Shown piece by piece: positions 1 through 64,000 of a stretch of DNA of 64,000 nt. The position numbers were made by a program, and so were the translations under genes. The notes beneath the pieces were generated by a model. The model searched no databases. It was given only the letters and a program-made list of their open reading frames with translations, and was not told the origin of the DNA. The stretch lies in contig NZ_KE386573.1 of NCBI RefSeq assembly GCF_000427685.1, positions 2,774,938 through 2,838,937 of the forward strand, given 5' to 3'. Positions within the stretch are counted from its first letter, which is position 1; every line of letters begins with the position of its first letter. The stretch is from Haloplanus natans DSM 17983 (lineage in GTDB: Archaea > Halobacteriota > Halobacteria > Halobacteriales > Haloferacaceae).

Positions 1-2
1 AG

Positions 3-1316
3 GGGACCCACGAGATCGATCTGGCACGAAACGCCACCGCCGACCCCCGGGCGAGCGTCCCGCTCACCGTCACCGACCGTCGGCTCTCGATGACGGCCAA
101 CCGTTCGACCCTCGCCGTCGGCGAGACGGTCACCGTATCGGGGTCGGCCCGCGGTGCCGACACGGTGAAACTCTACGCCCACGTCGGCGGCGAGTACGCC
201 CCGCTGTACGCCGACACGGACACCGACGAACTGGCGGAGGCGCGCGTCCACGACGGCTCGTGGGACGTGGACCTCGACACCCGCGCGGTGGTGACCACCG
301 CCGACAGCTACCGGATCGCCGCCGTCGCGGACCCCGGCGAGGAGTTCCTGGGATCGACGGCCCGCATTTCGGAGTCGACGCTCCGCGGGTTCGACACCGT
401 CGCCACGACCACCGTCGAGACGGTCGACCCGTCGCCCACGGCGTCGGTGTCACAGTCCCGCATCGCCACCGCCGCCGGCGACGAAGTCGAGGTCACCGGC
501 ACCGCCCCCGGGCCGGGCGAGACGGTTCGGGCCTACGTCGTCTCCCCGCGCGGCGCCGTCGACCCCCGCGACGTGGACGTCGCCGAGGACGACGCCTTCG
601 ACTTCGACTACGCCGCCTTCGACGCGCCCGGTCGGTACCGCATCCTCCTCGTGACGACCGGGCGCGACGCGACGTTCGGGTTCGCCGACGGGGGCGACGC
701 GGCGGCCATCCGAAGCGAACTTTCGGGGTCGGAGACGCCCGACGAGGCCGCGGCCGTCGTCCGCGACGCCTACGGCGGCGCCGGCGTCGACGACCGGATC
801 GTCGGCCTGACCGTCACCGCCACCGATCCCCAAGTGCAGGTCGAGACGGTTCGTCACCGGGCGGGCGAACTCGTCGTCGCGGGCACGTCGAACCGCGAGA
901 ACGGGACGACCGTCCTCCTCGACGTTCGGGACGGGACGCGTCTCGCCGCGACGGCCGACGCGACGGTGAACGCGTCCGGCCGCTGGCGGACCGCCATCGA
1001 CGTATCGGGCGTCGACGCCGGCCGATACACCCTCCGGGCCGAGACGGTCGACGCGACGGACACCCGAACCGTGCGGGTCGGCGACGCGTCGTCCGCGACG
1101 CCCGTGCCGAGGGCGACGGCGACGGTGACCCCGATGGACACCCCGACGGCGACGACCACACCACCCGCCACCGACGCGGCGGCCGCCGGTGGGGAGACGC
1201 GTCGGGCGACCGACCGCGCGGCCCGCACGGGGGCGGGCGGCGACGGGTTCGGGGTCCTGCCCGCCGTCGCCGCGGCGCTCGCGGGCCTCCTCCTCGCGGC
1301 CGGTCGGCGTCGGTAG
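3..1316 (+). CDS. Surface/secreted protein with Ig-like repeats and PGF-CTERM-like tail (5' partial)
   Basis: The frame is open to the left edge, so the true start and any signal peptide lie outside the window; an internal ATG exists at 90. The visible 437 residues are acidic and repeat a beta-strand pattern (ETVTVSGSA, EVEVTGTAPG, ELVVAGTS), as in Ig-like modules of haloarchaeal surface proteins. A Thr/Pro-rich linker follows (ATPVPRATATVTP...), then a C-terminal GFGVLPAVAAALAGLLLAAG helix ending in three arginines. This resembles the PGF-CTERM signal that archaeosortase A processes and lipid-anchors. The inference is an exported, glycosylated, membrane-anchored cell-surface protein. The ligand or partner is unknown. 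Confidence 0.8.
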   Translation, partial: GTHEIDLARNATADPRASVPLTVTDRRLSMTANRSTLAVGETVTVSGSARGADTVKLYAHVGGEYAPLYADTDTDELAEARVHDGSWDVDLDTRAVVTTADSYRIAAVADPGEEFLGSTARISESTLRGFDTVATTTVETVDPSPTASVSQSRIATAAGDEVEVTGTAPGPGETVRAYVVSPRGAVDPRDVDVAEDDAFDFDYAAFDAPGRYRILLVTTGRDATFGFADGGDAAAIRSELSGSETPDEAAAVVRDAYGGAGVDDRIVGLTVTATDPQVQVETVRHRAGELVVAGTSNRENGTTVLLDVRDGTRLAATADATVNASGRWRTAIDVSGVDAGRYTLRAETVDATDTRTVRVGDASSATPVPRATATVTPMDTPTATTTPPATDAAAAGGETRRATDRAARTGAGGDGFGVLPAVAAALAGLLLAAGRRR

Positions 1317-1419
1317 CGCCGGGGCCGCGTCTCCGTCGCAGTGAAAACCCCCGCGCGCCTAGCAGGGGTATGATGGACGACGAACTCCCTGCCCCGCCGG
1401 CACTGGCCGGCCGATCCGT

Positions 1420-2811
1420 ATGAACGTCCGCTGTCGCGGTATCTACACGACTGCGCTCACGCGCCGCTTTCTCGACGCCGGACACGACGTGGTGTCGGCG
1501 TCCGATCCGATCCGCGAGCGCTTCGACGCCGACTTCGGGACCGATCCCCACGACGTGACCGTCGAGACGACCGACGACCGGCAGGGCGTCGGCGTGGCCG
1601 GCGCGCCCGACGCCGTCTCCCGGGCGGTCGGGATGCTCGACCCGACCCGCGACACCTTCGCGTGGGCGTCGCCCGCGCCCCGCGACGCCGTCTTCGACGC
1701 CCGCATCACCGAGACGCTGGGGAGTGGCGCCGTCTGTGACCTGGGCGACGCCGAGGGCTTTCTCCCCTTCGGGAGCGTCGACGCCCACGTCGAAGTCGGC
1801 GACGACGTTCGCGTCCAGGTGTCCGAGTCGGCGGCGCCGTGGGTCGACCGCCGGCCCGTCCTCGACGGCGGCGTGTGCGCCCGCGCCGGCCCGGCGACGC
1901 TCGTTCGCGGCGAGTCCGGCATCACCGTCGATAGCTACGACGACGAGGCGGGACGGGAACTCGCGGGCATGACCGACCTCCTCGGCATCGATCCGCCCGA
2001 CGGGTGGGGGTTGGTGTGGGCGGACGCCGCCACCGAGGCCGACATGGGGGCCTTGGAGACTGCCTTGAAGCGGGCAGTCGAGCACGCCGAGACGCTGGAG
2101 TCGGCTCTCGACGGTCCAGTCGACGCCCCCCGCAGCCTCGCCGCCCCCGCCGCGACGACGTGGGTGTGGTTCGGCCGCGAGGCGCGCTTTGCCCTCGACG
2201 AGGACCGCCGGGCGGTGACGCCGACGATGACCGGCCACCACCGGATCAAGGCCGCCTCCACCGAAGCGAGCCGCGCCGTCGACTTCGTGGAGGCGCTTGG
2301 CTCCCACGACGGCGACTTCGCCTTCGAGGCCGTCACCGACACCTTCGGCCCCGTCGCGGGCGACCACGTCCGTCTCGACCACGGCAAACCCGACGGTCGG
2401 CGGATCGTTCTCGGGCGCGCCGAGGTGACCGACCGCGACGCCGACGGCACGCTCACCCTCCGACGCGAGATGACCGCCGGCGGCACCTACGACGCCCTCG
2501 GCGTCGACCGTGAAGCCGGCGACGTAGCGATCACCAAGGTCCGCGAGGGGCGGTGGTGGTATCCGACCGTCTACCGCGACGCCGACGGGGCGCGCAAGGG
2601 CACCTACGTCAACGTCTGTACGCCCGTGGAGTGTTTCCCCGACGCCGTCCGCTACGTCGACCTCCACGTCGACGTGGTGAAGGGTCCTGACGGCGAGGTG
2701 CGCCGGGTCGACGACGACGAACTCGACGATGCCGTCGGTGCCGGACAGGTGTCGGCGCCGCTCGCCGAGAAGGCACGATCGGTCGCGACGAGTCTGGAAG
2801 GCGCGCTCTAG
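1420..2811 (+). CDS. FAU-1/AU-1-type RNA-binding protein (DUF402, RNase E/G-related)
   Basis: 463 residues. The N-terminal half has the S1-like, RNase E/G-related arrangement of the archaeal FAU-1 family. The C-terminal part carries the DUF402 hallmark (WWYPTVYRD..., TYVNVCTPVE, VRYVDLHVDVV, then an acidic DDDEL). Pyrococcus FAU-1 binds AU-rich RNA and has been linked to rRNA 5' processing; a role in RNA processing is inferred here by family. The ATG at 1420 overlaps the TGA of a 17-codon ORF beginning at 1370. The 3' end overlaps the convergent glucokinase gene by 4 bases. Confidence 0.85.
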   Translation: MNVRCRGIYTTALTRRFLDAGHDVVSASDPIRERFDADFGTDPHDVTVETTDDRQGVGVAGAPDAVSRAVGMLDPTRDTFAWASPAPRDAVFDARITETLGSGAVCDLGDAEGFLPFGSVDAHVEVGDDVRVQVSESAAPWVDRRPVLDGGVCARAGPATLVRGESGITVDSYDDEAGRELAGMTDLLGIDPPDGWGLVWADAATEADMGALETALKRAVEHAETLESALDGPVDAPRSLAAPAATTWVWFGREARFALDEDRRAVTPTMTGHHRIKAASTEASRAVDFVEALGSHDGDFAFEAVTDTFGPVAGDHVRLDHGKPDGRRIVLGRAEVTDRDADGTLTLRREMTAGGTYDALGVDREAGDVAITKVREGRWWYPTVYRDADGARKGTYVNVCTPVECFPDAVRYVDLHVDVVKGPDGEVRRVDDDELDDAVGAGQVSAPLAEKARSVATSLEGAL

Positions 2812-3761
2812 CGGTCCGCGGGGTCGCCCGTGCCACCCGTGATCGCGCTCGCGAGCGCCCCCCTGACGACCGCGTCCCCGTCCCGGTCCGTGAGCCGTAT
2901 CTCGGGGGTCGACGCCACGTGGACGTGCGCCGACAGCCCCTCGCGGATCGGCCCGAGGATTCGCTCGGGGTTGTTGCGCGCGATGCCGCCGCCGACGGCG
3001 ACGACCCGCGGCGCGTAGGCGTGGACGACCATCGCGACGCCGACGGCGTTCCACCGTCCGATCCGGTCGACGACCCGTCGGGCGAAGTCATCGCCCGCAG
3101 CGTCGGCATCGAACACCGCCGCGGCGTCGGCGGTCGCGAGGTCGAGCCGCGTCGCCTCGCCGTCGTGCATGTCGCGGGCGTATTCCGGCACGTTCGCGCC
3201 GCCACAGTACGCCTCCCAGTGTCCCTTACCCCCGCAGCCACAGGGCCGGCCGTCGGGGTCGACCGTCACGTGGCCCACTTCGGCGGCGTTGCCGCCCCAC
3301 CCGGAGAGGACGTGCCCGTCGACGACGGCGCCCGCGCCGATACCCGTCGAGAGCGTGAGGTAGACGAGGTTCTCCTCGCCGTCGCCGAAGAAGCGCTCGC
3401 CGATGGCGCCGGCCGTCGCGTCGTTGTGCAGGGAGATCCGGTCGGTCGAGACGAGCGTCCGTAGCGGGCCGGTGAGCGACACCCGATCCACGTCGGGCAG
3501 GTTCGCGGGGGCGACCGTCGCGCCTGCGCCGCGATCCAGCGGTCCGATGGCACCGATCCCCGCGGCGACGGTGGCTTCGGGGTCGACACCGGCGTCGGCA
3601 CACGCGTCGCGGACGGCGTCGAGGACCGCGTCGGTGACGGCGACGCCGGTGGGTCCCTGCGGCGTCGGTCGTCGGCCCGCGCCGGCGACGCGGCCGGCAC
3701 GGTCGCCGACGACGGCCCGAATCGTCGTCGCGCCGAGGTCGACGCCGAGATACACCGCCAT
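2808..3761 (-). CDS. ROK-family glucokinase
   Basis: 317 residues. The N-terminus VYLGVDLGATTIRAVVGD is the phosphate-1 ATP-binding loop of ROK sugar kinases. Further in are GIGAIGPLDR, the hinge STGIGAGAVVDG, the ligand segment WGGNAAEVGH, and the ROK zinc motif in the form CGCGGKGHWE, which keeps only part of the usual CxCGxxGCxE cysteine set. The family phosphorylates glucose and related hexoses with ATP in the cytoplasm; the exact sugar cannot be read from the sequence. The gene begins directly after the stop of the upstream stress-protein gene, so the two are probably co-transcribed. Confidence 0.85.
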   Translation of the reverse strand: MAVYLGVDLGATTIRAVVGDRAGRVAGAGRRPTPQGPTGVAVTDAVLDAVRDACADAGVDPEATVAAGIGAIGPLDRGAGATVAPANLPDVDRVSLTGPLRTLVSTDRISLHNDATAGAIGERFFGDGEENLVYLTLSTGIGAGAVVDGHVLSGWGGNAAEVGHVTVDPDGRPCGCGGKGHWEAYCGGANVPEYARDMHDGEATRLDLATADAAAVFDADAAGDDFARRVVDRIGRWNAVGVAMVVHAYAPRVVAVGGGIARNNPERILGPIREGLSAHVHVASTPEIRLTDRDGDAVVRGALASAITGGTGDPADR

Positions 3762-4208
3762 CTACTCCGTACCGGTGCGGACGTAGAGGGTCGGACACGG
3801 GGCGTCGAGCATGATCGTCTGCGCGACGCTCCCGAAGATGGCCTTGCCGGCCGGCGAGCGCCCCCGCCCGCCGACGACGACGATGTCGGCGTCGACGGTT
3901 TCTGCCACCTCGACCATCGTCTCGCCGGGGTCACCGACCGCACCACGGACCGTATACTCGACATCGGCCGCCTCCAGTACGTCTTCGAGATCACGGATCG
4001 TCGCGCTGTGTGTCGCCACCTGCCCCGGCGTCGCGTCGTCGAAGTGGAGGTTCGACCGCGCTTCATCGAACCCATCCTGGGTGAACGCGTGCGCGAGGAC
4101 CACGTCGGCGCCGGTCGGCGTCGCGATGTCGATGGTCTCTTCGGCGAGGCGTTCGACGCGGTCGTAATCCTTCGGTCCGATGGCGACGAGGAGTGTCTCT
4201 ACGGCCAT
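3762..4208 (-). CDS. Universal stress protein, UspA family
   Basis: 148 residues from the ATG at 4208 (MAVETLLVAIG). That start fits the family, whereas extending upstream would add a basic, non-homologous leader. The UspA fold is shown by the first strand LLVAIG, the VLAHAF segment and the ATP-loop signature GGRGRSPAGKAIFGSVAQTI near the C-terminus (a G-2x-G-9x-G-S/T type), followed by PCPTLYVR. It is a small cytoplasmic nucleotide-binding protein with probable stress functions. Its stop abuts the start of the glucokinase gene, suggesting one transcript. Confidence 0.88.
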   Translation of the reverse strand: MAVETLLVAIGPKDYDRVERLAEETIDIATPTGADVVLAHAFTQDGFDEARSNLHFDDATPGQVATHSATIRDLEDVLEAADVEYTVRGAVGDPGETMVEVAETVDADIVVVGGRGRSPAGKAIFGSVAQTIMLDAPCPTLYVRTGTE

Positions 4209-4287
4209 GCCGGTCGGATTGACGGGCCGGATACAAACCGTTACCGCCCCCCGGAACCCATTTGCGGCCCCCTCTCCATGCGTTCGT

Positions 4288-5025
4288 ATGCTCACGACGG
4301 ATCTCTCCGACCGGGTGGCCCTGGTGACGGGGAGCGCGAAGGGTGTCGGCCGCGAGTTCGCCCTCTCGATGGCCGAGGCGGGCGCGTCGGTCGCGGTGCA
4401 TTACCACACGAGCGCCGAGGCGGCGCGCGCGACGGCCGCCGTCGCCCGCGAGGCAAGCGGCGAGGCGACGACGGTGCAAGGCGACGTGACCGATCCCGAC
4501 GACGTGGACGCGATGTTCGACGCGGTCGAAGCGGCTCTCGGGTCGGTCGACATCCTCGTCAACAACGTCGGCGACTTCGCCCCCCGTCACTGGGAAAAAC
4601 TCACGTTCGAGACGTGGAATCGCGTCCTCGGGACGAACCTCAACGGGACCTACCTCTGCTCGAAACGCGCCCTGCCCGCGATGCGCGAGGCCGCGTTCGG
4701 CCGCATCGTCAACGTCGGCTACGCGGGAACCGAGAAGGCGCTGGTCTACCCGAAGAACTTCCCGTATCTCGTCGCGAAAACGGGCGTCATCATGTTCACG
4801 CGGATGCTCGCGAACGACACCACATCCGACGGCATCACCGTCAACTGCATCTCGCCGTACGTCGTCGAGAACTCGGACGAGTTCCCCGACGAGGCGCCAC
4901 GTGGGCGGTGGGCCTCCTTCGACGACCTGCGGCAGGTGCTCTTTTTTTTCCTCGATTCGGACAGCGACTACGTGAGCGGCGAGAACGTGGAAGTCGACGG
5001 CGGGTGGATTCCGGAGGCGCTGTAG
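4288..5025 (+). CDS. SDR-family oxidoreductase (FabG-like)
   Basis: 245 residues from the ATG at 4288. Classical short-chain dehydrogenase: the cofactor loop TGSAKGVG near residue 14, the NNVGD motif (the NNAG equivalent), and the catalytic YLVAK (YxxxK). The usual catalytic Ser strand reads IVNVGYAG, so the serine position is atypical. The C-terminus VSGENVEVDGGW is standard. An NAD(P)-dependent ketone/alcohol reaction is implied; the substrate is unknown. A run of eight T at about 4940-4947 encodes a Phe run. Divergent from the UspA gene with a short promoter region between them. Confidence 0.85.
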   Translation: MLTTDLSDRVALVTGSAKGVGREFALSMAEAGASVAVHYHTSAEAARATAAVAREASGEATTVQGDVTDPDDVDAMFDAVEAALGSVDILVNNVGDFAPRHWEKLTFETWNRVLGTNLNGTYLCSKRALPAMREAAFGRIVNVGYAGTEKALVYPKNFPYLVAKTGVIMFTRMLANDTTSDGITVNCISPYVVENSDEFPDEAPRGRWASFDDLRQVLFFFLDSDSDYVSGENVEVDGGWIPEAL

Positions 5026-5036
5026 GGCGGGTGCGG

Positions 5037-5429
5037 CTACGCCTCGGGCACGTCGTCGGGGTCGTCCTCGACGGAGCGTTTCATCGAGTCGCGGCGCGAC
5101 TTGGCATCGCGGCCCGTCACTTCGAGCAGGAAGTCGTTTTTCGCGCTGACGGCGTCCTCGGCGGCGTCGGCGTGGCCCTCCTCGATGACCTGGGCCGCCG
5201 GCTTCTCCTCGAAGTGGACGCCGAGTTTGTCCTTTTTCCCGCTGTACTCGACGGCGCCGGCGACGATGCGCTCGAAGACCGGGTTGTCGGGGTCGCCGAC
5301 GACGTAGAGGTCGCTTCCCTTGTACTCCTCCGTGCCCGTGACGGGGCCGAAGTACCCCTCGACGGTCCCTTTCAGATCAGGCGCGTTCTCCGCTAACGTC
5401 TCCCCACGACGCATCTTGTACTCCTTCAT
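5037..5429 (-). CDS. Conserved haloarchaeal protein, DUF5611-like
   Basis: 130 residues from the ATG at 5429 (MKEYKMRRGETL). The longer frame to 5555 reads through a palindromic element and is rejected. The protein contains VEGYFGPVTGTEEY, LYVVGDPDNPVF and a lysine-rich YSGKKDKLGVHF segment, then a charged C-terminal tail. It resembles a small haloarchaea-specific family that I recall as DUF5611. No catalytic motif or membrane segment is visible, and the function is unknown. It lies convergent to the SDR gene, 11 bases away. Confidence 0.75.
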   Translation of the reverse strand: MKEYKMRRGETLAENAPDLKGTVEGYFGPVTGTEEYKGSDLYVVGDPDNPVFERIVAGAVEYSGKKDKLGVHFEEKPAAQVIEEGHADAAEDAVSAKNDFLLEVTGRDAKSRRDSMKRSVEDDPDDVPEA

Positions 5430-5472
5430 GGATTCCGGTTCGAAAGGCGGCGGTTTACCAGTTTCGTCCTCA

Positions 5473-5566
5473 CGCTGCCGGCTATAGTAGCCGTCGTAAG
5501 TCAGAGCACACCTGATCGCACGCAGTCCTGCGATCAGGTGTGCAAACAGTTTCAAACGCTACTGTA
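5473..5566. repeat. Palindromic element, copy 1 (15-bp perfect stem in conserved flanks)
   Basis: The core is a perfect 15-bp inverted repeat (gcacacctgatcgca at 5506-5520 and tgcgatcaggtgtgc at 5529-5543) around an 8-base loop. It is flanked by gtaagtca on the left and aaacagtt on the right, with ctgccggct further out. The same flanks surround a different palindrome at 51056-51135. It lies in the intergenic region upstream of the DUF5611-like gene and downstream of the zinc-ribbon gene. It could act as a terminator, a protein-binding operator or a small mobile repeat; the sequence does not decide. Confidence 0.7.
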
Positions 5567-5631
5567 GGAGTCGATCGAGATTCCCGACACCCCGGGCCGC
5601 GAGTGGCGTGAAGCGGTTACGGCCGACGGAA

Positions 5632-6534
5632 TCACGTCTCGCGTTCGGCGATGTACCCCTTGTGGCAGTCGGGGCAGATGTCGCCGGCGCGCATCGACGA
5701 CCCGCCGGCCTCGCGAGCGTAGCCACAGTTCGGACAGAAAAACTCCGTCTCGCCGGGGGACTCCTCGCCGACCGGTTCGACAGCCTCGGCGGCGACGAAC
5801 TGCTTGCCTGCGACGGCACCGCCCTCCGTTCCAGCCTCGCCGTTCGTCGCCGCTTCGTCCGCTCGCTCGGGCGCCAACCCGCCGCCGAAGGACACGTCGG
5901 TGGGGGCACCGTCGCTCGGTTCGGCGTCGAACCCCTCGTCGTCGCCCTGCGGTTCGGGCCAGTTCTCGTCGCCGCTGACGACGGTCGTCCCGTCGTCTAC
6001 GGGGCCTGGGTCCGCCGGTGTGTCGGCGTTCGCGGTCTCCGACCCCTCGGCGTCGGCGGCCGGCCACTCGCCGTGTTCGCGGCCGTCGTCGTCTTCGGTC
6101 GCCCCGTCGTCGAGGATGACGGCGTCCTCCTCCGCGGGGTCGGGTGCGGGGTCCGGGTCCGCGTCGTCGGGGACCGTCTCGGCCTCCGCGTCGGCCACCA
6201 CGCCGTCGTCCCCTGTCGACGCCGGCGCGGTCGGCGTCGGCTCCGTGTCGTCCGTGGTGGGAGCGGCGTCGCTCGTCGGCGCGTCCGACTCCGAATCCGC
6301 GTCGCCCCCCATATCGGCCGTCACGCCGCCGCCGAGTCCGGTCGTCACGTCCTCATTCCGAGGATTTCGGATCGGTCGGACCTCCTTGTTCTCGCTGACG
6401 ACCCGACGCTCGCCACAGCGGTCACAGGTCTCGACCGTCCGATACGTGACGACCACCTCGTCGCCGCGCTCCTCCCGTTCGCGCTCCACCTCGCGGTTCG
6501 CGTACTCGTGTCCCAGCAGGCACCTGAGTCCCAT
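5632..6534 (-). CDS. Haloarchaeal zinc-ribbon protein with long acidic linker (possibly DUF7093)
   Basis: 300 residues from the ATG at 6534 (MGLRCLLGHEYANREVERER). The N-terminal module has a CDRCGERRVVSENKEV knuckle with an upstream Cys. The middle (about 70-250) is very acidic, low-complexity Asp/Glu/Ala/Thr sequence. The C-terminus is a second zinc ribbon (FFCPNCGYAREAG, then DICPDCHKGY). I believe it belongs to DUF7093, from memory only. Two zinc ribbons joined by a flexible linker suggest a scaffold or nucleic-acid-binding role, but the function is unknown. Confidence 0.75.
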   Translation of the reverse strand: MGLRCLLGHEYANREVEREREERGDEVVVTYRTVETCDRCGERRVVSENKEVRPIRNPRNEDVTTGLGGGVTADMGGDADSESDAPTSDAAPTTDDTEPTPTAPASTGDDGVVADAEAETVPDDADPDPAPDPAEEDAVILDDGATEDDDGREHGEWPAADAEGSETANADTPADPGPVDDGTTVVSGDENWPEPQGDDEGFDAEPSDGAPTDVSFGGGLAPERADEAATNGEAGTEGGAVAGKQFVAAEAVEPVGEESPGETEFFCPNCGYAREAGGSSMRAGDICPDCHKGYIAERET

Positions 6535-6643
6535 CGTGTAGGGGGTAGCGGCGCCCGACACCAAAAGCGTCCGTCAGACGCGCGTCCGACCCCGCGGGCG
6601 ACGGGCGGTACTGGTAAACCATCCGCGGCCGTTACCTCCGTGC

Positions 6644-6943
6644 ATGAAGGCCAAACGGGAGTTCCGCGACCGCGACGAGGTCGAAGTGGCCGTCCTCGAT
6701 GCGCTGGTCGACCGTGGTGGCGACGGAATGACCGTCTTCGAACTCCGTGCAGCCGTCGACGTGGATATCGACACGCTCGAAGCCGCACTCGGGGAGTTGA
6801 AAGCGGACTCGCTCATCGCCGTCGAACGAGACGACGGGCGGACGGTCGTCCTCCCCGACGACCGCGTAGTGCCCGATCCGACCGAGACACCGGACGACGA
6901 GGAGGGACTGTTCGACGCGATCCGTGACCGCCTCGGCCTCTGA
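6644..6943 (+). CDS. Small winged-helix-like protein (DUF6432-like)
   Basis: 99 residues. The arrangement VAVLDALVDRG...MTVFELRAAVDVDIDTLEAAL...LKADSLIAVER...RTVVL is a winged-helix layout, with a recognition helix around residues 38-50 and a beta-wing after it. The C-terminus GLFDAIRDRLGL is a short amphipathic helix. It matches a haloarchaeal family I recall as DUF6432. A DNA-binding or regulatory role is inferred from fold only. It is divergent from the zinc-ribbon gene and followed after 52 bases by the YgfZ gene on the same strand. Confidence 0.75.
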   Translation: MKAKREFRDRDEVEVAVLDALVDRGGDGMTVFELRAAVDVDIDTLEAALGELKADSLIAVERDDGRTVVLPDDRVVPDPTETPDDEEGLFDAIRDRLGL

Positions 6944-6995
6944 TCCACGTCGGCAACCGCGTCACTTTTTCCCGCCGCCGACCTATCTCCCGTCG

Positions 6996-8144
6996 ATGCA
7001 ACGCGATGGGGGTCGTCACGCCGGCTACGGCGCCGAGTTCGAGACGCGCGGCGGACGGACGGTGGTCGCTCACTACGGTCGCCCCGAGCGCACCCACCTC
7101 GCCGTCCGCAACGGCGTCGGCGTCATCGAGATGGGCTACGGCGTCGTCGTCGTCGAGGGAAGCGACGCCGTCGACTTCGTCGACAACGCCGTCTCCAACC
7201 GTGTCCCCGCCGCCGACGGCGAGGGCTGTTACGCGCTCCTCCTCGACCCACAGGGCGGCATCGAAACCGACCTCTACGTCTACAACGCGGGCGAGCGCCT
7301 GCTCTGTTTCACGCCGCCGGACCGGGCCGACCCCCTCGCCGACGACTGGGGCGAGAAGGTGTTCATCCAGAACGTGGCGATCCGCGACGCCTCCGCTGAG
7401 TTCGCCGTCTTCGGGGTTCACGGCCCCACGTCGACGGAGACGGTGGCGACGCTGCTCGCCGGCGCGAGCGTTCCCGAGGAGCCCCTCACGTTCGTTCGCG
7501 GCTCCATCGCCGACGCGGGCGTTACCGTCGTCTCGACGGACGATCCGACCGGCGAGACGGGCTACGAGGTGATCTGCCGCGCCGACGACGCCGACGACGT
7601 GTGGGACTCCCTGCTCACCCGCGGAACGCCGACGACGCCAGTCGGCTACCGCACCTGGAACAGCCTCACTCTCGAAGCCGGCACCCCTCTCTTCGACACC
7701 GAACTCGTCGGCCGGATTCCGAACGTCGCCGGCGTCCGCAACGCACTCGACTTCGAGAAGGGCTGTTACGTCGGGCAGGAAGTCGTTTCCCGCGTCGAGA
7801 ATCAGGGTCGGCCGAGCAAGCGGTTGGTCGGGCTTCTGGTCGACGCCGTACCCGACTCCGGGGCGGCCGTCTTCGACGGCGACGCGAGCGTCGGCGACGT
7901 GACCCGTGGCGTCGAGAGCCCGTCGCTCGACCGTCCCATCGCGCTCGCGTACGTGGAGAGCGCGGCGCTACGCTCCGCGGCCAGTCGGGCGCAGTCCGGC
8001 GAGAGCGCGGTGCTTGACGACGGCTCCGACCCGCCGCTCACCGTCCGCATCGGCGGGGACGACGTCGCTGCCGCCACTACCTCGCTCCCCTCCGTCGAGG
8101 GGAGTGGACGGTCGGGGCGGCTCCCCGATTACGACTCCGACTGA
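6996..8144 (+). CDS. ygfZ: YgfZ/GcvT-like folate-binding protein
   Basis: 382 residues from the ATG at 6996 (MQRDGGRHAGYGAEF); a start at 6924 would overlap the upstream gene and add a non-homologous leader. It has the aminomethyltransferase (GcvT) fold with the diagnostic YgfZ motif KGCYVGQE followed by VVSR. YgfZ proteins bind tetrahydrofolate and assist Fe-S cluster enzymes; they are not glycine-cleavage T-proteins. Cytoplasmic. The 3' end overlaps the convergent flavoprotein gene by 16 bases, so the two terminate into each other. Confidence 0.88.
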   Translation: MQRDGGRHAGYGAEFETRGGRTVVAHYGRPERTHLAVRNGVGVIEMGYGVVVVEGSDAVDFVDNAVSNRVPAADGEGCYALLLDPQGGIETDLYVYNAGERLLCFTPPDRADPLADDWGEKVFIQNVAIRDASAEFAVFGVHGPTSTETVATLLAGASVPEEPLTFVRGSIADAGVTVVSTDDPTGETGYEVICRADDADDVWDSLLTRGTPTTPVGYRTWNSLTLEAGTPLFDTELVGRIPNVAGVRNALDFEKGCYVGQEVVSRVENQGRPSKRLVGLLVDAVPDSGAAVFDGDASVGDVTRGVESPSLDRPIALAYVESAALRSAASRAQSGESAVLDDGSDPPLTVRIGGDDVAAATTSLPSVEGSGRSGRLPDYDSD

Positions 8145-9259
8145 GGGCGGTCCGGCTCGTTCCCGGCGCCCGGCCACAGACTCCCCACCAGCGCCCGCAG
8201 GTGCTCGGCCGAAAAGAAGGAACTGGGACGGTCCATATGCACCCCGATTTCGCCGTCGAGCGCCCACAGTCCCAGCCGCTGGATCGGATCGGGCAGCGAG
8301 TACGCCCGGCGGATGGCGTGCCCCAACCGTATCTCCCGGCGCAAGTCGTCTCGCCACGCGCGTTCGTAGGTGTCGAGCGTCGACGGGTCGTCCGGATCGA
8401 CGGCGTCGACGGCGTGGTCCGCGGCCGTCATACCGTAGAGGATGCCGCCGCCGGTGAAGGGTTTGGTCTGGGCGGCGGCGTCGCCGACGAGGAACGTGCG
8501 GTCGCCCGTCACTCGCGCCGGCGGGCCGATGGGGATGGCGCCCGAGCACCGGTGGGTCGTCTCGGCGCCGTAGGCGTCGGTCAGTTCCTCGAACCGCCCG
8601 GTCACGTCGGTACCCGGCGGCGCCGCGAGGCCGTATTCGACCCCCGCATCGCCCCGGGGGATTCGCCACGCGAAAAAGCGCGGCACCGTCAGATGCACGT
8701 CGACGAAGTCGCCGTTGTCGGGCGTCCCGTCGAACGCGAGGACGCCGTGGAGGGTCTCGGCCGGCTCCGGAAGGCCGATCTCGCGGCGCACCCGCGAGAC
8801 GGGGCCGTCACAGCCGGCGACCAGTCGCGTCTCGAACGTCAGCGTCTCGCCGTCGGCGCGGGCGGTCACCGTCACGCCATCCGGCCGTTCGTCGACGCCG
8901 ACGACCGTATGCCCCTCGCGCACGTCGGCGCCCGCCGCCCGTGCCGCGTCGGCGAGGGTCCGGTCGAGTTCGACGCGGTCGATCACGTTCGACACCTCGG
9001 TCGACTTGTAGAAGGGGTAGGATCGCGAGTCGGGGCCGCCGAGCCGGAAGTTCGCGCCGTACACCCGGTTCTGGAGCAGGTCCGCTCTCGACGCCTCGGG
9101 CACGAAGTCCCACACGTCCGTACTGACGTGGCCGGAGCAGGCAAGTGGGGTTCCGACCGTCCCCTTCTCCAGGGCGAGCACGTCGTATCCGGCGGCGGCG
9201 GCTCGGCGGGCGACGCGCGCACCGGCGGGGCCGACGCCGACTACGACGAAGTCGTACAT
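8129..9259 (-). CDS. Geranylgeranyl reductase-family FAD protein
   Basis: 376 residues from the ATG at 9259 (MYDFVVVGVGPAGARVARRA), which starts exactly at the FAD-binding Rossmann strand. Other family features are ALEKG at the end of beta-2, the FLVGDAAAQTKPFTGGGILYGM FAD-contact region (GD plus P..G.GI), and CDGPVSRVRREIGLP. The family contains digeranylgeranylglycerophospholipid reductases, which saturate archaeal lipids, but also other flavin dehydrogenases. Assignment to lipid saturation specifically is an inference. Confidence 0.85.
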   Translation of the reverse strand: MYDFVVVGVGPAGARVARRAAAAGYDVLALEKGTVGTPLACSGHVSTDVWDFVPEASRADLLQNRVYGANFRLGGPDSRSYPFYKSTEVSNVIDRVELDRTLADAARAAGADVREGHTVVGVDERPDGVTVTARADGETLTFETRLVAGCDGPVSRVRREIGLPEPAETLHGVLAFDGTPDNGDFVDVHLTVPRFFAWRIPRGDAGVEYGLAAPPGTDVTGRFEELTDAYGAETTHRCSGAIPIGPPARVTGDRTFLVGDAAAQTKPFTGGGILYGMTAADHAVDAVDPDDPSTLDTYERAWRDDLRREIRLGHAIRRAYSLPDPIQRLGLWALDGEIGVHMDRPSSFFSAEHLRALVGSLWPGAGNEPDRPQSES

Positions 9260-9286
9260 GGCCGTCGTTGGGGTGTGAGCGGACAA

Positions 9287-9425
9287 ATAGTCGGCGGTCT
9301 CACGAGCGAGTCGGCGAGCGAGTGAGACCTCGCGGACGAGCACCGCGAGTCCGCGGTGGTCCCGTGAGCGAGTCGGCGAGCGAACGGGGGGAGCAGACTA
9401 GCGAGTGAACGGACGTTCGTCCGCT
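9287..9425. repeat. Intergenic inverted and direct short repeats (gagcgag-type)
   Basis: Between the flavoprotein start and the PrsW-like gene lie several imperfect copies of gagcgagtcggcgagcgag, together with short inverted repeats such as ggtctcac/gtgagacc and cggacgttcgtccg. These GC-rich repeats are common between haloarchaeal genes and probably form hairpins. No coding potential is apparent. Confidence 0.6.
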
Positions 9426-9475
9426 CGTCGTCCTGGAAGCCAAGAACTTAACCGCTGGACTCCGAGGCGTGTGAT

Positions 9476-10483
9476 ATGTCGCGTAGACGGGACCCGGTCG
9501 AGGAACGCGCCCGCGACGGGACCGACCTCTACGACATCGCGACGTGGGAACGACGCGGGCCGCTCGACGCCGTGTCCGCCGGGCTCTATCGGCTGCTCGT
9601 CGCCTCGACCCGGCTGTTCGTCGTCGGCGTCGCCCTCCTGATCCTCGTCGGCATCGGCGGTCTGAGCGCCATCACAGACCCACAGATCGGGGCACTGACG
9701 CTTCTCTCGGCGCTGCCGGCGCTCGCACTCGCCATCTACGTCCGCCGGACCGACGTAACCAGCGGCGAACCCCTCTCGGTTCTGGTCGCCACGTTCCTCC
9801 TCGGCGTCCTCACCGCCAACTTCGCGGCGGTGCTCAACTCGGTCACCCGGCCTTACTTCTCCGTTCTCGGATTCGTCGGTAACGCGCTCTTTTTCTTCCT
9901 GATCGTCGGCCCCATCGAGGAGACGGTGAAGCTTCTCGCGGTTCGGCTGTACGCCTACGGCACCGACCACTTCGGCGCCGTCGTCGACGGCGCGGTGTAC
10001 GGCGCCGTCGCCGGCCTCGGCTTCGCCACCATCGAGAACGCCCTCTACATCACGCAGAACCTCGACGCGCCGATGGCGAGTGGCCTCGGCCTCATCGGTG
10101 CCGGAGGCGGTATCACCGCCATCCGTGCCCTCGCCGGCCCGGGTCACGTCATCTACTCCGCCTTCGCCGGCTACTACCTCGGCCTCGCGAAATTCAACCC
10201 CGAGAACCGCGGACCGATCATCATCAAGGGCCTCCTGATCGCCGCGCTCATCCACGCCACCTACAACACCACCGTCGGCATCGGTTCGGCGGTCATCGGC
10301 CTCTCGACCGGCCTCTCGCAGCTTCCGTCCTTCCTGATCTACGTCCTCATCTACGACGGCGTCTTCGGATTCATCCTCTTCCGGAAAATCCGGCGGTACA
10401 GCCGCACCTACAGTGAGGTCCACGAGGAAGAAGACGCCAAGGAGTCGGCCATCGAGGCCGAACTTACCGAGTTCGAATCGTAA
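9476..10483 (+). CDS. prsW: PrsW-family intramembrane metalloprotease
   Basis: 335 residues with about eight hydrophobic segments between residues 45 and 300. It shows the PrsW signature: GPIEETVKLLAVR (EExxK) in one membrane segment, GAVYGAVAGLGFATIENALYI (the ExxxN-type second motif), a His in PGHVIYSAFAGYYLG and another in ALIHATYNT. In Bacillus, PrsW cleaves an anti-sigma factor in the membrane; archaeal substrates are unknown. The soluble N-terminus is short and charged, and the C-terminal tail is acidic. It is convergent with riboflavin synthase; its TAA and the next stop are adjacent. Confidence 0.87.
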   Translation: MSRRRDPVEERARDGTDLYDIATWERRGPLDAVSAGLYRLLVASTRLFVVGVALLILVGIGGLSAITDPQIGALTLLSALPALALAIYVRRTDVTSGEPLSVLVATFLLGVLTANFAAVLNSVTRPYFSVLGFVGNALFFFLIVGPIEETVKLLAVRLYAYGTDHFGAVVDGAVYGAVAGLGFATIENALYITQNLDAPMASGLGLIGAGGGITAIRALAGPGHVIYSAFAGYYLGLAKFNPENRGPIIIKGLLIAALIHATYNTTVGIGSAVIGLSTGLSQLPSFLIYVLIYDGVFGFILFRKIRRYSRTYSEVHEEEDAKESAIEAELTEFES

Positions 10484-11089
10484 TCAGGCGTACACGGGGT
10501 CGTCCCCGTCCCCGCCGACCAGCCGTTCCACGTACTTCGCGATCACGTCCACCTCGACGTGGATCGGATCGCCCGGCTCCTTCGCCGAGAGCGTCGTCAG
10601 GTCGTAGGTGGTGGGGATGATGGCGACGGTGACGGTCTCAGAATCTCGCTCCGCGACGGTGAGGCTGATCCCGTCGAGCGCGATGGAGCCCTTCGAGACG
10701 ACGTAGCGCCCGAGTTCCGGGGGGAGCGCGAACTCGAACCACCAGTCGTCGCCGACGCGGTCGACGGCCTCGACGGTCGCGACGCCGTCGACGTGGCCCT
10801 GCACGACATGGCCGTCGAAGCGCCCGTCCGCGGGCATGGCGCGTTCGAGGTTGACGGCGTCGCCCACCTCGACCATGCCGAGATACGTCTTCGCGACCGT
10901 CTCGCTCGCCAGAAACACCTCGAACCAGTCGTTGGCGTGTGCTTCGACGGTGAGGCAGACGCCGCTGACGCTGATCGACTGGCCGCCCTCGACCGCGTCG
11001 AATCCGTGACGGATACGGAGCCGGCGTCCCGCCTCGGTCACGTCGACGCCGACCACCTCACCCGTCTCTTCGACGATACCCGTGAACAT
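10484..11089 (-). CDS. ribE: Riboflavin synthase, bacterial alpha-chain type
   Basis: 201 residues from the ATG at 11089 (MFTGIVEETGEV), the universal start of this enzyme. It contains two internally homologous lumazine-binding barrels: the first with SISVSGVCLTVEA and the second with GSIALDGISLTVAE. HVVQGHVDGVA carries the conserved active-site region between barrels. It dismutates two 6,7-dimethyl-8-ribityllumazine molecules to riboflavin. Haloarchaea use this bacterial-type enzyme rather than the archaeal RibC, which is consistent with ancient lateral acquisition. It is divergent from a small membrane-protein gene. Confidence 0.93.
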   Translation of the reverse strand: MFTGIVEETGEVVGVDVTEAGRRLRIRHGFDAVEGGQSISVSGVCLTVEAHANDWFEVFLASETVAKTYLGMVEVGDAVNLERAMPADGRFDGHVVQGHVDGVATVEAVDRVGDDWWFEFALPPELGRYVVSKGSIALDGISLTVAERDSETVTVAIIPTTYDLTTLSAKEPGDPIHVEVDVIAKYVERLVGGDGDDPVYA

Positions 11090-11264
11090 GGGCGTCCTTG
11101 ACCGGCGCCGGAGTAAGGGGTTGCGATCCGCCACGCGGGGACCGCCCGGTCGTGCCCGCTGTCCCCGCAGGGGCGCCTCCGCCGCGGGCTTCGCCGGAAC
11201 GACGGGTCGGCGACGAGGCGGGTGGATCTCGGCTTTTTTACGCCATCGCCGCTTAGGGCCGCCG

Positions 11265-11519
11265 ATGCGACTCGGGATTCTGGAGACCGTCGGCCTCGCC
11301 GCCACGCTCATCTTCGCCATTCCGGTCGGCCTCTACGGCATCGAGGCGTTCGTCTCGGGGAATCGAGCGCTCGGCGCCGGCCTCGTCGTCGTCGCGGCCC
11401 TGATGGTCGTCCTACCCCGACGGCTCACGACGCCGGCCGACCTGCCCGGTGCCGTCCTCGAACGTGTCGTCGGGCGCGCGGTGAAAGAGCCGGACGACGA
11501 GGACGATCAGCCGGAGTAG
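11265..11519 (+). CDS. Small two-helix membrane protein (DUF7533-like)
   Basis: 84 residues from the ATG at 11265. Two hydrophobic helices (about 5-25 and 35-55: LAATLIFAIPVGLYG and LGAGLVVVAALMVVL) are followed by PRRLTTPADLPGAV and an acidic tail. The longer frame to 11082 would overlap riboflavin synthase and is rejected. It fits a haloarchaeal family I recall as DUF7533; the function is unknown. It overlaps the convergent gene by 13 bases. Confidence 0.75.
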   Translation: MRLGILETVGLAATLIFAIPVGLYGIEAFVSGNRALGAGLVVVAALMVVLPRRLTTPADLPGAVLERVVGRAVKEPDDEDDQPE

Positions 11520-12148
11520 GCGGCCGGCGACAGCGACGTGGGGAGATCACTCGACACCCGACAGCCGTCGTCGGTGACGACGTACCAGCCGCCGATGCGG
11601 ACGCGACCACGGTCCGTGTCGGGGTCGGGGTCGCGCGCCGCCGGATCGAGGGCGAACCGCGTCCCCGCGTCGAGGGGCGTGTCGCCCGAGAAGTCGATAC
11701 TCGTCCCGATGCCGTGGGCGACCGGGCCGTCGGCGGTGGCGAGGCCGTACGCCCCGAGTTCGGCGACCGCCTCGTCGACCACTCGGCGGGCGGGGACGCC
11801 CGGTTCGACGACGCGGCGGACGGCGTCGTGGGCCATCCCGACGGCGACGGCCGCGCGGCGCGTCCACCCGCCGGCCCCGTCGACGACGAACGTCCGCGCG
11901 AGTGGAGCGGCGTCGGCCGGGTCGACGGCGACGACGACGGGGTCGTCCGGGGGGAGGACACCCGCCCGTGTCTCGACCGTTACCGTCGCGTCGTCGCCGG
12001 CCGCGGCGCTCGCGACGCGTTCGAGAACCGACGGCGTGAGCGGGTCACCGACGTGCAGACGGTCGTCGACGACAGTCGCCTCGGCTAGCCGAGTCGCGGC
12101 GGCGACGAGGCCCCGTTCGGCCGCCGCCAGCGCCGCCTCGCTGCTCAC
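11507..12148 (-). CDS. M24-like (creatinase/aminopeptidase fold) probable pseudoenzyme
   Basis: 213 residues. The C-terminal half recalls the M24 pita-bread fold: GPVAHGIGTSID matches the HGIG metal-site loop, and a later segment, VRIGGWYVVTDDGCRV, matches the final strand of M24 enzymes. The acidic metal ligands expected there are replaced (LDPAARDPD and GGW), so metal-dependent peptidase activity is doubtful. It overlaps the helicase gene by 4 bases and is probably translated from the same mRNA. A non-catalytic role is inferred. Confidence 0.6.
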   Translation of the reverse strand: MSSEAALAAAERGLVAAATRLAEATVVDDRLHVGDPLTPSVLERVASAAAGDDATVTVETRAGVLPPDDPVVVAVDPADAAPLARTFVVDGAGGWTRRAAVAVGMAHDAVRRVVEPGVPARRVVDEAVAELGAYGLATADGPVAHGIGTSIDFSGDTPLDAGTRFALDPAARDPDPDTDRGRVRIGGWYVVTDDGCRVSSDLPTSLSPAAYSG

Positions 12149-13989
12149 GGCTCCGGTTCGGGCACCTGCGTCGCCTGTGCCTCCTCCAGCATCTCCTCGA
12201 CGTCCTCGTCGCGGAGTTCGTTGTGTAACACGACGCTGACGGGCAAGGTCGGCGCGCCGCCGATGAGGTTCTCTAGGAGGACGAGGCGTTCGCGCGCCCG
12301 ACTCATCCCGACGTAGAACACGCGGCGTTCGTTGTCGGTGAGGAGGGGGACCGGGCTGGTGTGGGCGGTGAACTCCTCGACGCCCGGCACGTCGGTCGGG
12401 TCGTCGACGCTCGCGGCCATCTGCTCGACCACCTTCTCGGTCAGATCGGTGCAGACGAAGACGTGGTCAGCCTCGCGACCCTTCGCAGAGTGGATGGTGC
12501 CGACGCGGACCCGACTCGGGTCCATCTCCCGATAGTCGCCGTCGAAGTAGGCGTCGACGGAGTTGCGCTGGAAGCTCGTCACCTTCCGGAGCATGTCGCC
12601 CGCGGCGGCCGGGTCGGGCATGAAGGGGACGTGCTCGGTCACCAGGTCGGCCGGCACCTCGAGTTCCGCGATGTCGTCTTCGTCCGCCGCCTCCTCCCGG
12701 TCGTCGAGCGTGTCGTAGAAGGCGTCGCGCTCGTTCGTTCCGAACGCGGAATCCTGGAGCATATCGGCGAGACGGCGCGCCTCCAGCCCCGTAATCGGCT
12801 CGCCCGCGTCCAGTTTCTCGACGGCGCGGACGTAGTCCGTCAGGCGGTCCGTCCACATCCGCTGGTCCGTCATCACGGAGAAGGGGATTCCCTTCGGGAG
12901 GAAGTCGTCGATGAACTGGAACATCTGGTAGCGTGCCCGAAAGAGGATCATCAGCGTCTCGTCGGTGGTATCGACCGTATGCTGGACGTTCCGCACCACC
13001 TCGAACATCGACGGGTTCGGAATTCCCTCGACGACGCCACCCTCCTTGCGCGGGTTGAGGTCTTTCTCCTGGCGCTTGTCGATGTGGCGAATCTCCCGGT
13101 TGACGACGTTCAGGATGCGCGAGGGAAGCCGGTAGGAGTTGGGCAACACCACGTCGTTGTCGACTTCGGCGTCGAGCAGGATGTTGGGGTCGGCGCCCTG
13201 CCAGGCGTAGACGACCTGGTCGTCGTCGCCGGCGATCAGGACCCCCTTCATGTGGGGTTTCCACTCCTCGTAGACGTCGTACTGGAGGGTGGTGATGTCC
13301 TGAAACTCGTCGATGACGAGGTAGTCGACGTGGGGAACGAGCGAGCGCTGAGCCACCCGCTGGAGCATGTCGGCGAAGCCGACCAGCCCGTGCTCGCCCT
13401 TGTAGGCCCGCCAGGCACGGATGACCTCGGGCACGTCGATCCGGTCGTCGTCGGTCGGCCACGTCGGCGTGTACTTGTTCCCGTCCTGTGCGTTGGGGTC
13501 GATATCCGGCGGGAGCCGCACCGTCTCCACGTCCCACTGGAAGGGTACGTCGTACCAGTCGGCCACGTCGCGCTGCGTGCGCTGGAGCCACTGGCTGGTT
13601 GCGATGATCTTGTTGCCGAGAGTCGTCGACCGGGCCGTCCGTCGGCCAGCGCCGCCGTACTCGTCCTCGTACTCGATGCCGTACTCCTCGCAGAACTCCT
13701 CCTTGTCGCTCTCGCCGACCACGTCGCCCCGCGAGAGGTCGAGCAGTTCGTACGCCTTCGCGTGCATCGTACAGACGTTCCCCTGCAGGGCGCGCGGCGA
13801 CGTGTCGAGTCGCTCGGCGAGACGTTCGCGAACCTCGGCGGCCGCGGCGCGCGTATAGGAGACGACGAGCACGTCGCGGATGCTCACGTCGTCGTCTTCG
13901 AGTAGTTCGTCCACGCGGTCGAGGAGGGCCGTCGTCTTCCCGCTACCGGGGCCACCGAAGAGGCGGGTGACCGTAGCGTCGTCGCTCAT
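12145..13989 (-). CDS. UvrD/Rep-type superfamily 1 DNA helicase
   Basis: 614 residues. Walker A GGPGSGKTTALLD near residue 12, motif II YLVIDEFQDIT near 220-230, motif III AGDDDQVVYAWQGA, motif IV SYRLPSRIL, motif V GTIHSAKGREADHVF and motif VI YVGMSRARERLVLLE are all in place. It is a 3'-5' translocating SF1A helicase fold, shorter than full UvrD. A role in replication restart or repair is inferred. It is followed by, and overlaps, the M24-like gene. Confidence 0.9.
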   Translation of the reverse strand: MSDDATVTRLFGGPGSGKTTALLDRVDELLEDDDVSIRDVLVVSYTRAAAAEVRERLAERLDTSPRALQGNVCTMHAKAYELLDLSRGDVVGESDKEEFCEEYGIEYEDEYGGAGRRTARSTTLGNKIIATSQWLQRTQRDVADWYDVPFQWDVETVRLPPDIDPNAQDGNKYTPTWPTDDDRIDVPEVIRAWRAYKGEHGLVGFADMLQRVAQRSLVPHVDYLVIDEFQDITTLQYDVYEEWKPHMKGVLIAGDDDQVVYAWQGADPNILLDAEVDNDVVLPNSYRLPSRILNVVNREIRHIDKRQEKDLNPRKEGGVVEGIPNPSMFEVVRNVQHTVDTTDETLMILFRARYQMFQFIDDFLPKGIPFSVMTDQRMWTDRLTDYVRAVEKLDAGEPITGLEARRLADMLQDSAFGTNERDAFYDTLDDREEAADEDDIAELEVPADLVTEHVPFMPDPAAAGDMLRKVTSFQRNSVDAYFDGDYREMDPSRVRVGTIHSAKGREADHVFVCTDLTEKVVEQMAASVDDPTDVPGVEEFTAHTSPVPLLTDNERRVFYVGMSRARERLVLLENLIGGAPTLPVSVVLHNELRDEDVEEMLEEAQATQVPEPEP

Positions 13990-14055
13990 TGTCCACGTAC
14001 ATGCCCCGAGGCTGTATAAACGGCGTGGCTCCGGGGACGCGTGGTGCCGACCCGG

Positions 14056-14241
14056 CTACGTCGCCGGATCCCAGCCACAGACCGAGCAGTCGGTCGCGGC
14101 CTCGTCGTGCAGCGCCCCACAGTCCGGGCACTGCAGCTTGTTATATGATCGCTCCCAGCGTACCGGTGTGGTGTCGTGGCCGTTGTCCGCGAGGAACTGG
14201 TCGAACAGCTTGTCGTCGCGTGCGCTGGGTTCGGCTGCCAT
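14056..14241 (-). CDS. HVO_0416-type zinc-finger microprotein
   Basis: 61 residues: an N-terminal helix (LFDQFLADNGH), then WERSYNKLQCPDCGALHDEAATDCSVCGWDP. The two CPxCG-like knuckles (CPDCG and CSVCG) form one zinc ribbon. It matches the haloarchaeal HVO_0416 zinc-finger family. Cytoplasmic; nucleic-acid or protein binding is inferred. The function is not established. Confidence 0.82.
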   Translation of the reverse strand: MAAEPSARDDKLFDQFLADNGHDTTPVRWERSYNKLQCPDCGALHDEAATDCSVCGWDPAT

Positions 14242-14396
14242 ACATGTCGTGGTACGTCATACCATCACTTAGACGTACTGGTTTGGGTAACGTTGACACG
14301 GAGCAACCGTCGCGGAGCGCTCCCCGGTTCCGGATATCCGGTCGGCGGCCGGCACGCCCACGGACGGTCCGCAGACGAAAGGACCGATGCGGCCGC

Positions 14397-15908
14397 TCAC
14401 AGCCCGTACAACTCGCCGTACTTCGCGGTTGCGTAGTCGACGAAGGCGTCCGCGCTCACGTCCTCGTCCGTCGCCTGCCGGACCAGGTCGTTCGTCTCGA
14501 AGCGCTTGCCGTGGCGGTGAATCCGGTCGGTCAGCCACTCGTGGAGCGGGTCGAACTCGCCCTCGCGAATCCGCCCGTCCAGCCCGCCGAGGTCCCGTTC
14601 CGCGGCGTCGAACAACTGTGCGGCGACGACGCTCCCCAGCGAGTAGGTTGGGAAGTAGCCGAAAGCACCGTGGGACCAGTGGACGTCCTGCAGACAGCCC
14701 TCGGCGTCCGTCTCGGGCCGCAGCCCCAGATACGACTCCATCTTCTCGTTCCACACCGCGGGCACGTCCTCGACCGTCAGATCACCCCGAATCAGGTCGC
14801 GCTCGATTTCGAATCGCAGGACGATGTGGAGATGGTAGGTGAGTTCGTCGGCCTCGACCCGGATTGGGTTCGAGGGGTCGACGGCGTTGACCGCCTCGTA
14901 GGCGTCGCGGACGCTCACGTCGCCCACGTCGGGGAACGCCTCGATCACGCGGGGGAGAAACAGCTCCCAGAACGCCGTCGACCGGCCGACGTGGTTCTCC
15001 CACAGCCGCGACTGCGACTCGTGGATCGAGAGATCACGCGCCTCGCCCAGCGGCGTCCCGTACGCCTCGTCGGGCAGGCCGAGCGTGTAGGTGGCGTGGC
15101 CGAACTCGTGGATCGTCGACAGCAAAGCGCCGACGGGGTCGGTCTCGTCGTAGCGAGTCGTGATCCGGGCGTCGTAGGTCGTCCCCGTCGAGAACGGGTG
15201 TGGGGCCTCGTCGAGTCGGCCCCGTTCCCACGGGTAGCCCAGCAGGGAAAGCGCCTCGCACATTAGTTTCTCCTGTGTCTCGGCCGCGAATGTTCCGGCG
15301 AAGGTACCCGTCGCCAGGTCGGCGTCCGAGGCTCGAATCTCGTCGACCAGCGGCACCACCGCGTCCCGCAGGTCCGTCAGCACGTCCTCGGCGTGGTCGA
15401 GCGGGAGGCAGGGTTCGTACTCTTCGAACAACACCTCGTAGGGGTCGCGGTCCGGGTCGACGTGGTCGGCGTACCGCCGCTTCAACCCGACCAGTTCCTC
15501 CAGATGGGGCGCAAAGGCCGCGAAGTCGTCGGCCTCTTTCGCCTCGCGCCACGCGGTCAACGCCTCGGAGGAGGCGGCGGAGATGCGCTCGACCAGATCG
15601 GTCGGTACGCGGACGGCGCGTTCCTGCTCGCGGCGCACCTCGCGGACGACGGCCCGCTGATCGTCGTCGAGGCTGCGCGCCTCCAACTCGTCGAGGAGCG
15701 CGCCGAGTTCGTCGGCGGTGAGCAGGTCGTGTTCGACCGCCGAGAGCGCGGATAGCTGGCGCGAGCGGGCCGGCGTTCCCCCTTCGGGCATCATCACCTG
15801 CTGGTCCCAGGAGAGCAGTTCCTCCGCGTGCGAGACGTTGCTGATACGGCCCACACGGTCGAGCAAGTCGTCGTAGGCGCCCTCGGGGGCCGCCGTCGTG
15901 TCGCTCAT
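14397..15908 (-). CDS. Carboxypeptidase Taq, M32 metallopeptidase
   Basis: 503 residues from the ATG at 15908 (MSDTTAAPEGAYDDLLDRV). It is nearly all alpha-helical, with the zinc motif HEFGH (in TIHEFGHATYTLGL) and downstream M32 blocks such as ESQSRLWENHVGRS (the ExxR/E ligand helix), TYHLHIVLRFEIE and HWSHGAFGYFPTYSLG. M32 enzymes remove C-terminal residues from peptides with broad specificity in the cytoplasm. Length and motifs are typical. Confidence 0.93.
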   Translation of the reverse strand: MSDTTAAPEGAYDDLLDRVGRISNVSHAEELLSWDQQVMMPEGGTPARSRQLSALSAVEHDLLTADELGALLDELEARSLDDDQRAVVREVRREQERAVRVPTDLVERISAASSEALTAWREAKEADDFAAFAPHLEELVGLKRRYADHVDPDRDPYEVLFEEYEPCLPLDHAEDVLTDLRDAVVPLVDEIRASDADLATGTFAGTFAAETQEKLMCEALSLLGYPWERGRLDEAPHPFSTGTTYDARITTRYDETDPVGALLSTIHEFGHATYTLGLPDEAYGTPLGEARDLSIHESQSRLWENHVGRSTAFWELFLPRVIEAFPDVGDVSVRDAYEAVNAVDPSNPIRVEADELTYHLHIVLRFEIERDLIRGDLTVEDVPAVWNEKMESYLGLRPETDAEGCLQDVHWSHGAFGYFPTYSLGSVVAAQLFDAAERDLGGLDGRIREGEFDPLHEWLTDRIHRHGKRFETNDLVRQATDEDVSADAFVDYATAKYGELYGL

Positions 15909-16006
15909 GGGCAGACGTAGCTGCGCGTCGTAATCAACCCCTCGTCGGCAGTCGGTGATACTACCGAGTGGTAACACCTATACCGACGAGGCATCGACGG
16001 GAAGGC

Positions 16007-17335
16007 ATGGACACCAACGACGTGACCAGGGCGGCGGCGGAGCCGGGGCTCACCGCACGTATCGGGGGCTACCTCTCCGGGATGGGCCCCTCGTGGGTTG
16101 CCGGCGCCATCGCCGCCGGCCCGGCGACCATCGCCAGCCTCGTGACCGCCGGCGCGCTCTTTGGCTACCAACTGCTCTGGGTGGTCGTCCTCTCCGCGGG
16201 CGCGGGGGCGCTCACCCAGTATCTCGCGATGCGTCTCGGCCTCCTGACCGAGCGTGGCATCGTCGCCGTCGTCGAGGACCACCTCGGCGAGTGGTGGGCG
16301 TGGCTGCTCGTCGCCGACGCGGTCATCGCCGCCGGCGTTGCCCAACTGGTGATCATGAAGACCGTCGCCACGGTTTCGTCCACCGTTACCGGCATCGACG
16401 CCCGCATCTGGGGCGTCGTCTGGGCGCTCGTTCTCGCCGTCGGCCTCGCCGGCCGGGGCTATCGCTTCCTCGAAGTCGCCGCGAAAGTGCTCGTCGCGGG
16501 CGTCGTCGTCGCGTTCGTCGCGAGCCTGTTCGTCGTCCCCATCGATCCCGGCGCGGCCGTCGCGGGGCTGGTTCCCTCGGTCCCCTCGGGTGGTGCGCTC
16601 GTCGCCGCGGGCATCCTCGGCGGCGCCGTCCACATCACGCTGATCACCATGCACTCCTATACGATGCGCTCGCGGGAGTGGACCCGCGAGGACTACGACC
16701 TCGCGACGTTCGACGTGGGCGCGTCGATGCTCGTCGCCTTCGGCGTCTACAGCCTTGCCATCTTCCTCGTCACCGCGAGCGTCCTCACCTCCGCGGACCT
16801 CTCGACTGTCGGCGCGGCACAGGCGCTCGGCCCGCTGGTCGGCCCGGGCGCCAAGTGGCTCTTCCTGCTCGGTCTCTGGGGCGCCGCCGTCTCGACGCTC
16901 GGCGGCAACACCATCGTCCCCCCGTTCCTGCTCGCCGACAAACTCGGGTGGGGCACGACCATCGAGGACTCACGGTATCGTGGCCTGCTCGTCGCCGTCG
17001 CGCTCCTCTCGGCGCCCGGCGCGTTCATCGGCGGCGCCGTGCTCGGCCAACTCGTCCTCGTCCTCGCGCTCGGGACGGTGGGCACGCCCTTTGCCATCGC
17101 TGTCGTGCTCTACCTGCTGAACTCCGACGCCGTGTCGGACCGCAACTCGCTCGTCGCCAACGTCGGCGGCGTGGCGCTCCTGCTTGTCACCGGCGGCCTC
17201 GCCGCCAACTTCGTCCGCTCGCAGGTCGCCGGGGGCGTGGGGCCGCTGGCGGGGTTCGTCCTCGCGTTCGCCGTCGCGCTCGCGCTCGCCATGGTCGGTC
17301 TGGGCGGCAAGTTCGCGCTCGAAGAAGTGGCCTGA
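16007..17335 (+). CDS. Nramp-family transporter with non-canonical metal site
   Basis: 442 residues from the ATG at 16007, with about eleven membrane helices. The overall pattern is Nramp/COG1914: the first helix region AGPATIASLVTAGALFGYQLLW and the sixth-helix region VHITLITMHSYTMRSREW. In canonical Nramp proteins the first reads DPGNF and the second MPHNxxLHS. Here the Asp, Asn and Met that bind transition metals are missing, so Mn2+/Fe2+ transport should not be assumed. A P-loop gene follows after 3 bases, implying co-transcription. Confidence 0.8.
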   Translation: MDTNDVTRAAAEPGLTARIGGYLSGMGPSWVAGAIAAGPATIASLVTAGALFGYQLLWVVVLSAGAGALTQYLAMRLGLLTERGIVAVVEDHLGEWWAWLLVADAVIAAGVAQLVIMKTVATVSSTVTGIDARIWGVVWALVLAVGLAGRGYRFLEVAAKVLVAGVVVAFVASLFVVPIDPGAAVAGLVPSVPSGGALVAAGILGGAVHITLITMHSYTMRSREWTREDYDLATFDVGASMLVAFGVYSLAIFLVTASVLTSADLSTVGAAQALGPLVGPGAKWLFLLGLWGAAVSTLGGNTIVPPFLLADKLGWGTTIEDSRYRGLLVAVALLSAPGAFIGGAVLGQLVLVLALGTVGTPFAIAVVLYLLNSDAVSDRNSLVANVGGVALLLVTGGLAANFVRSQVAGGVGPLAGFVLAFAVALALAMVGLGGKFALEEVA

Positions 17336-17338
17336 GCC

Positions 17339-17929
17339 GTGACCGACGCCGACCACCCCGTCCCGCTCACGGGCACGACCCTGATCGTCGGCCCCTCGAA
17401 CGTCGGTAAGACCCGGCTGACCGCCCGGGCGCTGTCAGCGTGGCTGGGCCGCGAGGGCCCCGAGGGCGTCGTCATCCTCGAATTCGCGCCCGAAATCGAG
17501 CGCGACGGCCGGGTGCTCGGCGGCCGCCTCGACCGCTTCGTCACGCCGCCAGCAGGGGTGTGGCGGGGCGTCCTCGACGCCCACGCGCCGCGAACGATGG
17601 CCGACACCGAGGACGAAGCAGTCGAACTCGCCGCCGACAACGCCCGTCGCGCCGGCGGGATGTTCGACGCCGCACCCGCTAACCCGCGGGCCGTCTTCGT
17701 CAACGACGCCACCATCCCCTTTCAACGTCCGGACGCCGACCCGACGCAACTGCTCGACTACTGTGCCGGGGCGGAAATGGCGGTGTTGAACGCCTTGGAA
17801 GCCGACGCCATCGTCGCCGAGGACCCCGTCTCGGAGGCCGAACGGGAGACGCTGGCGGCGTTCCACGAACGCGCCGACCGGGTGGTTCGGCTCGGCGGCG
17901 GCTATACCGACTCCGCGACGCCGCGGTAG
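17339..17929 (+). CDS. P-loop NTPase-like protein of unknown function
   Basis: 196 residues with a GTG start 3 bases after the transporter stop. A clear Walker A loop, GPSNVGKTRLTARAL, sits near residues 18-25 after a hydrophobic strand. Later strands AVFVNDATIPF and VVRLGGGY could supply a Walker B-like Asp. The chain is short and lacks G-protein NKxD-type motifs. I do not recognise the family. The tight linkage suggests a function related to the transporter, which is inference. The 3' end overlaps the convergent M20 gene. Confidence 0.7.
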   Translation: MTDADHPVPLTGTTLIVGPSNVGKTRLTARALSAWLGREGPEGVVILEFAPEIERDGRVLGGRLDRFVTPPAGVWRGVLDAHAPRTMADTEDEAVELAADNARRAGGMFDAAPANPRAVFVNDATIPFQRPDADPTQLLDYCAGAEMAVLNALEADAIVAEDPVSEAERETLAAFHERADRVVRLGGGYTDSATPR

Positions 17930-18975
17930 AGCCGCTCGCACCGCTCCAGTACGTCGATAGCGACGCTCTCCCCGTCGGTGTGGGCCTCGCCGGGCTCCGC
18001 GGCGCCACAGACCACACACGTTGTCCCCGCCGCGGCCAGCCACCCCGCGTCCGTCGCGTGGGGTTTGGCGACGTGCCGTGGGTCGCCGTCTTGGGCCGCC
18101 CTCGCGGCGTCGAGGACGGCGTCCGCGAAGTCGGCGTCGTCACAGGCCATCGGCGGTAGGTCCTGATCGACGACCCACTCGACGCCCGGCAGCGACTCGA
18201 TCCGTCCCAGGGCGGCGCGCTCGCCCGGCACCGTCCGCTCGTCCACCGTCACCACACAGCGGTCGGGAACGACGTTCCATCCCGACCCACCCTCGATTTC
18301 GGTGACCGCGACGCTTCCCGCCAACCGCTGCCCCAGCACCGTCGTCTCGGGGGCGTCGAAGCCGCGGACCACGTCGACGGCGTCGCAGGCGCGGTAGATG
18401 GCGTTCTCGCCCGCCTCGGGTTCGCTGGCGTGCGCGCTCGCTCCCGTGGCGACGAGCGTACTCCCGCGCCGCCCCTTGTGTGCCACCGCTACGTCGGTCA
18501 CGCCCGGCGCGGAGTAGCCCGTCGAGCCCTCGCCGACGACGGCGTAGTCCGGCGCGAACCCCGAGTCGATTGCGGCACGGACGCCCACGCCGCCTTGCTC
18601 CTCGCCGGCGAAGGAGGCGAAGACGAGTTCGACTTCGGGGTCGGCGTCGCGGAAGGCGACCATGGCGGCGGCGAGGCTGCCTTTCATGTCCGCAGTACCG
18701 CGGCCGTAGAGGCGGCCGTTCCGTTCCTCGACGACGTACGTATCGCCGTCGTCGCTCACTTGCTCGTTCGCCGGCGCCACCACGTCGTGGTGGCCGACGA
18801 GGGCGAGCGATCGATCACCGTCGCCCCGCCGGGCGATCACGCCCGCGTCGTCCCGACGGACAGTCGCGTCCGTCTCCCCGCGGAGCCACGACGCCACGGC
18901 GTCGCCCACCGCCAGTTCGTCCTCGTGGCTGGGAATCGAGACGAGTCGGCGCGTCAGGTCCAGCGTGTCGCTCAT
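17902..18975 (-). CDS. M20-family metallopeptidase/deacylase (ArgE/DapE-like)
   Basis: 357 residues. Metal-binding features of M20 enzymes are visible: GHHDVV near residue 60, GRGTADMKGSLAA (the bridging Asp), and FASFAGEEQGG (the catalytic Glu pair). It includes the dimerisation lid region (HKGRRGSTLVATG) and the final ligand region KPHATDAG. Members hydrolyse N-acyl amino acids or dipeptides, including acetylornithine, succinyl-diaminopimelate and acetyl-lysine; which one cannot be settled here. Starts at the ATG at 18975. Confidence 0.88.
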   Translation of the reverse strand: MSDTLDLTRRLVSIPSHEDELAVGDAVASWLRGETDATVRRDDAGVIARRGDGDRSLALVGHHDVVAPANEQVSDDGDTYVVEERNGRLYGRGTADMKGSLAAAMVAFRDADPEVELVFASFAGEEQGGVGVRAAIDSGFAPDYAVVGEGSTGYSAPGVTDVAVAHKGRRGSTLVATGASAHASEPEAGENAIYRACDAVDVVRGFDAPETTVLGQRLAGSVAVTEIEGGSGWNVVPDRCVVTVDERTVPGERAALGRIESLPGVEWVVDQDLPPMACDDADFADAVLDAARAAQDGDPRHVAKPHATDAGWLAAAGTTCVVCGAAEPGEAHTDGESVAIDVLERCERLYRGVAESV

Positions 18976-19039
18976 GAGTCGGTCGACGGCCGCGTCCCGT
19001 TTATACGGACCGTCGTCCGCCCGTCAAAATGTTAGCAAA

Positions 19040-19055
19040 AGAATAGATTATCTAC
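19040..19055 (+). promoter_or_regulatory. Possible TATA region before the fibre-like operon
   Basis: The 60 bases before the GTG at 19088 are distinctly AT-rich (gttagcaaaagaatagattatc). A TATA-like stretch, tagattat, lies about 37 bases before the start. This is the only promoter candidate for the three-gene cassette. Confidence 0.4.
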
Positions 19056-19087
19056 TCCGGCGACGAATAGGGTAGCGGTGATACACA

Positions 19088-20548
19088 GTGTCGGATAAAG
19101 TGAACGGCCGGATGGAACTCACGGAAACGCCGGACAGCGAGGATGTCGTGATCGCACTCGACGCGATCAAAGGTGAGATCGAATCGGGCGGGAACGGTCG
19201 GAGCGGGGCGTTACGTCTCAAAGGTGCCGTGCAGGACCGACTGATCCACCTCGACGCGGATCGAGGCCGCCTCCGGTTCACCGACGACCGGGGAGAGCAG
19301 GTGGTTCTCGGGGACGGCGACCTCTCGCTGGGTGGCGGCGGGGCGGACGGGGAACTCAACTTCCGCAACGCCGACGGCGACCTCCGCGTGCGAATCGGTG
19401 CCGGCAACGACCTCCTCGACCTCATCGGTCGGGTCGGGAAGCCGGTGCTGACCGTCGACGACGACGCGACGCTGACACTGGGCGGCGGCGGCGACGACGG
19501 CGACATCTTCGTCCTCGATCGGATGGGGGAGACGGTCGTCCACGTCGACGGCGAGACGGGGAACGTCCACGTCGGCGGCAACGGCCACGACGGCGACATC
19601 TTCGTCGACAACGCCAGCGGCGAGTCGACCGTGTCGATCCACGGCCAGTCCGGCAACGTCAGCGCCGGCGGGAGCGGGAGCGACGGCGACCTGCGACTGA
19701 ACGAATCCAGCGGCTGTACGACCATCCACCTCGATGGCCGGTACGGCAACGCGACCCTCGGTGGCTGTGGACAGGACGGCGACGTGATGCTGGACGACGC
19801 CGACGGCAACACAACCATTCACCTGAACGCCCAGTACGGGAACGCGCGGCTCGGGGGGCATGGACAGGACGGCGACCTCTACCTCGACACCGGTGACGGC
19901 GACCGGACCGTCCACCTCGACGCCCAGTACGGCAACCTCACGCTCGGGGGGCACGGGCAGGACGGCGACGTGATGCTCAACGACGAGAACGGCGACCGAA
20001 CCGTCCACCTCGACGCCCAGTACGGCAACCTCACGCTCGGAGACCACGGCCAGGATGGCGACATCTTCCTCAAGGACGGCGACGGCACCACCCGCATCCA
20101 TCTCGACGCGCAGTCCGGCGACATCAAACTCAGCGGCGCGGACTGCGCCGAGGCGTTCGACGTGAGTCAGGACGTGAGTATCGGTCCCGGGACGGTGCTG
20201 GTCACGGCCGACGGATTCCTCGAGCCGAGCACCCGCGCGTACGACCCGCGGGTCGCAGGCGTCGTCTCCGGTGCGGGCGCATACCGCCCCGGCATTCGCC
20301 TCGACAGTGCGGAGGACGGCGACGAGACCGGCCGTGCCCCCGTTGCCCTCGTCGGGAAAGTGGTCTGCAAGGTGGATGCGGACCCCGCACCGATCGAGGT
20401 GGGCGACATGCTCACCACTGCGGACACGCCCGGCTACGCGATGAAGGCGACCGACCGCGACCGGGCGTTCGGGGCCATCATCGGCAAGGCGCTCGAACCA
20501 CACCACGAAGGGACCGGTGAGATTCCGATCCTCGTGGCCTTACAATGA
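19088..20548 (+). CDS. Fibre-like protein: seven 31-residue repeats plus tail-fibre-type C-terminal domain
   Basis: 486 residues, GTG start. Residues 131-347 are seven consecutive 31-residue repeats of the form LGGxGxDGDxxL...GxxTxHLDxxxGNxx, with an exact period and no gaps; two more divergent units lie before them. The regular Gly/Asp/hydrophobic pattern suggests a beta-helix or stacked beta-solenoid rod. The C-terminal 140 residues (ADCAEAFDV, PGTVLV, YDPRVAGVVSGAG, VALVGKVVCKVDA, VGDMLTT, AFGAIIGKAL) resemble a domain I recall from bacterial and phage fibre-like proteins. There is no signal peptide. The TGA overlaps the next ATG (ATGA), so translation is coupled. Confidence 0.75.
   Translation: MSDKVNGRMELTETPDSEDVVIALDAIKGEIESGGNGRSGALRLKGAVQDRLIHLDADRGRLRFTDDRGEQVVLGDGDLSLGGGGADGELNFRNADGDLRVRIGAGNDLLDLIGRVGKPVLTVDDDATLTLGGGGDDGDIFVLDRMGETVVHVDGETGNVHVGGNGHDGDIFVDNASGESTVSIHGQSGNVSAGGSGSDGDLRLNESSGCTTIHLDGRYGNATLGGCGQDGDVMLDDADGNTTIHLNAQYGNARLGGHGQDGDLYLDTGDGDRTVHLDAQYGNLTLGGHGQDGDVMLNDENGDRTVHLDAQYGNLTLGDHGQDGDIFLKDGDGTTRIHLDAQSGDIKLSGADCAEAFDVSQDVSIGPGTVLVTADGFLEPSTRAYDPRVAGVVSGAGAYRPGIRLDSAEDGDETGRAPVALVGKVVCKVDADPAPIEVGDMLTTADTPGYAMKATDRDRAFGAIIGKALEPHHEGTGEIPILVALQ
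19478..20128 (+). repeat. Seven tandem 93-bp repeats inside the fibre-like gene
   Basis: Seven in-frame 93-base units encode the 31-residue repeats. The fifth to seventh units are the most alike at DNA level, sharing blocks such as cacctcgacgcccagtacgg, which suggests recent duplication or gene conversion. The copy number may vary between strains. Confidence 0.85.
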
Positions 20549-21045
20549 CGAACCACATCGCACTGGCGCGCGAACGCCTGCAGGACCCCGAGCAACGCGA
20601 GTCGATCCGGCTCACCTACTGTGTCCACGGCGGCGTGCCGAGCGAGCGACTGGACGAGCGGGTCGAACTCACGGGAAGCGGCGAGATGCACGTCGACGTA
20701 CGCGACGACACCGACCCCGAGCGTGACGGCGAAGCGTCGGGGACGGTCGAGGCCGAGGAACTCACGGCGATTCTCGACGCCCTCGGCGACGCTGGGGAGC
20801 GCCTCTACAGTCGCGAGGACGCCTCCTTCACGCCGGATTCGATGGTCGGATGGGTGGACGTGACCGTCGACGGCGATACGGAGCGGTTCTACTTCGACGC
20901 CGACGCCGTCTTCGAGGGGTTGGCGAAAGCGCCCGAGAATCGACCGGCTGCGGAGCAGGACGACCCGCTAGAAGTCGTCACGTACCGGGTCGACCGCCTC
21001 CGGACGCGGCTCATGGGCGGTGGAGGTGGCGATGAACGATCTTAG
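20545..21045 (+). CDS. Unknown protein coupled to the fibre-like and metzincin genes
   Basis: 166 residues. The ATG overlaps the upstream TGA by 4 bases, and its 3' end overlaps the metzincin start by 14 bases, so all three are tightly linked. Visible features are RLTYCVHGGVPSERLDERVELTGSGE, a strand-rich N-terminal half, a helix EELTAILDALGDAGERLY and DSMVGWVDVTVDG. It has no membrane helix, signal peptide or catalytic motif that I recognise. From position it could be an assembly factor, an adaptor or an inhibitor of the protease. That is inference only. Confidence 0.65.
   Translation: MTNHIALARERLQDPEQRESIRLTYCVHGGVPSERLDERVELTGSGEMHVDVRDDTDPERDGEASGTVEAEELTAILDALGDAGERLYSREDASFTPDSMVGWVDVTVDGDTERFYFDADAVFEGLAKAPENRPAAEQDDPLEVVTYRVDRLRTRLMGGGGGDERS
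21022..21028 (+). promoter_or_regulatory. Strong Shine-Dalgarno deciding the metzincin start
   Basis: ggaggtg lies 3 bases before the ATG at 21032. That favours this ATG over the in-frame GTG at 21020, which sits directly before the same motif. Good SD sites are uncommon in leaderless haloarchaeal genes and fit an internal operon gene. Confidence 0.65.
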
Positions 21046-21664
21046 CCTCAAAGGCGTTGCTCGCAAGTACGCCGGCGAGACGGGGAGTTTCTCGGTGAAA
21101 GACGACATCCTGAACGGGACGGGATCGCTCCGAACCCGCCTCGAAGCGCTCGCCGAGGAGGAAATCTCCTTCGGCGTCTCCGAGTGCATCTACGGGTGGA
21201 CGGCCGCCTTCGAGCAAGTGTGGACACACGTCACGGTCCGCATCGACCTCGATCCGGACGCCGGCATCACCGCCTCGACGGTGAACTCCCTCCAGACGAC
21301 GTGGGAGAACGGCATCGAATCGACGTGGAGCGACCAGTGGGCGACCAGTCGGGGCGGCGAACTCCCCTGTCCGTTCACCTTCGAGGTGCGGTGGGTGGGG
21401 AGTAACGAACACCACGAGGTTCGGATTCGACCCGGCGCCGCCCGGAGCAACATGACGACGTGGGACACCCTCGACTCCGGGGCGGTGGCCGCCCACGAGT
21501 ACGGCCACATGCTCGGCCACGTCGACGAGTATCCGGACTCGAACTGCCCGGACCGCGACCCCGTCAATACGGGCATCGTGATGGACGACAACTCCGCGAA
21601 CGTGCCGAGTCGGCTCCTCGATCCCTTCGCGGACCGCCTCGGGACGGGCCTCCGGAGCGCCTGA
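21032..21664 (+). CDS. Metzincin-type zinc protease, operon-linked to fibre-like protein
   Basis: 210 residues from the ATG at 21032. Residues 155-165 read HEYGHMLGHVD, the metzincin consensus HExxHxxGxxD (His155, Glu156, His159, Asp165 as third ligand). NTGIVMDDNS follows at 179-188, placing Met184 where the Met-turn should be. The N-terminal 150 residues are strand-rich (FTFEVRWVGSNEHHEVRIRPG) with no signal peptide, so export, if any, needs another route. I recall bacterial proteins with the same VASHEFGHMLG...DEY layout. Probably a proteolytic effector or processing protease; no substrate is evident. Confidence 0.75.
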   Translation: MNDLSLKGVARKYAGETGSFSVKDDILNGTGSLRTRLEALAEEEISFGVSECIYGWTAAFEQVWTHVTVRIDLDPDAGITASTVNSLQTTWENGIESTWSDQWATSRGGELPCPFTFEVRWVGSNEHHEVRIRPGAARSNMTTWDTLDSGAVAAHEYGHMLGHVDEYPDSNCPDRDPVNTGIVMDDNSANVPSRLLDPFADRLGTGLRSA

Positions 21665-21720
21665 CCGCGCTCGGACCGCCGCTTGAATACCCTTATCCGT
21701 CTCGCACTCCGATTTCGGGT

Positions 21721-23595
21721 ATGAACGTCGTACCGGACACGAGCGCGGTCATCGACGGCCGCGTGTCCGAACACGTCGAATCCGGCGCCTACCAAGGGGC
21801 GAGGATCACCGTCCCCGAGGCCGTCGTCGGTGAACTCGAGTGGCAGGCCAACGAGGGCCACGACACCGGCTGGGAGGGTATCGAGGAACTGCAACGGCTG
21901 GTCGAACTGGCCGAGGAGGGAACCATCTCCATCGACTACTACGGTCAGCGCCCCAGCGCCGGCCAGATACACGGCTCCGACGAGGGCGACATCGACGCCA
22001 TCGTCCGCGACGTAGCGGCCGACGTAGACGCCACGCTCCTGACCAGTGACGTGGTGCAGGCCGAGGTGAGCAAGGCGAAGGGCCTGGACGTGGAGTACGT
22101 CGAACCCCGCGGGCGCGACGCCGAGGGGCTGGAGATAGAATCCTTCTTCGACGAGACGACCATGTCCGTCCACCTCCGTGCCGGGTCGAAGCCGAAGGCC
22201 AAACGCGGCGAAATCGGCGACATGCATTACCAGGTCATCCGGGACGAGGTGACGACCGAGGCCGAGATGAAGGAGTTCGCCCACGACATCGCGGAGACGG
22301 CGCGGGCGAGCCCCGACGGCTTCCTCGAACTCGACGAACCGGGGATGACCATCGTCCAGTATCGATCCTACCGCATCGCCGTTGCCCGCCCGCCCTTCGC
22401 GGACGGCTTCGAGATCACGGCCGTCCGACCAATCGTCAAGACGGATCTGGAGGACTACGAGTTCGCCGAGGACCTCAAGGACCGCCTGCTTGAGCGCCAG
22501 CGTGGCGTCCTCATCTCCGGCGCGCCGGGCGCCGGGAAGTCCACGTTCGCACAGGCCGTCGCGGAGTTCCTCGCGAGCCACGACAACGCGGTGAAAACGA
22601 TGGAGAAGCCCCGCGACCTGCAGGTCGGGCCGGACATCACCCAGTATACCGCGCTCGGGGGCGATATGGCGAAGACGGCCGACTCCCTTCTTCTGGTGCG
22701 GCCGGATTACACCATCTACGACGAGGTTCGCAAGACCGCCGACTTCGAGGTGTTCGCCGATATGCGCCTCGCCGGCGTCGGCATGGTCGGCGTCGTCCAC
22801 GCCACCCGCGCCATCGACGCCCTCCAGCGACTCGTCGGTCGGGTCGAACTCGGCATGATCCCGCAGGTGGTCGACACGGTTGTCTACATCGAAGACGGCC
22901 GCGTCGACACCGTCTACGACGTGAAGACGGAGGTGAAGGTGCCCGAGGGACTGACCGCGGAGGACCTCGCCCGCCCGGTCATCCAGATTTCGGATTTCGA
23001 GACGGGCACGCCCGCCTACGAAATCTACACCTTCAACCGCCAGGTCGTCACCGTCCCCCTCGACGACGGCGAGTCGAGCGAGACGGGCGTCTCCCGGCTG
23101 GCGAAAAAGGAGGTCGAACGCGAGATTCGCTCCATCGCCCGTGGCCACGTCGAAGTCGAGTTGAACGGAGGGAACGAGGCCGTCGTCTACGTCGAGGACG
23201 ACGACATCTCCTACGTCATCGGCAAGGGCGGCGGCCGAATCAGCGACGTGGAGGACCGCCTCGGGATCAGCATCGACGTACGGACGCTGGACGAGCGCCC
23301 CTCCCACGGGGGCAGCAGTGCGGGCAGCGACGCAGGCAGCGGCGGCGACGCCGGCCGGGCGGACCGTCAGGGCACCGTCGTCACCCCCGAGATCACGTCC
23401 CGACACGTCGTCGTCGACGTGAGCGGCGGCGCCGAAGTCGGCCAGACGGTCGAGGTGCGAGCGGACAGCGAGTATCTGTTCACCGCGACGGTGGGTCGCG
23501 GCGGCGAGATTCAGGTGTCACGCGGCTCCGCTATCGCCGACGAACTCGAACGCGCAATCGACGAGAAACGACGGATTACGGTCCAGCCGACGTAG
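21721..23595 (+). CDS. PIN-domain/RecA-like ATPase/KH protein (PINA family)
   Basis: 624 residues from the ATG at 21721. An N-terminal PIN domain (VVPDTSAVIDGR, acidic residues through LLTSD) is followed by a secretion-ATPase-like/RecA fold with Walker A GAPGAGKSTFAQ near residue 267 and Walker B-like TADSLLLVRPDYTIYDEVR. A KH domain (YVIGKGGGRISDVEDRLGI) lies near residue 497, and a small beta domain forms the C-terminus. This order matches Sulfolobus PINA, a hexameric ATPase that drives Holliday-junction migration. A role in recombination or repair is inferred from that homology. Confidence 0.88.
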   Translation: MNVVPDTSAVIDGRVSEHVESGAYQGARITVPEAVVGELEWQANEGHDTGWEGIEELQRLVELAEEGTISIDYYGQRPSAGQIHGSDEGDIDAIVRDVAADVDATLLTSDVVQAEVSKAKGLDVEYVEPRGRDAEGLEIESFFDETTMSVHLRAGSKPKAKRGEIGDMHYQVIRDEVTTEAEMKEFAHDIAETARASPDGFLELDEPGMTIVQYRSYRIAVARPPFADGFEITAVRPIVKTDLEDYEFAEDLKDRLLERQRGVLISGAPGAGKSTFAQAVAEFLASHDNAVKTMEKPRDLQVGPDITQYTALGGDMAKTADSLLLVRPDYTIYDEVRKTADFEVFADMRLAGVGMVGVVHATRAIDALQRLVGRVELGMIPQVVDTVVYIEDGRVDTVYDVKTEVKVPEGLTAEDLARPVIQISDFETGTPAYEIYTFNRQVVTVPLDDGESSETGVSRLAKKEVEREIRSIARGHVEVELNGGNEAVVYVEDDDISYVIGKGGGRISDVEDRLGISIDVRTLDERPSHGGSSAGSDAGSGGDAGRADRQGTVVTPEITSRHVVVDVSGGAEVGQTVEVRADSEYLFTATVGRGGEIQVSRGSAIADELERAIDEKRRITVQPT

Positions 23596-23648
23596 CGTCA
23601 CGTCGGCGGTCGACCGAGGGTGAAACGCGACGGCAGCCTCCGCGACCC

Positions 23649-23927
23649 CTAGTCACACTCGACGCAGGCGGCGTCGGCGTCGGCCTCGGCCAGTGCCGTC
23701 TCGTCGAGCTGGTAGAGGTTCTGTCGTGCGTCGGCGAAGTAGACGTCCTCGTCGACGACGCCGATATCCTCGAGTCGCTCGAGCGCGTATCGGACGGTTC
23801 GGGCCGACAGCATCGACTCCTCGACGATCCCTTTCTGGGTCAGCGACCCGTTGTATTCGAGGACCTTGAAAACCAGTTTCGCGCTCGGGGGAAGGTCGTC
23901 GAGACCCTCCTCGTCAGTTCCAGCCAT
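23649..23927 (-). CDS. Winged-helix transcriptional regulator, small
   Basis: 92 residues from the ATG at 23927 (MAGTDEEGLDDLPPSAKLV). A compact MarR/ArsR-like winged helix: SAKLVFKVLEYNGSLTQKGIVEESML (helices 1-2), SARTVRYALERLEDIGVV (recognition helix), then a short wing (DVYFADARQNLYQL). The C-terminus ends in CVECD, a possible redox or metal-binding pair. Probably a DNA-binding regulator; its targets are unknown. Confidence 0.8.
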   Translation of the reverse strand: MAGTDEEGLDDLPPSAKLVFKVLEYNGSLTQKGIVEESMLSARTVRYALERLEDIGVVDEDVYFADARQNLYQLDETALAEADADAACVECD

Positions 23928-24091
23928 CGTGTGATTCGAACGGGGCCACCAGCATAAAGGTTCACGACCCACACCGCCGGCGTCGGTCACACGAGCTCCG
24001 TCGAACGGCTCGAGACGCCCCGATAGACCGTCGCACCGCCGACCGGACGGCGTGGGTGCCGCCGTCATATTTACCCCGATCGGTAGTGGGC

Positions 24092-24232
24092 GTGAATAGC
24101 CTCGCCAACCTCGTCACGAAGGTGGGGGATCTCGTCGCCAAACGCCGGGAGGTGGCGGAACTCGATCTCAACCCGGTGATGGTGCGCCCGGAGCGAAGCG
24201 TCTGTGTCGACGCGTTCGTCAAGACGGACTGA
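24092..24232 (+). pseudogene. 3' remnant of an ADP-forming acyl-CoA synthetase gene
   Basis: A 46-codon stretch from GTG at 24092 encodes NSLANLVTKVGDLVAK, ELDLNPVMVRPE and VCVDAFVKTD. This is the typical C-terminal end of the ATP-grasp/beta part of NDP-forming acetyl/acyl-CoA synthetases, where ELDLNP is conserved. The other roughly 650 residues of such an enzyme are absent upstream; the preceding DNA is the 5' region of the winged-helix gene. It is probably the relic of a deleted or transferred gene. Confidence 0.65.
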
Positions 24233-24340
24233 GTCGGATCGTCGGAACTGGGTCCGGACGGTGAAGACGGCGACGACAGCCCACGTCGCGGCGTTCCCCG
24301 TATCGAACGCCTTTTCATGCCCGGCGTCGCAGTGGCGTGT

Positions 24341-24661
24341 ATGGCTACCGAAACGGAATCGGGGACCGGCCTCACCGGACACGTCCGCGGGGTGACGGTC
24401 ACCACGCTGGCCTGTCTCGGCGGCGTCGCGGCCGCCGTCCTCGGGGGCGCCATCGTCGGGACCGGCGCGGAGGCGGCGTCCGATACGCGCACCCTCATGT
24501 TCGTGGTCGCCGCCGTCGCCGGGCAGTACCCCGTGCTCAAGGCGATCGGGGTCGACGTTGCCGACTTCGGTGCGAAAGACCACCTGTACGTGGCGTTCAT
24601 GACCTTCACGCTCTGGTTCATCACGTTCGCCATCCTCCTCACCACCGGCGCCTCCCTGTAA
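24341..24661 (+). CDS. EMC6-like membrane protein
   Basis: 106 residues from the ATG at 24341. Three hydrophobic segments are visible: VTVTTLACLGGVAAAVLGGAIV, TLMFVVAAVAGQYPVL and YVAFMTFTLWFITFAILL. Between the last two is the conserved DVADFGAKDHLY. It fits the haloarchaeal EMC6-like family, distantly related to the EMC6 subunit of the eukaryotic membrane insertase. It ends 2 bases before the ABCE1 start, so the two form an operon. Confidence 0.78.
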   Translation: MATETESGTGLTGHVRGVTVTTLACLGGVAAAVLGGAIVGTGAEAASDTRTLMFVVAAVAGQYPVLKAIGVDVADFGAKDHLYVAFMTFTLWFITFAILLTTGASL

Positions 24662-24663
24662 TC

Positions 24664-26493
24664 ATGGCCGACGACAGCATCGCGGTCGTCGACCTCGACC
24701 GGTGTCAACCCGACCGCTGTAACTACGAGTGTGCGAACTTCTGCCCCCCGAATCGGACGGGCGAGGAGTGTATCGTCACCCTCGACGAACGACACGACGA
24801 CCCCGACCTCTACGAGGGTGGCCCGGACCAGATCAGCATCTCGGAGGAACTCTGTCTGGGCGAGACCTGCGGCATCTGCGTCGAGAAATGCCCCTTCGAC
24901 GCCATCGAGATCATCAACCTTCCCTCCGAACTGACCGAGGACCCGGTGCACCGCTACGGCGAGAACGCCTTCTCGCTCTACGGGCTGCCGGTCCCCGAGT
25001 CGGGGACGGTGACGGGGCTGCTCGGGCCCAACGGGATCGGAAAGTCCACCGCGGTCCACGCCCTCGCGGGCGAGATGGTGCCCAATCTCGGGCGGTACGA
25101 CGCCGACCCGGACTGGGAGACGGTGCTGGACCGATATCGGGGGACCGCGCTCCAGACCTACCTCGAACGGCTGATGGACGACGACATCTCGGTCGCCCGC
25201 AAGCCCCAGTACATCGACCGCATCCCGGACCAGTTCGGCGGGAAGACCCGCGACCTGCTGGAAGGGACGGACGAACGCGACGTCGTCGACGACCTGGTCG
25301 ATCGGCTCTCGATCCGGGCGGTGATCGACCAGCCCATCGATACGCTCTCCGGCGGCGAACTCCAGCGAGTCGCGCTCGCGGCGACACTCGCCCGTGACGC
25401 CGACTTCTACTTCCTCGACGAGATCACTCCCTACCTCGACATCGGGCAACGCGTCACCGCGGCCAGACTGATCCGCGAACTCGCCGAGGAGGGCGACCGT
25501 TCGATGCTCGTCGTCGAACACGATCTGGCCGTTCTCGACCTGCTTGCCGACCGTCTCCACGTCGCCTACGGCGAACCCGGGGCGTACGGCGTCGTCACCG
25601 ACCCCAAATCGGTGCGAAACGGTATCAACGAGTATCTCAAGGGCTACCTCGACAACGAGAATATGCGCATCCGCCCGAACGAAATCACGTTCGAGGAACA
25701 CGCCCCGCGGGAGTCGGTGACCGGGACGCCGCTGGTCGAGTACCCCGACCTCTCGAAGTCCTACGGCGAGGGCGAGTTCTCGCTCGACGTGGCGGGCGGC
25801 ACCATCTACAAAAGCGAGGTGCTGGGCGTGGTCGGCCCGAACGGGATCGGGAAGTCGACGCTCGCGAAACTGTTCGCGGGATCGCTCGACCCCGACGAGG
25901 GGGATCTGGATTTCCGCCTCGATATCGCCTACAAACCCCAGTATGTCGAGGTGGATCAGCCGATGCGCGTCGACACCTTCCTCTCCTCGATCACCGACGA
26001 CTTCGGCACCTCCTTCTGGAATACGGAGATCGCCAAGCCGCTGCAGTTAGAGCGTATCATGGAACAGCAGTTGACGGACCTCTCGGGCGGGGAGCGCCAG
26101 CGGGTCGCCATCGCAGCCTGCCTGTCGAAGGAGGCCGACCTCTACCTGCTGGACGAACCGTCGGCCCACCTCGACGTCGAACAACGGGTGCAAGCGACCT
26201 CCGCGATCCGGCGGTACGCCGAGAACCACGACGCGACGGCGATGGTCATCGACCACGACATCTACATGATCGATCTGCTGGCCGACCGCCTGATGGTGTT
26301 CGACGGCGAACCCGCCGAACACGGTCACGCCTCGCAACCGCAGGACATGCGTTCGGGGATGAACGACTTCCTCGCGGATCTGGACATCACGTTCCGCCGC
26401 GACGAGCGGACGGGCCGCCCCCGAATCAACAAGCCCGAGAGCCAACTCGACCGCGAACAGAAGCGGGCGGGCGAATACTACTACGCCCCCTGA
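24664..26493 (+). CDS. ABCE1/Rli1 ribosome-recycling ATPase
   Basis: 609 residues from the ATG at 24664. The N-terminal Fe-S domain has two cysteine clusters (CQPDRCNYECANFCPP and CLGETCGICVEKCPFDAIEI) for two 4Fe-4S centres. Two ABC domains follow, each with Walker A GPNGIGKST and signatures LSGGELQR and LSGGERQR. The hinge regions are typical of ABCE1. It splits post-termination ribosomes with aRF1/aPelota and is essential in archaea. Length and all motifs are complete. Confidence 0.96.
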   Translation: MADDSIAVVDLDRCQPDRCNYECANFCPPNRTGEECIVTLDERHDDPDLYEGGPDQISISEELCLGETCGICVEKCPFDAIEIINLPSELTEDPVHRYGENAFSLYGLPVPESGTVTGLLGPNGIGKSTAVHALAGEMVPNLGRYDADPDWETVLDRYRGTALQTYLERLMDDDISVARKPQYIDRIPDQFGGKTRDLLEGTDERDVVDDLVDRLSIRAVIDQPIDTLSGGELQRVALAATLARDADFYFLDEITPYLDIGQRVTAARLIRELAEEGDRSMLVVEHDLAVLDLLADRLHVAYGEPGAYGVVTDPKSVRNGINEYLKGYLDNENMRIRPNEITFEEHAPRESVTGTPLVEYPDLSKSYGEGEFSLDVAGGTIYKSEVLGVVGPNGIGKSTLAKLFAGSLDPDEGDLDFRLDIAYKPQYVEVDQPMRVDTFLSSITDDFGTSFWNTEIAKPLQLERIMEQQLTDLSGGERQRVAIAACLSKEADLYLLDEPSAHLDVEQRVQATSAIRRYAENHDATAMVIDHDIYMIDLLADRLMVFDGEPAEHGHASQPQDMRSGMNDFLADLDITFRRDERTGRPRINKPESQLDREQKRAGEYYYAP

Positions 26494-26598
26494 ACTGGCC
26501 CGTCGCCCCACGCTGTCTCCGTGGCCCGTCGCCCCACGCCGTGGTCGTCCGCTCGCCACGCACGACCGCTGTAGCGTTAACTCGATTCCGGTCGAGGG

Positions 26599-26730
26599 AT
26601 GGGTATGGGGGAGCCCATCGACGCCGACACGAACCGGACCGACGAGCAGACCCGTCCCCGATTTCGGGGCTGCGTATTCTGTTACACCGCCGAACTCGCC
26701 GCCTACGGCGTCCGGAAGCTACGTCGGTAG
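26599..26730 (+). CDS. Possible 43-residue microprotein with CxxC
   Basis: Short ORF from the ATG at 26599: a polar N-terminus, then RPRFRGCVFCYTAELAAYGV and a basic end RKLRR. One CxxC pair only, so at best half a zinc site per chain. There is a gap of about 100 bases after ABCE1 containing a 17-base repeat (ggcccgtcgccccacgc, twice). Coding status is uncertain and I do not recognise it. Confidence 0.35.
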   Translation: MGMGEPIDADTNRTDEQTRPRFRGCVFCYTAELAAYGVRKLRR

Positions 26731-26895
26731 GCGATCGACCGTCCGCCGCCGGGCCCTGGATTAGCTGATTGAGGCGCTAAGCCCCCTTCCTCAGCGAGCG
26801 ACCAACGGGAGCGAGCAGGGAGGGGATACAGCGCCGCACAGTTCTCAAACACCTTCGACGCTCGGCTCACAGGCCAACGCTTCACCAATACCATT

Positions 26896-27045
26896 ATGCG
26901 TACAACGGGCATACCGTGCATTACGGTGAAACGGAAGACGATCACCATCCGGGAGAACCAAGACGAGTGGATAGAGGACCAACACCTCAACCTCTCGTCG
27001 TTCGTTCGAGAGCAGTTGGACGAACTCATCGAGGAACGAGAGTAA
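26896..27045 (+). CDS. Small ribbon-helix-helix-like protein preceding tnpB
   Basis: 49 residues from the ATG at 26896: a strand, ITVKRKTITIRENQDEWIE, then helices HLNLSSFVREQLDELIEE. This is the ribbon-helix-helix layout found in many haloarchaeal small ORFs placed just before tnpB. The stop lies 3 bases before the tnpB ATG, so the two are coupled. A DNA-binding autoregulator of the element is inferred. Confidence 0.7.
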   Translation: MRTTGIPCITVKRKTITIRENQDEWIEDQHLNLSSFVREQLDELIEERE

Positions 27046-27048
27046 CGG

Positions 27049-28347
27049 ATGTACTACGCCTACAAGTACCGTCTCAAGCCGTCCGACGCCCACCGCGAGG
27101 AGTTGGACCGCCACCGAGACATTTGTAGGCAACTGTACAACCACACGCTCTACCGCCTCAACGAGTACCAAGACGAACACGGCGAACTGCCGTCCATGAC
27201 CATCCTGCGGTCGGAACTCCCCGACCTCAAGAAGTGGTGGGACGGCCTCTCGGACGTGTACTCGAAGGTTCTCCAAACCGTTGTAGAAAGATTGTTCGAC
27301 AATCTCAAAGGCCTCTCCGCACTCAAGGAGAACGGCTACGGCGTCGGGCAACTCAAGTGGAAGCCGCCACGGGAGTTCCGCAGTTTCACGTACAGTCAAT
27401 CTGGCTTCAAGCTCGACAAGAAGGGCGGTCAGACTGTCCTGTCCCTCTCGAAACTCGCGGACATACCAATTCGGCTCCACCGTGCCATCCCCGACGATGC
27501 CACACTCAAGCAGGTCACGGTCAAGAAGGAACCGACGGGCGAGTGGTTCGCCACGTTCGGCGTCCAAATGGACCGCGAACCGCCTAAACCGCCTGAGAAA
27601 CCCGAGCAGTGCGTCGGTATCGACGTGGGCATACTCAAGTACGCCCACGACACGGACGGCACGGCGGTCGGGTCGCTCGACCTCTCAGACGAACGTGACC
27701 GCTTGGAACGCGAGCAACGGAAGCTCTCGCGCAAACAGCACGGGTCGAACAACTACGAGAAGCAACGACGGCGCGTTGCGGAGTGTCACGCCGACCTCCG
27801 ACGGAAGCGCCACGACTTCCTCCACAAACTCTCGAACTACTACGCTCGGGAGTACGACTTTGTGGCGGTCGAAGACTTGAACGTGAAGGGGATGATGGAG
27901 TCGCCGTCGAACAGCCGCAACACCGCGTCCGCCGCGTGGCGAACGTTCATCTCGTTGCTCAAATACAAGTGCAAACGAGAAGGGACACATTTCGTCGCGG
28001 TCAACCCTAGAGGGACGACCAAGGAGTGCGCGTCGTGCGGCGTTTCGACCGACAAGCCGTTGTGGGTGCGCGAACACTCCTGTCCTGCCTGCGGTTTCGA
28101 GGCGGACAGGGATGCGAACGCGGCGTGGAACATTCTTTCTCGCGGCCTCGAAGATGTAGGAGTGGGATACTCCGAATCAACGTCCCCAGAAATCTTCAAT
28201 TTCTGGTGTGCGGACGAATCGTGTAGCGATTCGTCAACGCCTGTGGAGACTGCGCTCCCTGTGGACATCCCGGTGTCTGCAAAGCGCGTCGTGCAAGCAG
28301 GAAGCCCTACCCTCAAGGAGCGAACGGCGCAAGCCGTGAGCGAGTAG
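27049..28347 (+). CDS. tnpB: TnpB RNA-guided endonuclease, intact
   Basis: 432 residues. RuvC-like triad: Asp192 (GIDVG), Glu275 (VAVEDL) and Asp355 (DRDANAAWNI). The zinc finger has Cys327/330 (CASC) and Cys345/348 (CPAC). The N-terminal helix-turn region begins YYAYKYRLKPS, as usual. All catalytic residues are present, so it should be an active RNA-guided DNA nuclease of the Cas12-ancestor family. The last 100 codons overlap the predicted right-end guide RNA. It belongs to a lineage different from the tnpB genes at 54936 and 58022. Confidence 0.93.
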   Translation: MYYAYKYRLKPSDAHREELDRHRDICRQLYNHTLYRLNEYQDEHGELPSMTILRSELPDLKKWWDGLSDVYSKVLQTVVERLFDNLKGLSALKENGYGVGQLKWKPPREFRSFTYSQSGFKLDKKGGQTVLSLSKLADIPIRLHRAIPDDATLKQVTVKKEPTGEWFATFGVQMDREPPKPPEKPEQCVGIDVGILKYAHDTDGTAVGSLDLSDERDRLEREQRKLSRKQHGSNNYEKQRRRVAECHADLRRKRHDFLHKLSNYYAREYDFVAVEDLNVKGMMESPSNSRNTASAAWRTFISLLKYKCKREGTHFVAVNPRGTTKECASCGVSTDKPLWVREHSCPACGFEADRDANAAWNILSRGLEDVGVGYSESTSPEIFNFWCADESCSDSSTPVETALPVDIPVSAKRVVQAGSPTLKERTAQAVSE

Positions 28348-28357
28348 GGTAGGGTAG
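28225..28357 (+). ncRNA. Predicted right-end guide RNA (reRNA/sotRNA) of tnpB element
   Basis: The tnpB 3' end forms a nested hairpin: outer stem ccctaccct (28305-28313) with agggtaggg (28346-28354), inner stem acggc-GCAA-gccgt (28324-28337) capped by a GNRA loop. The tnpB stop lies in the outer stem. IS1341-type genes of Halobacterium salinarum produce such sense-overlapping RNAs, and TnpB uses its right-end RNA as guide. The 5' boundary is a guess; the guide would begin just after 28357. Confidence 0.55.
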
Positions 28358-28369
28358 TTCACAGGTACA

Positions 28370-28672
28370 ACCCAAGACCCCGTAACAGGGGCAGAAGGTG
28401 AACGCCTCGAAGGAGGACCGCAGTGACCCGACGCCCGTCCGACATGGCGGACGGGAGAGAAGACCAAGTAACGGGTCTCGTGTAAACGAGGCTCACGAAC
28501 CCGGGAACCAGTGCCGGTCGTGAGGGTCGTGAAACGCATCTCCCGCCCGAATCCAAATCGTGGGGACCGACCGATGACCTCGCCCGAGAGCGACGGCATC
28601 GGATTCACGTTGCCGACACCCCGGACGAAAGGGGCCTCGAGAGACGATGGTACAGGGAGTGTCCGAGGCCCA
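28370..28672 (+). ncRNA. Candidate structured RNA of unknown class
   Basis: About 300 bases with at least eight short-loop hairpins and no open frame that looks coding. Stems: 28378-28391 (cccc/gggg), 28405-28416 (cctc-GAAG-gagg), 28434-28455 (cccgtccg/cggacggg, 8 bp), 28475-28492 (gtctcgt-GTAA-acgaggc), 28494-28522 (cacg/cgtg with inner cgg/ccg), 28571-28602 (ccgatg/catcgg), 28619-28634 (cccc/gggg) and 28633-28670 (ggcctcg/cgaggcc); the last two overlap by 2 bases. GNRA-type loops appear in the + orientation. It lacks RNase P and SRP RNA consensus strings. It could be the insertion target of the tnpB element or part of it. Confidence 0.4.
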
Positions 28673-28965
28673 TCAGGACGGTAGAACTGTAGGTTTGAAT
28701 ATGTCAGGGTCGATCACAATATTTTCACCATCGTAGTGCATAAAATGCAATCTGGCCGATAGTATTAAATTGTTGACCTTCCACATTAGTGTGGGCACCG
28801 CGACATCGGCCCCAACAGAGGCACCCTGTTTCATCTCCCGGTGGCCCGCCGACCTTCCGTTTTCGATCGGACGACGTTCACACGCGAGAAGGGTCGACAG
28901 CCTCGGTCAGGACGTACGCATCGGGGGAGCCGACACGGCGAAATCCTGCGAGCGACCGGTGGGTA
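28673..28965. other. AT-richer stretch with no recognisable gene
   Basis: No supported coding region. Around 28684-28790 the DNA is clearly more AT-rich than its surroundings (for example cacaatattttcacc) and includes small inverted repeats such as gcataaaatgc and ccacattagtgtgg. It is probably the edge of old mobile DNA upstream of the decayed hicB. Confidence 0.5.
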
Positions 28966-29170
28966 CGAACGGGGGGAGTACCACTGCCACGGACCTCGAA
29001 ACTGGACTGGCCCGCGGTGGGGACAGCCGTGCCGAGGCGCTCGCACAACTCGCCGAAGTTCTCGCGCTTCACGAAGGCGACAGTGAGCGGAGCGACGACC
29101 CGGACGCCTTCCTGCAGGACGAACTCGGCATCGAACCGAGCGACGAGGACTGGGACCTCTCGGAGTTATA
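28966..29170 (+). pseudogene. Truncated hicB copy
   Basis: Encodes TATDLETGLARGG, RAEALAQLAEVLALHEGD and DELGIEPSDED, nearly identical to residues about 23-80 of the intact HicB at 29278, but without a matching N-terminus or start codon. It runs into unrelated sequence after a perfect hairpin (ctcggagt-tat-actccgag). It arose by tandem duplication of the hicB region, and only the downstream copy keeps its hicA partner. Confidence 0.7.
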
Positions 29171-29277
29171 CTCCGAGGCGCCTCAGAATTTTGATTGGCT
29201 CGCCGGGTGGGTACGTCTGCCGGGCGAAGAGGGCTCGGCCGAAGGCTTATCATCAACGTCGGCCCTACTTCGCAGTA

Positions 29278-29544
29278 ATGGCGAGCGCGACGCGTGACCA
29301 CGACGAGGCGGAGGGAATCGTCTTCCACCGCGAGGACGACGGGAGTGTCACCGCCGAAGACCTCGAAACGGGACTGGCCCGCGGCGGCGACACCCGTGCC
29401 GAGGCGCTCGCACAGCTCGCCGAAGTTCTTGCACTCCACGAAGGCGACGGTGAGCGGATCGACGACCCGGACGCCTTCCTGCGGGACGAACTCGGCATCG
29501 AACCGAGCGACGAGGACCGGGACCGTCCCGACTTCCTGCAGTAG
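29278..29544 (+). CDS. hicB: HicB-family antitoxin
   Basis: 88 residues from the ATG at 29278. HicB-like partial RNase H fold: EGIVFHREDDGSVTAEDLETGLARGG (strand-strand-helix with the conserved ATG/ARGG-type turn) and EALAQLAEVLALHEG. The C-terminal tail is acidic. HicB proteins neutralise HicA and often repress the operon. The stop lies 3 bases before the ATG of hicA. A TATA-like gcttatcat is about 25 bases upstream. Confidence 0.82.
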   Translation: MASATRDHDEAEGIVFHREDDGSVTAEDLETGLARGGDTRAEALAQLAEVLALHEGDGERIDDPDAFLRDELGIEPSDEDRDRPDFLQ

Positions 29545-29547
29545 TTG

Positions 29548-29793
29548 ATGGTTCGGACGACGTTCTCCGGCCGTGAGATCATTGCCGTCCTGCGGAGTTT
29601 CGGGTACGTCCCCGTCTCTCGGAGCGGGAGCCACGTTCGACTGCGGTACGAAAATACGGACACGGGCGAAGTTCGGAACGTCGACGCGCCGATGCACGAC
29701 GAGGTGAAAATCGGGACGCTTCGCTCGATTGCCGGCCAGTGCGGTGCAGAGGATTTTCAAGAGTGGTGTCGCTGGATCGATGACCACGCCTGA
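29548..29793 (+). CDS. hicA: HicA-family mRNA interferase toxin
   Basis: 81 residues from the ATG at 29548 (an in-frame TTG lies just before). The double-stranded-RNA-binding-like HicA fold is seen in TFSGREIIAVLRSFGYVPVSRSGSHVRLRY, with the catalytic His in GSHV. The second half, NVDAPMHDEVKIGTLRSIAGQCG, is the standard VPxHxExxxGTLxxI region. It is a translation-independent mRNA-cleaving toxin, balanced by the upstream HicB. The pair looks intact. Confidence 0.85.
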   Translation: MVRTTFSGREIIAVLRSFGYVPVSRSGSHVRLRYENTDTGEVRNVDAPMHDEVKIGTLRSIAGQCGAEDFQEWCRWIDDHA

Positions 29794-29970
29794 TGGCACT
29801 CTCGAACGTCCGTCACGAGGAGAACGACCGTGTGTCGGAGACATGGACGGAACCCACGGAATAGTTCGCGCAGAAACGGGATTCGTTTCTGACCGGAACG
29901 AAAGGTAAACTGTCGAGTGAGAAGCTATACCCGGCGTTACCCCGATATTTCGAGGAATGTCAGAAGTCCG

Positions 29971-29985
29971 ATGGACTCGCCGGGA
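29971..29985. repeat. Duplicated 3' end of tRNA-Ala (att-like)
   Basis: atggactcgccggga repeats exactly the 3'-terminal 14 bases of tRNA-Ala plus one flanking base (30045-30059). It lies 60 bases beyond the tRNA 3' end, in the same orientation. Duplication of a tRNA 3' end is the footprint of integrase-mediated insertion. No integrase gene is present in the window. Confidence 0.55.
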
Positions 29986-30045
29986 GTGCCGTGAGCGAAG
30001 CGAACGGCACGTCGGCGAGGGAACGAGACGAACGAAGTGAGCGCA

Positions 30046-30117
30046 TGGACTCGCCGGGATTTGAACCCGGGGCCTCTTCCTTGCGAAGGAAGCGATCTGC
30101 CACTGATCTACGAGCCC
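30046..30117 (-). tRNA. tRNA-Ala (anticodon CGC)
   Basis: 72 bases on the minus strand. The acceptor stem GGGCTCG pairs with CGAGTCC and includes the G3:U70 alanine identity pair. The anticodon arm CTTCC-TTCGCAA-GGAAG gives anticodon CGC. The T arm contains GGTTCAAATCC. The discriminator is A and CCA is not encoded. No intron. Confidence 0.95.
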
Positions 30118-30194
30118 GCACTGAAGCCGAACCGTCCAGCGTACTTGTATGCTTCCCTTTGGACGTGAAAACGCCTTAGCGCGGTGCCCTGGCG

Positions 30195-30503
30195 TCAGTC
30201 CTCGAGAACGATCTCGATGCTGACGTCGTTGGGCACCTGAATGCGCATGAGCTGGCGCAGCGCGCGTTCGTCCGCGTCGATGTCGATGAGGCGCTTGTGC
30301 ACCCGCATCTCCCAGTGTTCCCAGGTGGCAGTTCCCTCACCGTCGGGGGACTTCCGCGCCGGGACTTCGAGCGTCTTCGTCGGTAGCGGGATCGGGCCGC
30401 TGAGACTGACGCCCGTCTTGCTCGCGATGTCGCGGACTTCGTCGCAGATACCGTCGAGATCCTCGGGGCTCGTGCCCGCCAGGCGAACGCGTGCCTGCTG
30501 CAT
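30195..30503 (-). CDS. rpsJ: 30S ribosomal protein uS10
   Basis: 102 residues: [21 protein letters not shown], the loop [15 protein letters not shown], and [15 protein letters not shown] are classic uS10. Its start lies directly after the tuf stop on the same strand, so rpsJ is the last gene of the tuf transcript, as in the canonical str operon. It binds 16S rRNA in the small-subunit head. Confidence 0.97.
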
Positions 30504-31769
30504 CTATCGCTCGTTGACCGAGAGCACTTTGCCGGCCGCGATGGTCTGACCCATGTCGCGGATGGCGAAGCTGCCGAGCTCCGGAATCTCGGACGACGGC
30601 TCGATGCTGAGGGGCTTCTGCGGGCGGACGGTCACGACCGCGGCGTCGCCGGACTTGATGAAGTCCGGGTTCTCCTCGGCGACCTCGCCGCTCGCGGGGT
30701 CGAGTTTCTGGTCGATGGACTCGATGGTACACGCGACCTGCGCCGTGTGGGCGTGGAAGACCGGCGTGTAGCCCGCCGTGATCACGGAGGGGTGCTGCAT
30801 GACGACGACCTGCGCCTGGAACGTCTCGGCAACCGACGGCGGGTCGTCGGCCGGGCCACACACGTCACCGCGACGGATGTCGTCCTTACCGATGCCACGA
30901 ACGTTGAACCCGACGTTGTCGCCGGGGCCGGCCTCGGGCACCTCTTCGTGGTGCATCTCGATGGTCTTGACCTCGCCACCGACGTCCGAGGGCTGGAACG
31001 ACACGTTGTCGCCGACGTTCATGACACCCGTCTCGACGCGGCCGACCGGGACCGTCCCGATGCCCGAGATGGTGTAGACGTCCTGGATCGGCAGGCGAAG
31101 CGGGGCGTCCGTCGGCGGCTCCGTCTCCGGCAGGTTGTTCAGGGCCTCGAGCAGCGTCGGGCCGTCGAACCAGTCCATGTTCCCGGACTTCTCGGCGACG
31201 TTGTCGCCTTCGAAGGCCGAAATCGGAATGAAGGACGCGTCCTCCGTGCCAAAGCGGACCTGCTTGAGGAGCTGTTTGACCTCCTCGGTGACTTCCTTGA
31301 AAGTGTCCTCCGAGTAGTCGACGATGTCCATCTTGTTCACGCCGATGATCAGCTCGTTGATCCCGAGCGTGCGGGCCAGGAAGACGTGCTCGCGGGTCTG
31401 GGGCGCGACGCCGTCGTCGGCCGCGACGACGAGCACCGCGTTGTCGGCCTGGGACGCCCCGGTGATCATGTTCTTCACGAAGTCACGGTGACCCGGACAG
31501 TCGACGATGGTGAAGAAGTACTCGTCGGTGTCGAACTCCTGGTGGGCGATGTCGATGGTGACACCACGCTCTCGCTCCTCTGCGAGGTTGTCCATGACGT
31601 AGGCGAACTCGAAGCCACCCTTGCCCTTCTCCTCGGCTTCCTCGCGGTACTGCTCGATTACGTGCTCCGGTACGGACCCTGTCTCGAACAGGAGTCGCCC
31701 GACGAGCGTGCTCTTGCCGTGGTCGACGTGGCCGATGATGGCCAGATTCTGGTGCGGTTTGTCACTCAT
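30504..31769 (-). CDS. tuf: Translation elongation factor EF-1alpha
   Basis: 421 residues. GTPase motifs: GHVDHGKST (G1), the switch I region [19 protein letters not shown] (G3), and NKMDIVDY (G4). Domains II and III follow ([25 protein letters not shown]). It delivers aminoacyl-tRNA to the ribosome. Full length, typical of archaea. It is preceded by its own AT-richer upstream region and followed without a gap by rpsJ. Confidence 0.98.
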
Positions 31770-31980
31770 GGTGGAATCACGCGCTAAGGCGCTTGGTGAC
31801 GACTATTTGCCCCGAGCAACCTAAAACCATTTCGATACACATCACAGAACTCACCGACGCCGTCTTGCGGTTTGTGATGCCATACCGCACGACGGGGCGG
31901 GAACGGATGACCTCGACGACGCGGAGGGGAGAAGGGGCGCCGCGACGGGTGGACGACTCGAAACGGGGTACGGCGACCGC

Positions 31981-32928
31981 TCACTCCAGTCGGGTCACGT
32001 CCGAGAGAATCGCCGTCGCCGTCTCCGGCCCACCCGCGCCGCGCCCGCTCAGATGCAGTTGTCCGGCGTGCACCGTGTCGAACTGGACGATGTTTCGCGT
32101 CCCGGTGACCGCCAGCGCGTCGTGTTGGGGGACGAGTCGGGGGCCGACCCGGACGCCGTCGGCCGTCGCCTCGCCGATCAGTCGGACGGTCCGGCCGTCC
32201 TCCGCCGCCAAATCGAGCGCGCTCGACGGAATCGACCGGATACCCTCCACCTCGGCGTCGTCGAGGCTGTACACCTGTTCGCCGTCGCTCAACACGTTCG
32301 CGAGGATGACGAACTTCAGTGCCGCGTCCGTCCCCTCCACGTCGAAAGCGGGGTCGGCCTCGGCGACGCCTAAGTCCTGTGCCTCCGCGAGTACGTGCTC
32401 GTACCCCAGCCCTTCGGCGGCCATCCGCGAGAGGATGAAGTTGGCCGTCCCGTTGAGGACGCCGCGGGCCGCCGTGATCTGATCCGGTCCGAAGTCCGCG
32501 ATGGTCGAGAGGATGGGGATAGCGCCGCCGACGGCGGCTTCGAACTGCACCGTCCCACCGCTCTCCGCTTCGAGCGCACGCAGGTCGGCGTACCGCTCGG
32601 CGACGGGGCCTTTGTTCGCCAGGACGACGTGTCGGTCACGCTCCAGGGCCGCGCGGACGTGCGAGAAGCCGGGGTCCGCGTCGCCGAGCGTCGTCGGCGT
32701 CGCCTCGACGAGGACGTCGTAGTCGGCCGCGAGCGCGTCCGCGGGGTCACCGCCCCCGACGACGCCCTCGCGCTCCTTCCGATCGAAGATGGCGTCGGCG
32801 TCCAACCCGCTCGGGTCGACGGCCGACGACTGCGAGTCCGCGACGGCGACGACGGCGTGGCCGTACTCCGGTGCGAGTTCGACCACCGACCGGCCGACGG
32901 CGCCGACACCGATGACGGCGAGTCTCAT
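31981..32928 (-). CDS. hom: Homoserine dehydrogenase
   Basis: 315 residues from the ATG at 32928 (MRLAVIGVGAVGRSVVEL), which begins at the NAD(P)-binding GxGxxG strand. The catalytic region includes LANKGPVAERYADL, GGTVQFEAAVGGAIPIL (the homoserine-site GG motif), LNGTANFILSRM and EADPAFDVEGTDAA. It reduces aspartate semialdehyde to homoserine for threonine and methionine. Its start overlaps the stop of the ACT-protein gene by 4 bases, so that protein probably regulates it. Confidence 0.93.
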   Translation of the reverse strand: MRLAVIGVGAVGRSVVELAPEYGHAVVAVADSQSSAVDPSGLDADAIFDRKEREGVVGGGDPADALAADYDVLVEATPTTLGDADPGFSHVRAALERDRHVVLANKGPVAERYADLRALEAESGGTVQFEAAVGGAIPILSTIADFGPDQITAARGVLNGTANFILSRMAAEGLGYEHVLAEAQDLGVAEADPAFDVEGTDAALKFVILANVLSDGEQVYSLDDAEVEGIRSIPSSALDLAAEDGRTVRLIGEATADGVRVGPRLVPQHDALAVTGTRNIVQFDTVHAGQLHLSGRGAGGPETATAILSDVTRLE

Positions 32929-33524
32929 TCCGACACCTCCACGAGCGGTTCGATGACGTTCAGCGCCTTCTCGTCGGCGATATCGCGGACGTGTTCGAAC
33001 ACTTCGTCGGTCCGGCCGGTCCGGGTGGCCAGCCGAAGCCGGGCGCTGGACGCGCTTCCCCGGCCCTCGGGCGCCGAGAGCGACAGGTCCGCGAGCGTCG
33101 CGTCCGTGCTCGATTCGATCCGTCGGAGCGTATCGGAGAGGTCGGTGTCGACGATGTCGCCGACGAGCAGGAGCGTCAACTCCTCGCCGTAGCGCTCCGC
33201 GCCGGCCTGGATGACGTTGACTCCCTCCTCGCGGAGCGCTTCGACGATGGTCTCGAAGCGGTCCGGCGGACACTCCACGTCCACCTCGACGGGGATGTGT
33301 CCCCGGGGGGTGAGGTTGCCGCGCTCGTGGAATATCGAGAGGAGGTTGCCACCGTTCTCGGCGATGGGACGTAACGCCGACAGCAGTTCACCCGGCTTGT
33401 CGACGAGTTCGAGCCGGATCGTATGCGTCTGTGGGCGTTCGCCGCCGTCGGTTTCGGGATCGGTGACGGCGGCGTCGCCGTCGGCGTCCGCAGCGTCGGG
33501 GGTGGAAGCAGCCTCGTCGCTCAT
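32925..33524 (-). CDS. ACT-domain amino-acid-binding protein
   Basis: 199 residues. An acidic N-terminal tail (about 30 residues) is followed by a first ACT domain (IRLELVDKPGELLSALRPIAENGGNLLSI) and a second ACT-like half (LTLLLVGDIV...). KPGELL and NLLSI are the usual ligand-loop positions. It has no catalytic domain, so it is a separate regulatory subunit. Translational coupling with hom implies allosteric control of homoserine synthesis, probably by threonine (inference). Confidence 0.85.
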   Translation of the reverse strand: MSDEAASTPDAADADGDAAVTDPETDGGERPQTHTIRLELVDKPGELLSALRPIAENGGNLLSIFHERGNLTPRGHIPVEVDVECPPDRFETIVEALREEGVNVIQAGAERYGEELTLLLVGDIVDTDLSDTLRRIESSTDATLADLSLSAPEGRGSASSARLRLATRTGRTDEVFEHVRDIADEKALNVIEPLVEVSE

Positions 33525-33559
33525 TCAGGCCGTCACCCCCGCGGCACGACCCGTCGACG

Positions 33560-33576
33560 CAATAATTGTAATCGGC
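33560..33576 (-). promoter_or_regulatory. TATA-like promoter of the ACT-hom unit
   Basis: On the minus strand the sequence acaattattgcg lies about 35-45 bases before the ATG at 33524. It is an AT island in GC-rich DNA, the likely TATA box of the ACT-hom unit. Confidence 0.45.
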
Positions 33577-33697
33577 GACGGGGAGGGGCCGCGGGGTGTC
33601 TCCGTGCCGACACGTCGACTGCCGGTAGTCGTGCCGCTGGGCATGGTACACAGTGTGCCGGTGGGGTATAAGATTGCATCGGTCGCGGATCGACCGA

Positions 33698-34873
33698 TCA
33701 GGTCGCCGTCGCTGTCCGCGCCTCGCTCGACGCCGTCTGGGGCGCCGCTGCCCGGTCGTGCGAGAGGCGGACGACCGTCCGCTCGCCGTCCGTCCGGAAC
33801 GTCAACTCCCCGCCGGCGGCCTCGGCGACGGAGCGTGCGACCCAGAGACCGAGCCCGCTCCCGTGTTTGAGCTGGGTGATCTCCGACTCGCCCGCGATCA
33901 CGGCTCGTTCGTCGTCCGGGATTCCAGGCCCGTCGTCGACGACATCGATCCGGACCGTACCGTCGGCGTCGGCCGCGGCGCTCACGACTATCTCCGAGCC
34001 GCCGTGTTCGGCCGCGTTCTCGACCAGTTCGACGAGCGCCCGTTCGATGCTGTCGTCGGCCCAGATCCACAGGTCACGCGGTACGTCGACGGTGATCGCC
34101 ATCTCGTCGTCGACGGCGACATCGTCGGCGACGGCCGTCGCGATGTCGTGGACGTTCAGCCGTGCGTTCGGCGACGACCGACGCTCCAGCGCTTCGAGCA
34201 TCGTCTTGGTCTTCTCCGCCATCCCGCCGACCGCCCGGGACCGCCGATGGACCATGTCTGCGGCCTCCGCGAGCGCCCCCTCGTCGAGTTCGGTCGCCAG
34301 CCGCTCGGACTGGCCGATCAGCACCGTCGCGTCGTTGCGCAGGTTGTGCCGAAGGACGCGGCTGAGGACGGCGAATTTCTCGCGCTCGCGGGCCAGTTGC
34401 TCCGCGCGAACCCGCCGGGCGTCGTGGACGCCGATGATGACGTGGGCGGCCGCACTGACCGCGAGGACGTTCCCCGCCGCCAGTGCGTCCGCCGTGCTCA
34501 CGGTGCCGAGGCTCCCGCGGTAGGCGCCGTGACCGAGTAGAACGCCCCCGAGGACGACGAGGCCGAGGAAGTTCCAGACGGCGATCCGCACCGCGTTCGG
34601 CGTCGAGAATCCGCTCCGATAGAGGCGGAGACCGGCCGCGACCAGGCCGACACAGACGACCGTGCCCAGCGCGGCCAGTCCCAGTCCGACCGCCGGTTGG
34701 CCCGTGGCGAGATACGGGGCGAGGTGGGGGATCACCAGCGCGATGCCGGTCAGACTGATCGCGGTACACGCGCCGAGTCGGGCGAGCCGTTCCCGACGGC
34801 GGCTCCCGTCGGTCGGCCCCGCCGCGAACATCCCGACGAGCGCCCGGTCGATCCGGCCGAGGAGTCCTGACAT
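33698..34873 (-). CDS. Membrane histidine kinase
   Basis: 391 residues. Four to five hydrophobic helices (about 35-150) form the sensor. The dimerisation box follows with His175 in SRVLRHNLRND, the haloarchaeal H-box style, then the N box (ELVENAAEHG), G1 (DVVDDGPGIPDDE) and G2 (HGSGLGLWVAR). It lacks a periplasmic loop of any size, so it probably senses a membrane or intracellular signal. No response regulator is adjacent; its partner is unknown. Confidence 0.88.
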   Translation of the reverse strand: MSGLLGRIDRALVGMFAAGPTDGSRRRERLARLGACTAISLTGIALVIPHLAPYLATGQPAVGLGLAALGTVVCVGLVAAGLRLYRSGFSTPNAVRIAVWNFLGLVVLGGVLLGHGAYRGSLGTVSTADALAAGNVLAVSAAAHVIIGVHDARRVRAEQLAREREKFAVLSRVLRHNLRNDATVLIGQSERLATELDEGALAEAADMVHRRSRAVGGMAEKTKTMLEALERRSSPNARLNVHDIATAVADDVAVDDEMAITVDVPRDLWIWADDSIERALVELVENAAEHGGSEIVVSAAADADGTVRIDVVDDGPGIPDDERAVIAGESEITQLKHGSGLGLWVARSVAEAAGGELTFRTDGERTVVRLSHDRAAAPQTASSEARTATAT

Positions 34874-34981
34874 GCACGGGGAGTTGCCGAACGGTGATGA
34901 TGAAACTAGCCGTCGGATTATCGCGAATGAGAGAAGAGGGGCCGAATCGAGCCGTTCGGGACGGGAACGGCTACAGTCCGA

Positions 34982-37171
34982 TCAGATGTAGTCGATCGAC
35001 GGCGGCAGTTCGAGCTTCATTCCCTTGCGCTCGCGGATCTCCGTGATGATGTCCGGCTGGAGGTTGTCGGCGAGCACGCGGAAGCCGGCGTTCTCCGTGT
35101 TCCACGAGGCTCGACCCTCGGTGGCGCTCCGGATGTCGGAAGAGAAGCCGATCATCTCCTCGACGGGCGCGATGCCCTCGATGACCATGAGGTCGCCCTC
35201 TTGATACATGTCGTCGACGCGGCCACGGCGACCCTGAATCTCGCCCGAGGCCGCCCCCATGTGTTCCGAGGGAACGTCGATACGCACGTTCTGGATGGGT
35301 TCGAGTATGCGGATCTCGCCGTCGATCAGGGCGCGGTGGACCGCCTCGCGGACGGCGGGGATGACCTGTGCCGGACCGCGGTGGATGGTGTCCTCGTGGA
35401 GTTTCGCGTCGTGCAGGCGGACGAGCGCACCCGAGACGGGTTCGGCCGCCAGCGGCCCGTCGTCGAGCGCCTCTTCGATCCCCTCGACGACCAGTTCCAT
35501 CGTCTCGTTGAGGTGCTGAATCCCCTTCGTGTCGTCGATGAGGATGTTCGTCCCGTGGATGTGCTCCACGTTCTGGGAGGTGTCCTTGTCCATGCCGGCT
35601 TCCTGGAGGGCCTCGCGGCGCTCCAGTTCGGGCATGTCCATCGAGACGTTGCCGAGCTGAATCTCGTCGACGATGTCGTCGCTCAGGGGCTCGACCGTGA
35701 TGTAGAACTTGTTGTGACGGTTCGGCGAGACGCCCTCGACTTCCCCGGAGGCCATCTGGGGCGACTCACGGAAGACGACGATCGGTTCGCCGGTGTTGAT
35801 CGGGATACCCTGGTTGCGCTCGATGCGCTGACCGATGACTTCGAGGTGGAGTTCACCCTGACCGGAGATCAGGTGTTCGCCGGTCTCCTCGTTGATCTCG
35901 ATCTGGATCGTCGGGTCCTCCTTCGCGACCTGCTGGAGCGTCTCGATGAGCTTCGGCAGGTCGTCCATGTTTCGCGCCTCGACGCTTTTCGTGATGACCG
36001 GCTCCGAGATGTGTTCGATGGACTCGAACGGCGTCATCTCGACGCTCGACACCGTCGAGCCGGCGATAGCGTCCTTGAGGCCCGTGACTGCGGCGATGTT
36101 GCCTGCGGGGACGTGTTCCACTTCCTCGCGCTCGCCACCCATGTAGATGCCGACGCTCTGGACGCGGTTCTTGCCCGCCGTCCCGGAGACGTAGAGCTCC
36201 TGGCCCTTCTCGATGGTGCCCGAGAAGACGCGGCCGGCCGCGATTTCGCCGGCGTGGGGGTCGATGCCGATGTCCGTAACCATGAGGACGAGTTCGCCGT
36301 CTTCGTCGACCAGCCGCATCGACTCCGCGATTTCGGAGGTGTCGTCGCCGCGCCAAATGCGCGGGATACGGCGGGGCTGGGCGTCCAGCGGGTTCGGGAA
36401 GTGCTCACAGACCATGTCGAGCACCACGTCGGAGAGCGGCGTCCGCTCGTGGAGCTCCTGGCGCTTGTCGGCGCGTTCGAGGTCGATTATATCGCCGAAG
36501 TCCATGCCCGTCCGCTGCATCGAGGGCATCGAGACGCCCCACTTGTAGAGGGCCGAGCCGAAGCCGACGGTACCGTCCTCGACGCCGACGGTCCAGTCGT
36601 CGTTGATGTCGTCCATCTCCTCGGTCATGCCGCGGATGAGCTCGTTCACGTCACGGATGACCGACAGGAGCCGCTCCTGCATCTCCTGGGGACCCTCCTG
36701 GAGCTCGGAGATGAGGCGGTCGACCTTGTTGATAAACAGCGTCGGCTTGACGCCCTCGCGGAGCGCCTGCCGGAGCACCGTCTCCGTCTGGGGCATCGCG
36801 CCCTCGACGGCGTCGACCACCACCAAGGCCCCGTCGACGGCGCGCATCGCCCGCGTCACGTCGCCACCGAAGTCGACGTGACCCGGCGTGTCGATCAGGT
36901 TGATCAGGTGGTTCTTGCCCTCGTACTCGTGGGTCATCGAGACGTTCGCGGCGTCGATGGTGATGCCGCGTTCCTGCTCGTCCTCCTCGGTGTCCATCGC
37001 GAGCTGCTGGCCCGCGGTGTCCTGCGAGATCATGCCCGCGCCGGCGAGCAGGTTGTCCGTCAGCGTCGTCTTGCCGTGATCGACGTGAGCGGCGATGGCG
37101 ATGTTCCGGATGTTCTCCGGTTTGTCCATCAGCCGTTCACATTCTTGTACGATCTTCTTTCGTCGGCCCAT
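34982..37171 (-). CDS. fusA: Translation elongation factor EF-2
   Basis: 729 residues. The N-terminal GTPase has [15 protein letters not shown] (G1), [12 protein letters not shown] (G3) and INKVDRL (G4). Domains II-V are complete. Near the C-terminus, [23 protein letters not shown]-like sequence (here [10 protein letters not shown]...) precedes the loop expected to carry the diphthamide His. It drives ribosomal translocation. The nearest str-type genes are separated from it by three unrelated genes on one side and by the kinase on the other. Confidence 0.98.
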
Positions 37172-37327
37172 TATAGGCCCATACCGTCAGGAGGGTCAAA
37201 AGGGTAGTGTTTTGCCGACAACGAAACGGCCGATTTCAGGCCGTTGATCCGGCGTGTCACGGGATACCACGAAACGGCCGGAGGGACCACAACCGTCTTA
37301 CGCTTCTGCACCGTGGTACCAACGAGC

Positions 37328-38089
37328 ATGGACGTACGAGTACAGGGTGGCGCCCCGCCGGACCCGTTTCTCGGGGCCGCCGACCTGCTAGCGACGGAAC
37401 ACGACCTCGACCACCCGGTCCGCGTGCGGGTCCGGGACGACCCCGACGAGCGAACCTGGACGGCCCACTACGACGACTACCACGTCCTCAACATCTCCCG
37501 TCAGGCCGCGACGAGCGCGATGGCCCGCGAACTCGCGCTCCACGAACTCGCGCACATGGCCCGCTACGAACAGGGGCACGCCTCCCACACTCAGTCGACC
37601 GACGAGGCGCTCTTTCTCGCCCTCTCCGGGCGCACCGTCGAGCGCCGCAAACTCGCCCACTGCTATCAGATCGCCAACCACATGCGCGATATCTACGCCG
37701 ACGACATCACCCTCGCCGTCGCGCCCGCGGGGAAACTCGTCCAGTTTCTCGAATCCCAGTTGGCGGCGGCCGTCGCCGACGCCCCCGGTCCCGCCGGCTC
37801 CCGTCCCGCCGGCGCCGGCCCTGCCGACGACGGCGCCGACCCCGACATCACCGCCGTCAACGCCGCCTTCGCGCTCGGCCTCGTCGAACGCCATAGCCTG
37901 ATCGACGCCGACCACCGGCTCTACGACCTCGCGCGCGCCGCTGCCGCCGACGCCCCCACCGTCGGGATGGAGGCGTTCAAGCGGCGCTTCCGGTCGCTGA
38001 TCGACGATCCAAGCGAGAGCGACTTCCGGCGCGACCTGGTGACCGTCACCAAGGAGTACGCGCTCGAGACGGGGCCGGCGGCGGACTGA
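37328..38089 (+). CDS. Conserved haloarchaeal protein with HExxH (DUF5781-like)
   Basis: 253 residues from the ATG at 37328 (MDVRVQGGAPPDPF). It carries ALHELAHMARYEQGHASH, an HExxH zinc-peptidase-like motif with a further His in EQGHASH, followed by a helical C-terminal half (INAAFALGLVER-type, KRRFRSLIDD). I recall the family as DUF5781. It is probably a cytoplasmic zinc-dependent protein; proteolysis is not proven. It is the only plus-strand gene in the str region. Confidence 0.78.
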   Translation: MDVRVQGGAPPDPFLGAADLLATEHDLDHPVRVRVRDDPDERTWTAHYDDYHVLNISRQAATSAMARELALHELAHMARYEQGHASHTQSTDEALFLALSGRTVERRKLAHCYQIANHMRDIYADDITLAVAPAGKLVQFLESQLAAAVADAPGPAGSRPAGAGPADDGADPDITAVNAAFALGLVERHSLIDADHRLYDLARAAAADAPTVGMEAFKRRFRSLIDDPSESDFRRDLVTVTKEYALETGPAAD

Positions 38090-39280
38090 TCATCGGCCCT
38101 CGTCGGCCGCCTCGAACACGCCGATCACGTCCTCGCGGTCCATCCGTCGTGGGTTCCGGTCGATGTTGTGCTCGGAGTGCTCGAACGCCACGTCGGCGAA
38201 ATCCGCGAACGTCTCCCGGTCGAAGTCACCGTATTCGGCGATACTGGTCGGCACGTTCACGTCCGCCAGCAGGTCGAAAACCGCCTCGACGCTCCGGTCG
38301 GCGAACGCCCGGTCCGACTCGCCGGGACGACGCTGCTCGCCCAGCAGGTCGGCGAGGTCCGCGAACCGATCCACCTCCGCGGGCACGTTGTACCGCATCA
38401 CGTGCGGGAGGAGGACGCCGTTCGCCAGCCCGTGCCCCAGCCCACACTCCATGCCGAGCGGGTAGGTGAGCGCGTGGACCGCCCCCAGGCCGGAGTTGAC
38501 GAACGCCTGTCCCGCCAGGGTGGCGGCGAGGCTCATGTTCGCGCGCACTTCGTCGTTTTCCGGCCCCTGTGCCACCGCCGGCCGCAGGTTCTCCGCGACG
38601 AGTTCGACCGCCCGCCGCGCCAACGTGTCCGTATACGGCGTCCGGAGGACGGAGACGTAGCTCTCTATCGCGTGCGTGAGCGCGTCCAGTCCCGTCGCCG
38701 CGGCGACGCCCGGCGGCATCGTCTCCGTCAAGTCCGGATCGACCGCCGCGAGGTCGGCAAAGAGGAACGGCGAGAAGACGACCTTCTTTACTCCGCCGTC
38801 GCGTTCGTCGGCGAACACGCCGACGTGCGTCACCTCGCTGCCCGTCCCCGCCGTCGTCGGGACGAGCGCCAACGGTCCCGTCTCCCCGGGCACGTTATCC
38901 ATGCCGAGCATATCTCGAACGGGGCCACCGTGGGCCGCCAGCGCCGCCGCCAACTTCGCCGTGTCCATCGAACTCCCTCCGCCGACGCCGACCACCAGAT
39001 CGCGGTCCCCGACCTGCTCCGCCGCCGCCTCGGCCATCGCCAGTTTCGGCTCGGGCGCCACGCCGTCGTACACCACCACGTCGACGCCTGCGGCCTCCAG
39101 ACGGGCGACGGGCGTATCGATGACGCCGCTGGCCGCGAGGTGGTCGTCCGTGACGACGAGCACAGAGTCGATACCGCGGTCGCGGGCGAAGGATTCGAGC
39201 GCGTCGACCGCGCCCGACCCGTACTCGACGTGGGCGGGGCTCCGAATCGTATGTGTGTCGGCGAGTGAGCCGAGTGTCAT
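38090..39280 (-). CDS. Iron-containing alcohol dehydrogenase-type protein
   Basis: 396 residues. Group III ADH fold: the NAD loop GVGGGSSMDTAKLAA, then the metal-site region LTHAIESYVS and HALTYPLGMECGLGHGLANGVLLPHVMRYN with the expected His ligands, and a final His in FEHSEHNIDRNPR. It oxidises alcohols or reduces aldehydes with NAD(P); the substrate is unknown. It sits between rpsG and fusA on the same strand, interrupting the usual str gene order. Confidence 0.9.
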   Translation of the reverse strand: MTLGSLADTHTIRSPAHVEYGSGAVDALESFARDRGIDSVLVVTDDHLAASGVIDTPVARLEAAGVDVVVYDGVAPEPKLAMAEAAAEQVGDRDLVVGVGGGSSMDTAKLAAALAAHGGPVRDMLGMDNVPGETGPLALVPTTAGTGSEVTHVGVFADERDGGVKKVVFSPFLFADLAAVDPDLTETMPPGVAAATGLDALTHAIESYVSVLRTPYTDTLARRAVELVAENLRPAVAQGPENDEVRANMSLAATLAGQAFVNSGLGAVHALTYPLGMECGLGHGLANGVLLPHVMRYNVPAEVDRFADLADLLGEQRRPGESDRAFADRSVEAVFDLLADVNVPTSIAEYGDFDRETFADFADVAFEHSEHNIDRNPRRMDREDVIGVFEAADEGR

Positions 39281-39333
39281 GCCAGCCCCGTCGGCCGGAG
39301 GATACGTAGCTGTTCGGGAGAAGAGACGAGACG

Positions 39334-39948
39334 TTACCGCGCGGCTGCGGCGACCCGCTCGGCTTCCTCTTTCTGGTTGATGGCGTAGGTGCCGACGTCG
39401 TAGTCGGCGGCACCCATCAGCTGCGTCGCGAGCGCCTGCGCGGCACTCGTCGGCGTCTTGTAGGAGCCGCGATAGGTGCCTTCCGCGAGGAACTTCAGGG
39501 CCTGGTCGACCCGGCGCTGGGGCGCCACGTCGACGGCCTGCGGGACCGAGATCCCGCCGTATTTCAGGCGAACGGTCTCCTCGCGCGGCGCGGCGTTCTC
39601 GACGGCCGTGACGAGCACCTGCACCGGGTTCTCCTTCGTGTCCTCGTGGACGATTTCGAAGGCGTCACGGACGATGCGCATCGCCTGTTGCTTTTTGCCC
39701 GTGTTCTCCTCGGTCTGCATCAAGCGATTGATCAGCCGCTCGACGACCGAGATTTCGCTCTTCTGGAACTGCTTGGAGGCGTGACGGCCCATCGTGTGCG
39801 CGATGGGGGTCACGTTGATATAGCGCTGCGTGCTGGGGTCGGTGTACGCGATGTCGCCGGTCTCCCAGACGCCAAAGAGGAGCGCGTCCGTCTCCTGCTC
39901 GTCGCTGCCGGCCGGGGCGTCCGGCTCGGGGGTGTCGCTCTCGGACAT
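39334..39948 (-). CDS. rpsG: 30S ribosomal protein uS7
   Basis: 204 residues from the ATG at 39948. Core features: VTPIAHTMGRHASKQFQKSE, VVERLINRLMQTEENTGKKQ, NPVQVLVTAVENAAPREET and the C-terminal YAINQKEEAERVA. The acidic N-terminal extension ([19 protein letters not shown]) is normal for haloarchaea. The start overlaps the rpsL stop by one base (TAATG), so the two are coupled. It nucleates assembly of the small-subunit head. Confidence 0.97.
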   Translation of the reverse strand: MSESDTPEPDAPAGSDEQETDALLFGVWETGDIAYTDPSTQRYINVTPIAHTMGRHASKQFQKSEISVVERLINRLMQTEENTGKKQQAMRIVRDAFEIVHEDTKENPVQVLVTAVENAAPREETVRLKYGGISVPQAVDVAPQRRVDQALKFLAEGTYRGSYKTPTSAAQALATQLMGAADYDVGTYAINQKEEAERVAAAAR

Positions 39949-40376
39949 TATCGAACCGGTTTCTCCGCGTTCCCGCGCACGAGTTCGATCATCGACACGC
40001 CGTTGACCTTCTCCACTTTGTAGTTCACGCCCGAGAGGTCGCCCATCGCGCGACCCTTCGCGCCGCCGATGCCGGCGATGGTGACCTCGTCGTGTTCGTC
40101 GATGAAGGAGATGGCGCCGTCGCCGGGGCAGAAGGCCGTCACCTGCTTCCCGTTTTTGATCAGCTGGACCCGGACGCATTTCCGGATCGCGGAGTTGGGC
40201 TGTTTCGCCTCGATGCCGACCTTCTCGAGAACGATGCCCCGGGCCTGGGGCGCACCCTCGAGCGGGTCCGATTTCTTCCGGAGACCGCGCTCGCGTCGCG
40301 CGTACTCCGAGTCGGACCACCGTCGCGTCTGGCGGTCCTTCTTGAGTTTGCGGGCCGCGTACTTGCCGTTCGCCAT
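39948..40376 (-). CDS. rpsL: 30S ribosomal protein uS12
   Basis: 142 residues. The universally conserved loop [15 protein letters not shown] is intact, as is [17 protein letters not shown]. It is a decoding-centre protein. The first gene of the rpsL-rpsG pair, it has its own promoter in the 271-base gap after nusA. Confidence 0.98.
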
Positions 40377-40400
40377 AGTGCAACTTCGTTCCCGACGGAG

Positions 40401-40410
40401 CTACTTAAGC
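40401..40410 (-). promoter_or_regulatory. TATA box of rpsL-rpsG
   Basis: On the minus strand gcttaagtag lies 25-34 bases before the rpsL ATG, a suitable place for a TATA box with a very short leader. Together with the 271-base gap it separates this pair from the rpo operon. Confidence 0.5.
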
Positions 40411-40647
40411 CTCCCTTTTCGCACTCGGCGAGACCGTCTCAGAACGCGTTAGGACACCCGCTACTCCGATCTGAGAGGGTCGACACGATCGATCGGCGAC
40501 CGGAGAGCGACGTTCAGCATCGAAAGAGCGTCGAGAGACCGTGAGAAGCGGAGGACGCCCGAACGTGATCTCTCGCCGTCCTCGTCGCGACCCAGGCCGG
40601 CGACGTGTACGCGTTCGACGACGGCTAAGTGAGTCGCGTGAGCGCCG

Positions 40648-41073
40648 TCAGGTTAACTGCACGTCGTCCAGGTCGTAATGCCGCCGCGCCAGACGCCGCG
40701 CCGTCTCGATGTTTCGCCCGTCGCGGCCGATGGCGGCACCGCGGTCGGCGTCAGGGACTTCGGCGTACGCCACCCGGTCACCCTGCTCGCTGATCGTGAC
40801 GTGTTGGACCGCCGCCGGCGCGAGCACGTTGGCAACGAACGCCTCCGGCGTGTCCGCGTCCTCGACGAGTTCGACCGTCCGGCCGAGTGCTTCCTCGACG
40901 CGCCCGACGGTCCGACCGCCGGGCCCGACCGCCTGGGCCATCTCGCCGGCGGCGACGAGGAAGACGACACGGTCCTGATCGTCGTACACCAGGCAGTCGC
41001 GGGCCGTGGCGCCGGTTTCGTCCTCGAACCGGGCGATGAACCGGCGGTCGCGATCGGAGAGGGTGACCCGCAT
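40648..41073 (-). CDS. nusA: NusA-like KH protein
   Basis: 141 residues with two KH-type segments (VGPGGRTVGRVEEALGRTVELV and IGRDGRNIETARRLARRHYDLDDV). It lacks the N-terminal and S1 domains of bacterial NusA, as in all archaea. It is located directly after rpoA2, 3 bases downstream, its standard place. It binds RNA and is thought to act in transcription elongation or termination. Confidence 0.93.
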   Translation of the reverse strand: MRVTLSDRDRRFIARFEDETGATARDCLVYDDQDRVVFLVAAGEMAQAVGPGGRTVGRVEEALGRTVELVEDADTPEAFVANVLAPAAVQHVTISEQGDRVAYAEVPDADRGAAIGRDGRNIETARRLARRHYDLDDVQLT

Positions 41074-41076
41074 CCG

Positions 41077-42294
41077 CTAGTCGTCCGACGGCTGCGTCGC
41101 GCTGAACGACCCCATCCGCAGGTCCACGTCGCCGGTGCCGATGGCGACCGGCTTGCCGACGATCACGTTCTCGATGACGCCGTCGAGTCGGTCGCGCTCG
41201 CCGTGGATCGCCGCGTCGAGCAGGTGGTTGACCGTCACCTCGAAGGCGGCGCGGGCGAGCACCGACTCCTTCGACCCCGAGATGCCGTGGCGGCCGATGG
41301 ACTCGATGGTGCCGCGGTTGGTCATGATGTCGGCCACGAGCATCAGGTGACGGACGTTCACGTCGTCGAGCCCCTGCTCTTCGAGCGTGTCCATCGTCTC
41401 GTTGATGATGGCCTCGCGGGCCGCCTCGACGCCGAGGTTGCGATAGATTTCGTGGATGTTGTTACAGGTCGTCCGCGAGGCGTCGACGCCCTCTATTTCG
41501 ATCACGTCGCCGAAGGCCGACCCCTCGGTGTAGAGGACGAACTCCTCGCCGTCGTCGAGACTCTCCTTGCGGATGACGACGCGAGAGACTTCCTCGATTC
41601 CTTTGAACACCACGTCGCGGAGTTCCTCGACCAACTGGAGCAGTTCGCGGTAGCTCGGCTCGGAGGGGCCGAACTCGACGAGCGTTCCCGAGCGCCGGGT
41701 CTGGACGCCGAGGGCGTCCTCGATGGTCTCGGCGATCTCCGCCGCGATCTCGCCCACGTCGCCGACGGTCGGCCACCGTTCGAGCAGCGTCTCGTCGTTC
41801 AGGTCGATCTGGACGAGCATGTCGGCGACGTTCGTCGAGACGTCACCCAGCGAGAGGATCTTGGTCGATTCGATCGACCACACCACCTCGTGGGCGCGCT
41901 CGCGGTCCGTCGCGTACTCCTCGTCGAGATACACCGTCATCATCGGCGTGTCGGGTGTCTTCCGCGCGTCGACGAGTTCGATGAGGCGGGGGAGCCCCTG
42001 GGTCACGTCGATCTCCGCGACGCCCGCGTAGTGGAACGTGTTCATCGTCATCTGCGTTCCGGGCTCGCCGATGGACTGTGCCGACACCGTGCCGACGGGG
42101 TCGAGCGGGTCGACCCGCGTGTCGACGTAGCGTGACTCCGTCGCCTGCGCGATCTCGTTCGCCTGCTCGACCGTGATCGGCCCCCGATCCTCGACCGTCT
42201 CGTAGATCTGCTCTTTCAGGCGGCGCGGCAGTTCCGTATCCTCGACGACCACCTCGATGTCCTCGGTGACGTGTTCGTACTCGGATTCAGTCAT
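41077..42294 (-). CDS. rpoA2: DNA-directed RNA polymerase subunit A''
   Basis: 405 residues, the C-terminal portion of the largest subunit. It carries [35 protein letters not shown] (trigger-loop region), quoted only in part here: [18 protein letters not shown]. The end [18 protein letters not shown] is typical. It overlaps rpoA1 by 8 bases. The haloarchaeal split of A into A' and A'' is retained. Confidence 0.97.
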
Positions 42295-45226
42295 CGGACT
42301 CCACCTCCATCCCCTGGGCCTTGTTCAGACCGGGACCCGCGTACTCCGAGAGGTTCGTCGGCGGTTCGCGCTCGCCGAGGAACCGCTCTTTTTCCGCGTC
42401 GGAGTCGAACTCCGCCTCGATGACCCGATCCGCGATCCCCTCGACGTCGATGGGGTTGTCGTCCGTGGAGGACACCTTCACCGGGCTGGTGCCGTCCTCG
42501 CCGAACTCGAACTGGACGATGGTGTCGGAGGTGTCGCGGACGGTGCCGTCGTACTGCGACTCCAGTTCCGAGAGCGCGTTGATGAGGCGGCGCTGGAGGT
42601 AGCCGGACTTCGAGGTCCGGACGGCCGTGTCGACCAGGCCCTCGCGCCCACCCATCGCGTGGAAGAAGAACTCCCGCGGCGTCAGCCCACCACGGTAGGA
42701 GTTCTCGACGAAGCCGTGTGCCTCCGCAGAGAGATCGTTCGGCTCGTAGTGACTCAGGGTGCGGTCCTCGTAGCCGCGGTTGATCCGCTCGCCGCGAACG
42801 GCCTGCTGGCCCACACAGCCGGCCATCTGCGTGAGGTTGAGCATCGACCCACGGGCACCCGAGCGCGCCATGATGACGGCCGGGTTGTCCTCGTCGAAGT
42901 GGTCCTCGGCGATCTCACCCGCACTGTCGCGGGCCTTGCCGAGCGTCTGCATCACCTTCATCTCCAGGGTCTCGTCGATCGTTCGTCCGGGCAGGGATTC
43001 GAGTTCGCCCGCCTCGTACGTCCGAATGAGCTCCTCGATCCGTTCGTAGGCGTTGTCGATGGCCTCGTCGACCATCTCGTTTGCCTCCTCCGGGATGGAC
43101 TCGTCGTCGATACCGAGCGAGAAACCGAAATGCATGATCGCCCGCATCGCCAGGGCGGCCACCTCGTTGATGAACACGCGGGCGCGCGTCTCGGAGTACA
43201 CCTTGGTGAGCGTGTCGACGATTTCGCCGCCGAACGCGCCGACCGCGTCCTCGTCGATGGTGCCCGAGACGAGCTGGCCGTCCTCGATCAGGACGGTGTC
43301 GCCCGCCGAGGACGTGAACTCGAGGTTCAGGTCGTCCGGCAGGAGTTCGGAGAAGACGGTGCGACCCGTCCAGTAGGGCCCGCCGTTCTCCTCCCCGTCG
43401 GCCGGCGGGAGTTCGTCGACGCTCGTCGCCCGCAGCAAGTCGAGCGCCTGCGTCTCCGAGAAGTGGGGATTCTCGTGGGTCAGCAGGTAGGTCCCGCTGA
43501 TGTGGTCCTGGATGGCGCCGATGATGTTCTCGCCGAACCGCGGAGAGAGAATCTGCTCCTGGACGCGCATCAGGACGCGTGCCTCCGCCCGCGCCTCCTC
43601 GTTCTGGAGGGCGTGCATGTTCATTTCGTCGCCGTCGAAGTCGGCGTTGTAGGGGGGACAGACCGTCGTGTTCAGCCGGAACGTCTTGTACGGCATCACG
43701 ACCACTTCGTGGGCCATGATTGACATCCGGTGGAGCGACGGCTGGCGGTTGAAGATCACGATGTCGCCGTCGACGAGGTGACGGTTGACCTCCCATCCCT
43801 CCTCGACTTTGGTCGCGAGTTCCTCACAGTTCTTCTCGGTGACCTTCAGCCGTCGGCCGTCGGGCCGGCGCACGTAGTTCGCGCCCGGATGCCCTTCGGG
43901 CCCGTTGGCGACGTACTGGCGCGCCCCCTCGACGTTTCGCTCGGTGACGTTCAGCGTCTGGGTCATCTCCGTCGCGACCCGCTCCGGAACCCCGACTTCG
44001 TTCAGACTGAGGGTGGGGTCCGGGCTGATGACGGTTCGTGCCGAGAAGTTGACGCGCTTCCCGGACAGCGAGCCACGGAAGCGACCCTCCTTGCCCTTCA
44101 GCCGCTGGGAGAGCGTCTTCAGCGGCCGCCCGGAGCGGTGGCGGGCCGGCGGCGTCCCCGAAATCTCGTTGTCGATGAACGTGGTGACGTGGTACTGGAG
44201 CAGTTCCCAGAGGTCCTCGATGATGAGTTGGGGTGCCCCCGCTTCGCGGTTCTCCATGAACCGCTGGTTGATGCGGATGATGTCCACCAGCTTGTGGGTC
44301 AGGTCGTCCTCGGATCGCTGGCCGTTGTCCAGCGTGATCGAGGGACGGGCCGTCACCGGCGGCACGGGAAGGACGGTGAGTATCATCCACTCCGGCCGCG
44401 AACGGCTGGGGTCGATGCCGAGCACCTTGATGTCCTCGTCCGGGATGTCCTCGAACCAGTCCCGAATGTCCGAGGGCATCAGCTTGTTCATGTCCTCCTC
44501 GGTCAGGTCGACATCGAGGGCCTTCTCCAACTTCTTTCGCGTCCCGCTTTTCGGCCGGAACTCGCCGGCCATGATGTCGTTGACTCGCTCCAAGTCGATG
44601 CCGAGGCCCTCGGCCAGTTCCTGCGGGCTCGTCCCCTCGTCGTCCTCGTCGTCGGGATCGGGCTGCATCGCCTCCGCGATGCGCTCCGAGTAATCCCCGG
44701 AGAGCACGTCCTGCACCTCGTAGTAGGTGGTCGGCTTCTCGTGTTTGATGTCGTGCATCACGCCGTCGCAGTCCGGGAACGGACAGTAGCTCTGCTTGCG
44801 TGCCTGTCGGACCGCCGCCTTCAGCACGTCGTTGGGGTCTTTGCCCAGTTCCTCCGCGCGGACGAGGTTCTCCTCGTACTCCTCGCGCTCCTCCTCGGTG
44901 AGCGCGAGGCGGCCACACTCCCGACACGTCGAGCGCAGGAGTCGCCGGATGAGCTTCGTGAAGCCGACGTGGATGACGGGCGCCGCGAGTTCGATGTGGC
45001 CGAAGTGGCCGTTACACGAACCCGAATGCTGCCCGCACGTCCGACACTCCAGCCCGGGGTCGATGACGCCCAGGCGCGGGTCCATCAGCCCCATGTCGAT
45101 GGGGTAGCCGTCGTCGTCGTAGGTGTCCGCCGTGATGACCTTCGTCGCGGACATGTCGCGATACGTCTCCGGGTCCATCAGCCCGAACTGAATGCCGCCG
45201 ATCTCTTTTGGTGTCTGCATTGACAT
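42287..45226 (-). CDS. rpoA1: DNA-directed RNA polymerase subunit A'
   Basis: 979 residues. The N-terminal zinc-binding region has [17 protein letters not shown] and CRECGRL. The catalytic magnesium loop is [13 protein letters not shown]. Bridge-helix-proximal sequence [19 protein letters not shown] is present. There are two nearby ATGs; the family usually has the MQTPKEIG start, so 45220 is an alternative. It forms the catalytic core with B' and B''. Confidence 0.98.
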
Positions 45227-45228
45227 TG

Positions 45229-47055
45229 TTACACTGCGTCCTCGAGTTCCAGCCGCGGTCGAATGCCGAGCGCGATCATCTCGTCGAGGAGGAGCTTGAA
45301 CGCGTAGCTCACCTCGAGCTCGTGGATGTCGTCCTCGTCGCCGGTGACGGGGTCGTACACCCGGCGTTGCTCGACGTCCTCGACGGCGACCATCCCCGTC
45401 TCGGCGCTGATGTAGACGTTCTCGCGGTCCGAGGAGTCGAGCAGACGCTCCTTGAGCGCCATCGCCGCCCCGTGACCGATCAGCACCTCACGCTCCATCT
45501 CCCCCACGCGGAGGCCGCCCTCGCGGGCGCGCCCCTCGGTGGGCTGGCGGGTGAGCACCTGCACCGGCCCGCGCGAACGGGCGTGCAGCTTGTTGCTCAC
45601 CATGTGGTACAGCTTGTGATAGAAGATGGTGCCGACGAAGATTTCGGCCTCGATCTTCTCGCCCGTGACCCCGGAGTACATGACTTCCTTGCCCGAGGAC
45701 TCGAAGCCGTGGTCCTCCAGCGCGTCGCGAAGCTCCGATTCGTCCTCGCCTTGGAAAGCCGTGCCGTCGACGCGGCGGCCCTCCAAGGAGCCGACCTTGC
45801 CGCCCAGCATCTCCAGTACGTGGCCGACTGTCATCCGCGACGGCAGGGCGTGCGGGTTGAGCACCAAGTCCGGCACGACGCCCTCCTGTGTGAAGGGCAT
45901 GTCCTCCTGCGGTGCGAGGTGGCCGACGACTCCCTTCTGGCCGTGGCGGGACGCGAACTTGTCCCCGAGTTCGGGGATGCGCTCGTCCCGCACCGAGACC
46001 TTCGAGAGCTTCGACCCGTCCTCGCCTTCCATCAGCGTGACCGTGTCGACGACGCCGTCCTCGCCGGAACGCATCGTGACGCTCGTCTCACGGCGCTTCT
46101 GGGGCGACAGCCCGCCCATGTCGTCCGGCTCCTCCAAGAATCGCGGCGGGCTCGTCTTCCCCAGCAGAACGGAGTTCTCGTCGACCTGTGTCTCGGGGTT
46201 GACGAGGCCGTCCTCGTCGAGGTGGGTGTAGGCGTCCTCGCCGCGGGCGCCGCGTACGTCCTGACTCGGCACCTCGAAGCGGTCCTCTTGGCCGCCGGGA
46301 TACCGGCGTTCTTCGCCCTCGTAGGTGCGGAAGAAATGGGAGCGAGCCAAAGCCCGGTCGACCGACCCCTTGTTCATCACGAGGGCGTCCTCGATGTTGA
46401 ACCCCTCGTAGCTCATGACGGCGACGACGAAGTTCTGGGCCGCCGGTCGCTCGTCGAACCCGATCTGTTCCGTGGTCTGGGTCTTGACCATCGCCAGCTG
46501 CGGGTAATGCATCAGGTGCTGGCGCGTGTCCGGCCGAATCCGATAGTTGGCGGCCGGTAGCCCGAGGGACTGCTTCATCATCCCCGCGCCCATCGTGATC
46601 CGGGGGCTGGCGTTGTGTTCGGGGTAGGGGATCATCCCGGCACCGATGCCGAAGATGAGCTGTGGGTCGATTTCGAGGTGGGTGTGACGCTCGTTGAGTT
46701 CGTCCTCGTCGACGGCGACGTAGATGTCCTCCTCCTCCTCGGCGTCGATGAACTCGATGTAGCCGCGTTCGACCAGCTGTTCGAAGCTGAGGTCGCCCTC
46801 CTCGACCGCCTCGATCTCCTCGTCGGTGAGGAGCGGATCGCCGTCCTCGACGACGATCAGCGGCCGGCGGGCCCGGCCCGCATCCGCGTTGATGATGACC
46901 TCGCGTGTGCGCTCCTTGATCGAGACGTTGACCATGTCGCTGACGTCGCCACGCCGGCGCGCTTCGCGGATCTGTTCTGCGAGCTGTTCGGGGTCGGGAT
47001 GTGTCCCGACCAGACTGCCGTTGACGTATACTTTCGCCTCGCGTGCCTGAGCCAT
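45229..47055 (-). CDS. rpoB1: DNA-directed RNA polymerase subunit B'
   Basis: 608 residues, the C-terminal half of the second-largest subunit. Features: [26 protein letters not shown] (quoted motif [18 protein letters not shown]), [13 protein letters not shown] and the C-terminal [19 protein letters not shown]. It begins one base after the rpoB2 stop. The archaeal B split into B' and B'' is as in other haloarchaea. Confidence 0.98.
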
Positions 47056-47056
47056 G

Positions 47057-48616
47057 TTAATCCGCCATCGAGTCGACGCCTTCGATTCCGGGGATACCCT
47101 CGACCCCCATCGACGCCAGTTCGCGTTTGAGTTCCTGTTCGTCTTCGACGTTCTGGGAGAGCTCCATCGCCTGCGCGAAGTTCTTCACCAGTCCACAGTT
47201 CGGCCCCTCCGGCGTCTCGGAGGGACAGATGCGACCCCACTGGGTCGCGTGCAGGTCCCGCGCCTCGAAGTGCGGCTGCGAGCGCGAGAGCGGCGAGCGC
47301 AGCCGCCGCAGGTGCGACAGCACGCCCATGTAGTCCGTGCGGTCGACCAACTGGGAGACGCCAGAGCGCCCGCCGACCCAGTTGCCCGTCGCGATGGGGT
47401 GTTCCAGCCGCTCGGTCAACACGTCGGACCGGACGACGGTGTTGACCGTCAGCTGCCGGTTGCGCATGTTCGCGCGTTCGAGCTGGTATTTCACGTCGCG
47501 GGCCAGCTTGTTCAGGGCCGTCCGGAACAGGTCGCGCATCAGGTCGCCACTCACTTTCAGGCGCTTGTTCGCGTAGTGGTCCTTGTCGTCGGCCTCGCGA
47601 CGTTCCAGCGCGAGTTCGAAACACGCCTCCGCCATCCGGCAGAGGTAGTACGCCTTGTTGATGCGAACCTCCTCCTCGTCGACGCCCTCCTCGTGGAGAT
47701 GCGGGAGCAGGTAGCGGTCGATGACGTAGTTGGCGCGTTTCAGCTGGTAGTTTTTCCCCTGCCCGCCGGCGACCCGCTTGCCGAGCGTCTCGATGGCCTC
47801 CTCCTCGCTCTGGACCTCGGCCATCTCCAGGTTCTCCAGCATGAACTTCACGATCTCGGGGTCGTCGCTGACGCGGTGGACGATCTCCTCGTCCGATTCC
47901 AGCCCGAGTGCCCGGACCAGCGTCACGAAGTTGACGCTGCCCGACACGGAGGGGAACGAGACTTCCAGAATCCCTTCGCGGTTGCGCTCACAGAGCACCA
48001 GCGCGCGGTACCCCCGCCGCTGGGAGAACGTCTTGGCGACCTGAATCTCGTCGCCGTACTTCGTGTCGTACTCCGCGAGGATCTTGTTGGGTGCGAGGTC
48101 CTCGCTCGTCATCAGCACCCGTTCGGAGCCGTTGACGATGAAGTAGCCACCCGGATCCACCGGGTCCTCGCCGATGTCGATCAGTTCCTCGCGGGTCAGT
48201 TCCGCGATGTTGCAGCGCCGCGAACCGACCATGATCGGCATGCGGCCGACCTTCGTCTCGGTGGTGTCGACGACGACTTCCTCTTCCTCCTCGCCCCCGC
48301 GGACGATGGCCATCTCCATGAACACCGGCGCGGCGTAGGTGATGTTGCGCAGGCGGGCCTCCTGCGGGTAGAGGAGTTCCTCGCTCCCGTCGGCCTCGCG
48401 TACGCGCGGTGTTTCGACTCGAACGTCGCCGAGTTCGACGAACACCGGCTCCTGTCCTTCCTTGTCGCCGATATCCGTCTCGATCCGCTCTTTCTCGTCG
48501 ACGACTTCCTGCATCCCCCGATCGAGGAAGGCGTTAAAGGAGCGGAAGTGGTGTTCGGCGAGCCGTTCCTGTGAGAAATATTCCCGTGAAATCGTGCGTC
48601 GGCTCTGTCGGTTCAT
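47057..48616 (-). CDS. rpoB2: DNA-directed RNA polymerase subunit B''
   Basis: 519 residues, the N-terminal half of subunit B. It includes [14 protein letters not shown], the rifampicin-region equivalent [20 protein letters not shown], and the end [16 protein letters not shown]. It overlaps rpoH by 4 bases (ATGA), so translation is coupled. Confidence 0.98.
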
Positions 48617-48843
48617 TCGACCACCAGTCGGTATACGATTGCTTGGTCAGTGGTTCGAGAGTCGCGAACGATCTCGATCACGTCGCCCACCTCGGCCTCC
48701 TCGGGCAACGCCGGATCGCTCGTCTTGATCTTCGGCAGGTTGGTCTTGCTGACGTTGTACTCCGCGAGTACCTCGTCGACGCGGTCAGGGTCGTCGAGGA
48801 CTGTATGCTCCGGCACCAGTTTGTGTTGGCTTACGTCTACCAT
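48613..48843 (-). CDS. rpoH: DNA-directed RNA polymerase subunit H
   Basis: 76 residues: [28 protein letters not shown], then [29 protein letters not shown], the archaeal H/Rpb5 C-terminal fold. First gene of the rpo operon. A TATA-like gggttaaatgcg lies about 60 bases upstream on the minus strand. Confidence 0.97.
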
Positions 48844-49009
48844 GTGTGAGTGGGTGGAGAAGTTGTCACGAGATACTACGGCGCTTTTGTCGACCCACGC
48901 ATTTAACCCTTGTCAAAGAAGCGCGAAGCAGGGCTAATCGACCCCACCGGCGGGCGAGGCTCGGTACGCGTTCCCATGCGTCCTTCCGGTACAAAGCCGT
49001 TTCGGCGAC

Positions 49010-49029
49010 GTGTCGCGGTACCGCGACAC
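49010..49029. promoter_or_regulatory. 20-base perfect palindrome between rpoH and tRNA-Asp
   Basis: gtgtcgcggtaccgcgacac is its own reverse complement. It lies in the divergent intergenic region, 58 bases before the tRNA and about 170 bases before rpoH. It is a candidate operator for a dimeric regulator or simply a hairpin; the effect is unknown. Confidence 0.45.
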
Positions 49030-49050
49030 ACGGCGCCTCCATATGGCAAG

Positions 49051-49058
49051 TCTTATTT
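49051..49058 (+). promoter_or_regulatory. TATA box of tRNA-Asp
   Basis: tcttattt is centred about 33 bases before the first tRNA base, in an otherwise GC-rich stretch. It matches the archaeal TATA position for a tRNA gene. Confidence 0.5.
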
Positions 49059-49087
49059 CCCAGTCCCCGTTCGAATTAGATGCGAAA

Positions 49088-49160
49088 GCCCGGATGGTGT
49101 AGTGGCCCATCATACGACCCTGTCACGGTCGTGACGCGGGTTCAAATCCCGCTCCGGGCG
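49088..49160 (+). tRNA. tRNA-Asp (anticodon GTC)
   Basis: 73 bases. The acceptor stem GCCCGGA pairs with TCCGGGC and the discriminator is G. The anticodon arm CGACC-CTGTCAC-GGTCG gives anticodon GTC. The T arm is GCGGG-TTCAAAT-CCCGC. The 3' part serves as an integration site (see repeats at 49281 and 51033). Confidence 0.95.
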
Positions 49161-49165
49161 CTTTC

Positions 49166-49216
49166 TGTTGCGACCAACCGTCGAGCGAGGAGCGTAGCGA
49201 CGAGTGAGACGCGGTC
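49166..49216. terminator. Long hairpin just after tRNA-Asp
   Basis: ttgcgacc, six bases after the tRNA, pairs perfectly with ggtcgcaa about 40 bases further on, with GC-rich interior pairing. It lies in the short segment between the tRNA and the first duplicated tRNA end. It may terminate the tRNA transcript or mark one end of inserted DNA. Confidence 0.4.
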
Positions 49217-49280
49217 GCAACGAACCGCCACAGCGGCGATTTGAATCTGAGGACGAGCGAGCATCGCGAGCGAAGTCCTC

Positions 49281-49304
49281 CGGGTTCAAATCCCGCTCCG
49301 GGCG
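49281..49304. repeat. 24-base exact repeat of tRNA-Asp 3' end (att-like)
   Basis: Identical to 49137-49160, covering the T arm and 3' acceptor strand of tRNA-Asp. It is followed by a small hairpin (ggcgc-ttc-gcgcc, 49309-49321) and a T run at 49331-49335, as expected downstream of a tRNA. The 120 bases between the two copies appear to be inserted DNA. Confidence 0.75.
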
Positions 49305-49308
49305 TATC

Positions 49309-49336
49309 GGCGCTTCGCGCCTTCTAACGGTTTTTA
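49309..49336 (+). terminator. Hairpin plus T-run after the tRNA-Asp repeat
   Basis: A 5-bp stem (ggcgc/gcgcc) with a ttc loop is followed within about 10 bases by ttttt. This may be the original tRNA-Asp terminator, displaced by the 120-base insertion. Confidence 0.45.
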
Positions 49337-49823
49337 GGGTGCTTACAGGTATGAAACCATGTACGCATCGGGTCGTGCGACGAAGCGTACACGAGTCGAT
49401 CCGAGTGGTGAATGCCGTCGGCGTGTCCCCGCGACAGGTACGACGTGTCCTTGCGGCGCCGGGCACCTGCGCCGCGCCAGCAACGGCCCGGGACGGCTAC
49501 TGTCTACGAGCCGAGTGAACAGCCTGGGGCCGGAGAGGTCAACCCCCCAGTGTCGAGTCAAGAAGGAAGCCCGCTAAGGATGGACGATCCACCTCTATAG
49601 ATACGCGGAATGTCCGGGCGTCGGACGTGCAAACGGGGGTGACGACATCCACGCCGGTGAGAGCCGCCGCCGAGGCAGCGCCGCCCGCGCCGTCGGGCAC
49701 GGTAGAGGTGGTCGCCCCACCCGATTGATGCCGATCATGCCACCGACGTTCGCCTCCTCGAAGAACGATGTGGCTGTCGCCCCCGCGACCGCGAATGCCT
49801 ACCACTAAGTGCTACGAACGTGT
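49337..49823. other. Gene-poor stretch inside the tRNA-Asp island
   Basis: About 490 bases with only short, mutually overlapping frames and no product I recognise. One frame ends GPERSTPQCRVKKEAR near 49577, which loosely recalls the C-terminal tails of haloarchaeal tnpB genes; this is not firm. It probably consists of decayed mobile DNA between the att-like repeat and hicB. Confidence 0.5.
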
Positions 49824-50033
49824 ATGAGCCAAGCACGCGACCCCGAGGATGCTGGCGACGTGACGCTCACACTCGACGGGGAGTGGTACGTCGCCCGCGA
49901 CGAAGAGACGGGCGTCGCGAGTCAAGGGAAAACCCGGGCCGAGGCCCTGGCGAATCTCGCGGAGGCGCTCGAACTCCACGAACGGCCAGTTCCGGAAGAC
50001 CAAGACGTTGACGAGCCCTCAACGGCCCCCTAG
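49824..50033 (+). CDS. hicB: HicB-family antitoxin, second locus
   Basis: 69 residues from the ATG at 49824: DVTLTLDGEWYVARDEETGVASQGKTRAEALANLAEALELHE. The pattern (strands, G-xAS-G turn, KTRAEALANLAEAL helix) matches compact HicB antitoxins. It differs clearly from the copy at 29278, so it was not recently duplicated from it. It is followed by a frameshifted hicA 60 bases downstream. Confidence 0.78.
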   Translation: MSQARDPEDAGDVTLTLDGEWYVARDEETGVASQGKTRAEALANLAEALELHERPVPEDQDVDEPSTAP

Positions 50034-50093
50034 CTGTAAGCGTCTCAATCGAACAGCGGGTATTTTTAATGTGCCGTCCGAATCTTGACAATA

Positions 50094-50338
50094 GTGGCGC
50101 GGCGAACTTGCTCCGGCGAGGAGATCGGGAAAGCTCTCGGGAAGTGGCGCTTCCGAAAGATCGATCGGACCGGGAGTCACGTCAAACTCCGTTACCAAGA
50201 CCCGAATACAGGGAAAAGCGAACCGTATCAGTTCCGCTGCACGACGAACTCGCGACGGGGACGCTGAAGAGCATCGCCGAACAGGCCGGCGCCGAGGATT
50301 TTCAGCAGTTCCTCGACGCGATTGACGACCTGAGATAA
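50094..50338 (+). pseudogene. hicA: Frameshifted hicA toxin gene, second locus
   Basis: The first part, from GTG at 50094, reads ARRTCSGEEIGKALGKWRFRK, then RTGSHVKLRYQD with the catalytic His. The remainder (RTVSVPLHDELATGTLKSIAEQAGAEDFQQF) is in another frame. The switch occurs near aggggaaaag-type sequence at about 50211-50221 (cagggaaaagcg). A one-base change in the A/G run would restore an 80-residue HicA. It may be a real pseudogene, a sequencing error or slippage-dependent expression. Confidence 0.75.
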
Positions 50339-50390
50339 TCACTCAGCGCGGTACGACACGCACCGGTTCGAAGTTACGAGAAATCGAGGA

Positions 50391-51004
50391 GAAAGCCCCG
50401 CCGTTCACGGCGGGGATGAATCCGACAAATGCTATCCAACCGAAAGCTACACTACGCCCAGCATCGTACTATGATACAAGTCAACCGCGTAAAGTCTCAA
50501 TCGGGAGATACGGGGTCGCTTCCCGCTGATACGGACGATTCCGCGCCCACCACCGGCAAACCCGGTGGGGAGTACGTGGTTAAGATTCGTTCGCCGTCCT
50601 CACAGTACCCCTACCCGTCACTGGAGACGGTCGGCAACGACCGCGCACACGAGGGGGTGACAGCATACCAAAACACGCCCCGTTCGCGGTTGCCCACTCC
50701 GCCGACGCGGGTCGGTGGAGTCTGGTCGATGGCACGACCCGTGTCGGTCGCGTCGAAACGACGGGGCCGAACACACCCGTTCGGACGGTCGCCCCTTGTT
50801 GCGGTTAGGTGACCGGGCGTGTGTGGAGCCACAAGCGGGGGAGTCCGCATCGAGACGGACTGGCGTCGTCACGCGCCCACCGCCCCGACGTGGTGCTCGC
50901 GAACCCGGTACTCCCTTCGGGGAGGAAGTTGCCTTCGGGGGCTGATGGACCGGCCCGATTCCCCACGAAGGAATCCTCGCGCTTCAGCGCGGGGAGGATG
51001 TCAA
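50391..51004 (+). mobile_element. Internally deleted IS605-type element (MITE-like)
   Basis: Left end: perfect hairpin ccccgccg-ttca-cggcgggg (50396-50415) followed by atgaatccgaca. Right end: hairpin with cctcgcgc-ttca-gcgcgggg (50975-50994) followed by aggatgtcaa. The tnpB element at 57895-59342 has the same end architecture and the same end strings. About 560 bases lie between the hairpins and no tnpA or tnpB remains; the 127-residue frame inside is not recognisable. It could be mobilised in trans by TnpA. Confidence 0.7.
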
Positions 51005-51032
51005 CGACGGGTTGTGCTGTTCGGCTTGTTGC

Positions 51033-51048
51033 TCCCGCTCCGGGCGCT
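51033..51048. repeat. 16-base repeat of tRNA-Asp 3' end (distal att-like site)
   Basis: tcccgctccgggcgct equals 49147-49162, the last 14 bases of tRNA-Asp plus two downstream bases. It therefore shares the ct dinucleotide that follows the tRNA, which the copy at 49281 lacks. It bounds a segment of about 1.9 kb containing hicBA and the MITE-like element. Confidence 0.65.
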
Positions 51049-51055
51049 CTTCTTG

Positions 51056-51135
51056 ATACTGCCGGCTGTAAGTCAATCAAGATATTCGCCATCCCGGGAT
51101 GGCGAATATCTTGAAACAGTTACAGCCGACAGTAT
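51056..51135. repeat. Palindromic element, copy 2 (38-base perfect palindrome in inverted flanks)
   Basis: The inner 38 bases (51077-51114) are a perfect palindrome with no loop: 19-base arms centred on ccc|ggg. The outer arms atactgccggctgtaa (51056-51071) and ttacagccgacagtat (51120-51135) pair with one mismatch. The spacers gtcaa and aacag between inner and outer arms do not pair. The flanks match those of the element at 5473. It starts 7 bases after the distal att-like repeat. Confidence 0.75.
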
Positions 51136-51246
51136 GATTCAACTCGGAGCGGGGGGAGAAGCCAGCAGATGACTTATGAAGCATATTATAATAACTATCC
51201 CCACTTGTGTCGGTAGGCTGTGTTCCCCGGCAAATCCGTCTATTGG

Positions 51247-51254
51247 TTTATAAT
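51247..51254 (+). promoter_or_regulatory. TATA box of the UspA gene at 51276
   Basis: tttataat ends 22 bases before the ATG, giving a leaderless or nearly leaderless transcript. Confidence 0.6.
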
Positions 51255-51275
51255 CGACCCCGTCGTACGTATCGT

Positions 51276-51695
51276 ATGATATCCCAGGTACTCGTTCCGA
51301 TGGACGATTCGGAGATGGCTGAACACGCACTCGAATATGCGCTCGAAGCACATCCCGACGCGGAGATTACGGTTTTGCACGTTGTGGGTGAACCGTCTCC
51401 GATGATGGGAAAAGCAGTCGGACTCGCGCTCGAAGATGACATAGAGGAAGCAGCAGAGCAACATGCATCGAAAGTTCTCGGGCGCGCACGGAGCGTCGCC
51501 GAGTCGTACGATGCGACGGTTGACACGACGGTCGCGTGGGGATCTCCGGCACGAGTGATTCTCGACCGAGTGGAGGACTTTGATACGGTTGTGATCGGGA
51601 GTCACGGGGGATCGTTGGTAGATCGCTTGTTTGTCGGGGACGTTGCCGAACGGATATTCCACCGCTCACCGGTTCCGGTCACTGTTGTTCGATGA
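51276..51695 (+). CDS. Universal stress protein, UspA family
   Basis: 139 residues from the ATG at 51276 (MISQVLVPMDDSEMAEHAL). Canonical Usp: VLVPMDDS, ITVLHVVGE, and the ATP-binding loop GSHGGSLVDRLFVGDVAERIFHRSPVPVTVVR (G-2x-G-9x pattern). Complete and typical in length. It stands alone with its own TATA box immediately after the palindromic element. Base composition is lower in GC than the neighbouring core genes, hinting at an accessory origin. Confidence 0.9.
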   Translation: MISQVLVPMDDSEMAEHALEYALEAHPDAEITVLHVVGEPSPMMGKAVGLALEDDIEEAAEQHASKVLGRARSVAESYDATVDTTVAWGSPARVILDRVEDFDTVVIGSHGGSLVDRLFVGDVAERIFHRSPVPVTVVR

Positions 51696-51855
51696 CTCAT
51701 CTGTAGTGAGCAATTCCGACTCCTAGTTCCCCGACGGTTACGTGCCGGAACGACGCGCTGACGACCCGGTACGGCCGAACGAGTGATGTGCCGGCACTGC
51801 CGGCACATCCCGCTATCGGCTGGCGGTCAGATATCGTCGGGGCCGAACCCCGGTT

Positions 51856-52320
51856 TCACACCGGCTCGAACTCGTGGATCGGCCACTCGGCCTCGTACGA
51901 CAGCGCCATCTCCCGTTCGTCGGCGTCGGGCGGTCGCGCAACCAGCCGAACCGACATGTCGATAGCGGCGTCCGCGTACGGGACGGTCACCCGTCCAGTC
52001 AGCCGCGCGCCGGAGTCGAGTTCGACGACGGCGACGGTGTAGGGCGCCCGATCGGCGAGCGCCGACGGCGGCGTCCGAACCTCGGTGTAGGAGACGACCG
52101 TTCCGGTGTTCGGCTGTGGCTCGGCGTGGAGATTCCGCCCGCCGCAGGCGTAACACGCGGGTCGGGGCGGAATCAGGCGCTTCCCGCAGTCCTCACAGAC
52201 GGCAGCGAACAGGTCGCCGTCGGCCAGTGCGGCGAAGAACCCGGGGAGGGTGAAGGGACTATCGGCGGTCACCTCGTCGCGGGCGAGCGGTGCGGTCGGG
52301 GTGTCGGTGTGATCGGTCAT
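51856..52320 (-). CDS. Zn-ribbon/OB-fold acyl-CoA-associated protein (DUF35)
   Basis: 154 residues from the ATG at 52320. N-terminal helix FTLPGFFAALADGDLFAA, rubredoxin-like zinc ribbon CEDCGKRLIPPRPACYACGG, then an OB fold (GTVVSYTEVRTPP, YTVAVVELDSGARLTGRV). DUF35 proteins pair with thiolases; in methanogens such a protein bridges thiolase and HMG-CoA synthase and channels acetoacetyl-CoA. Here it overlaps the thiolase gene by 4 bases, supporting a complex. Confidence 0.88.
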   Translation of the reverse strand: MTDHTDTPTAPLARDEVTADSPFTLPGFFAALADGDLFAAVCEDCGKRLIPPRPACYACGGRNLHAEPQPNTGTVVSYTEVRTPPSALADRAPYTVAVVELDSGARLTGRVTVPYADAAIDMSVRLVARPPDADEREMALSYEAEWPIHEFEPV

Positions 52321-53480
52321 GTGGTGAGGACGTGGGCGACGGTGACGGCGTCGGCGACGCCGCCCTCGTTGATGCACAGGCCGGTCGTCGCGTCGTCGAC
52401 CTGCCGGGCCGGCGTCGCCGTGCCGGTCAGTTGTTCGTACACTTCGACGGTCTGGGCGATGCCGGTGGCGCCGATAGGGTGGCCGCGGGCTTTGAGGCCG
52501 CCACTGGTACTCAGGTGCGTGTCGGTCCAGCCCTCGGAGCGCTCGGCCGGCGGGAGTGCGCTCTCGTAGCCGCGGCCCCGCGGGGCCAGTCCGGCGGCCT
52601 CGGCGAGCATCGCCTCGCAGCTGGTGAAGGCGTCGTGAACTTCCGCCACGTCGATATCCGCGGGGTCGATGCCGGCCTCGTCGTACGCGTCGGTCGCCGC
52701 CTCGTGGGCGCCCTCGACGAACGTGAGGTTCCGGTCAGCGACGCCGATGTTGTTGGCACCGGCGCCGACACCGGCGATTTGGACCGAGAGGTCGTCGGTC
52801 CCGAACTGCGCCGCAACCTCCTCGTTCGCGACGAGGACGACGGCCGAGCCGTCGGTCACCGGCGCACAGTCGAACAGTTTCAGCGGCGGCGCCACGTAGT
52901 CGGAGTCGAGGACGGTCTCTACGTCCGTCTCCCGCTGGAACTGCGCCCGCGGGTTGGCGGCGCCGTTCGCGTGGTTTTTCACCGCGATGCGGGCCAGGTC
53001 CCGTTCCGTCGCCTCGGTGTCGTGGAGGTAGCGCTGGGCGAGGAGGGCGTACTGGCTCGGCGCGGTGACGCCGGAGCGCTGTTCGAGCGCCCGGTCGAAG
53101 GCGGCCGAGAGCGCGTTCGTCGCCCCCGCGGTGCCGCCGGCGGTCATCTTCTCGACGCCACAGGCAAGCACCGCGTCACGGAGCCCGGAACGGACGTCTT
53201 CGACGGCGTGTCGGAGCGCCAAGGCGCCGGCGGCGGCACAGCCCTCGACTCGCTCGGCGGGGACGTGGCGCAGCCCACACCATTCGGCGAGGAGCGTGCC
53301 GTGCATGATCTGATGTTCGTAGGACTCCGACTGGTTGCCGACGTAGACGGCGTCGACCACCTCTGCGGGGTCGGGGCCGTCCCCGAACGCCTCCGCGACG
53401 GCGGCGCTGAACAGGTCCCGTCCCGTCAGGTCGGTGCGACCGAAGGCAGAGGTGCCGACGGCCGCGACGTGTGGGTCCAT
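52317..53480 (-). CDS. Thiolase-family acyl-CoA acetyltransferase
   Basis: 387 residues from the ATG at 53480 (MDPHVAAVGTSAFGR). SCP2-type/archaeal thiolase: the nucleophile region VEGCAAAGALALRHA carries the active-site Cys; a His in VAEVHDAFTSCE and the GGLKARGHPIGATG C-terminal motif with its His are present. It condenses or cleaves 3-ketoacyl-CoA. With the coupled DUF35 protein it could feed the mevalonate pathway or a short-chain acyl-CoA route; which one is undetermined. Confidence 0.9.
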   Translation of the reverse strand: MDPHVAAVGTSAFGRTDLTGRDLFSAAVAEAFGDGPDPAEVVDAVYVGNQSESYEHQIMHGTLLAEWCGLRHVPAERVEGCAAAGALALRHAVEDVRSGLRDAVLACGVEKMTAGGTAGATNALSAAFDRALEQRSGVTAPSQYALLAQRYLHDTEATERDLARIAVKNHANGAANPRAQFQRETDVETVLDSDYVAPPLKLFDCAPVTDGSAVVLVANEEVAAQFGTDDLSVQIAGVGAGANNIGVADRNLTFVEGAHEAATDAYDEAGIDPADIDVAEVHDAFTSCEAMLAEAAGLAPRGRGYESALPPAERSEGWTDTHLSTSGGLKARGHPIGATGIAQTVEVYEQLTGTATPARQVDDATTGLCINEGGVADAVTVAHVLTT

Positions 53481-53554
53481 ACCTCGGTCAACAGTGGCCA
53501 ACGAATTAACTGTTGGCGCCGAACGCTTACGCCCACGCGGCCCGAAGCGTGGCT

Positions 53555-53665
53555 ATGGGCGATCCGGCCTGCTATCTGGACTACTGTCCGGACTGTGCCG
53601 CCCCGGTCCCCGTCGTGGCGGGCGAGTGCCCGGACTGCGGGGCCGACCTCGACGGGGGCGGGTGA
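53555..53665 (+). CDS. 36-residue CPxCG zinc-finger microprotein
   Basis: Complete ORF from the ATG at 53555: MGDPACYLDYCPDCAAPVPV, then GECPDCGADLDGGG. The two knuckles CPDC and CPDCG form one zinc ribbon. This CPxCG class of very short zinc proteins is abundant in Haloferax, where several affect growth or motility. It is divergent from the thiolase gene. Confidence 0.7.
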   Translation: MGDPACYLDYCPDCAAPVPVVAGECPDCGADLDGGG

Positions 53666-53714
53666 CCGGCTCCGTGCCGGCGGTACGATCGGCAACGGTC
53701 GTCGGTGAAATCGA

Positions 53715-53900
53715 CTACTCGGCGGTGATACGGGCGACGACGTACCCGATGACGACGCCGATGGAGAGCAACACGAGGTCCGAGTCGAGCGTCGCGATCT
53801 CGAACAGCGCCAGATAGCCGACGAGAATGAAGACGGCGAAGCCGACGACGAGCGCACCGAACAGCGGGACGATATCGCGGGAACCGAGCGGGAGGGCCAT
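53715..53900 (-). CDS. Two-helix membrane microprotein
   Basis: 61 residues from the ATG at 53900 (MALPLGSRDIVPLFGALVVG). Two transmembrane helices: VPLFGALVVGFAVFILVGYLAL and LVLLSIGVVIGYVVARI, joined by a short acidic loop. No family recognised. Convergent with the zinc-finger microprotein. Confidence 0.65.
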   Translation of the reverse strand: MALPLGSRDIVPLFGALVVGFAVFILVGYLALFEIATLDSDLVLLSIGVVIGYVVARITAE

Positions 53901-54903
53901 AGCCGACGGTGCATACTGTGGGTCATCGGTCTTGTGTTTTGGACGGCCGGTCGCTCGCCCGTGGGTCGGCCCCGCCGTGTGGGGTCTCGCGCGCCCGGAC
54001 TTGCACGCCGTGAACCGACTCGGTGGCGTCGTCGACTGAAGCAACGCCTATGGGTTCGAGAGAGCCTGCGTGTGCGTGGGTGTGCCTGAACCGAGCCAGT
54101 GACGATGCCGTAGAGAGGGGAGGCGATGGTGTCTGCTGTCATAATCGGTCAGGAGATTTGAGGGGCGCGTATAGGATGGCTACGGGGCAGAACATCGTTG
54201 AGGGGATGTTCATAATCGACCTATACGGCCGCGAGAAGTGGGGGAGACTCGGACTCGGGTGCCGTGTCTGCTGGCACAGTCAGCAGTCGTCACCCCAGCC
54301 AGTCCCAGTCAGAACCACTCTTCTCGTCCGAAACTGGCCGCTGACGTCGCCAGCCACGGAGCGGGCAGTCGATGTACGCCGATCAATCAACCAAATCGCC
54401 CGACAACAACCGATTATGAGGAGTTCGGCACCCCAAGTACTCCCCCCTGACACGACGGGACTGGAACCGACTATCGACGAAACGCCAGTATGAGGCACGA
54501 AGACGATCGATAAGCGCACTCCATCAATTGGCGACGATCAGGCTAGTTCCGCAGTGTGATCGAAGCCCCCCATTCTTGCGGTCCACAGGATCGAGTATGA
54601 TCTCACGCAGACAGGAGTGAAGCCACAAAATCGACAGTCTACCCGAAAATCCGTCCCAATTCCGATTATGAAGATCACGAGCCAGTACACATAGAATCGG
54701 GGACGGCGAGCGCGCCAGAAGCGGGCACTCACTCGGCGTCAACGCAACGGATTGGCACGCTGTGTTACATCAGGAGCACCCCGCAGACCGCCACAACGTC
54801 GGTAGGCAACGACTCAGTGAAGCCGAGAGACGATCAGATGTCGACACAGCCGACCAATAGATGCGACCGGCGGAATGGATTCCAGTAGCCCGGTCGGGGG
54901 AGA
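53901..54903. other. Kilobase without a recognisable gene, upstream of the second tnpB
   Basis: The longest frames (156 codons on the + strand from 54023; 64-72 codons on the - strand near 54530-54740) have no recognisable motif and atypical composition. GC falls noticeably from about 54490 to 54900. The region probably contains decayed mobile DNA and the left end of the tnpB element at 54936, but I could not find a terminal hairpin matching the other elements. Confidence 0.5.
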
Positions 54904-54911
54904 TTTAAATA
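54904..54911 (+). promoter_or_regulatory. TATA box of second tnpB
   Basis: tttaaata ends 24 bases before the ATG at 54936, in agatttaaatacgaaaacg. It implies a leaderless transcript. Confidence 0.6.
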
Positions 54912-54935
54912 CGAAAACGAGGCCAACCCATCTCG

Positions 54936-56171
54936 ATGGGGGTCCGTCGCACAGTCAGAATCGCGCTAGAGGTCGCTCCCCAGAGTCAAGCAGCGCTTCA
55001 CGAGACAGCGACGCAGTTTCTCTGGGCAGCAAACAGCGTCGTCGATGCCGGGTGGGGCGATGACGATATCGAAACCGACCGACAGACGCTCCACGAACGA
55101 ACGTACGAGGCGGTTCGTGAAGCGACGGAACTCCATTCCCACTTGGTGCAAGCAGCCCGAAATCGGGCTGCTGAGGCGCTCACCAGTGCCGTCGCGCGAC
55201 GAGAGCAGGGACAGCAAGCCGGCAAGCCGACGTTTACGTCGCCAACCATCCGGTATACGACGAAGAGCGCAACGATCGACACCGATCACGCGACACTCGC
55301 GACGGTCGAAGGACGGGTCCGTGTCGACTTCCGCCGGCCGACGACACCAGCCGGTACCCCTTTCGCATATCTGGACGATCCGGATGCGACGGTCACGGGC
55401 GCCGATCTCGTCTACGACGAGGTGGTCGATCGATTCGAACTGCATGTACGGGTCGAAACGACAGCGGCAGCCGGACAGGAATCCGAAGCCACATCGCAAC
55501 GACGAGCCCAGACCGACAGCGAGCACAGAACAGTCCTCGGTGTCGACATGGGAATTGAGGCCCTCGTCGTCACCTCAACGGGGGCATTCTGGAGCGGTCG
55601 TGAGCTCACCCACTGGCGCCGAGAGTTCGAGCGGCGACGGCGATCCTTGCAGGAGCGTGGCTCACGATGGGCACACGAAGCGATGCAACGCGTTGGACGG
55701 CGTGAGGCGGGCTACTACGACGATGTCCTCCACACGATCTCGAAAGGCGTCGTCGAGGAGGCAGTCGCCCATGGGTGTGCTGCCATCGCCATCGAGAATC
55801 TCGACGGGATCCGTGAGCGATTCCCCCAGGCAGCGAGATTCCAGCAGTGGGCCTTCCGGCAAGTCCAGTCGTTCATTCAGTATAAGGCTCGGGCAGTCGG
55901 AGTCGAGGTGATCAGCGTGAATCCAGCCTACACCAGCCAACGGTGCTCACGGTGTGGACACACCGCGTCGACAAATCGACGAACACGATCGGCATTCCAC
56001 TGCGGGGACTGTGGGTACAGCGTGAATGCAGATTACAACGCGGCCAAAAACGTCGCCATGCGGTCACTCCGGTCGGCGCAGATGTCGTCGGTCGGAGGCG
56101 CCCCCGTCGGCGTGCGCTTACACAGCGGGCAACTCATGAGGGACGGCACGTACGTGCCCGATCCGTCGTGA
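54936..56171 (+). CDS. tnpB: TnpB-family RNA-guided endonuclease, divergent lineage, intact
   Basis: 411 residues. RuvC-like triad Asp204 (GVDMG), Glu287 (IAIENL), Asp366 (NADYNAAKN). Zinc finger Cys337/340 (CSRC) and Cys356/359 (CGDC). The N-terminus (RRTVRIALEVAP) and the long 70-200 region differ from the tnpB at 27049. No tnpA is nearby. The C-terminus, LHSGQLMRDGTYVPDPS, is unlike the tails of the other two copies. It probably encodes its guide RNA at or beyond the 3' end. The catalytic residues suggest activity. Confidence 0.9.
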   Translation: MGVRRTVRIALEVAPQSQAALHETATQFLWAANSVVDAGWGDDDIETDRQTLHERTYEAVREATELHSHLVQAARNRAAEALTSAVARREQGQQAGKPTFTSPTIRYTTKSATIDTDHATLATVEGRVRVDFRRPTTPAGTPFAYLDDPDATVTGADLVYDEVVDRFELHVRVETTAAAGQESEATSQRRAQTDSEHRTVLGVDMGIEALVVTSTGAFWSGRELTHWRREFERRRRSLQERGSRWAHEAMQRVGRREAGYYDDVLHTISKGVVEEAVAHGCAAIAIENLDGIRERFPQAARFQQWAFRQVQSFIQYKARAVGVEVISVNPAYTSQRCSRCGHTASTNRRTRSAFHCGDCGYSVNADYNAAKNVAMRSLRSAQMSSVGGAPVGVRLHSGQLMRDGTYVPDPS

Positions 56172-56422
56172 GTGCCACGCTGAAGGCACAGTCGGTGTCA
56201 GCCGACGATGAACATGTGATGGGGTTCTGACGGGTCGTCGCGCCGATCATGGTCGGAGACTGACGACGCAGAGTCACTAATGAATCAGCAGCACGGGCAC
56301 CGGGCTGGAACGATGTCCGCCGGGGGCGGCTACGTCGACCGGCGTGGGAACACGAAGGTGCTGGTGGTGCGGAGGGGCTAGCAGTCCCCGCCACATTTGA
56401 GCCTAGCGTCCACAGACCACCT

Positions 56423-56995
56423 ATGGGGTGGCGAACGATCGTGGTCGCGCTCGCGGTGGTCCTCGCGGGCTGTCCCAGCGCGAACACGGGTGGACCGACG
56501 CCGACGGTGACCGACACGGCGACATCGACGCCGACGGCAACGCCAACAGCGACTCCCACGCCGACGCCGGTACCGACGGCCGCACTACAGTCCCGGAACT
56601 ACACGGTCGACGAGTCGTTCGTCGTCGGCACGGGCGACGACCGTCTCCGATACACCGTGACGAACGTCACCGAAACCGATCGAGTGGGCGGTGAGTTCGG
56701 CCCGGCGGCGGACCGGCAGTTCGTCGTGGTGAATCTGACAGTGACGAGCGTCGAAGGCTACGTCCGCCTCACGAGCGACGCGTTCGCACTCGTGACCGCG
56801 AACGGGACGCATCCGCCCGACGAGAGTGCGATGCTGTTCGTCGACGAGGCGCTGACGCTGCGAAACGTGGCGTCCGGCGCGACCCTGCGCGGCGTCGTCG
56901 TCTTCGACGTGTCGCCGGACGGGGGGACCCAACGGCTCCGGATCACGCCCGCGAACGCGACAGCGGGGCAGTCACAGTACGTCGTCCTCGACTGA
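56423..56995 (+). CDS. Lipoprotein with DUF4352-like domain
   Basis: 190 residues. Signal peptide with lipobox: hydrophobic IVVALAVVLAGC, the Cys at about residue 16 being the lipidated residue. A Thr/Pro spacer (TPTATPTATPTPTPVPT) leads to an Ig-like beta domain (YTVTNVTETDRVG, DRQFVVVNLTVTSVEGYVRL, RGVVVFDVSPDG), as in DUF4352. It is anchored outside the cell membrane; the role is unknown. Fourteen percent of the chain is threonine-rich linker. Confidence 0.83.
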   Translation: MGWRTIVVALAVVLAGCPSANTGGPTPTVTDTATSTPTATPTATPTPTPVPTAALQSRNYTVDESFVVGTGDDRLRYTVTNVTETDRVGGEFGPAADRQFVVVNLTVTSVEGYVRLTSDAFALVTANGTHPPDESAMLFVDEALTLRNVASGATLRGVVVFDVSPDGGTQRLRITPANATAGQSQYVVLD

Positions 56996-57084
56996 GGCGG
57001 GGTGCTGTACGTCGGTCCCAGTGGGTCGTCAGGACGGGTCGGCGACCCACCGGGACACAGGGACAGCAATCCGTACGAGCGCGC

Positions 57085-57858
57085 TCACCGACGGCGGTGC
57101 CCGCGCCCGCCGTCGAGGCGGTCGTCCCAGTCGATCCACTCGTGTTCCCAGCCGGTGGGGGCGAAGTAGCCCTGCTGGGCGAACTCGCGGTCCTCGCGCT
57201 CGGTGCGGTTGCGCGTGACGCCGCCGGCCTGTTCGCCCTCGACGAGCAACGGTGCGAGCGCCACGGTTCCGAACTCCTCGATTACGGCGTAGCCCTCGGG
57301 GGAGTCGTCGGGAGCGACGGCGGCGAGTGTCCCCTCGGGCGTGCCGAGGGGCATCACGAGGCGGCCGTCGGGAGCGAGTTGGTCGAGCAGGGCACGGGGC
57401 GGTCGAACGGCCGACGCTTCGACGAGCACGCGGTCGAAGGGGGCGTACTCGGGAAGCCCGTCGGCGCCGTCGCGGCGGTCGACGAGGACGCCGTCGTAGC
57501 CCGCCCGCCCGAGATTCCGGCGCGCGTCGAGGACGAGTCGGCGCGCGATGTCGACGGCGTGGACGTGGCGCTCGCCGACGAGTTCGGCGAGGAGGGCGGC
57601 CGTGTAGCCGACGCCGACGCCGACGACGAGCGTCTCGTCCCCATCGTCGACGGCGAGGGCTTCGAGCAGGCGGGCGACGGTCCGGGGAGAGAGAACGTCC
57701 GTGCCGGCGTGGTCGCCGGTGCGGTTGTCGTACGGCCGTTCCTCGACGAACGCGTGGCGTGGCACCGTCCGCATCGCCACGCCGACCGCCTCGTCGAGGC
57801 CGTCGAGGGCGTGGTCGAGGCCGTCGACCATATCCTCGCGCAACACCGCAGGGTCCAT
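57085..57858 (-). CDS. Pcm-like protein-L-isoaspartate O-methyltransferase family protein
   Basis: 257 residues from the ATG at 57858. The N-terminal MRTVPRHAFVEERPYDNRTG and VLSPRTVARLLEAL match Pcm, and the SAM-binding motif I is present as VVGVGVGYTAALLAEL (canonical GTGSGYQ changed to GVGVGY). EYAPFDRVLVEASAVRPPRALLDQL covers motif II/III. The C-terminal extension (about 190-257) is longer than in standard Pcm. Isoaspartyl repair is possible, but the altered motif I leaves the substrate open. Confidence 0.8.
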   Translation of the reverse strand: MDPAVLREDMVDGLDHALDGLDEAVGVAMRTVPRHAFVEERPYDNRTGDHAGTDVLSPRTVARLLEALAVDDGDETLVVGVGVGYTAALLAELVGERHVHAVDIARRLVLDARRNLGRAGYDGVLVDRRDGADGLPEYAPFDRVLVEASAVRPPRALLDQLAPDGRLVMPLGTPEGTLAAVAPDDSPEGYAVIEEFGTVALAPLLVEGEQAGGVTRNRTEREDREFAQQGYFAPTGWEHEWIDWDDRLDGGRGHRRR

Positions 57859-57881
57859 ACGTGAACGCTGGATGTCGGTGC

Positions 57882-57888
57882 TTATAAA
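57882..57888 (-). promoter_or_regulatory. TATA box of the Pcm-like gene
   Basis: On the minus strand tttataa lies 24-30 bases before the ATG. The end of the downstream IS element begins only a few bases beyond it, so the insertion spared the promoter but may have replaced upstream control sequence. Confidence 0.55.
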
Positions 57889-57894
57889 CACCAA

Positions 57895-59342
57895 GGAGAA
57901 TACCCGCGTCTTTAGGCGCGGGATGAATCCGACACTACTCTCCACTATCCACCGACGACACCCCAGCCGGATATTCAACTCCCAGTCGTCGTTTTTAATA
58001 GTTATTCTTTCATAATTAGTTATGTCCCACAAAACGATGCTGGAGACGACCCGCACCTACGTCGCACGTATCACGAACCACCAGCAGGTTCGTGACGACC
58101 TCGACCAGTGCGCGTTCTCCGCATCCAAACTGTGGAACGTCGGACGCCACTACATCCAACAACGGTGGGACGAGGACGGCGAGATACCCGACGAAGCCGA
58201 ACTGAAGACGGAGTTGAAAGACCACGAGCGCTACAGTGACCTACATTCTCAGTCGAGTCAGCGAGTTCTCGAAGAACTTGCTGAGGCGTTCACCGGCTGG
58301 TACAACTCCGACGGCGGCAACAATCCACCGGGCTACCGGAAACGTGGCGACGACCACCCGCGCTCCACCGTGACGTGGAAGAAACGGGCCATCAAACACG
58401 ACGACAAACACGGCCAACTCCGACTCTCCAAGGGCTTCAACCTGAAAGAGAGCCGATCTGACTTCATCCTCGCGGAGTACGAGACACGCCCCGACGTAGA
58501 GGTTGAGAACATCCAGCAGGCGCGTGCCGTCTGGAATGGCGACCGATGGGAACTGCACCTCGTCTGCAAGAAAGAGATTCCAGTCGAAGACGCACCCGGT
58601 GACAAGACGGCGGGTATCGACCTCGGTCTCAGTAACTATCTCGCCATCGACTACGAAGACGGGTCGAGCGAGTTGTATCCGGGGAATGTGTTGAAAGAGG
58701 ACAAGCACTACTTCACCCGCGAGGAGTACCAGACCGAAGGTGAGAACGGCCCAAGCAAGCGTGCGCGGAAGGCTCGACAGAAACGTTCGCGACGCAAAGA
58801 CCACTTTCTCCACACGCTCTCGAAACATATCGTACAACGGTGTGTCGAGGAAGGCGTGGCGAAAATAGCAGTTGGCGACCTCAGCGATATCCGCGAGGAC
58901 GAGAACGGCGACTCCCGGAACGGGGGTGCGTCAGGGAACAAGAAACTCCACGGGTAGGAGTTCGACCGATTTGCCCGTCTCCTCGAATACAAAGCCGAGG
59001 AACACGGCATCCTCGTCAACCGCGTGGACGAGGAGAACACGAGCAAGACGTGTTCGTGTTGCGGGCAGATTCGGGATCGCAACCGTGTGAGCGTGGGCTG
59101 TACGTCTGTTCGTCGTGCGAAACGATCATGAACGCAGACGTGAACGGTGCAGTGAACATTCGCAGAAGGATAACTCGGAGTCCCCCAACGGGGGATATGA
59201 GTAACGGCTGGTTGGCACAGCCCGGAGTCTTCCTGTTCGACCGCGAGAGCGGACGGTTCTCACCGAGAGAGCAGGGAGACTGCAAACCCTAATATCCCAA
59301 CACTTGGGATTCCCGCGTCTTCAGGCGCAGGAGGATGTCAAG
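57895..59342 (+). mobile_element. IS605-type tnpB-only element, inactivated
   Basis: Left end: hairpin cccgcg-tctttagg-cgcggg (57903-57922) followed by atgaatccgaca. Right end: imperfect hairpin at 59312-59333 followed by aggatgtcaa. The end strings are shared with the deleted element at 50391. It contains only a broken tnpB and no tnpA. It separates the Pcm-like gene from dacZ. Confidence 0.78.
58022..59292 (+). pseudogene. tnpB: tnpB with nonsense codon and frameshift
   Basis: The frame opens MSHKTMLETTRTYVARITNH and reaches Asp200 (GIDLG) and IAVGDLSDIRED, where the usual RuvC-II Glu is Gly285. It stops at TAG 58955 in LHG*EFDRFARLLEYKAEEHG, where relatives have Trp. Reading on, CSCCGQ is followed by a one-base deletion near 59090, after which another frame continues GLYVCSSC, NADVNGAVNIRRR and WLAQPGVFLFDRESGRFSPREQG. 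Two independent lesions make it a pseudogene. Confidence 0.88.
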
Positions 59343-59381
59343 GCTTTGTTGCCCTGCGGCAGGCCGGGCTTGCGAGAACTG

Positions 59382-59391
59382 TTAACTATAT
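59382..59391 (+). promoter_or_regulatory. TATA box of dacZ
   Basis: ttaactatat ends 18 bases before the ATG at 59410. It is 40 bases beyond the right end of the IS element. Confidence 0.5.
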
Positions 59392-59409
59392 GTAAGACTT
59401 GGTGCGGGT

Positions 59410-59967
59410 ATGGGTGATCTCGACCGGGTGTTACGGAAGTACGCAACCAGTCAGAAGCTGATGGACCGGATCAGGTACACGGCCGAGACGCTCAGCATGG
59501 AGTTCGAACGCTGGGACGAACCGCACGTCTCCGGACCGAGCCTCTATTTTCTCGTCGTCGCGGACGTCGACTTCGACCACTACACGGACCCGCTGGGGGG
59601 GAATCAGTGGCCGGTCGAGCGGTGTCGGGTGGTCTCGGAGTCGACCGAGGCGTTCACCAAGGTTGCCCGCGACGTGGCGTTCAGTTGCGACGGCGCCGTC
59701 GTGGTCACCGGCGACGGCACCATCCAGGAACAGATGGTTCGCGTTCGGAGTCCGGGCCGGGGCGAAATCGGCGACGCCGGCGATCTCGACTACCCCGACT
59801 GGATGGGGACGAAACACCTGAGCGCGCTGGAGACATCGACCCGCGAGGGGGTGCTCTGGGCCATCACGTTGAGCGAGGAGGACGGCCGGGTGACGACGTT
59901 TCTCGACGGATCATACCAGGACTATCCCCGCCCGGAGATCGGGGGTCGGTGGCGCCCCGATCTGTAG
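59410..59967 (+). CDS. dacZ: DacZ-type diadenylate cyclase (c-di-AMP synthase)
   Basis: 185 residues. DisA_N/DAC-like fold: the SCDGAVVVTGDGTI segment contains the DGA motif (residues 94-96), and MGTKHLSALETSTREGVLWAITLSE contains the RHxS/T-equivalent as KHLSA (135-139), followed by an ExG-type region. This matches Haloferax DacZ, whose c-di-AMP product is tightly controlled and essential. The first motif residue is Lys rather than Arg. Soluble, with no membrane segment, unlike bacterial CdaA. Confidence 0.82.
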   Translation: MGDLDRVLRKYATSQKLMDRIRYTAETLSMEFERWDEPHVSGPSLYFLVVADVDFDHYTDPLGGNQWPVERCRVVSESTEAFTKVARDVAFSCDGAVVVTGDGTIQEQMVRVRSPGRGEIGDAGDLDYPDWMGTKHLSALETSTREGVLWAITLSEEDGRVTTFLDGSYQDYPRPEIGGRWRPDL

Positions 59968-60077
59968 GTACGAAGCGCACGTCAGCACGACGGCCGCCGT
60001 GTGTCTCGCGGGCGGCCCATCGTCGGCCCGGCGGGCCAGCCGAGGAGGTTCTGTCGAGGGGGCGACGATCCGCCCGC

Positions 60078-60740
60078 CTACCAGGCGGACCACGCAGCCG
60101 AGGTCACGTCCCGGCCGTACACCCGCTTGACGTCTTTCGCGAAGACGCTGTCGCCCTCGTGATCGAGTTTCTCGAAGCGGTACTCCGGGGCGTCGTCGCG
60201 CACCTGGACGCCCGTGATTTCGAACTCCTCGTCCGCGAACTCGGCCGTCTCGCCGACGACGAACTCGTGGTCACCGGGCACCGACACGGTGACGCTCCGG
60301 GAGTCGTCGCGCCGGCCGTCGTTCGGGTGGACGGTCACGTTGACGCGGACGTTGTCGACGGCGCGGGTCCAGAGCGTCGCCACGTCCGCCACGTCGGCTT
60401 CCTCGACCCGCTGGTCGTCGGGGAGTTCGACGGCGGTGATTCGCACCTGCATGATCGCCTCGGCCGTGTCGACGACGAACTCCTCGCCGCGGGCGACCGT
60501 CTCCTCGGCCGGCACGTCGACGGTCGTCGTCAGGGATTCGTCGCCCTGCGAGACCACCACGTCGACGGCCACCTCCCGGGGCGGGTCGTAGCGCTCCTTG
60601 TGGACGTGGCCGCAGTCGGTACAGCGGACGGTGACGTGGCCGCCGGGTTTCAACACTTCGTGGACCGTCGTCGCGGTCGGCGTACAGGAGGGACAGGCGA
60701 GGGCGACGCGGTCGCCCGCGTCGGGGCCGGGATGAGTCAT
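60078..60740 (-). CDS. HVO_0476-type zinc-finger protein
   Basis: 220 residues. N-terminal zinc ribbon ACPSCTPTATTVHEVL and VRCTDCGHVHKERY, then beta-rich sequence (VAVDVVVSQGDESLTTTVDVPAEE, VTVSVPGDHEFVVGETAEF, EFEITGVQVRD). It belongs to the haloarchaeal HVO_0476 family. The C-terminus KDVKRVYGRDVTSAAW is conserved in it. The function is unknown; nucleic-acid or protein contacts are plausible. Confidence 0.82.
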   Translation of the reverse strand: MTHPGPDAGDRVALACPSCTPTATTVHEVLKPGGHVTVRCTDCGHVHKERYDPPREVAVDVVVSQGDESLTTTVDVPAEETVARGEEFVVDTAEAIMQVRITAVELPDDQRVEEADVADVATLWTRAVDNVRVNVTVHPNDGRRDDSRSVTVSVPGDHEFVVGETAEFADEEFEITGVQVRDDAPEYRFEKLDHEGDSVFAKDVKRVYGRDVTSAAWSAW

Positions 60741-60938
60741 ACGGGCCGGTAGCCGGTCAGGCGGTAAAAATCCGCCCTTCCGAGGCTCGGAAGACGAACC
60801 GCTCGCGCGGCCGGCACCCGAGCAGTCGGGGACTGCTGTGACTCGCGGGATCGCGTCCGTTCGACTATGCGACGCCCCGCTTCCCGTTGCAGGTCCGCTC
60901 GACCGACGGAAGCGCCACGTCCGACCCGTCTCGCGGAC

Positions 60939-61892
60939 TCACGTCCGCTCGGCTGTCGGGAGGTCTACGACCTCCCCGTCCGCGTACACCGTCGGCTCCC
61001 GGATGATCCCGTCGAGGTGAAGCGGGGCCTCGGTGTCGCCGCCGATGCTCGCGTCGTCGCCGATGGCGACGTGGACGGTGCCCGCGGCCTTCTCGTCCAG
61101 CAGCACCGATCCCACGAGCTCCGTCACGCCGACGTTCGTCCCGATACCGAGTTCGGCGAGGTTGGCGGCGGCGTCGCCCACCTCCTCGCGGCCCGCCTCG
61201 ACCTGTTCGCGCACCGCGTCGTCGGAGATGTGCGTGACGTAGCCGTCTTCCACCTCGAACCGGAGGGGTTCCGGAACGAGCCCGTGGGGCATCATCGTCC
61301 CGTCGACGACGTAGGTGCCGTTGGCCGTTTCGGGACTGACGAACGTCTCGCCGGCGGGGAGATTCGAGAAATCGCCGGCGTCGTGGACCATTCCGGTGTC
61401 GGTCAGCCACTCGCGGTCGCCGGGGCGGACGGTCAGGTCGGTGCCGGCGGGCGCCGTCACGCGAATCTCGTCGGCGCCGTCGACCTGTGCGAGCACCTCG
61501 CGACAGCCCCGCTCGATGGCTTCGTAGTCGGCGTCGAGGCCGGCGGTCATCACCGCCTCGGTGACGCCGGGGAGGGTCGCGGCGCGGGCGCCGGCCTCGC
61601 AGGCGCGTTTCCGAGCGCGCGTGTGACTCAAACTCTTCGTCGTCGGCGCGAGCACCACGTCGGCGTCGGCCATCGCCGCCGCGACGGGCGCGGGCGGTTC
61701 GGTTCCGTGTTGCTCGCCCGGCGGATATCGCAGGAGGACGGCGTCGGCGGTCACGTCGCTCGCGACCTCGTACAGCGCCTCGCCGATCGGGAGGCGCTCG
61801 TCGTCGGTGACGACCGCACAGGACTCGTCGGCGCCGAGCGCCATGCACTGATGGACCGCCGTCTCGGCGGCCTCGCGGAGTGTGTTGGACAT
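60939..61892 (-). CDS. M29-type aminopeptidase
   Basis: 317 residues from the ATG at 61892 (MSNTLREAAETAVHQCM). N-terminal alpha/beta half with VVLAPTTKSLSHTRARKRACEAGAR. The catalytic C-terminal half has NLPAGETFVSPE, EVGDAAANLAELGIGTN and later acidic and His positions (AIGDDASIGG, HLDGIIREPTVYADGEVV) corresponding to the co-catalytic metal site of aminopeptidase T/AmpS relatives. It is shorter than bacterial M29 enzymes, as is usual in archaea. Cytoplasmic peptide turnover is inferred. Confidence 0.82.
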   Translation of the reverse strand: MSNTLREAAETAVHQCMALGADESCAVVTDDERLPIGEALYEVASDVTADAVLLRYPPGEQHGTEPPAPVAAAMADADVVLAPTTKSLSHTRARKRACEAGARAATLPGVTEAVMTAGLDADYEAIERGCREVLAQVDGADEIRVTAPAGTDLTVRPGDREWLTDTGMVHDAGDFSNLPAGETFVSPETANGTYVVDGTMMPHGLVPEPLRFEVEDGYVTHISDDAVREQVEAGREEVGDAAANLAELGIGTNVGVTELVGSVLLDEKAAGTVHVAIGDDASIGGDTEAPLHLDGIIREPTVYADGEVVDLPTAERT

Positions 61893-62012
61893 GGGCGAAC
61901 GGAGGGACGCGGCGGGGTTAGCCCTTGCCCTCCGTCTCGGGTCGTCGTCGGACGCCTCGCTGTCGGACGAGTGGTACAAACACTATTCAGCGTAGAAACG
62001 CATCTTCGGGAC

Positions 62013-62762
62013 ATGGGTGAACCGATCCGCGTCCTCCACGTCGACGACGACCCGGACTTCGTGGAGTTGGCCGCGACGTTTCTCGAACGCGAGGACGAGC
62101 GGTTCGCCGTCGAGACGGCGACGAGCGTCACGGAGGGTTTGGATCGGCTCGCGGAACTCCCCATCGACTGCATCGTCTCGGACTACGACATGCCGGCTCG
62201 GAACGGCATCGAATTCCTCGAAACCGTGCGCGAGGAGCATCCGAAGCTTCCTTTCGTCCTGTTTACCGGACGCGGCTCGGAGGAGATCGCCAGCCGGGCG
62301 ATCTCGGTCGGCGTCACCGAATACCTCCAGAAGCGGAGCGGAACGGATCAGTACACGGTGTTGGCCAACCGCATCGCGAACGGCGTCCGGGCCTATCGTG
62401 CGGAAACGGCCGTGAGCCGGAGCGAGGAACGCTACCACAACCTCGTCGACACCGCTCCGATTCCGATCATCGTCTTCGGCCGCGATCGGGAGCTGGTCTA
62501 CTCGAACGACGCGGCCGTCGACTTTTTCGACGCCGACGACCCCGCGGCACTCGACGGGCGAACGGTCACCGACTTCCTCCATCCGGACGACAGGGAGCGC
62601 GCGCTCACGCGCTTCGAGCGTCTCATGGAGGAAGGAGAGCCACTCCCGGGGACCGAGTTCCGCCTCGTGACGGTCGACGGCGAGATCAAAACCGCCACCG
62701 TCGCGACCGCACCCGGCTACTACCGGGGACGGAAGGTCGCACAGGCGATGGCGTACCGGTAG
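62013..62762 (+). CDS. Receiver-PAS signalling protein
   Basis: 249 residues from the ATG at 62013. The receiver domain (1-120) has VLHVDDDPDF and phospho-acceptor Asp57 in IVSDYDMP, then FTGRGSEEIA and EYLQKRSG. A PAS domain (about 131-249: YHNLVDTAPIPIIVFGRDRELVYSN, DFLHPDDRERAL) ends the protein; there is no kinase or DNA-binding output domain. It probably relays a phosphate signal by protein contacts. The kinase at 33698 is a conceivable but distant partner. Confidence 0.88.
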   Translation: MGEPIRVLHVDDDPDFVELAATFLEREDERFAVETATSVTEGLDRLAELPIDCIVSDYDMPARNGIEFLETVREEHPKLPFVLFTGRGSEEIASRAISVGVTEYLQKRSGTDQYTVLANRIANGVRAYRAETAVSRSEERYHNLVDTAPIPIIVFGRDRELVYSNDAAVDFFDADDPAALDGRTVTDFLHPDDRERALTRFERLMEEGEPLPGTEFRLVTVDGEIKTATVATAPGYYRGRKVAQAMAYR

Positions 62763-62807
62763 CCCCGGCTCGAAACGATTATCACCGTCGCTACGCGACT
62801 CGGCGAT

Positions 62808-63827
62808 ATGACACAGGTCGGCGTCAACGGCTACGGAACCATCGGCAAGCGCGTCGCGGACGCGGTGGCGGCACAACCGGATATGGATCTCGTCGGCGTC
62901 GCGAAGACGCGCCCGAACTTCGAGGCGGAGACGGCCGCGCGGAACGGCTACCCCCTCTACGCGGCCGTCCCGGAGCGGGTCGACCGCTTCGCCGAGGAGG
63001 GCCTCGACCTCGCCGGCGAAGTCGAGGGTCTCGTCGCCGCGGCGGACGTGATCGTCGACTGCACGCCCTCGGGGATCGGCGCCGAGAACGCCTCGCTCTA
63101 CACCGACCACGACACGCCCGCCATCTTCCAGGGCGGCGAGGACGCCGACGTGGCCGACGTGAGCTTCAACGCCCGTGCGAACTTTGACGAGGCGATCGGC
63201 GCCGACTCCGCGCGGGTCGTCTCCTGTAACACCACCGGGCTCTCGCGGGTTCTCGCGCCGCTCTCGGAGGCCTACGGCGTCGAGAAGGCCCGCGTCACGC
63301 TGGTGCGCCGCGGCGGTGACCCCGGCCAGACCGGGCGCGGACCCATCGACGACATCCTCCCCGACCCCGTCACCATCCCCTCGCATCACGGCCCGGACGT
63401 GAACACCATCTTCCCCGACCTCGACATCGACACGCTGGGCATGAAGGTGCCGGCGACGCTGATGCACACCCACAGCGTCAACGTGACCCTGGAGTCCGAC
63501 GCCGACGCCGAGGACGTTCGCGAACTCTTTGCCGACGAGACGCGCCTGTTCCAGATTCCGGCCGGCGCCGACATCGACGGCGCGGGCAAACTCAAGGAGT
63601 TCGCCCACGACGCCGGGCGCCCGCGGGGTGACCTCTGGGAGAACTGCATCTGGGCGGAGTCGATCACCGTCGAGGGCCGTGATCTCTACCTGTTCCAGGC
63701 CATCCATCAGGAGAGCGACGTGGTGCCGGAGAACGTGGACGCCATCCGCGCCCTGCGCGGCGACGCCGACGCCGCGGAGAGCATGGCGACCACCGAGGAC
63801 GCGATGGGCGTCGGCATCGACTACTGA
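62808..63827 (+). CDS. gap: Type II (archaeal) glyceraldehyde-3-phosphate dehydrogenase
   Basis: 339 residues. NAD(P)-binding [17 protein letters not shown] and the catalytic Cys140 in SCNTTGLSR, with downstream [11 protein letters not shown]-type sequence ([19 protein letters not shown]) and [10 protein letters not shown], typical of archaeal type II enzymes. Haloarchaea often carry this form for gluconeogenesis beside a bacterial-type GAPDH; that split of roles is known in Haloferax and inferred here. Confidence 0.95.
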
Positions 63828-63875
63828 TCGCGGCACCACGCGCAGCGCTTTGTGGTCTCGGCCCGTACGAGGGGT

Positions 63876-64000
63876 ATGAACGACCGCCCCCGTCGTCGAA
63901 CCAAACTGGTAGTAGTCGGCGTCCTGTTGCTGCTCGTCCCGGCCCTGATCCTCGTCGCCACGCTTGGCTTTCTACTCGTCGCCGAGGGCCTCGTCCTGGG
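63876..64000 (+). CDS. Membrane protein, 3' partial
   Basis: From the ATG at 63876 the frame reads a basic MNDRPRRRTK followed by a hydrophobic helix LVVVGVLLLLVPALILVATL and continues past the window edge. The positive-inside start suggests an inserted N-terminal helix. The family cannot be judged from 41 residues. Confidence 0.6.
   Translation, partial: MNDRPRRRTKLVVVGVLLLLVPALILVATLGFLLVAEGLVL

Follow-up and report, generated by a model that had tools for sequence, protein, structure and literature searches.

The window, a 64,000-nucleotide stretch of the genome of Haloplanus natans DSM 17983 (contig NZ_KE386573.1, positions 2,774,938 to 2,838,937), contains a tnpB element that is directly followed by the 3' part of a structured RNA of ~260–280 nt (Table 1). 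This copy is a truncated member of a proposed HARP-linked RNA family. Of the closing helix P1 it retains only the 3' strand; helices P3–P9 are present, and the P2 hairpin is missing. The P4–P9 core structure of the proposed family is present. A covariance model of the core (R1) matched positions 28359–28543 with 180 bits, and an improved model (R2) gave 158 bits, scores to be read with the window copy being one of the 11 sequences from which R1 was built. The 3' strand of P1, CGCCCGAATCCAAATCGTGG, comes directly after the model match. The initial bases of the P3 hairpin may be the tnpB element's own. A second copy in the same genome (L069, G000:C7:1545685-1545871, minus strand) has an intact P1, including both of its 3-nt bulges; the one in the window probably represents a broken paralog. 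A blastn search of the genome revealed no match to the missing 5' part elsewhere.

Table 1. Features at the boundary between the tnpB element and the RNA remnant, numbered from the first nucleotide of the window.
Feature	Position	Strand	Basis and details
tnpB ORF, 432 aa	27049..28347	+	ORF list; name from the sequence-only reading; element interrupts the RNA gene
tnpB element right end, common to other tnpB copies	28340..28364	+	Repeated 25-nt matches in many genomes
Truncated RNA copy: P3–P9 and 3' strand of P1	28362..28565	+	Covariance model match; ortholog L071
P3 hairpin	28362..28408	+	P3a 28362-28366/28404-28408; P3b 28370-28372/28397-28399; P3c 28378-28381/28388-28391
P4–P9 domain	28412..28543	+	P4 28412-28414/28541-28543; P5 28423-28429/28524-28530; P7 28462-28465/28516-28519
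P6 hairpin	28434..28455	+	8 bp; compensatory changes in 8/8 pairs among homologues
P8 hairpin, GUAA-type loop	28472..28495	+	10 bp; compensatory changes in 7/10 pairs
P1 closing helix, 3' strand (partner strand absent)	28544..28565	+	P1 test on 53 homologues

Downstream of the RNA lies a separate conserved module at 28631–28725, in which a hairpin formed by GGGGCCTC and GAGGCCC surrounds GATGGTACAGGGAGTG and is followed by TTGAATA and, further on, CACAATATTTTC. The module is common to loci L002, L027, and L009, and since the genome carrying L009 (G008) has neither the RNA nor HARP, it is not part of the RNA. Inspection by eye identified a HicB-like ORF from 29279, a HicA-like ORF at 29545–29793, and a decayed-looking HicB-like duplicate at ~28960–29190; by the same means, the module in L009 was also found near a HicB-like ORF. 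A scan of the whole window against Rfam at curated thresholds returned two tRNAs only.

The break in the RNA gene was located by blastn comparison with a sample of 60 related genomes, among which several congeners matched at 75–78% identity. Similarity to the RNA homologues starts at 28363/28364, exactly where a segment found at the end of tnpB-type elements in many genomes stops. An intact ortholog (L071) occupies the same chromosomal position in a congener (G009) that has no tnpB there. Window positions 28364–28726 match L071 positions 4971–5319, the flank at 30045–32588 matches at 91%, and nothing resembling the tnpB part or the window sequence preceding it was found at the G009 locus. The left flank of the element (26757–26763) ends in GGATTAG; in RNA homologues, TTAG immediately precedes (A/G)GGGTA(C/A)AACC, and this junction may be the exact point of insertion. 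Upstream of the element, however, no 5' part of the RNA is recognisable, which suggests rearrangement. The remnant in the window was produced by insertion of tnpB or by a rearrangement at tnpB.

These observations bear on a sequence-only reading of the window, which had noted that a hairpin array begins right at the tnpB boundary and had offered two explanations for it, an RNA gene hit by the element or an unusually long RNA encoded by the element. The boundary was correctly placed, and the intact ortholog in the congener bears out the first explanation. The second, under which the stretch would be an extended omega RNA (reRNA) or another RNA encoded by the tnpB element, can appeal to the direct abutment of the remnant on the right end of the element, yet it is exceedingly improbable and was rejected: homologues occur in more than 100 genomes in varied contexts without tnpB and have their own promoter, and other tnpB copies share bases only up to 28364.

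The stems in the window are not proof of structure by themselves, since the fold of the single sequence only mildly outperforms shuffled versions (z = −1.62 for 28358–28690, with 7 of 100 shuffles equally good), and single-sequence folding was set aside as not significant. The structure is carried instead by comparative data. In an alignment of ten full copies that was not fitted to a model, 31 of the 65 consensus pairs exhibited compensatory changes. An alignment of 47 copies of the core, which was fitted to the covariance model, contained 46 pairs that were formed in 93.7% of cells, with double changes in 39 of them. There were 376 double-change cells as against 104 in shuffled alignments, none of 500 shuffles reached any of the observed measures, and sliding the partner by one column reduced pairing to <50%. 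The closing helix lies outside the covariance model and was tested separately at 53 loci in a register of 21 bp (7 bp, a 3-nt 5' bulge, 4 bp, a 3-nt 3' bulge, and 10 bp). Its pairs were 92.7% canonical, a percentage somewhat flattered by choosing, at each locus, the register that paired best and by the omission of 11 atypical loci, and it contained 175 double changes, compared with a mean of 46 and a maximum of 73 in 500 shuffles.

In the resulting architecture, P1 closes around P2, P3, and the P4–P9 domain. P1 itself consists of P1c (7 bp), a 3-nt 5' bulge, P1b (4 bp), a 3-nt 3' bulge, and P1a (10–14 bp), with pairing in P1a declining past 13–14 bp. The fold includes many near-invariant unpaired positions. 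In homologues the sequence continues for ~100 nt beyond the 5' limit of the window copy, up to a TATA-type promoter that usually lies ~36 nt ahead of base pair 10 of P1. A protein-coding gene was rejected, since stop codons interrupt all six frames of several homologues and many copies differ by length changes. No Rfam 15 family matched the window RNA or 11 homologous loci at the gathering score, and relaxed scans, including one of 28150–28900, gave chance-level matches only; with no covariance model match, RNase P RNA, SRP RNA, tmRNA, introns, and other known Rfam RNAs were rejected. That the stretch belongs to a real, new RNA family is a conclusion held with near certainty.

Most of what the sequence-only reading had claimed about structure held up. 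Its dense short-loop stems correspond to the nine helices that the model places at 28362–28543, although their proof is comparative and not a matter of a single fold. Its lack of a coding frame agrees with the six-frame stops, and its candidate new structured RNA is sustained by the checks it had named, with double changes in the core and in P1 well above shuffled levels and no family found in Rfam. Its extent of 28358–28690 needs correction; the part up to ~28565 is RNA, and the conserved module that begins at 28631 is separate.

The distribution of the RNA was determined in a sampled set of 391 Halobacteria genomes, with Infernal E-values that are rough. The core model R1 found it in 107 genomes and R2 added one (108 of 391). 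All 15 Haloferax species examined have the RNA. A phylum-wide sample yielded three positive genomes outside Halobacteria (G415, G424, and G433, at 44–69 bits), whose copies keep the P1 bulge layout and the core motifs, two of them at ~48% GC. Some copies are unusual in arrangement. Two megaplasmids of Natrinema sp. SYSU A 869 carry one copy each (L031 and L032) in unannotated DNA, and tblastn did not find HARP on either plasmid. Tandem arrays of the P4–P9 domain, spanning model positions ~58–182, occur at L112, L113, and L212 (genus g49, Salinigranum salinum), and two near-complete copies lie in tandem in G033 (L084). A phage or viral origin was rejected: there was no phage match, and pattern hits in two viral and several bacterial contigs were not supported by the covariance model. 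No earlier description of the RNA was found in the open-access literature.

The RNA shares its patchy set of genomes with HARP, a small protein-only RNase P (PIN_5, TIGR03875) that exceeded the cut-off in 161 of the 391 genomes. In papers on RNase P, the name HARP refers to TIGR03875, the 'RNA ligase partner' protein (PMC12153264). With R1, HARP was present in 101 of 107 RNA genomes (odds ratio 63, Fisher p 9e-43, a test that ignores phylogeny), and with R2 in 102 of 108. HARP is missing from six RNA genomes, of which G096 and G223 are nearly complete; their copies (L119 and L120) are accompanied by neither HARP nor ligase, and G341, of the same genus as G096, has HARP, Rnl3 ligase, and the RNA in one cluster. 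The window genome encodes HARP (G000:C7:742589-743209, E 1.4e-72), and the 12 genomes of its genus agree throughout: five have both (G000, G002, G005, G007, and G009) and seven neither, where RNA absence in G001, G004, and G011 and presence in G002 rest on blastn and G001 holds a short HARP fragment only. The chance of such perfect agreement is about 1 in 792. Outside Halobacteria, HARP was found in all three RNA-positive genomes, with 18 of 60 genomes over the cut-off in that check.

All 121 genomes with Rnl3 ligase (TIGR01209) also have HARP; the ligase is present in 63 of the 108 RNA genomes and absent from the window genome. The three-way table comprises HARP, ligase, and RNA together in 63 genomes, HARP and ligase in 58, HARP and RNA in 39, HARP alone in 1, RNA alone in 6, and none in 224. 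Of the 161 HARP genomes, 160 therefore also have the RNA, the ligase, or both, the exception being G378 (85% complete, with a weak hit), and the RNA is present in 39 of the 40 that have no ligase. Among HARP genomes, ligase and RNA are negatively associated (p 2.5e-8). The RNA is not tied to the ligase, and a role as obligate Rnl3 substrate was rejected given the 45 RNA genomes without ligase. HARP must also have other tasks, since 58 HARP and ligase genomes lack a detectable copy of the RNA. Forty RNA-negative HARP genomes, searched with greater sensitivity, gave no convincing copy and two borderline ones, a decayed-looking 3' remnant in G393 (L169), whose genome has HARP and ligase, and a match without P1 in G168.

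HARP is also the most telling recurrent neighbour of the RNA. Automatic clustering of neighbourhoods was noisy in GC-rich DNA, and targeted tblastn over the RNA loci was used in its place. HARP lies 64–217 nt from the RNA core at 26 loci in 23 distinct genomes, always on the opposite strand, in two arrangements: divergent and upstream at 163–217 nt (Haladaptatus, Halorussus, Haloprofundus, Halogeometricum, Halegenticoccus, and others), or convergent and downstream at 64–83 nt (Halorarius, g44, and g92). The divergent pair is also found on two Halorussus plasmids, where the RNA is unannotated; one is an already counted contig of G294 and the other, from H. caseinilyticus, brings the genomes with adjacency to 24. 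Most RNA genes are not adjacent to HARP, and R2 found no RNA in stretches of up to 20 kb around HARP in 16 HARP genomes outside Halobacteria.

Judged from these sequence comparisons, the RNA is very probably linked to HARP in function, because co-occurrence, agreement within a genus, adjacency in two arrangements, the plasmid pair, and recurrence outside the class all point the same way. The full statement, that the window holds the remnant of a free-standing noncoding RNA of the HARP pathway that serves as a HARP substrate, is an even proposition. Processing by HARP is the preferred specific mechanism, held tentatively and at somewhat less than even strength. The RNA would be a dedicated substrate, trimmed by HARP in the manner of a pre-tRNA through removal of a short 5' leader from the P1 base; where Rnl3 is present, this ligase could circularize the RNA by sealing the ends that P1 holds close. 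Processing is preferred since in pre-tRNA HARP cuts off the 5' leader where a stacked helix ends (PMC9051087), P1 unites the ends of the RNA, and the promoter position implies a short leader. Against this reading, P1 does not correspond to a tRNA acceptor/T arm, nor was a tRNA-like elbow identified in the RNA.

In the main rival, the RNA holds HARP in check, either as an RNA antitoxin or as a decoy substrate, HARP being a potentially harmful PIN nuclease made safe by the RNA or by a repairing Rnl3 ligase. The near-universal company of the RNA or the ligase and the negative association between those two would fit this idea, as would the tandem P4–P9 arrays of Salinigranum and the placement of HARP in a VapC-like PIN group (PMC10941002). 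It is nonetheless unlikely: most RNA genes are unlinked to HARP and the linked ones lie on the other strand, which is not how type III toxin-antitoxin operons are built, deletions of HARP or the ligase were reported without growth defects (PMC12153264), and a degradative role for HARP was judged unlikely by reviewers (PMC10941002). The opposite-strand position also led to rejection of a type III operon as such.

Close co-occurrence, together with a large conserved fold rich in near-invariant unpaired positions, could instead mean that the RNA is a stable scaffold or guide in a HARP ribonucleoprotein, so that archaeal HARP would not be RNA-free in vivo. The prospects of this reading are poor, given that HARP cleaves pre-tRNA without RNA in vitro (PMC12153264, PMC9051087), that the 58 HARP genomes mentioned above manage without a detectable copy, and that no conserved guide-like segment was identified in the RNA. 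RNA and HARP might also answer the same ecological pressure, being gained and lost together without working together; HARP is enriched in saline and hot habitats (PMC12153264), and the sampled genomes have common ancestry. Such a coincidence is improbable, given that immediate adjacency recurs in both arrangements across several families and also on a plasmid, that agreement within one genus is perfect, and that the association holds outside Halobacteria as well.

Processing by HARP, as the preferred reading, bears on a protein whose function in archaea has been called unclear (PMC10941002, PMC12153264). It is conceivable, with nearly even prospects, that archaeal HARP is not primarily a tRNA-processing enzyme and that its main partner is an ancient, undescribed noncoding RNA whose ends it matures or which controls it; if true, this would explain the patchy distribution of HARP and the lack of phenotype in HARP deletions. 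The RNA constitutes a concrete candidate partner, testable in the genetically tractable genus Haloferax, and a sizeable structured family that Rfam lacks and that extends beyond a single archaeal class.

Among known systems, the closest is the HARP-Rnl3 system (Seshadri and Gopalan, mBio 2025, PMC12153264), which has the same patchy genome set as the RNA, HARP as a common member, and partial gene proximity. That study reported a protein partner for HARP and proposed C/D box RNAs as substrates; the present RNA is not mentioned there and occurs also without the ligase, including in Haloferax species with no ligase detected. Archaeal RNase P RNA (RF00373) and SRP RNA are likewise structured archaeal noncoding RNAs of ~300 nt with a long closing helix, whereas the present RNA has no covariance match to them, is patchy in distribution, and contains other helices and motifs. 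TnpB omega RNA likewise lies 3' of a tnpB gene, as the remnant does in this window, but the present RNA is elsewhere unlinked to tnpB, is preceded by its own promoter, and has a different fold. Type III toxin-antitoxin RNAs of the ToxI type are structured RNAs next to a nuclease gene, sometimes in tandem repeats. The present RNA resembles them in these respects and differs in its opposite-strand orientation, its usually single copy, its much larger fold, and the PIN nuclease beside it. OLE, GOLLD, ROOL, and HEARO are large conserved bacterial noncoding RNAs with a role that is or once was unknown and a genetic link to a protein. The present RNA is likewise sizeable, conserved, and genetically linked to a protein; it bears no similarity to these RNAs, is archaeal, and has HARP as its probable partner.
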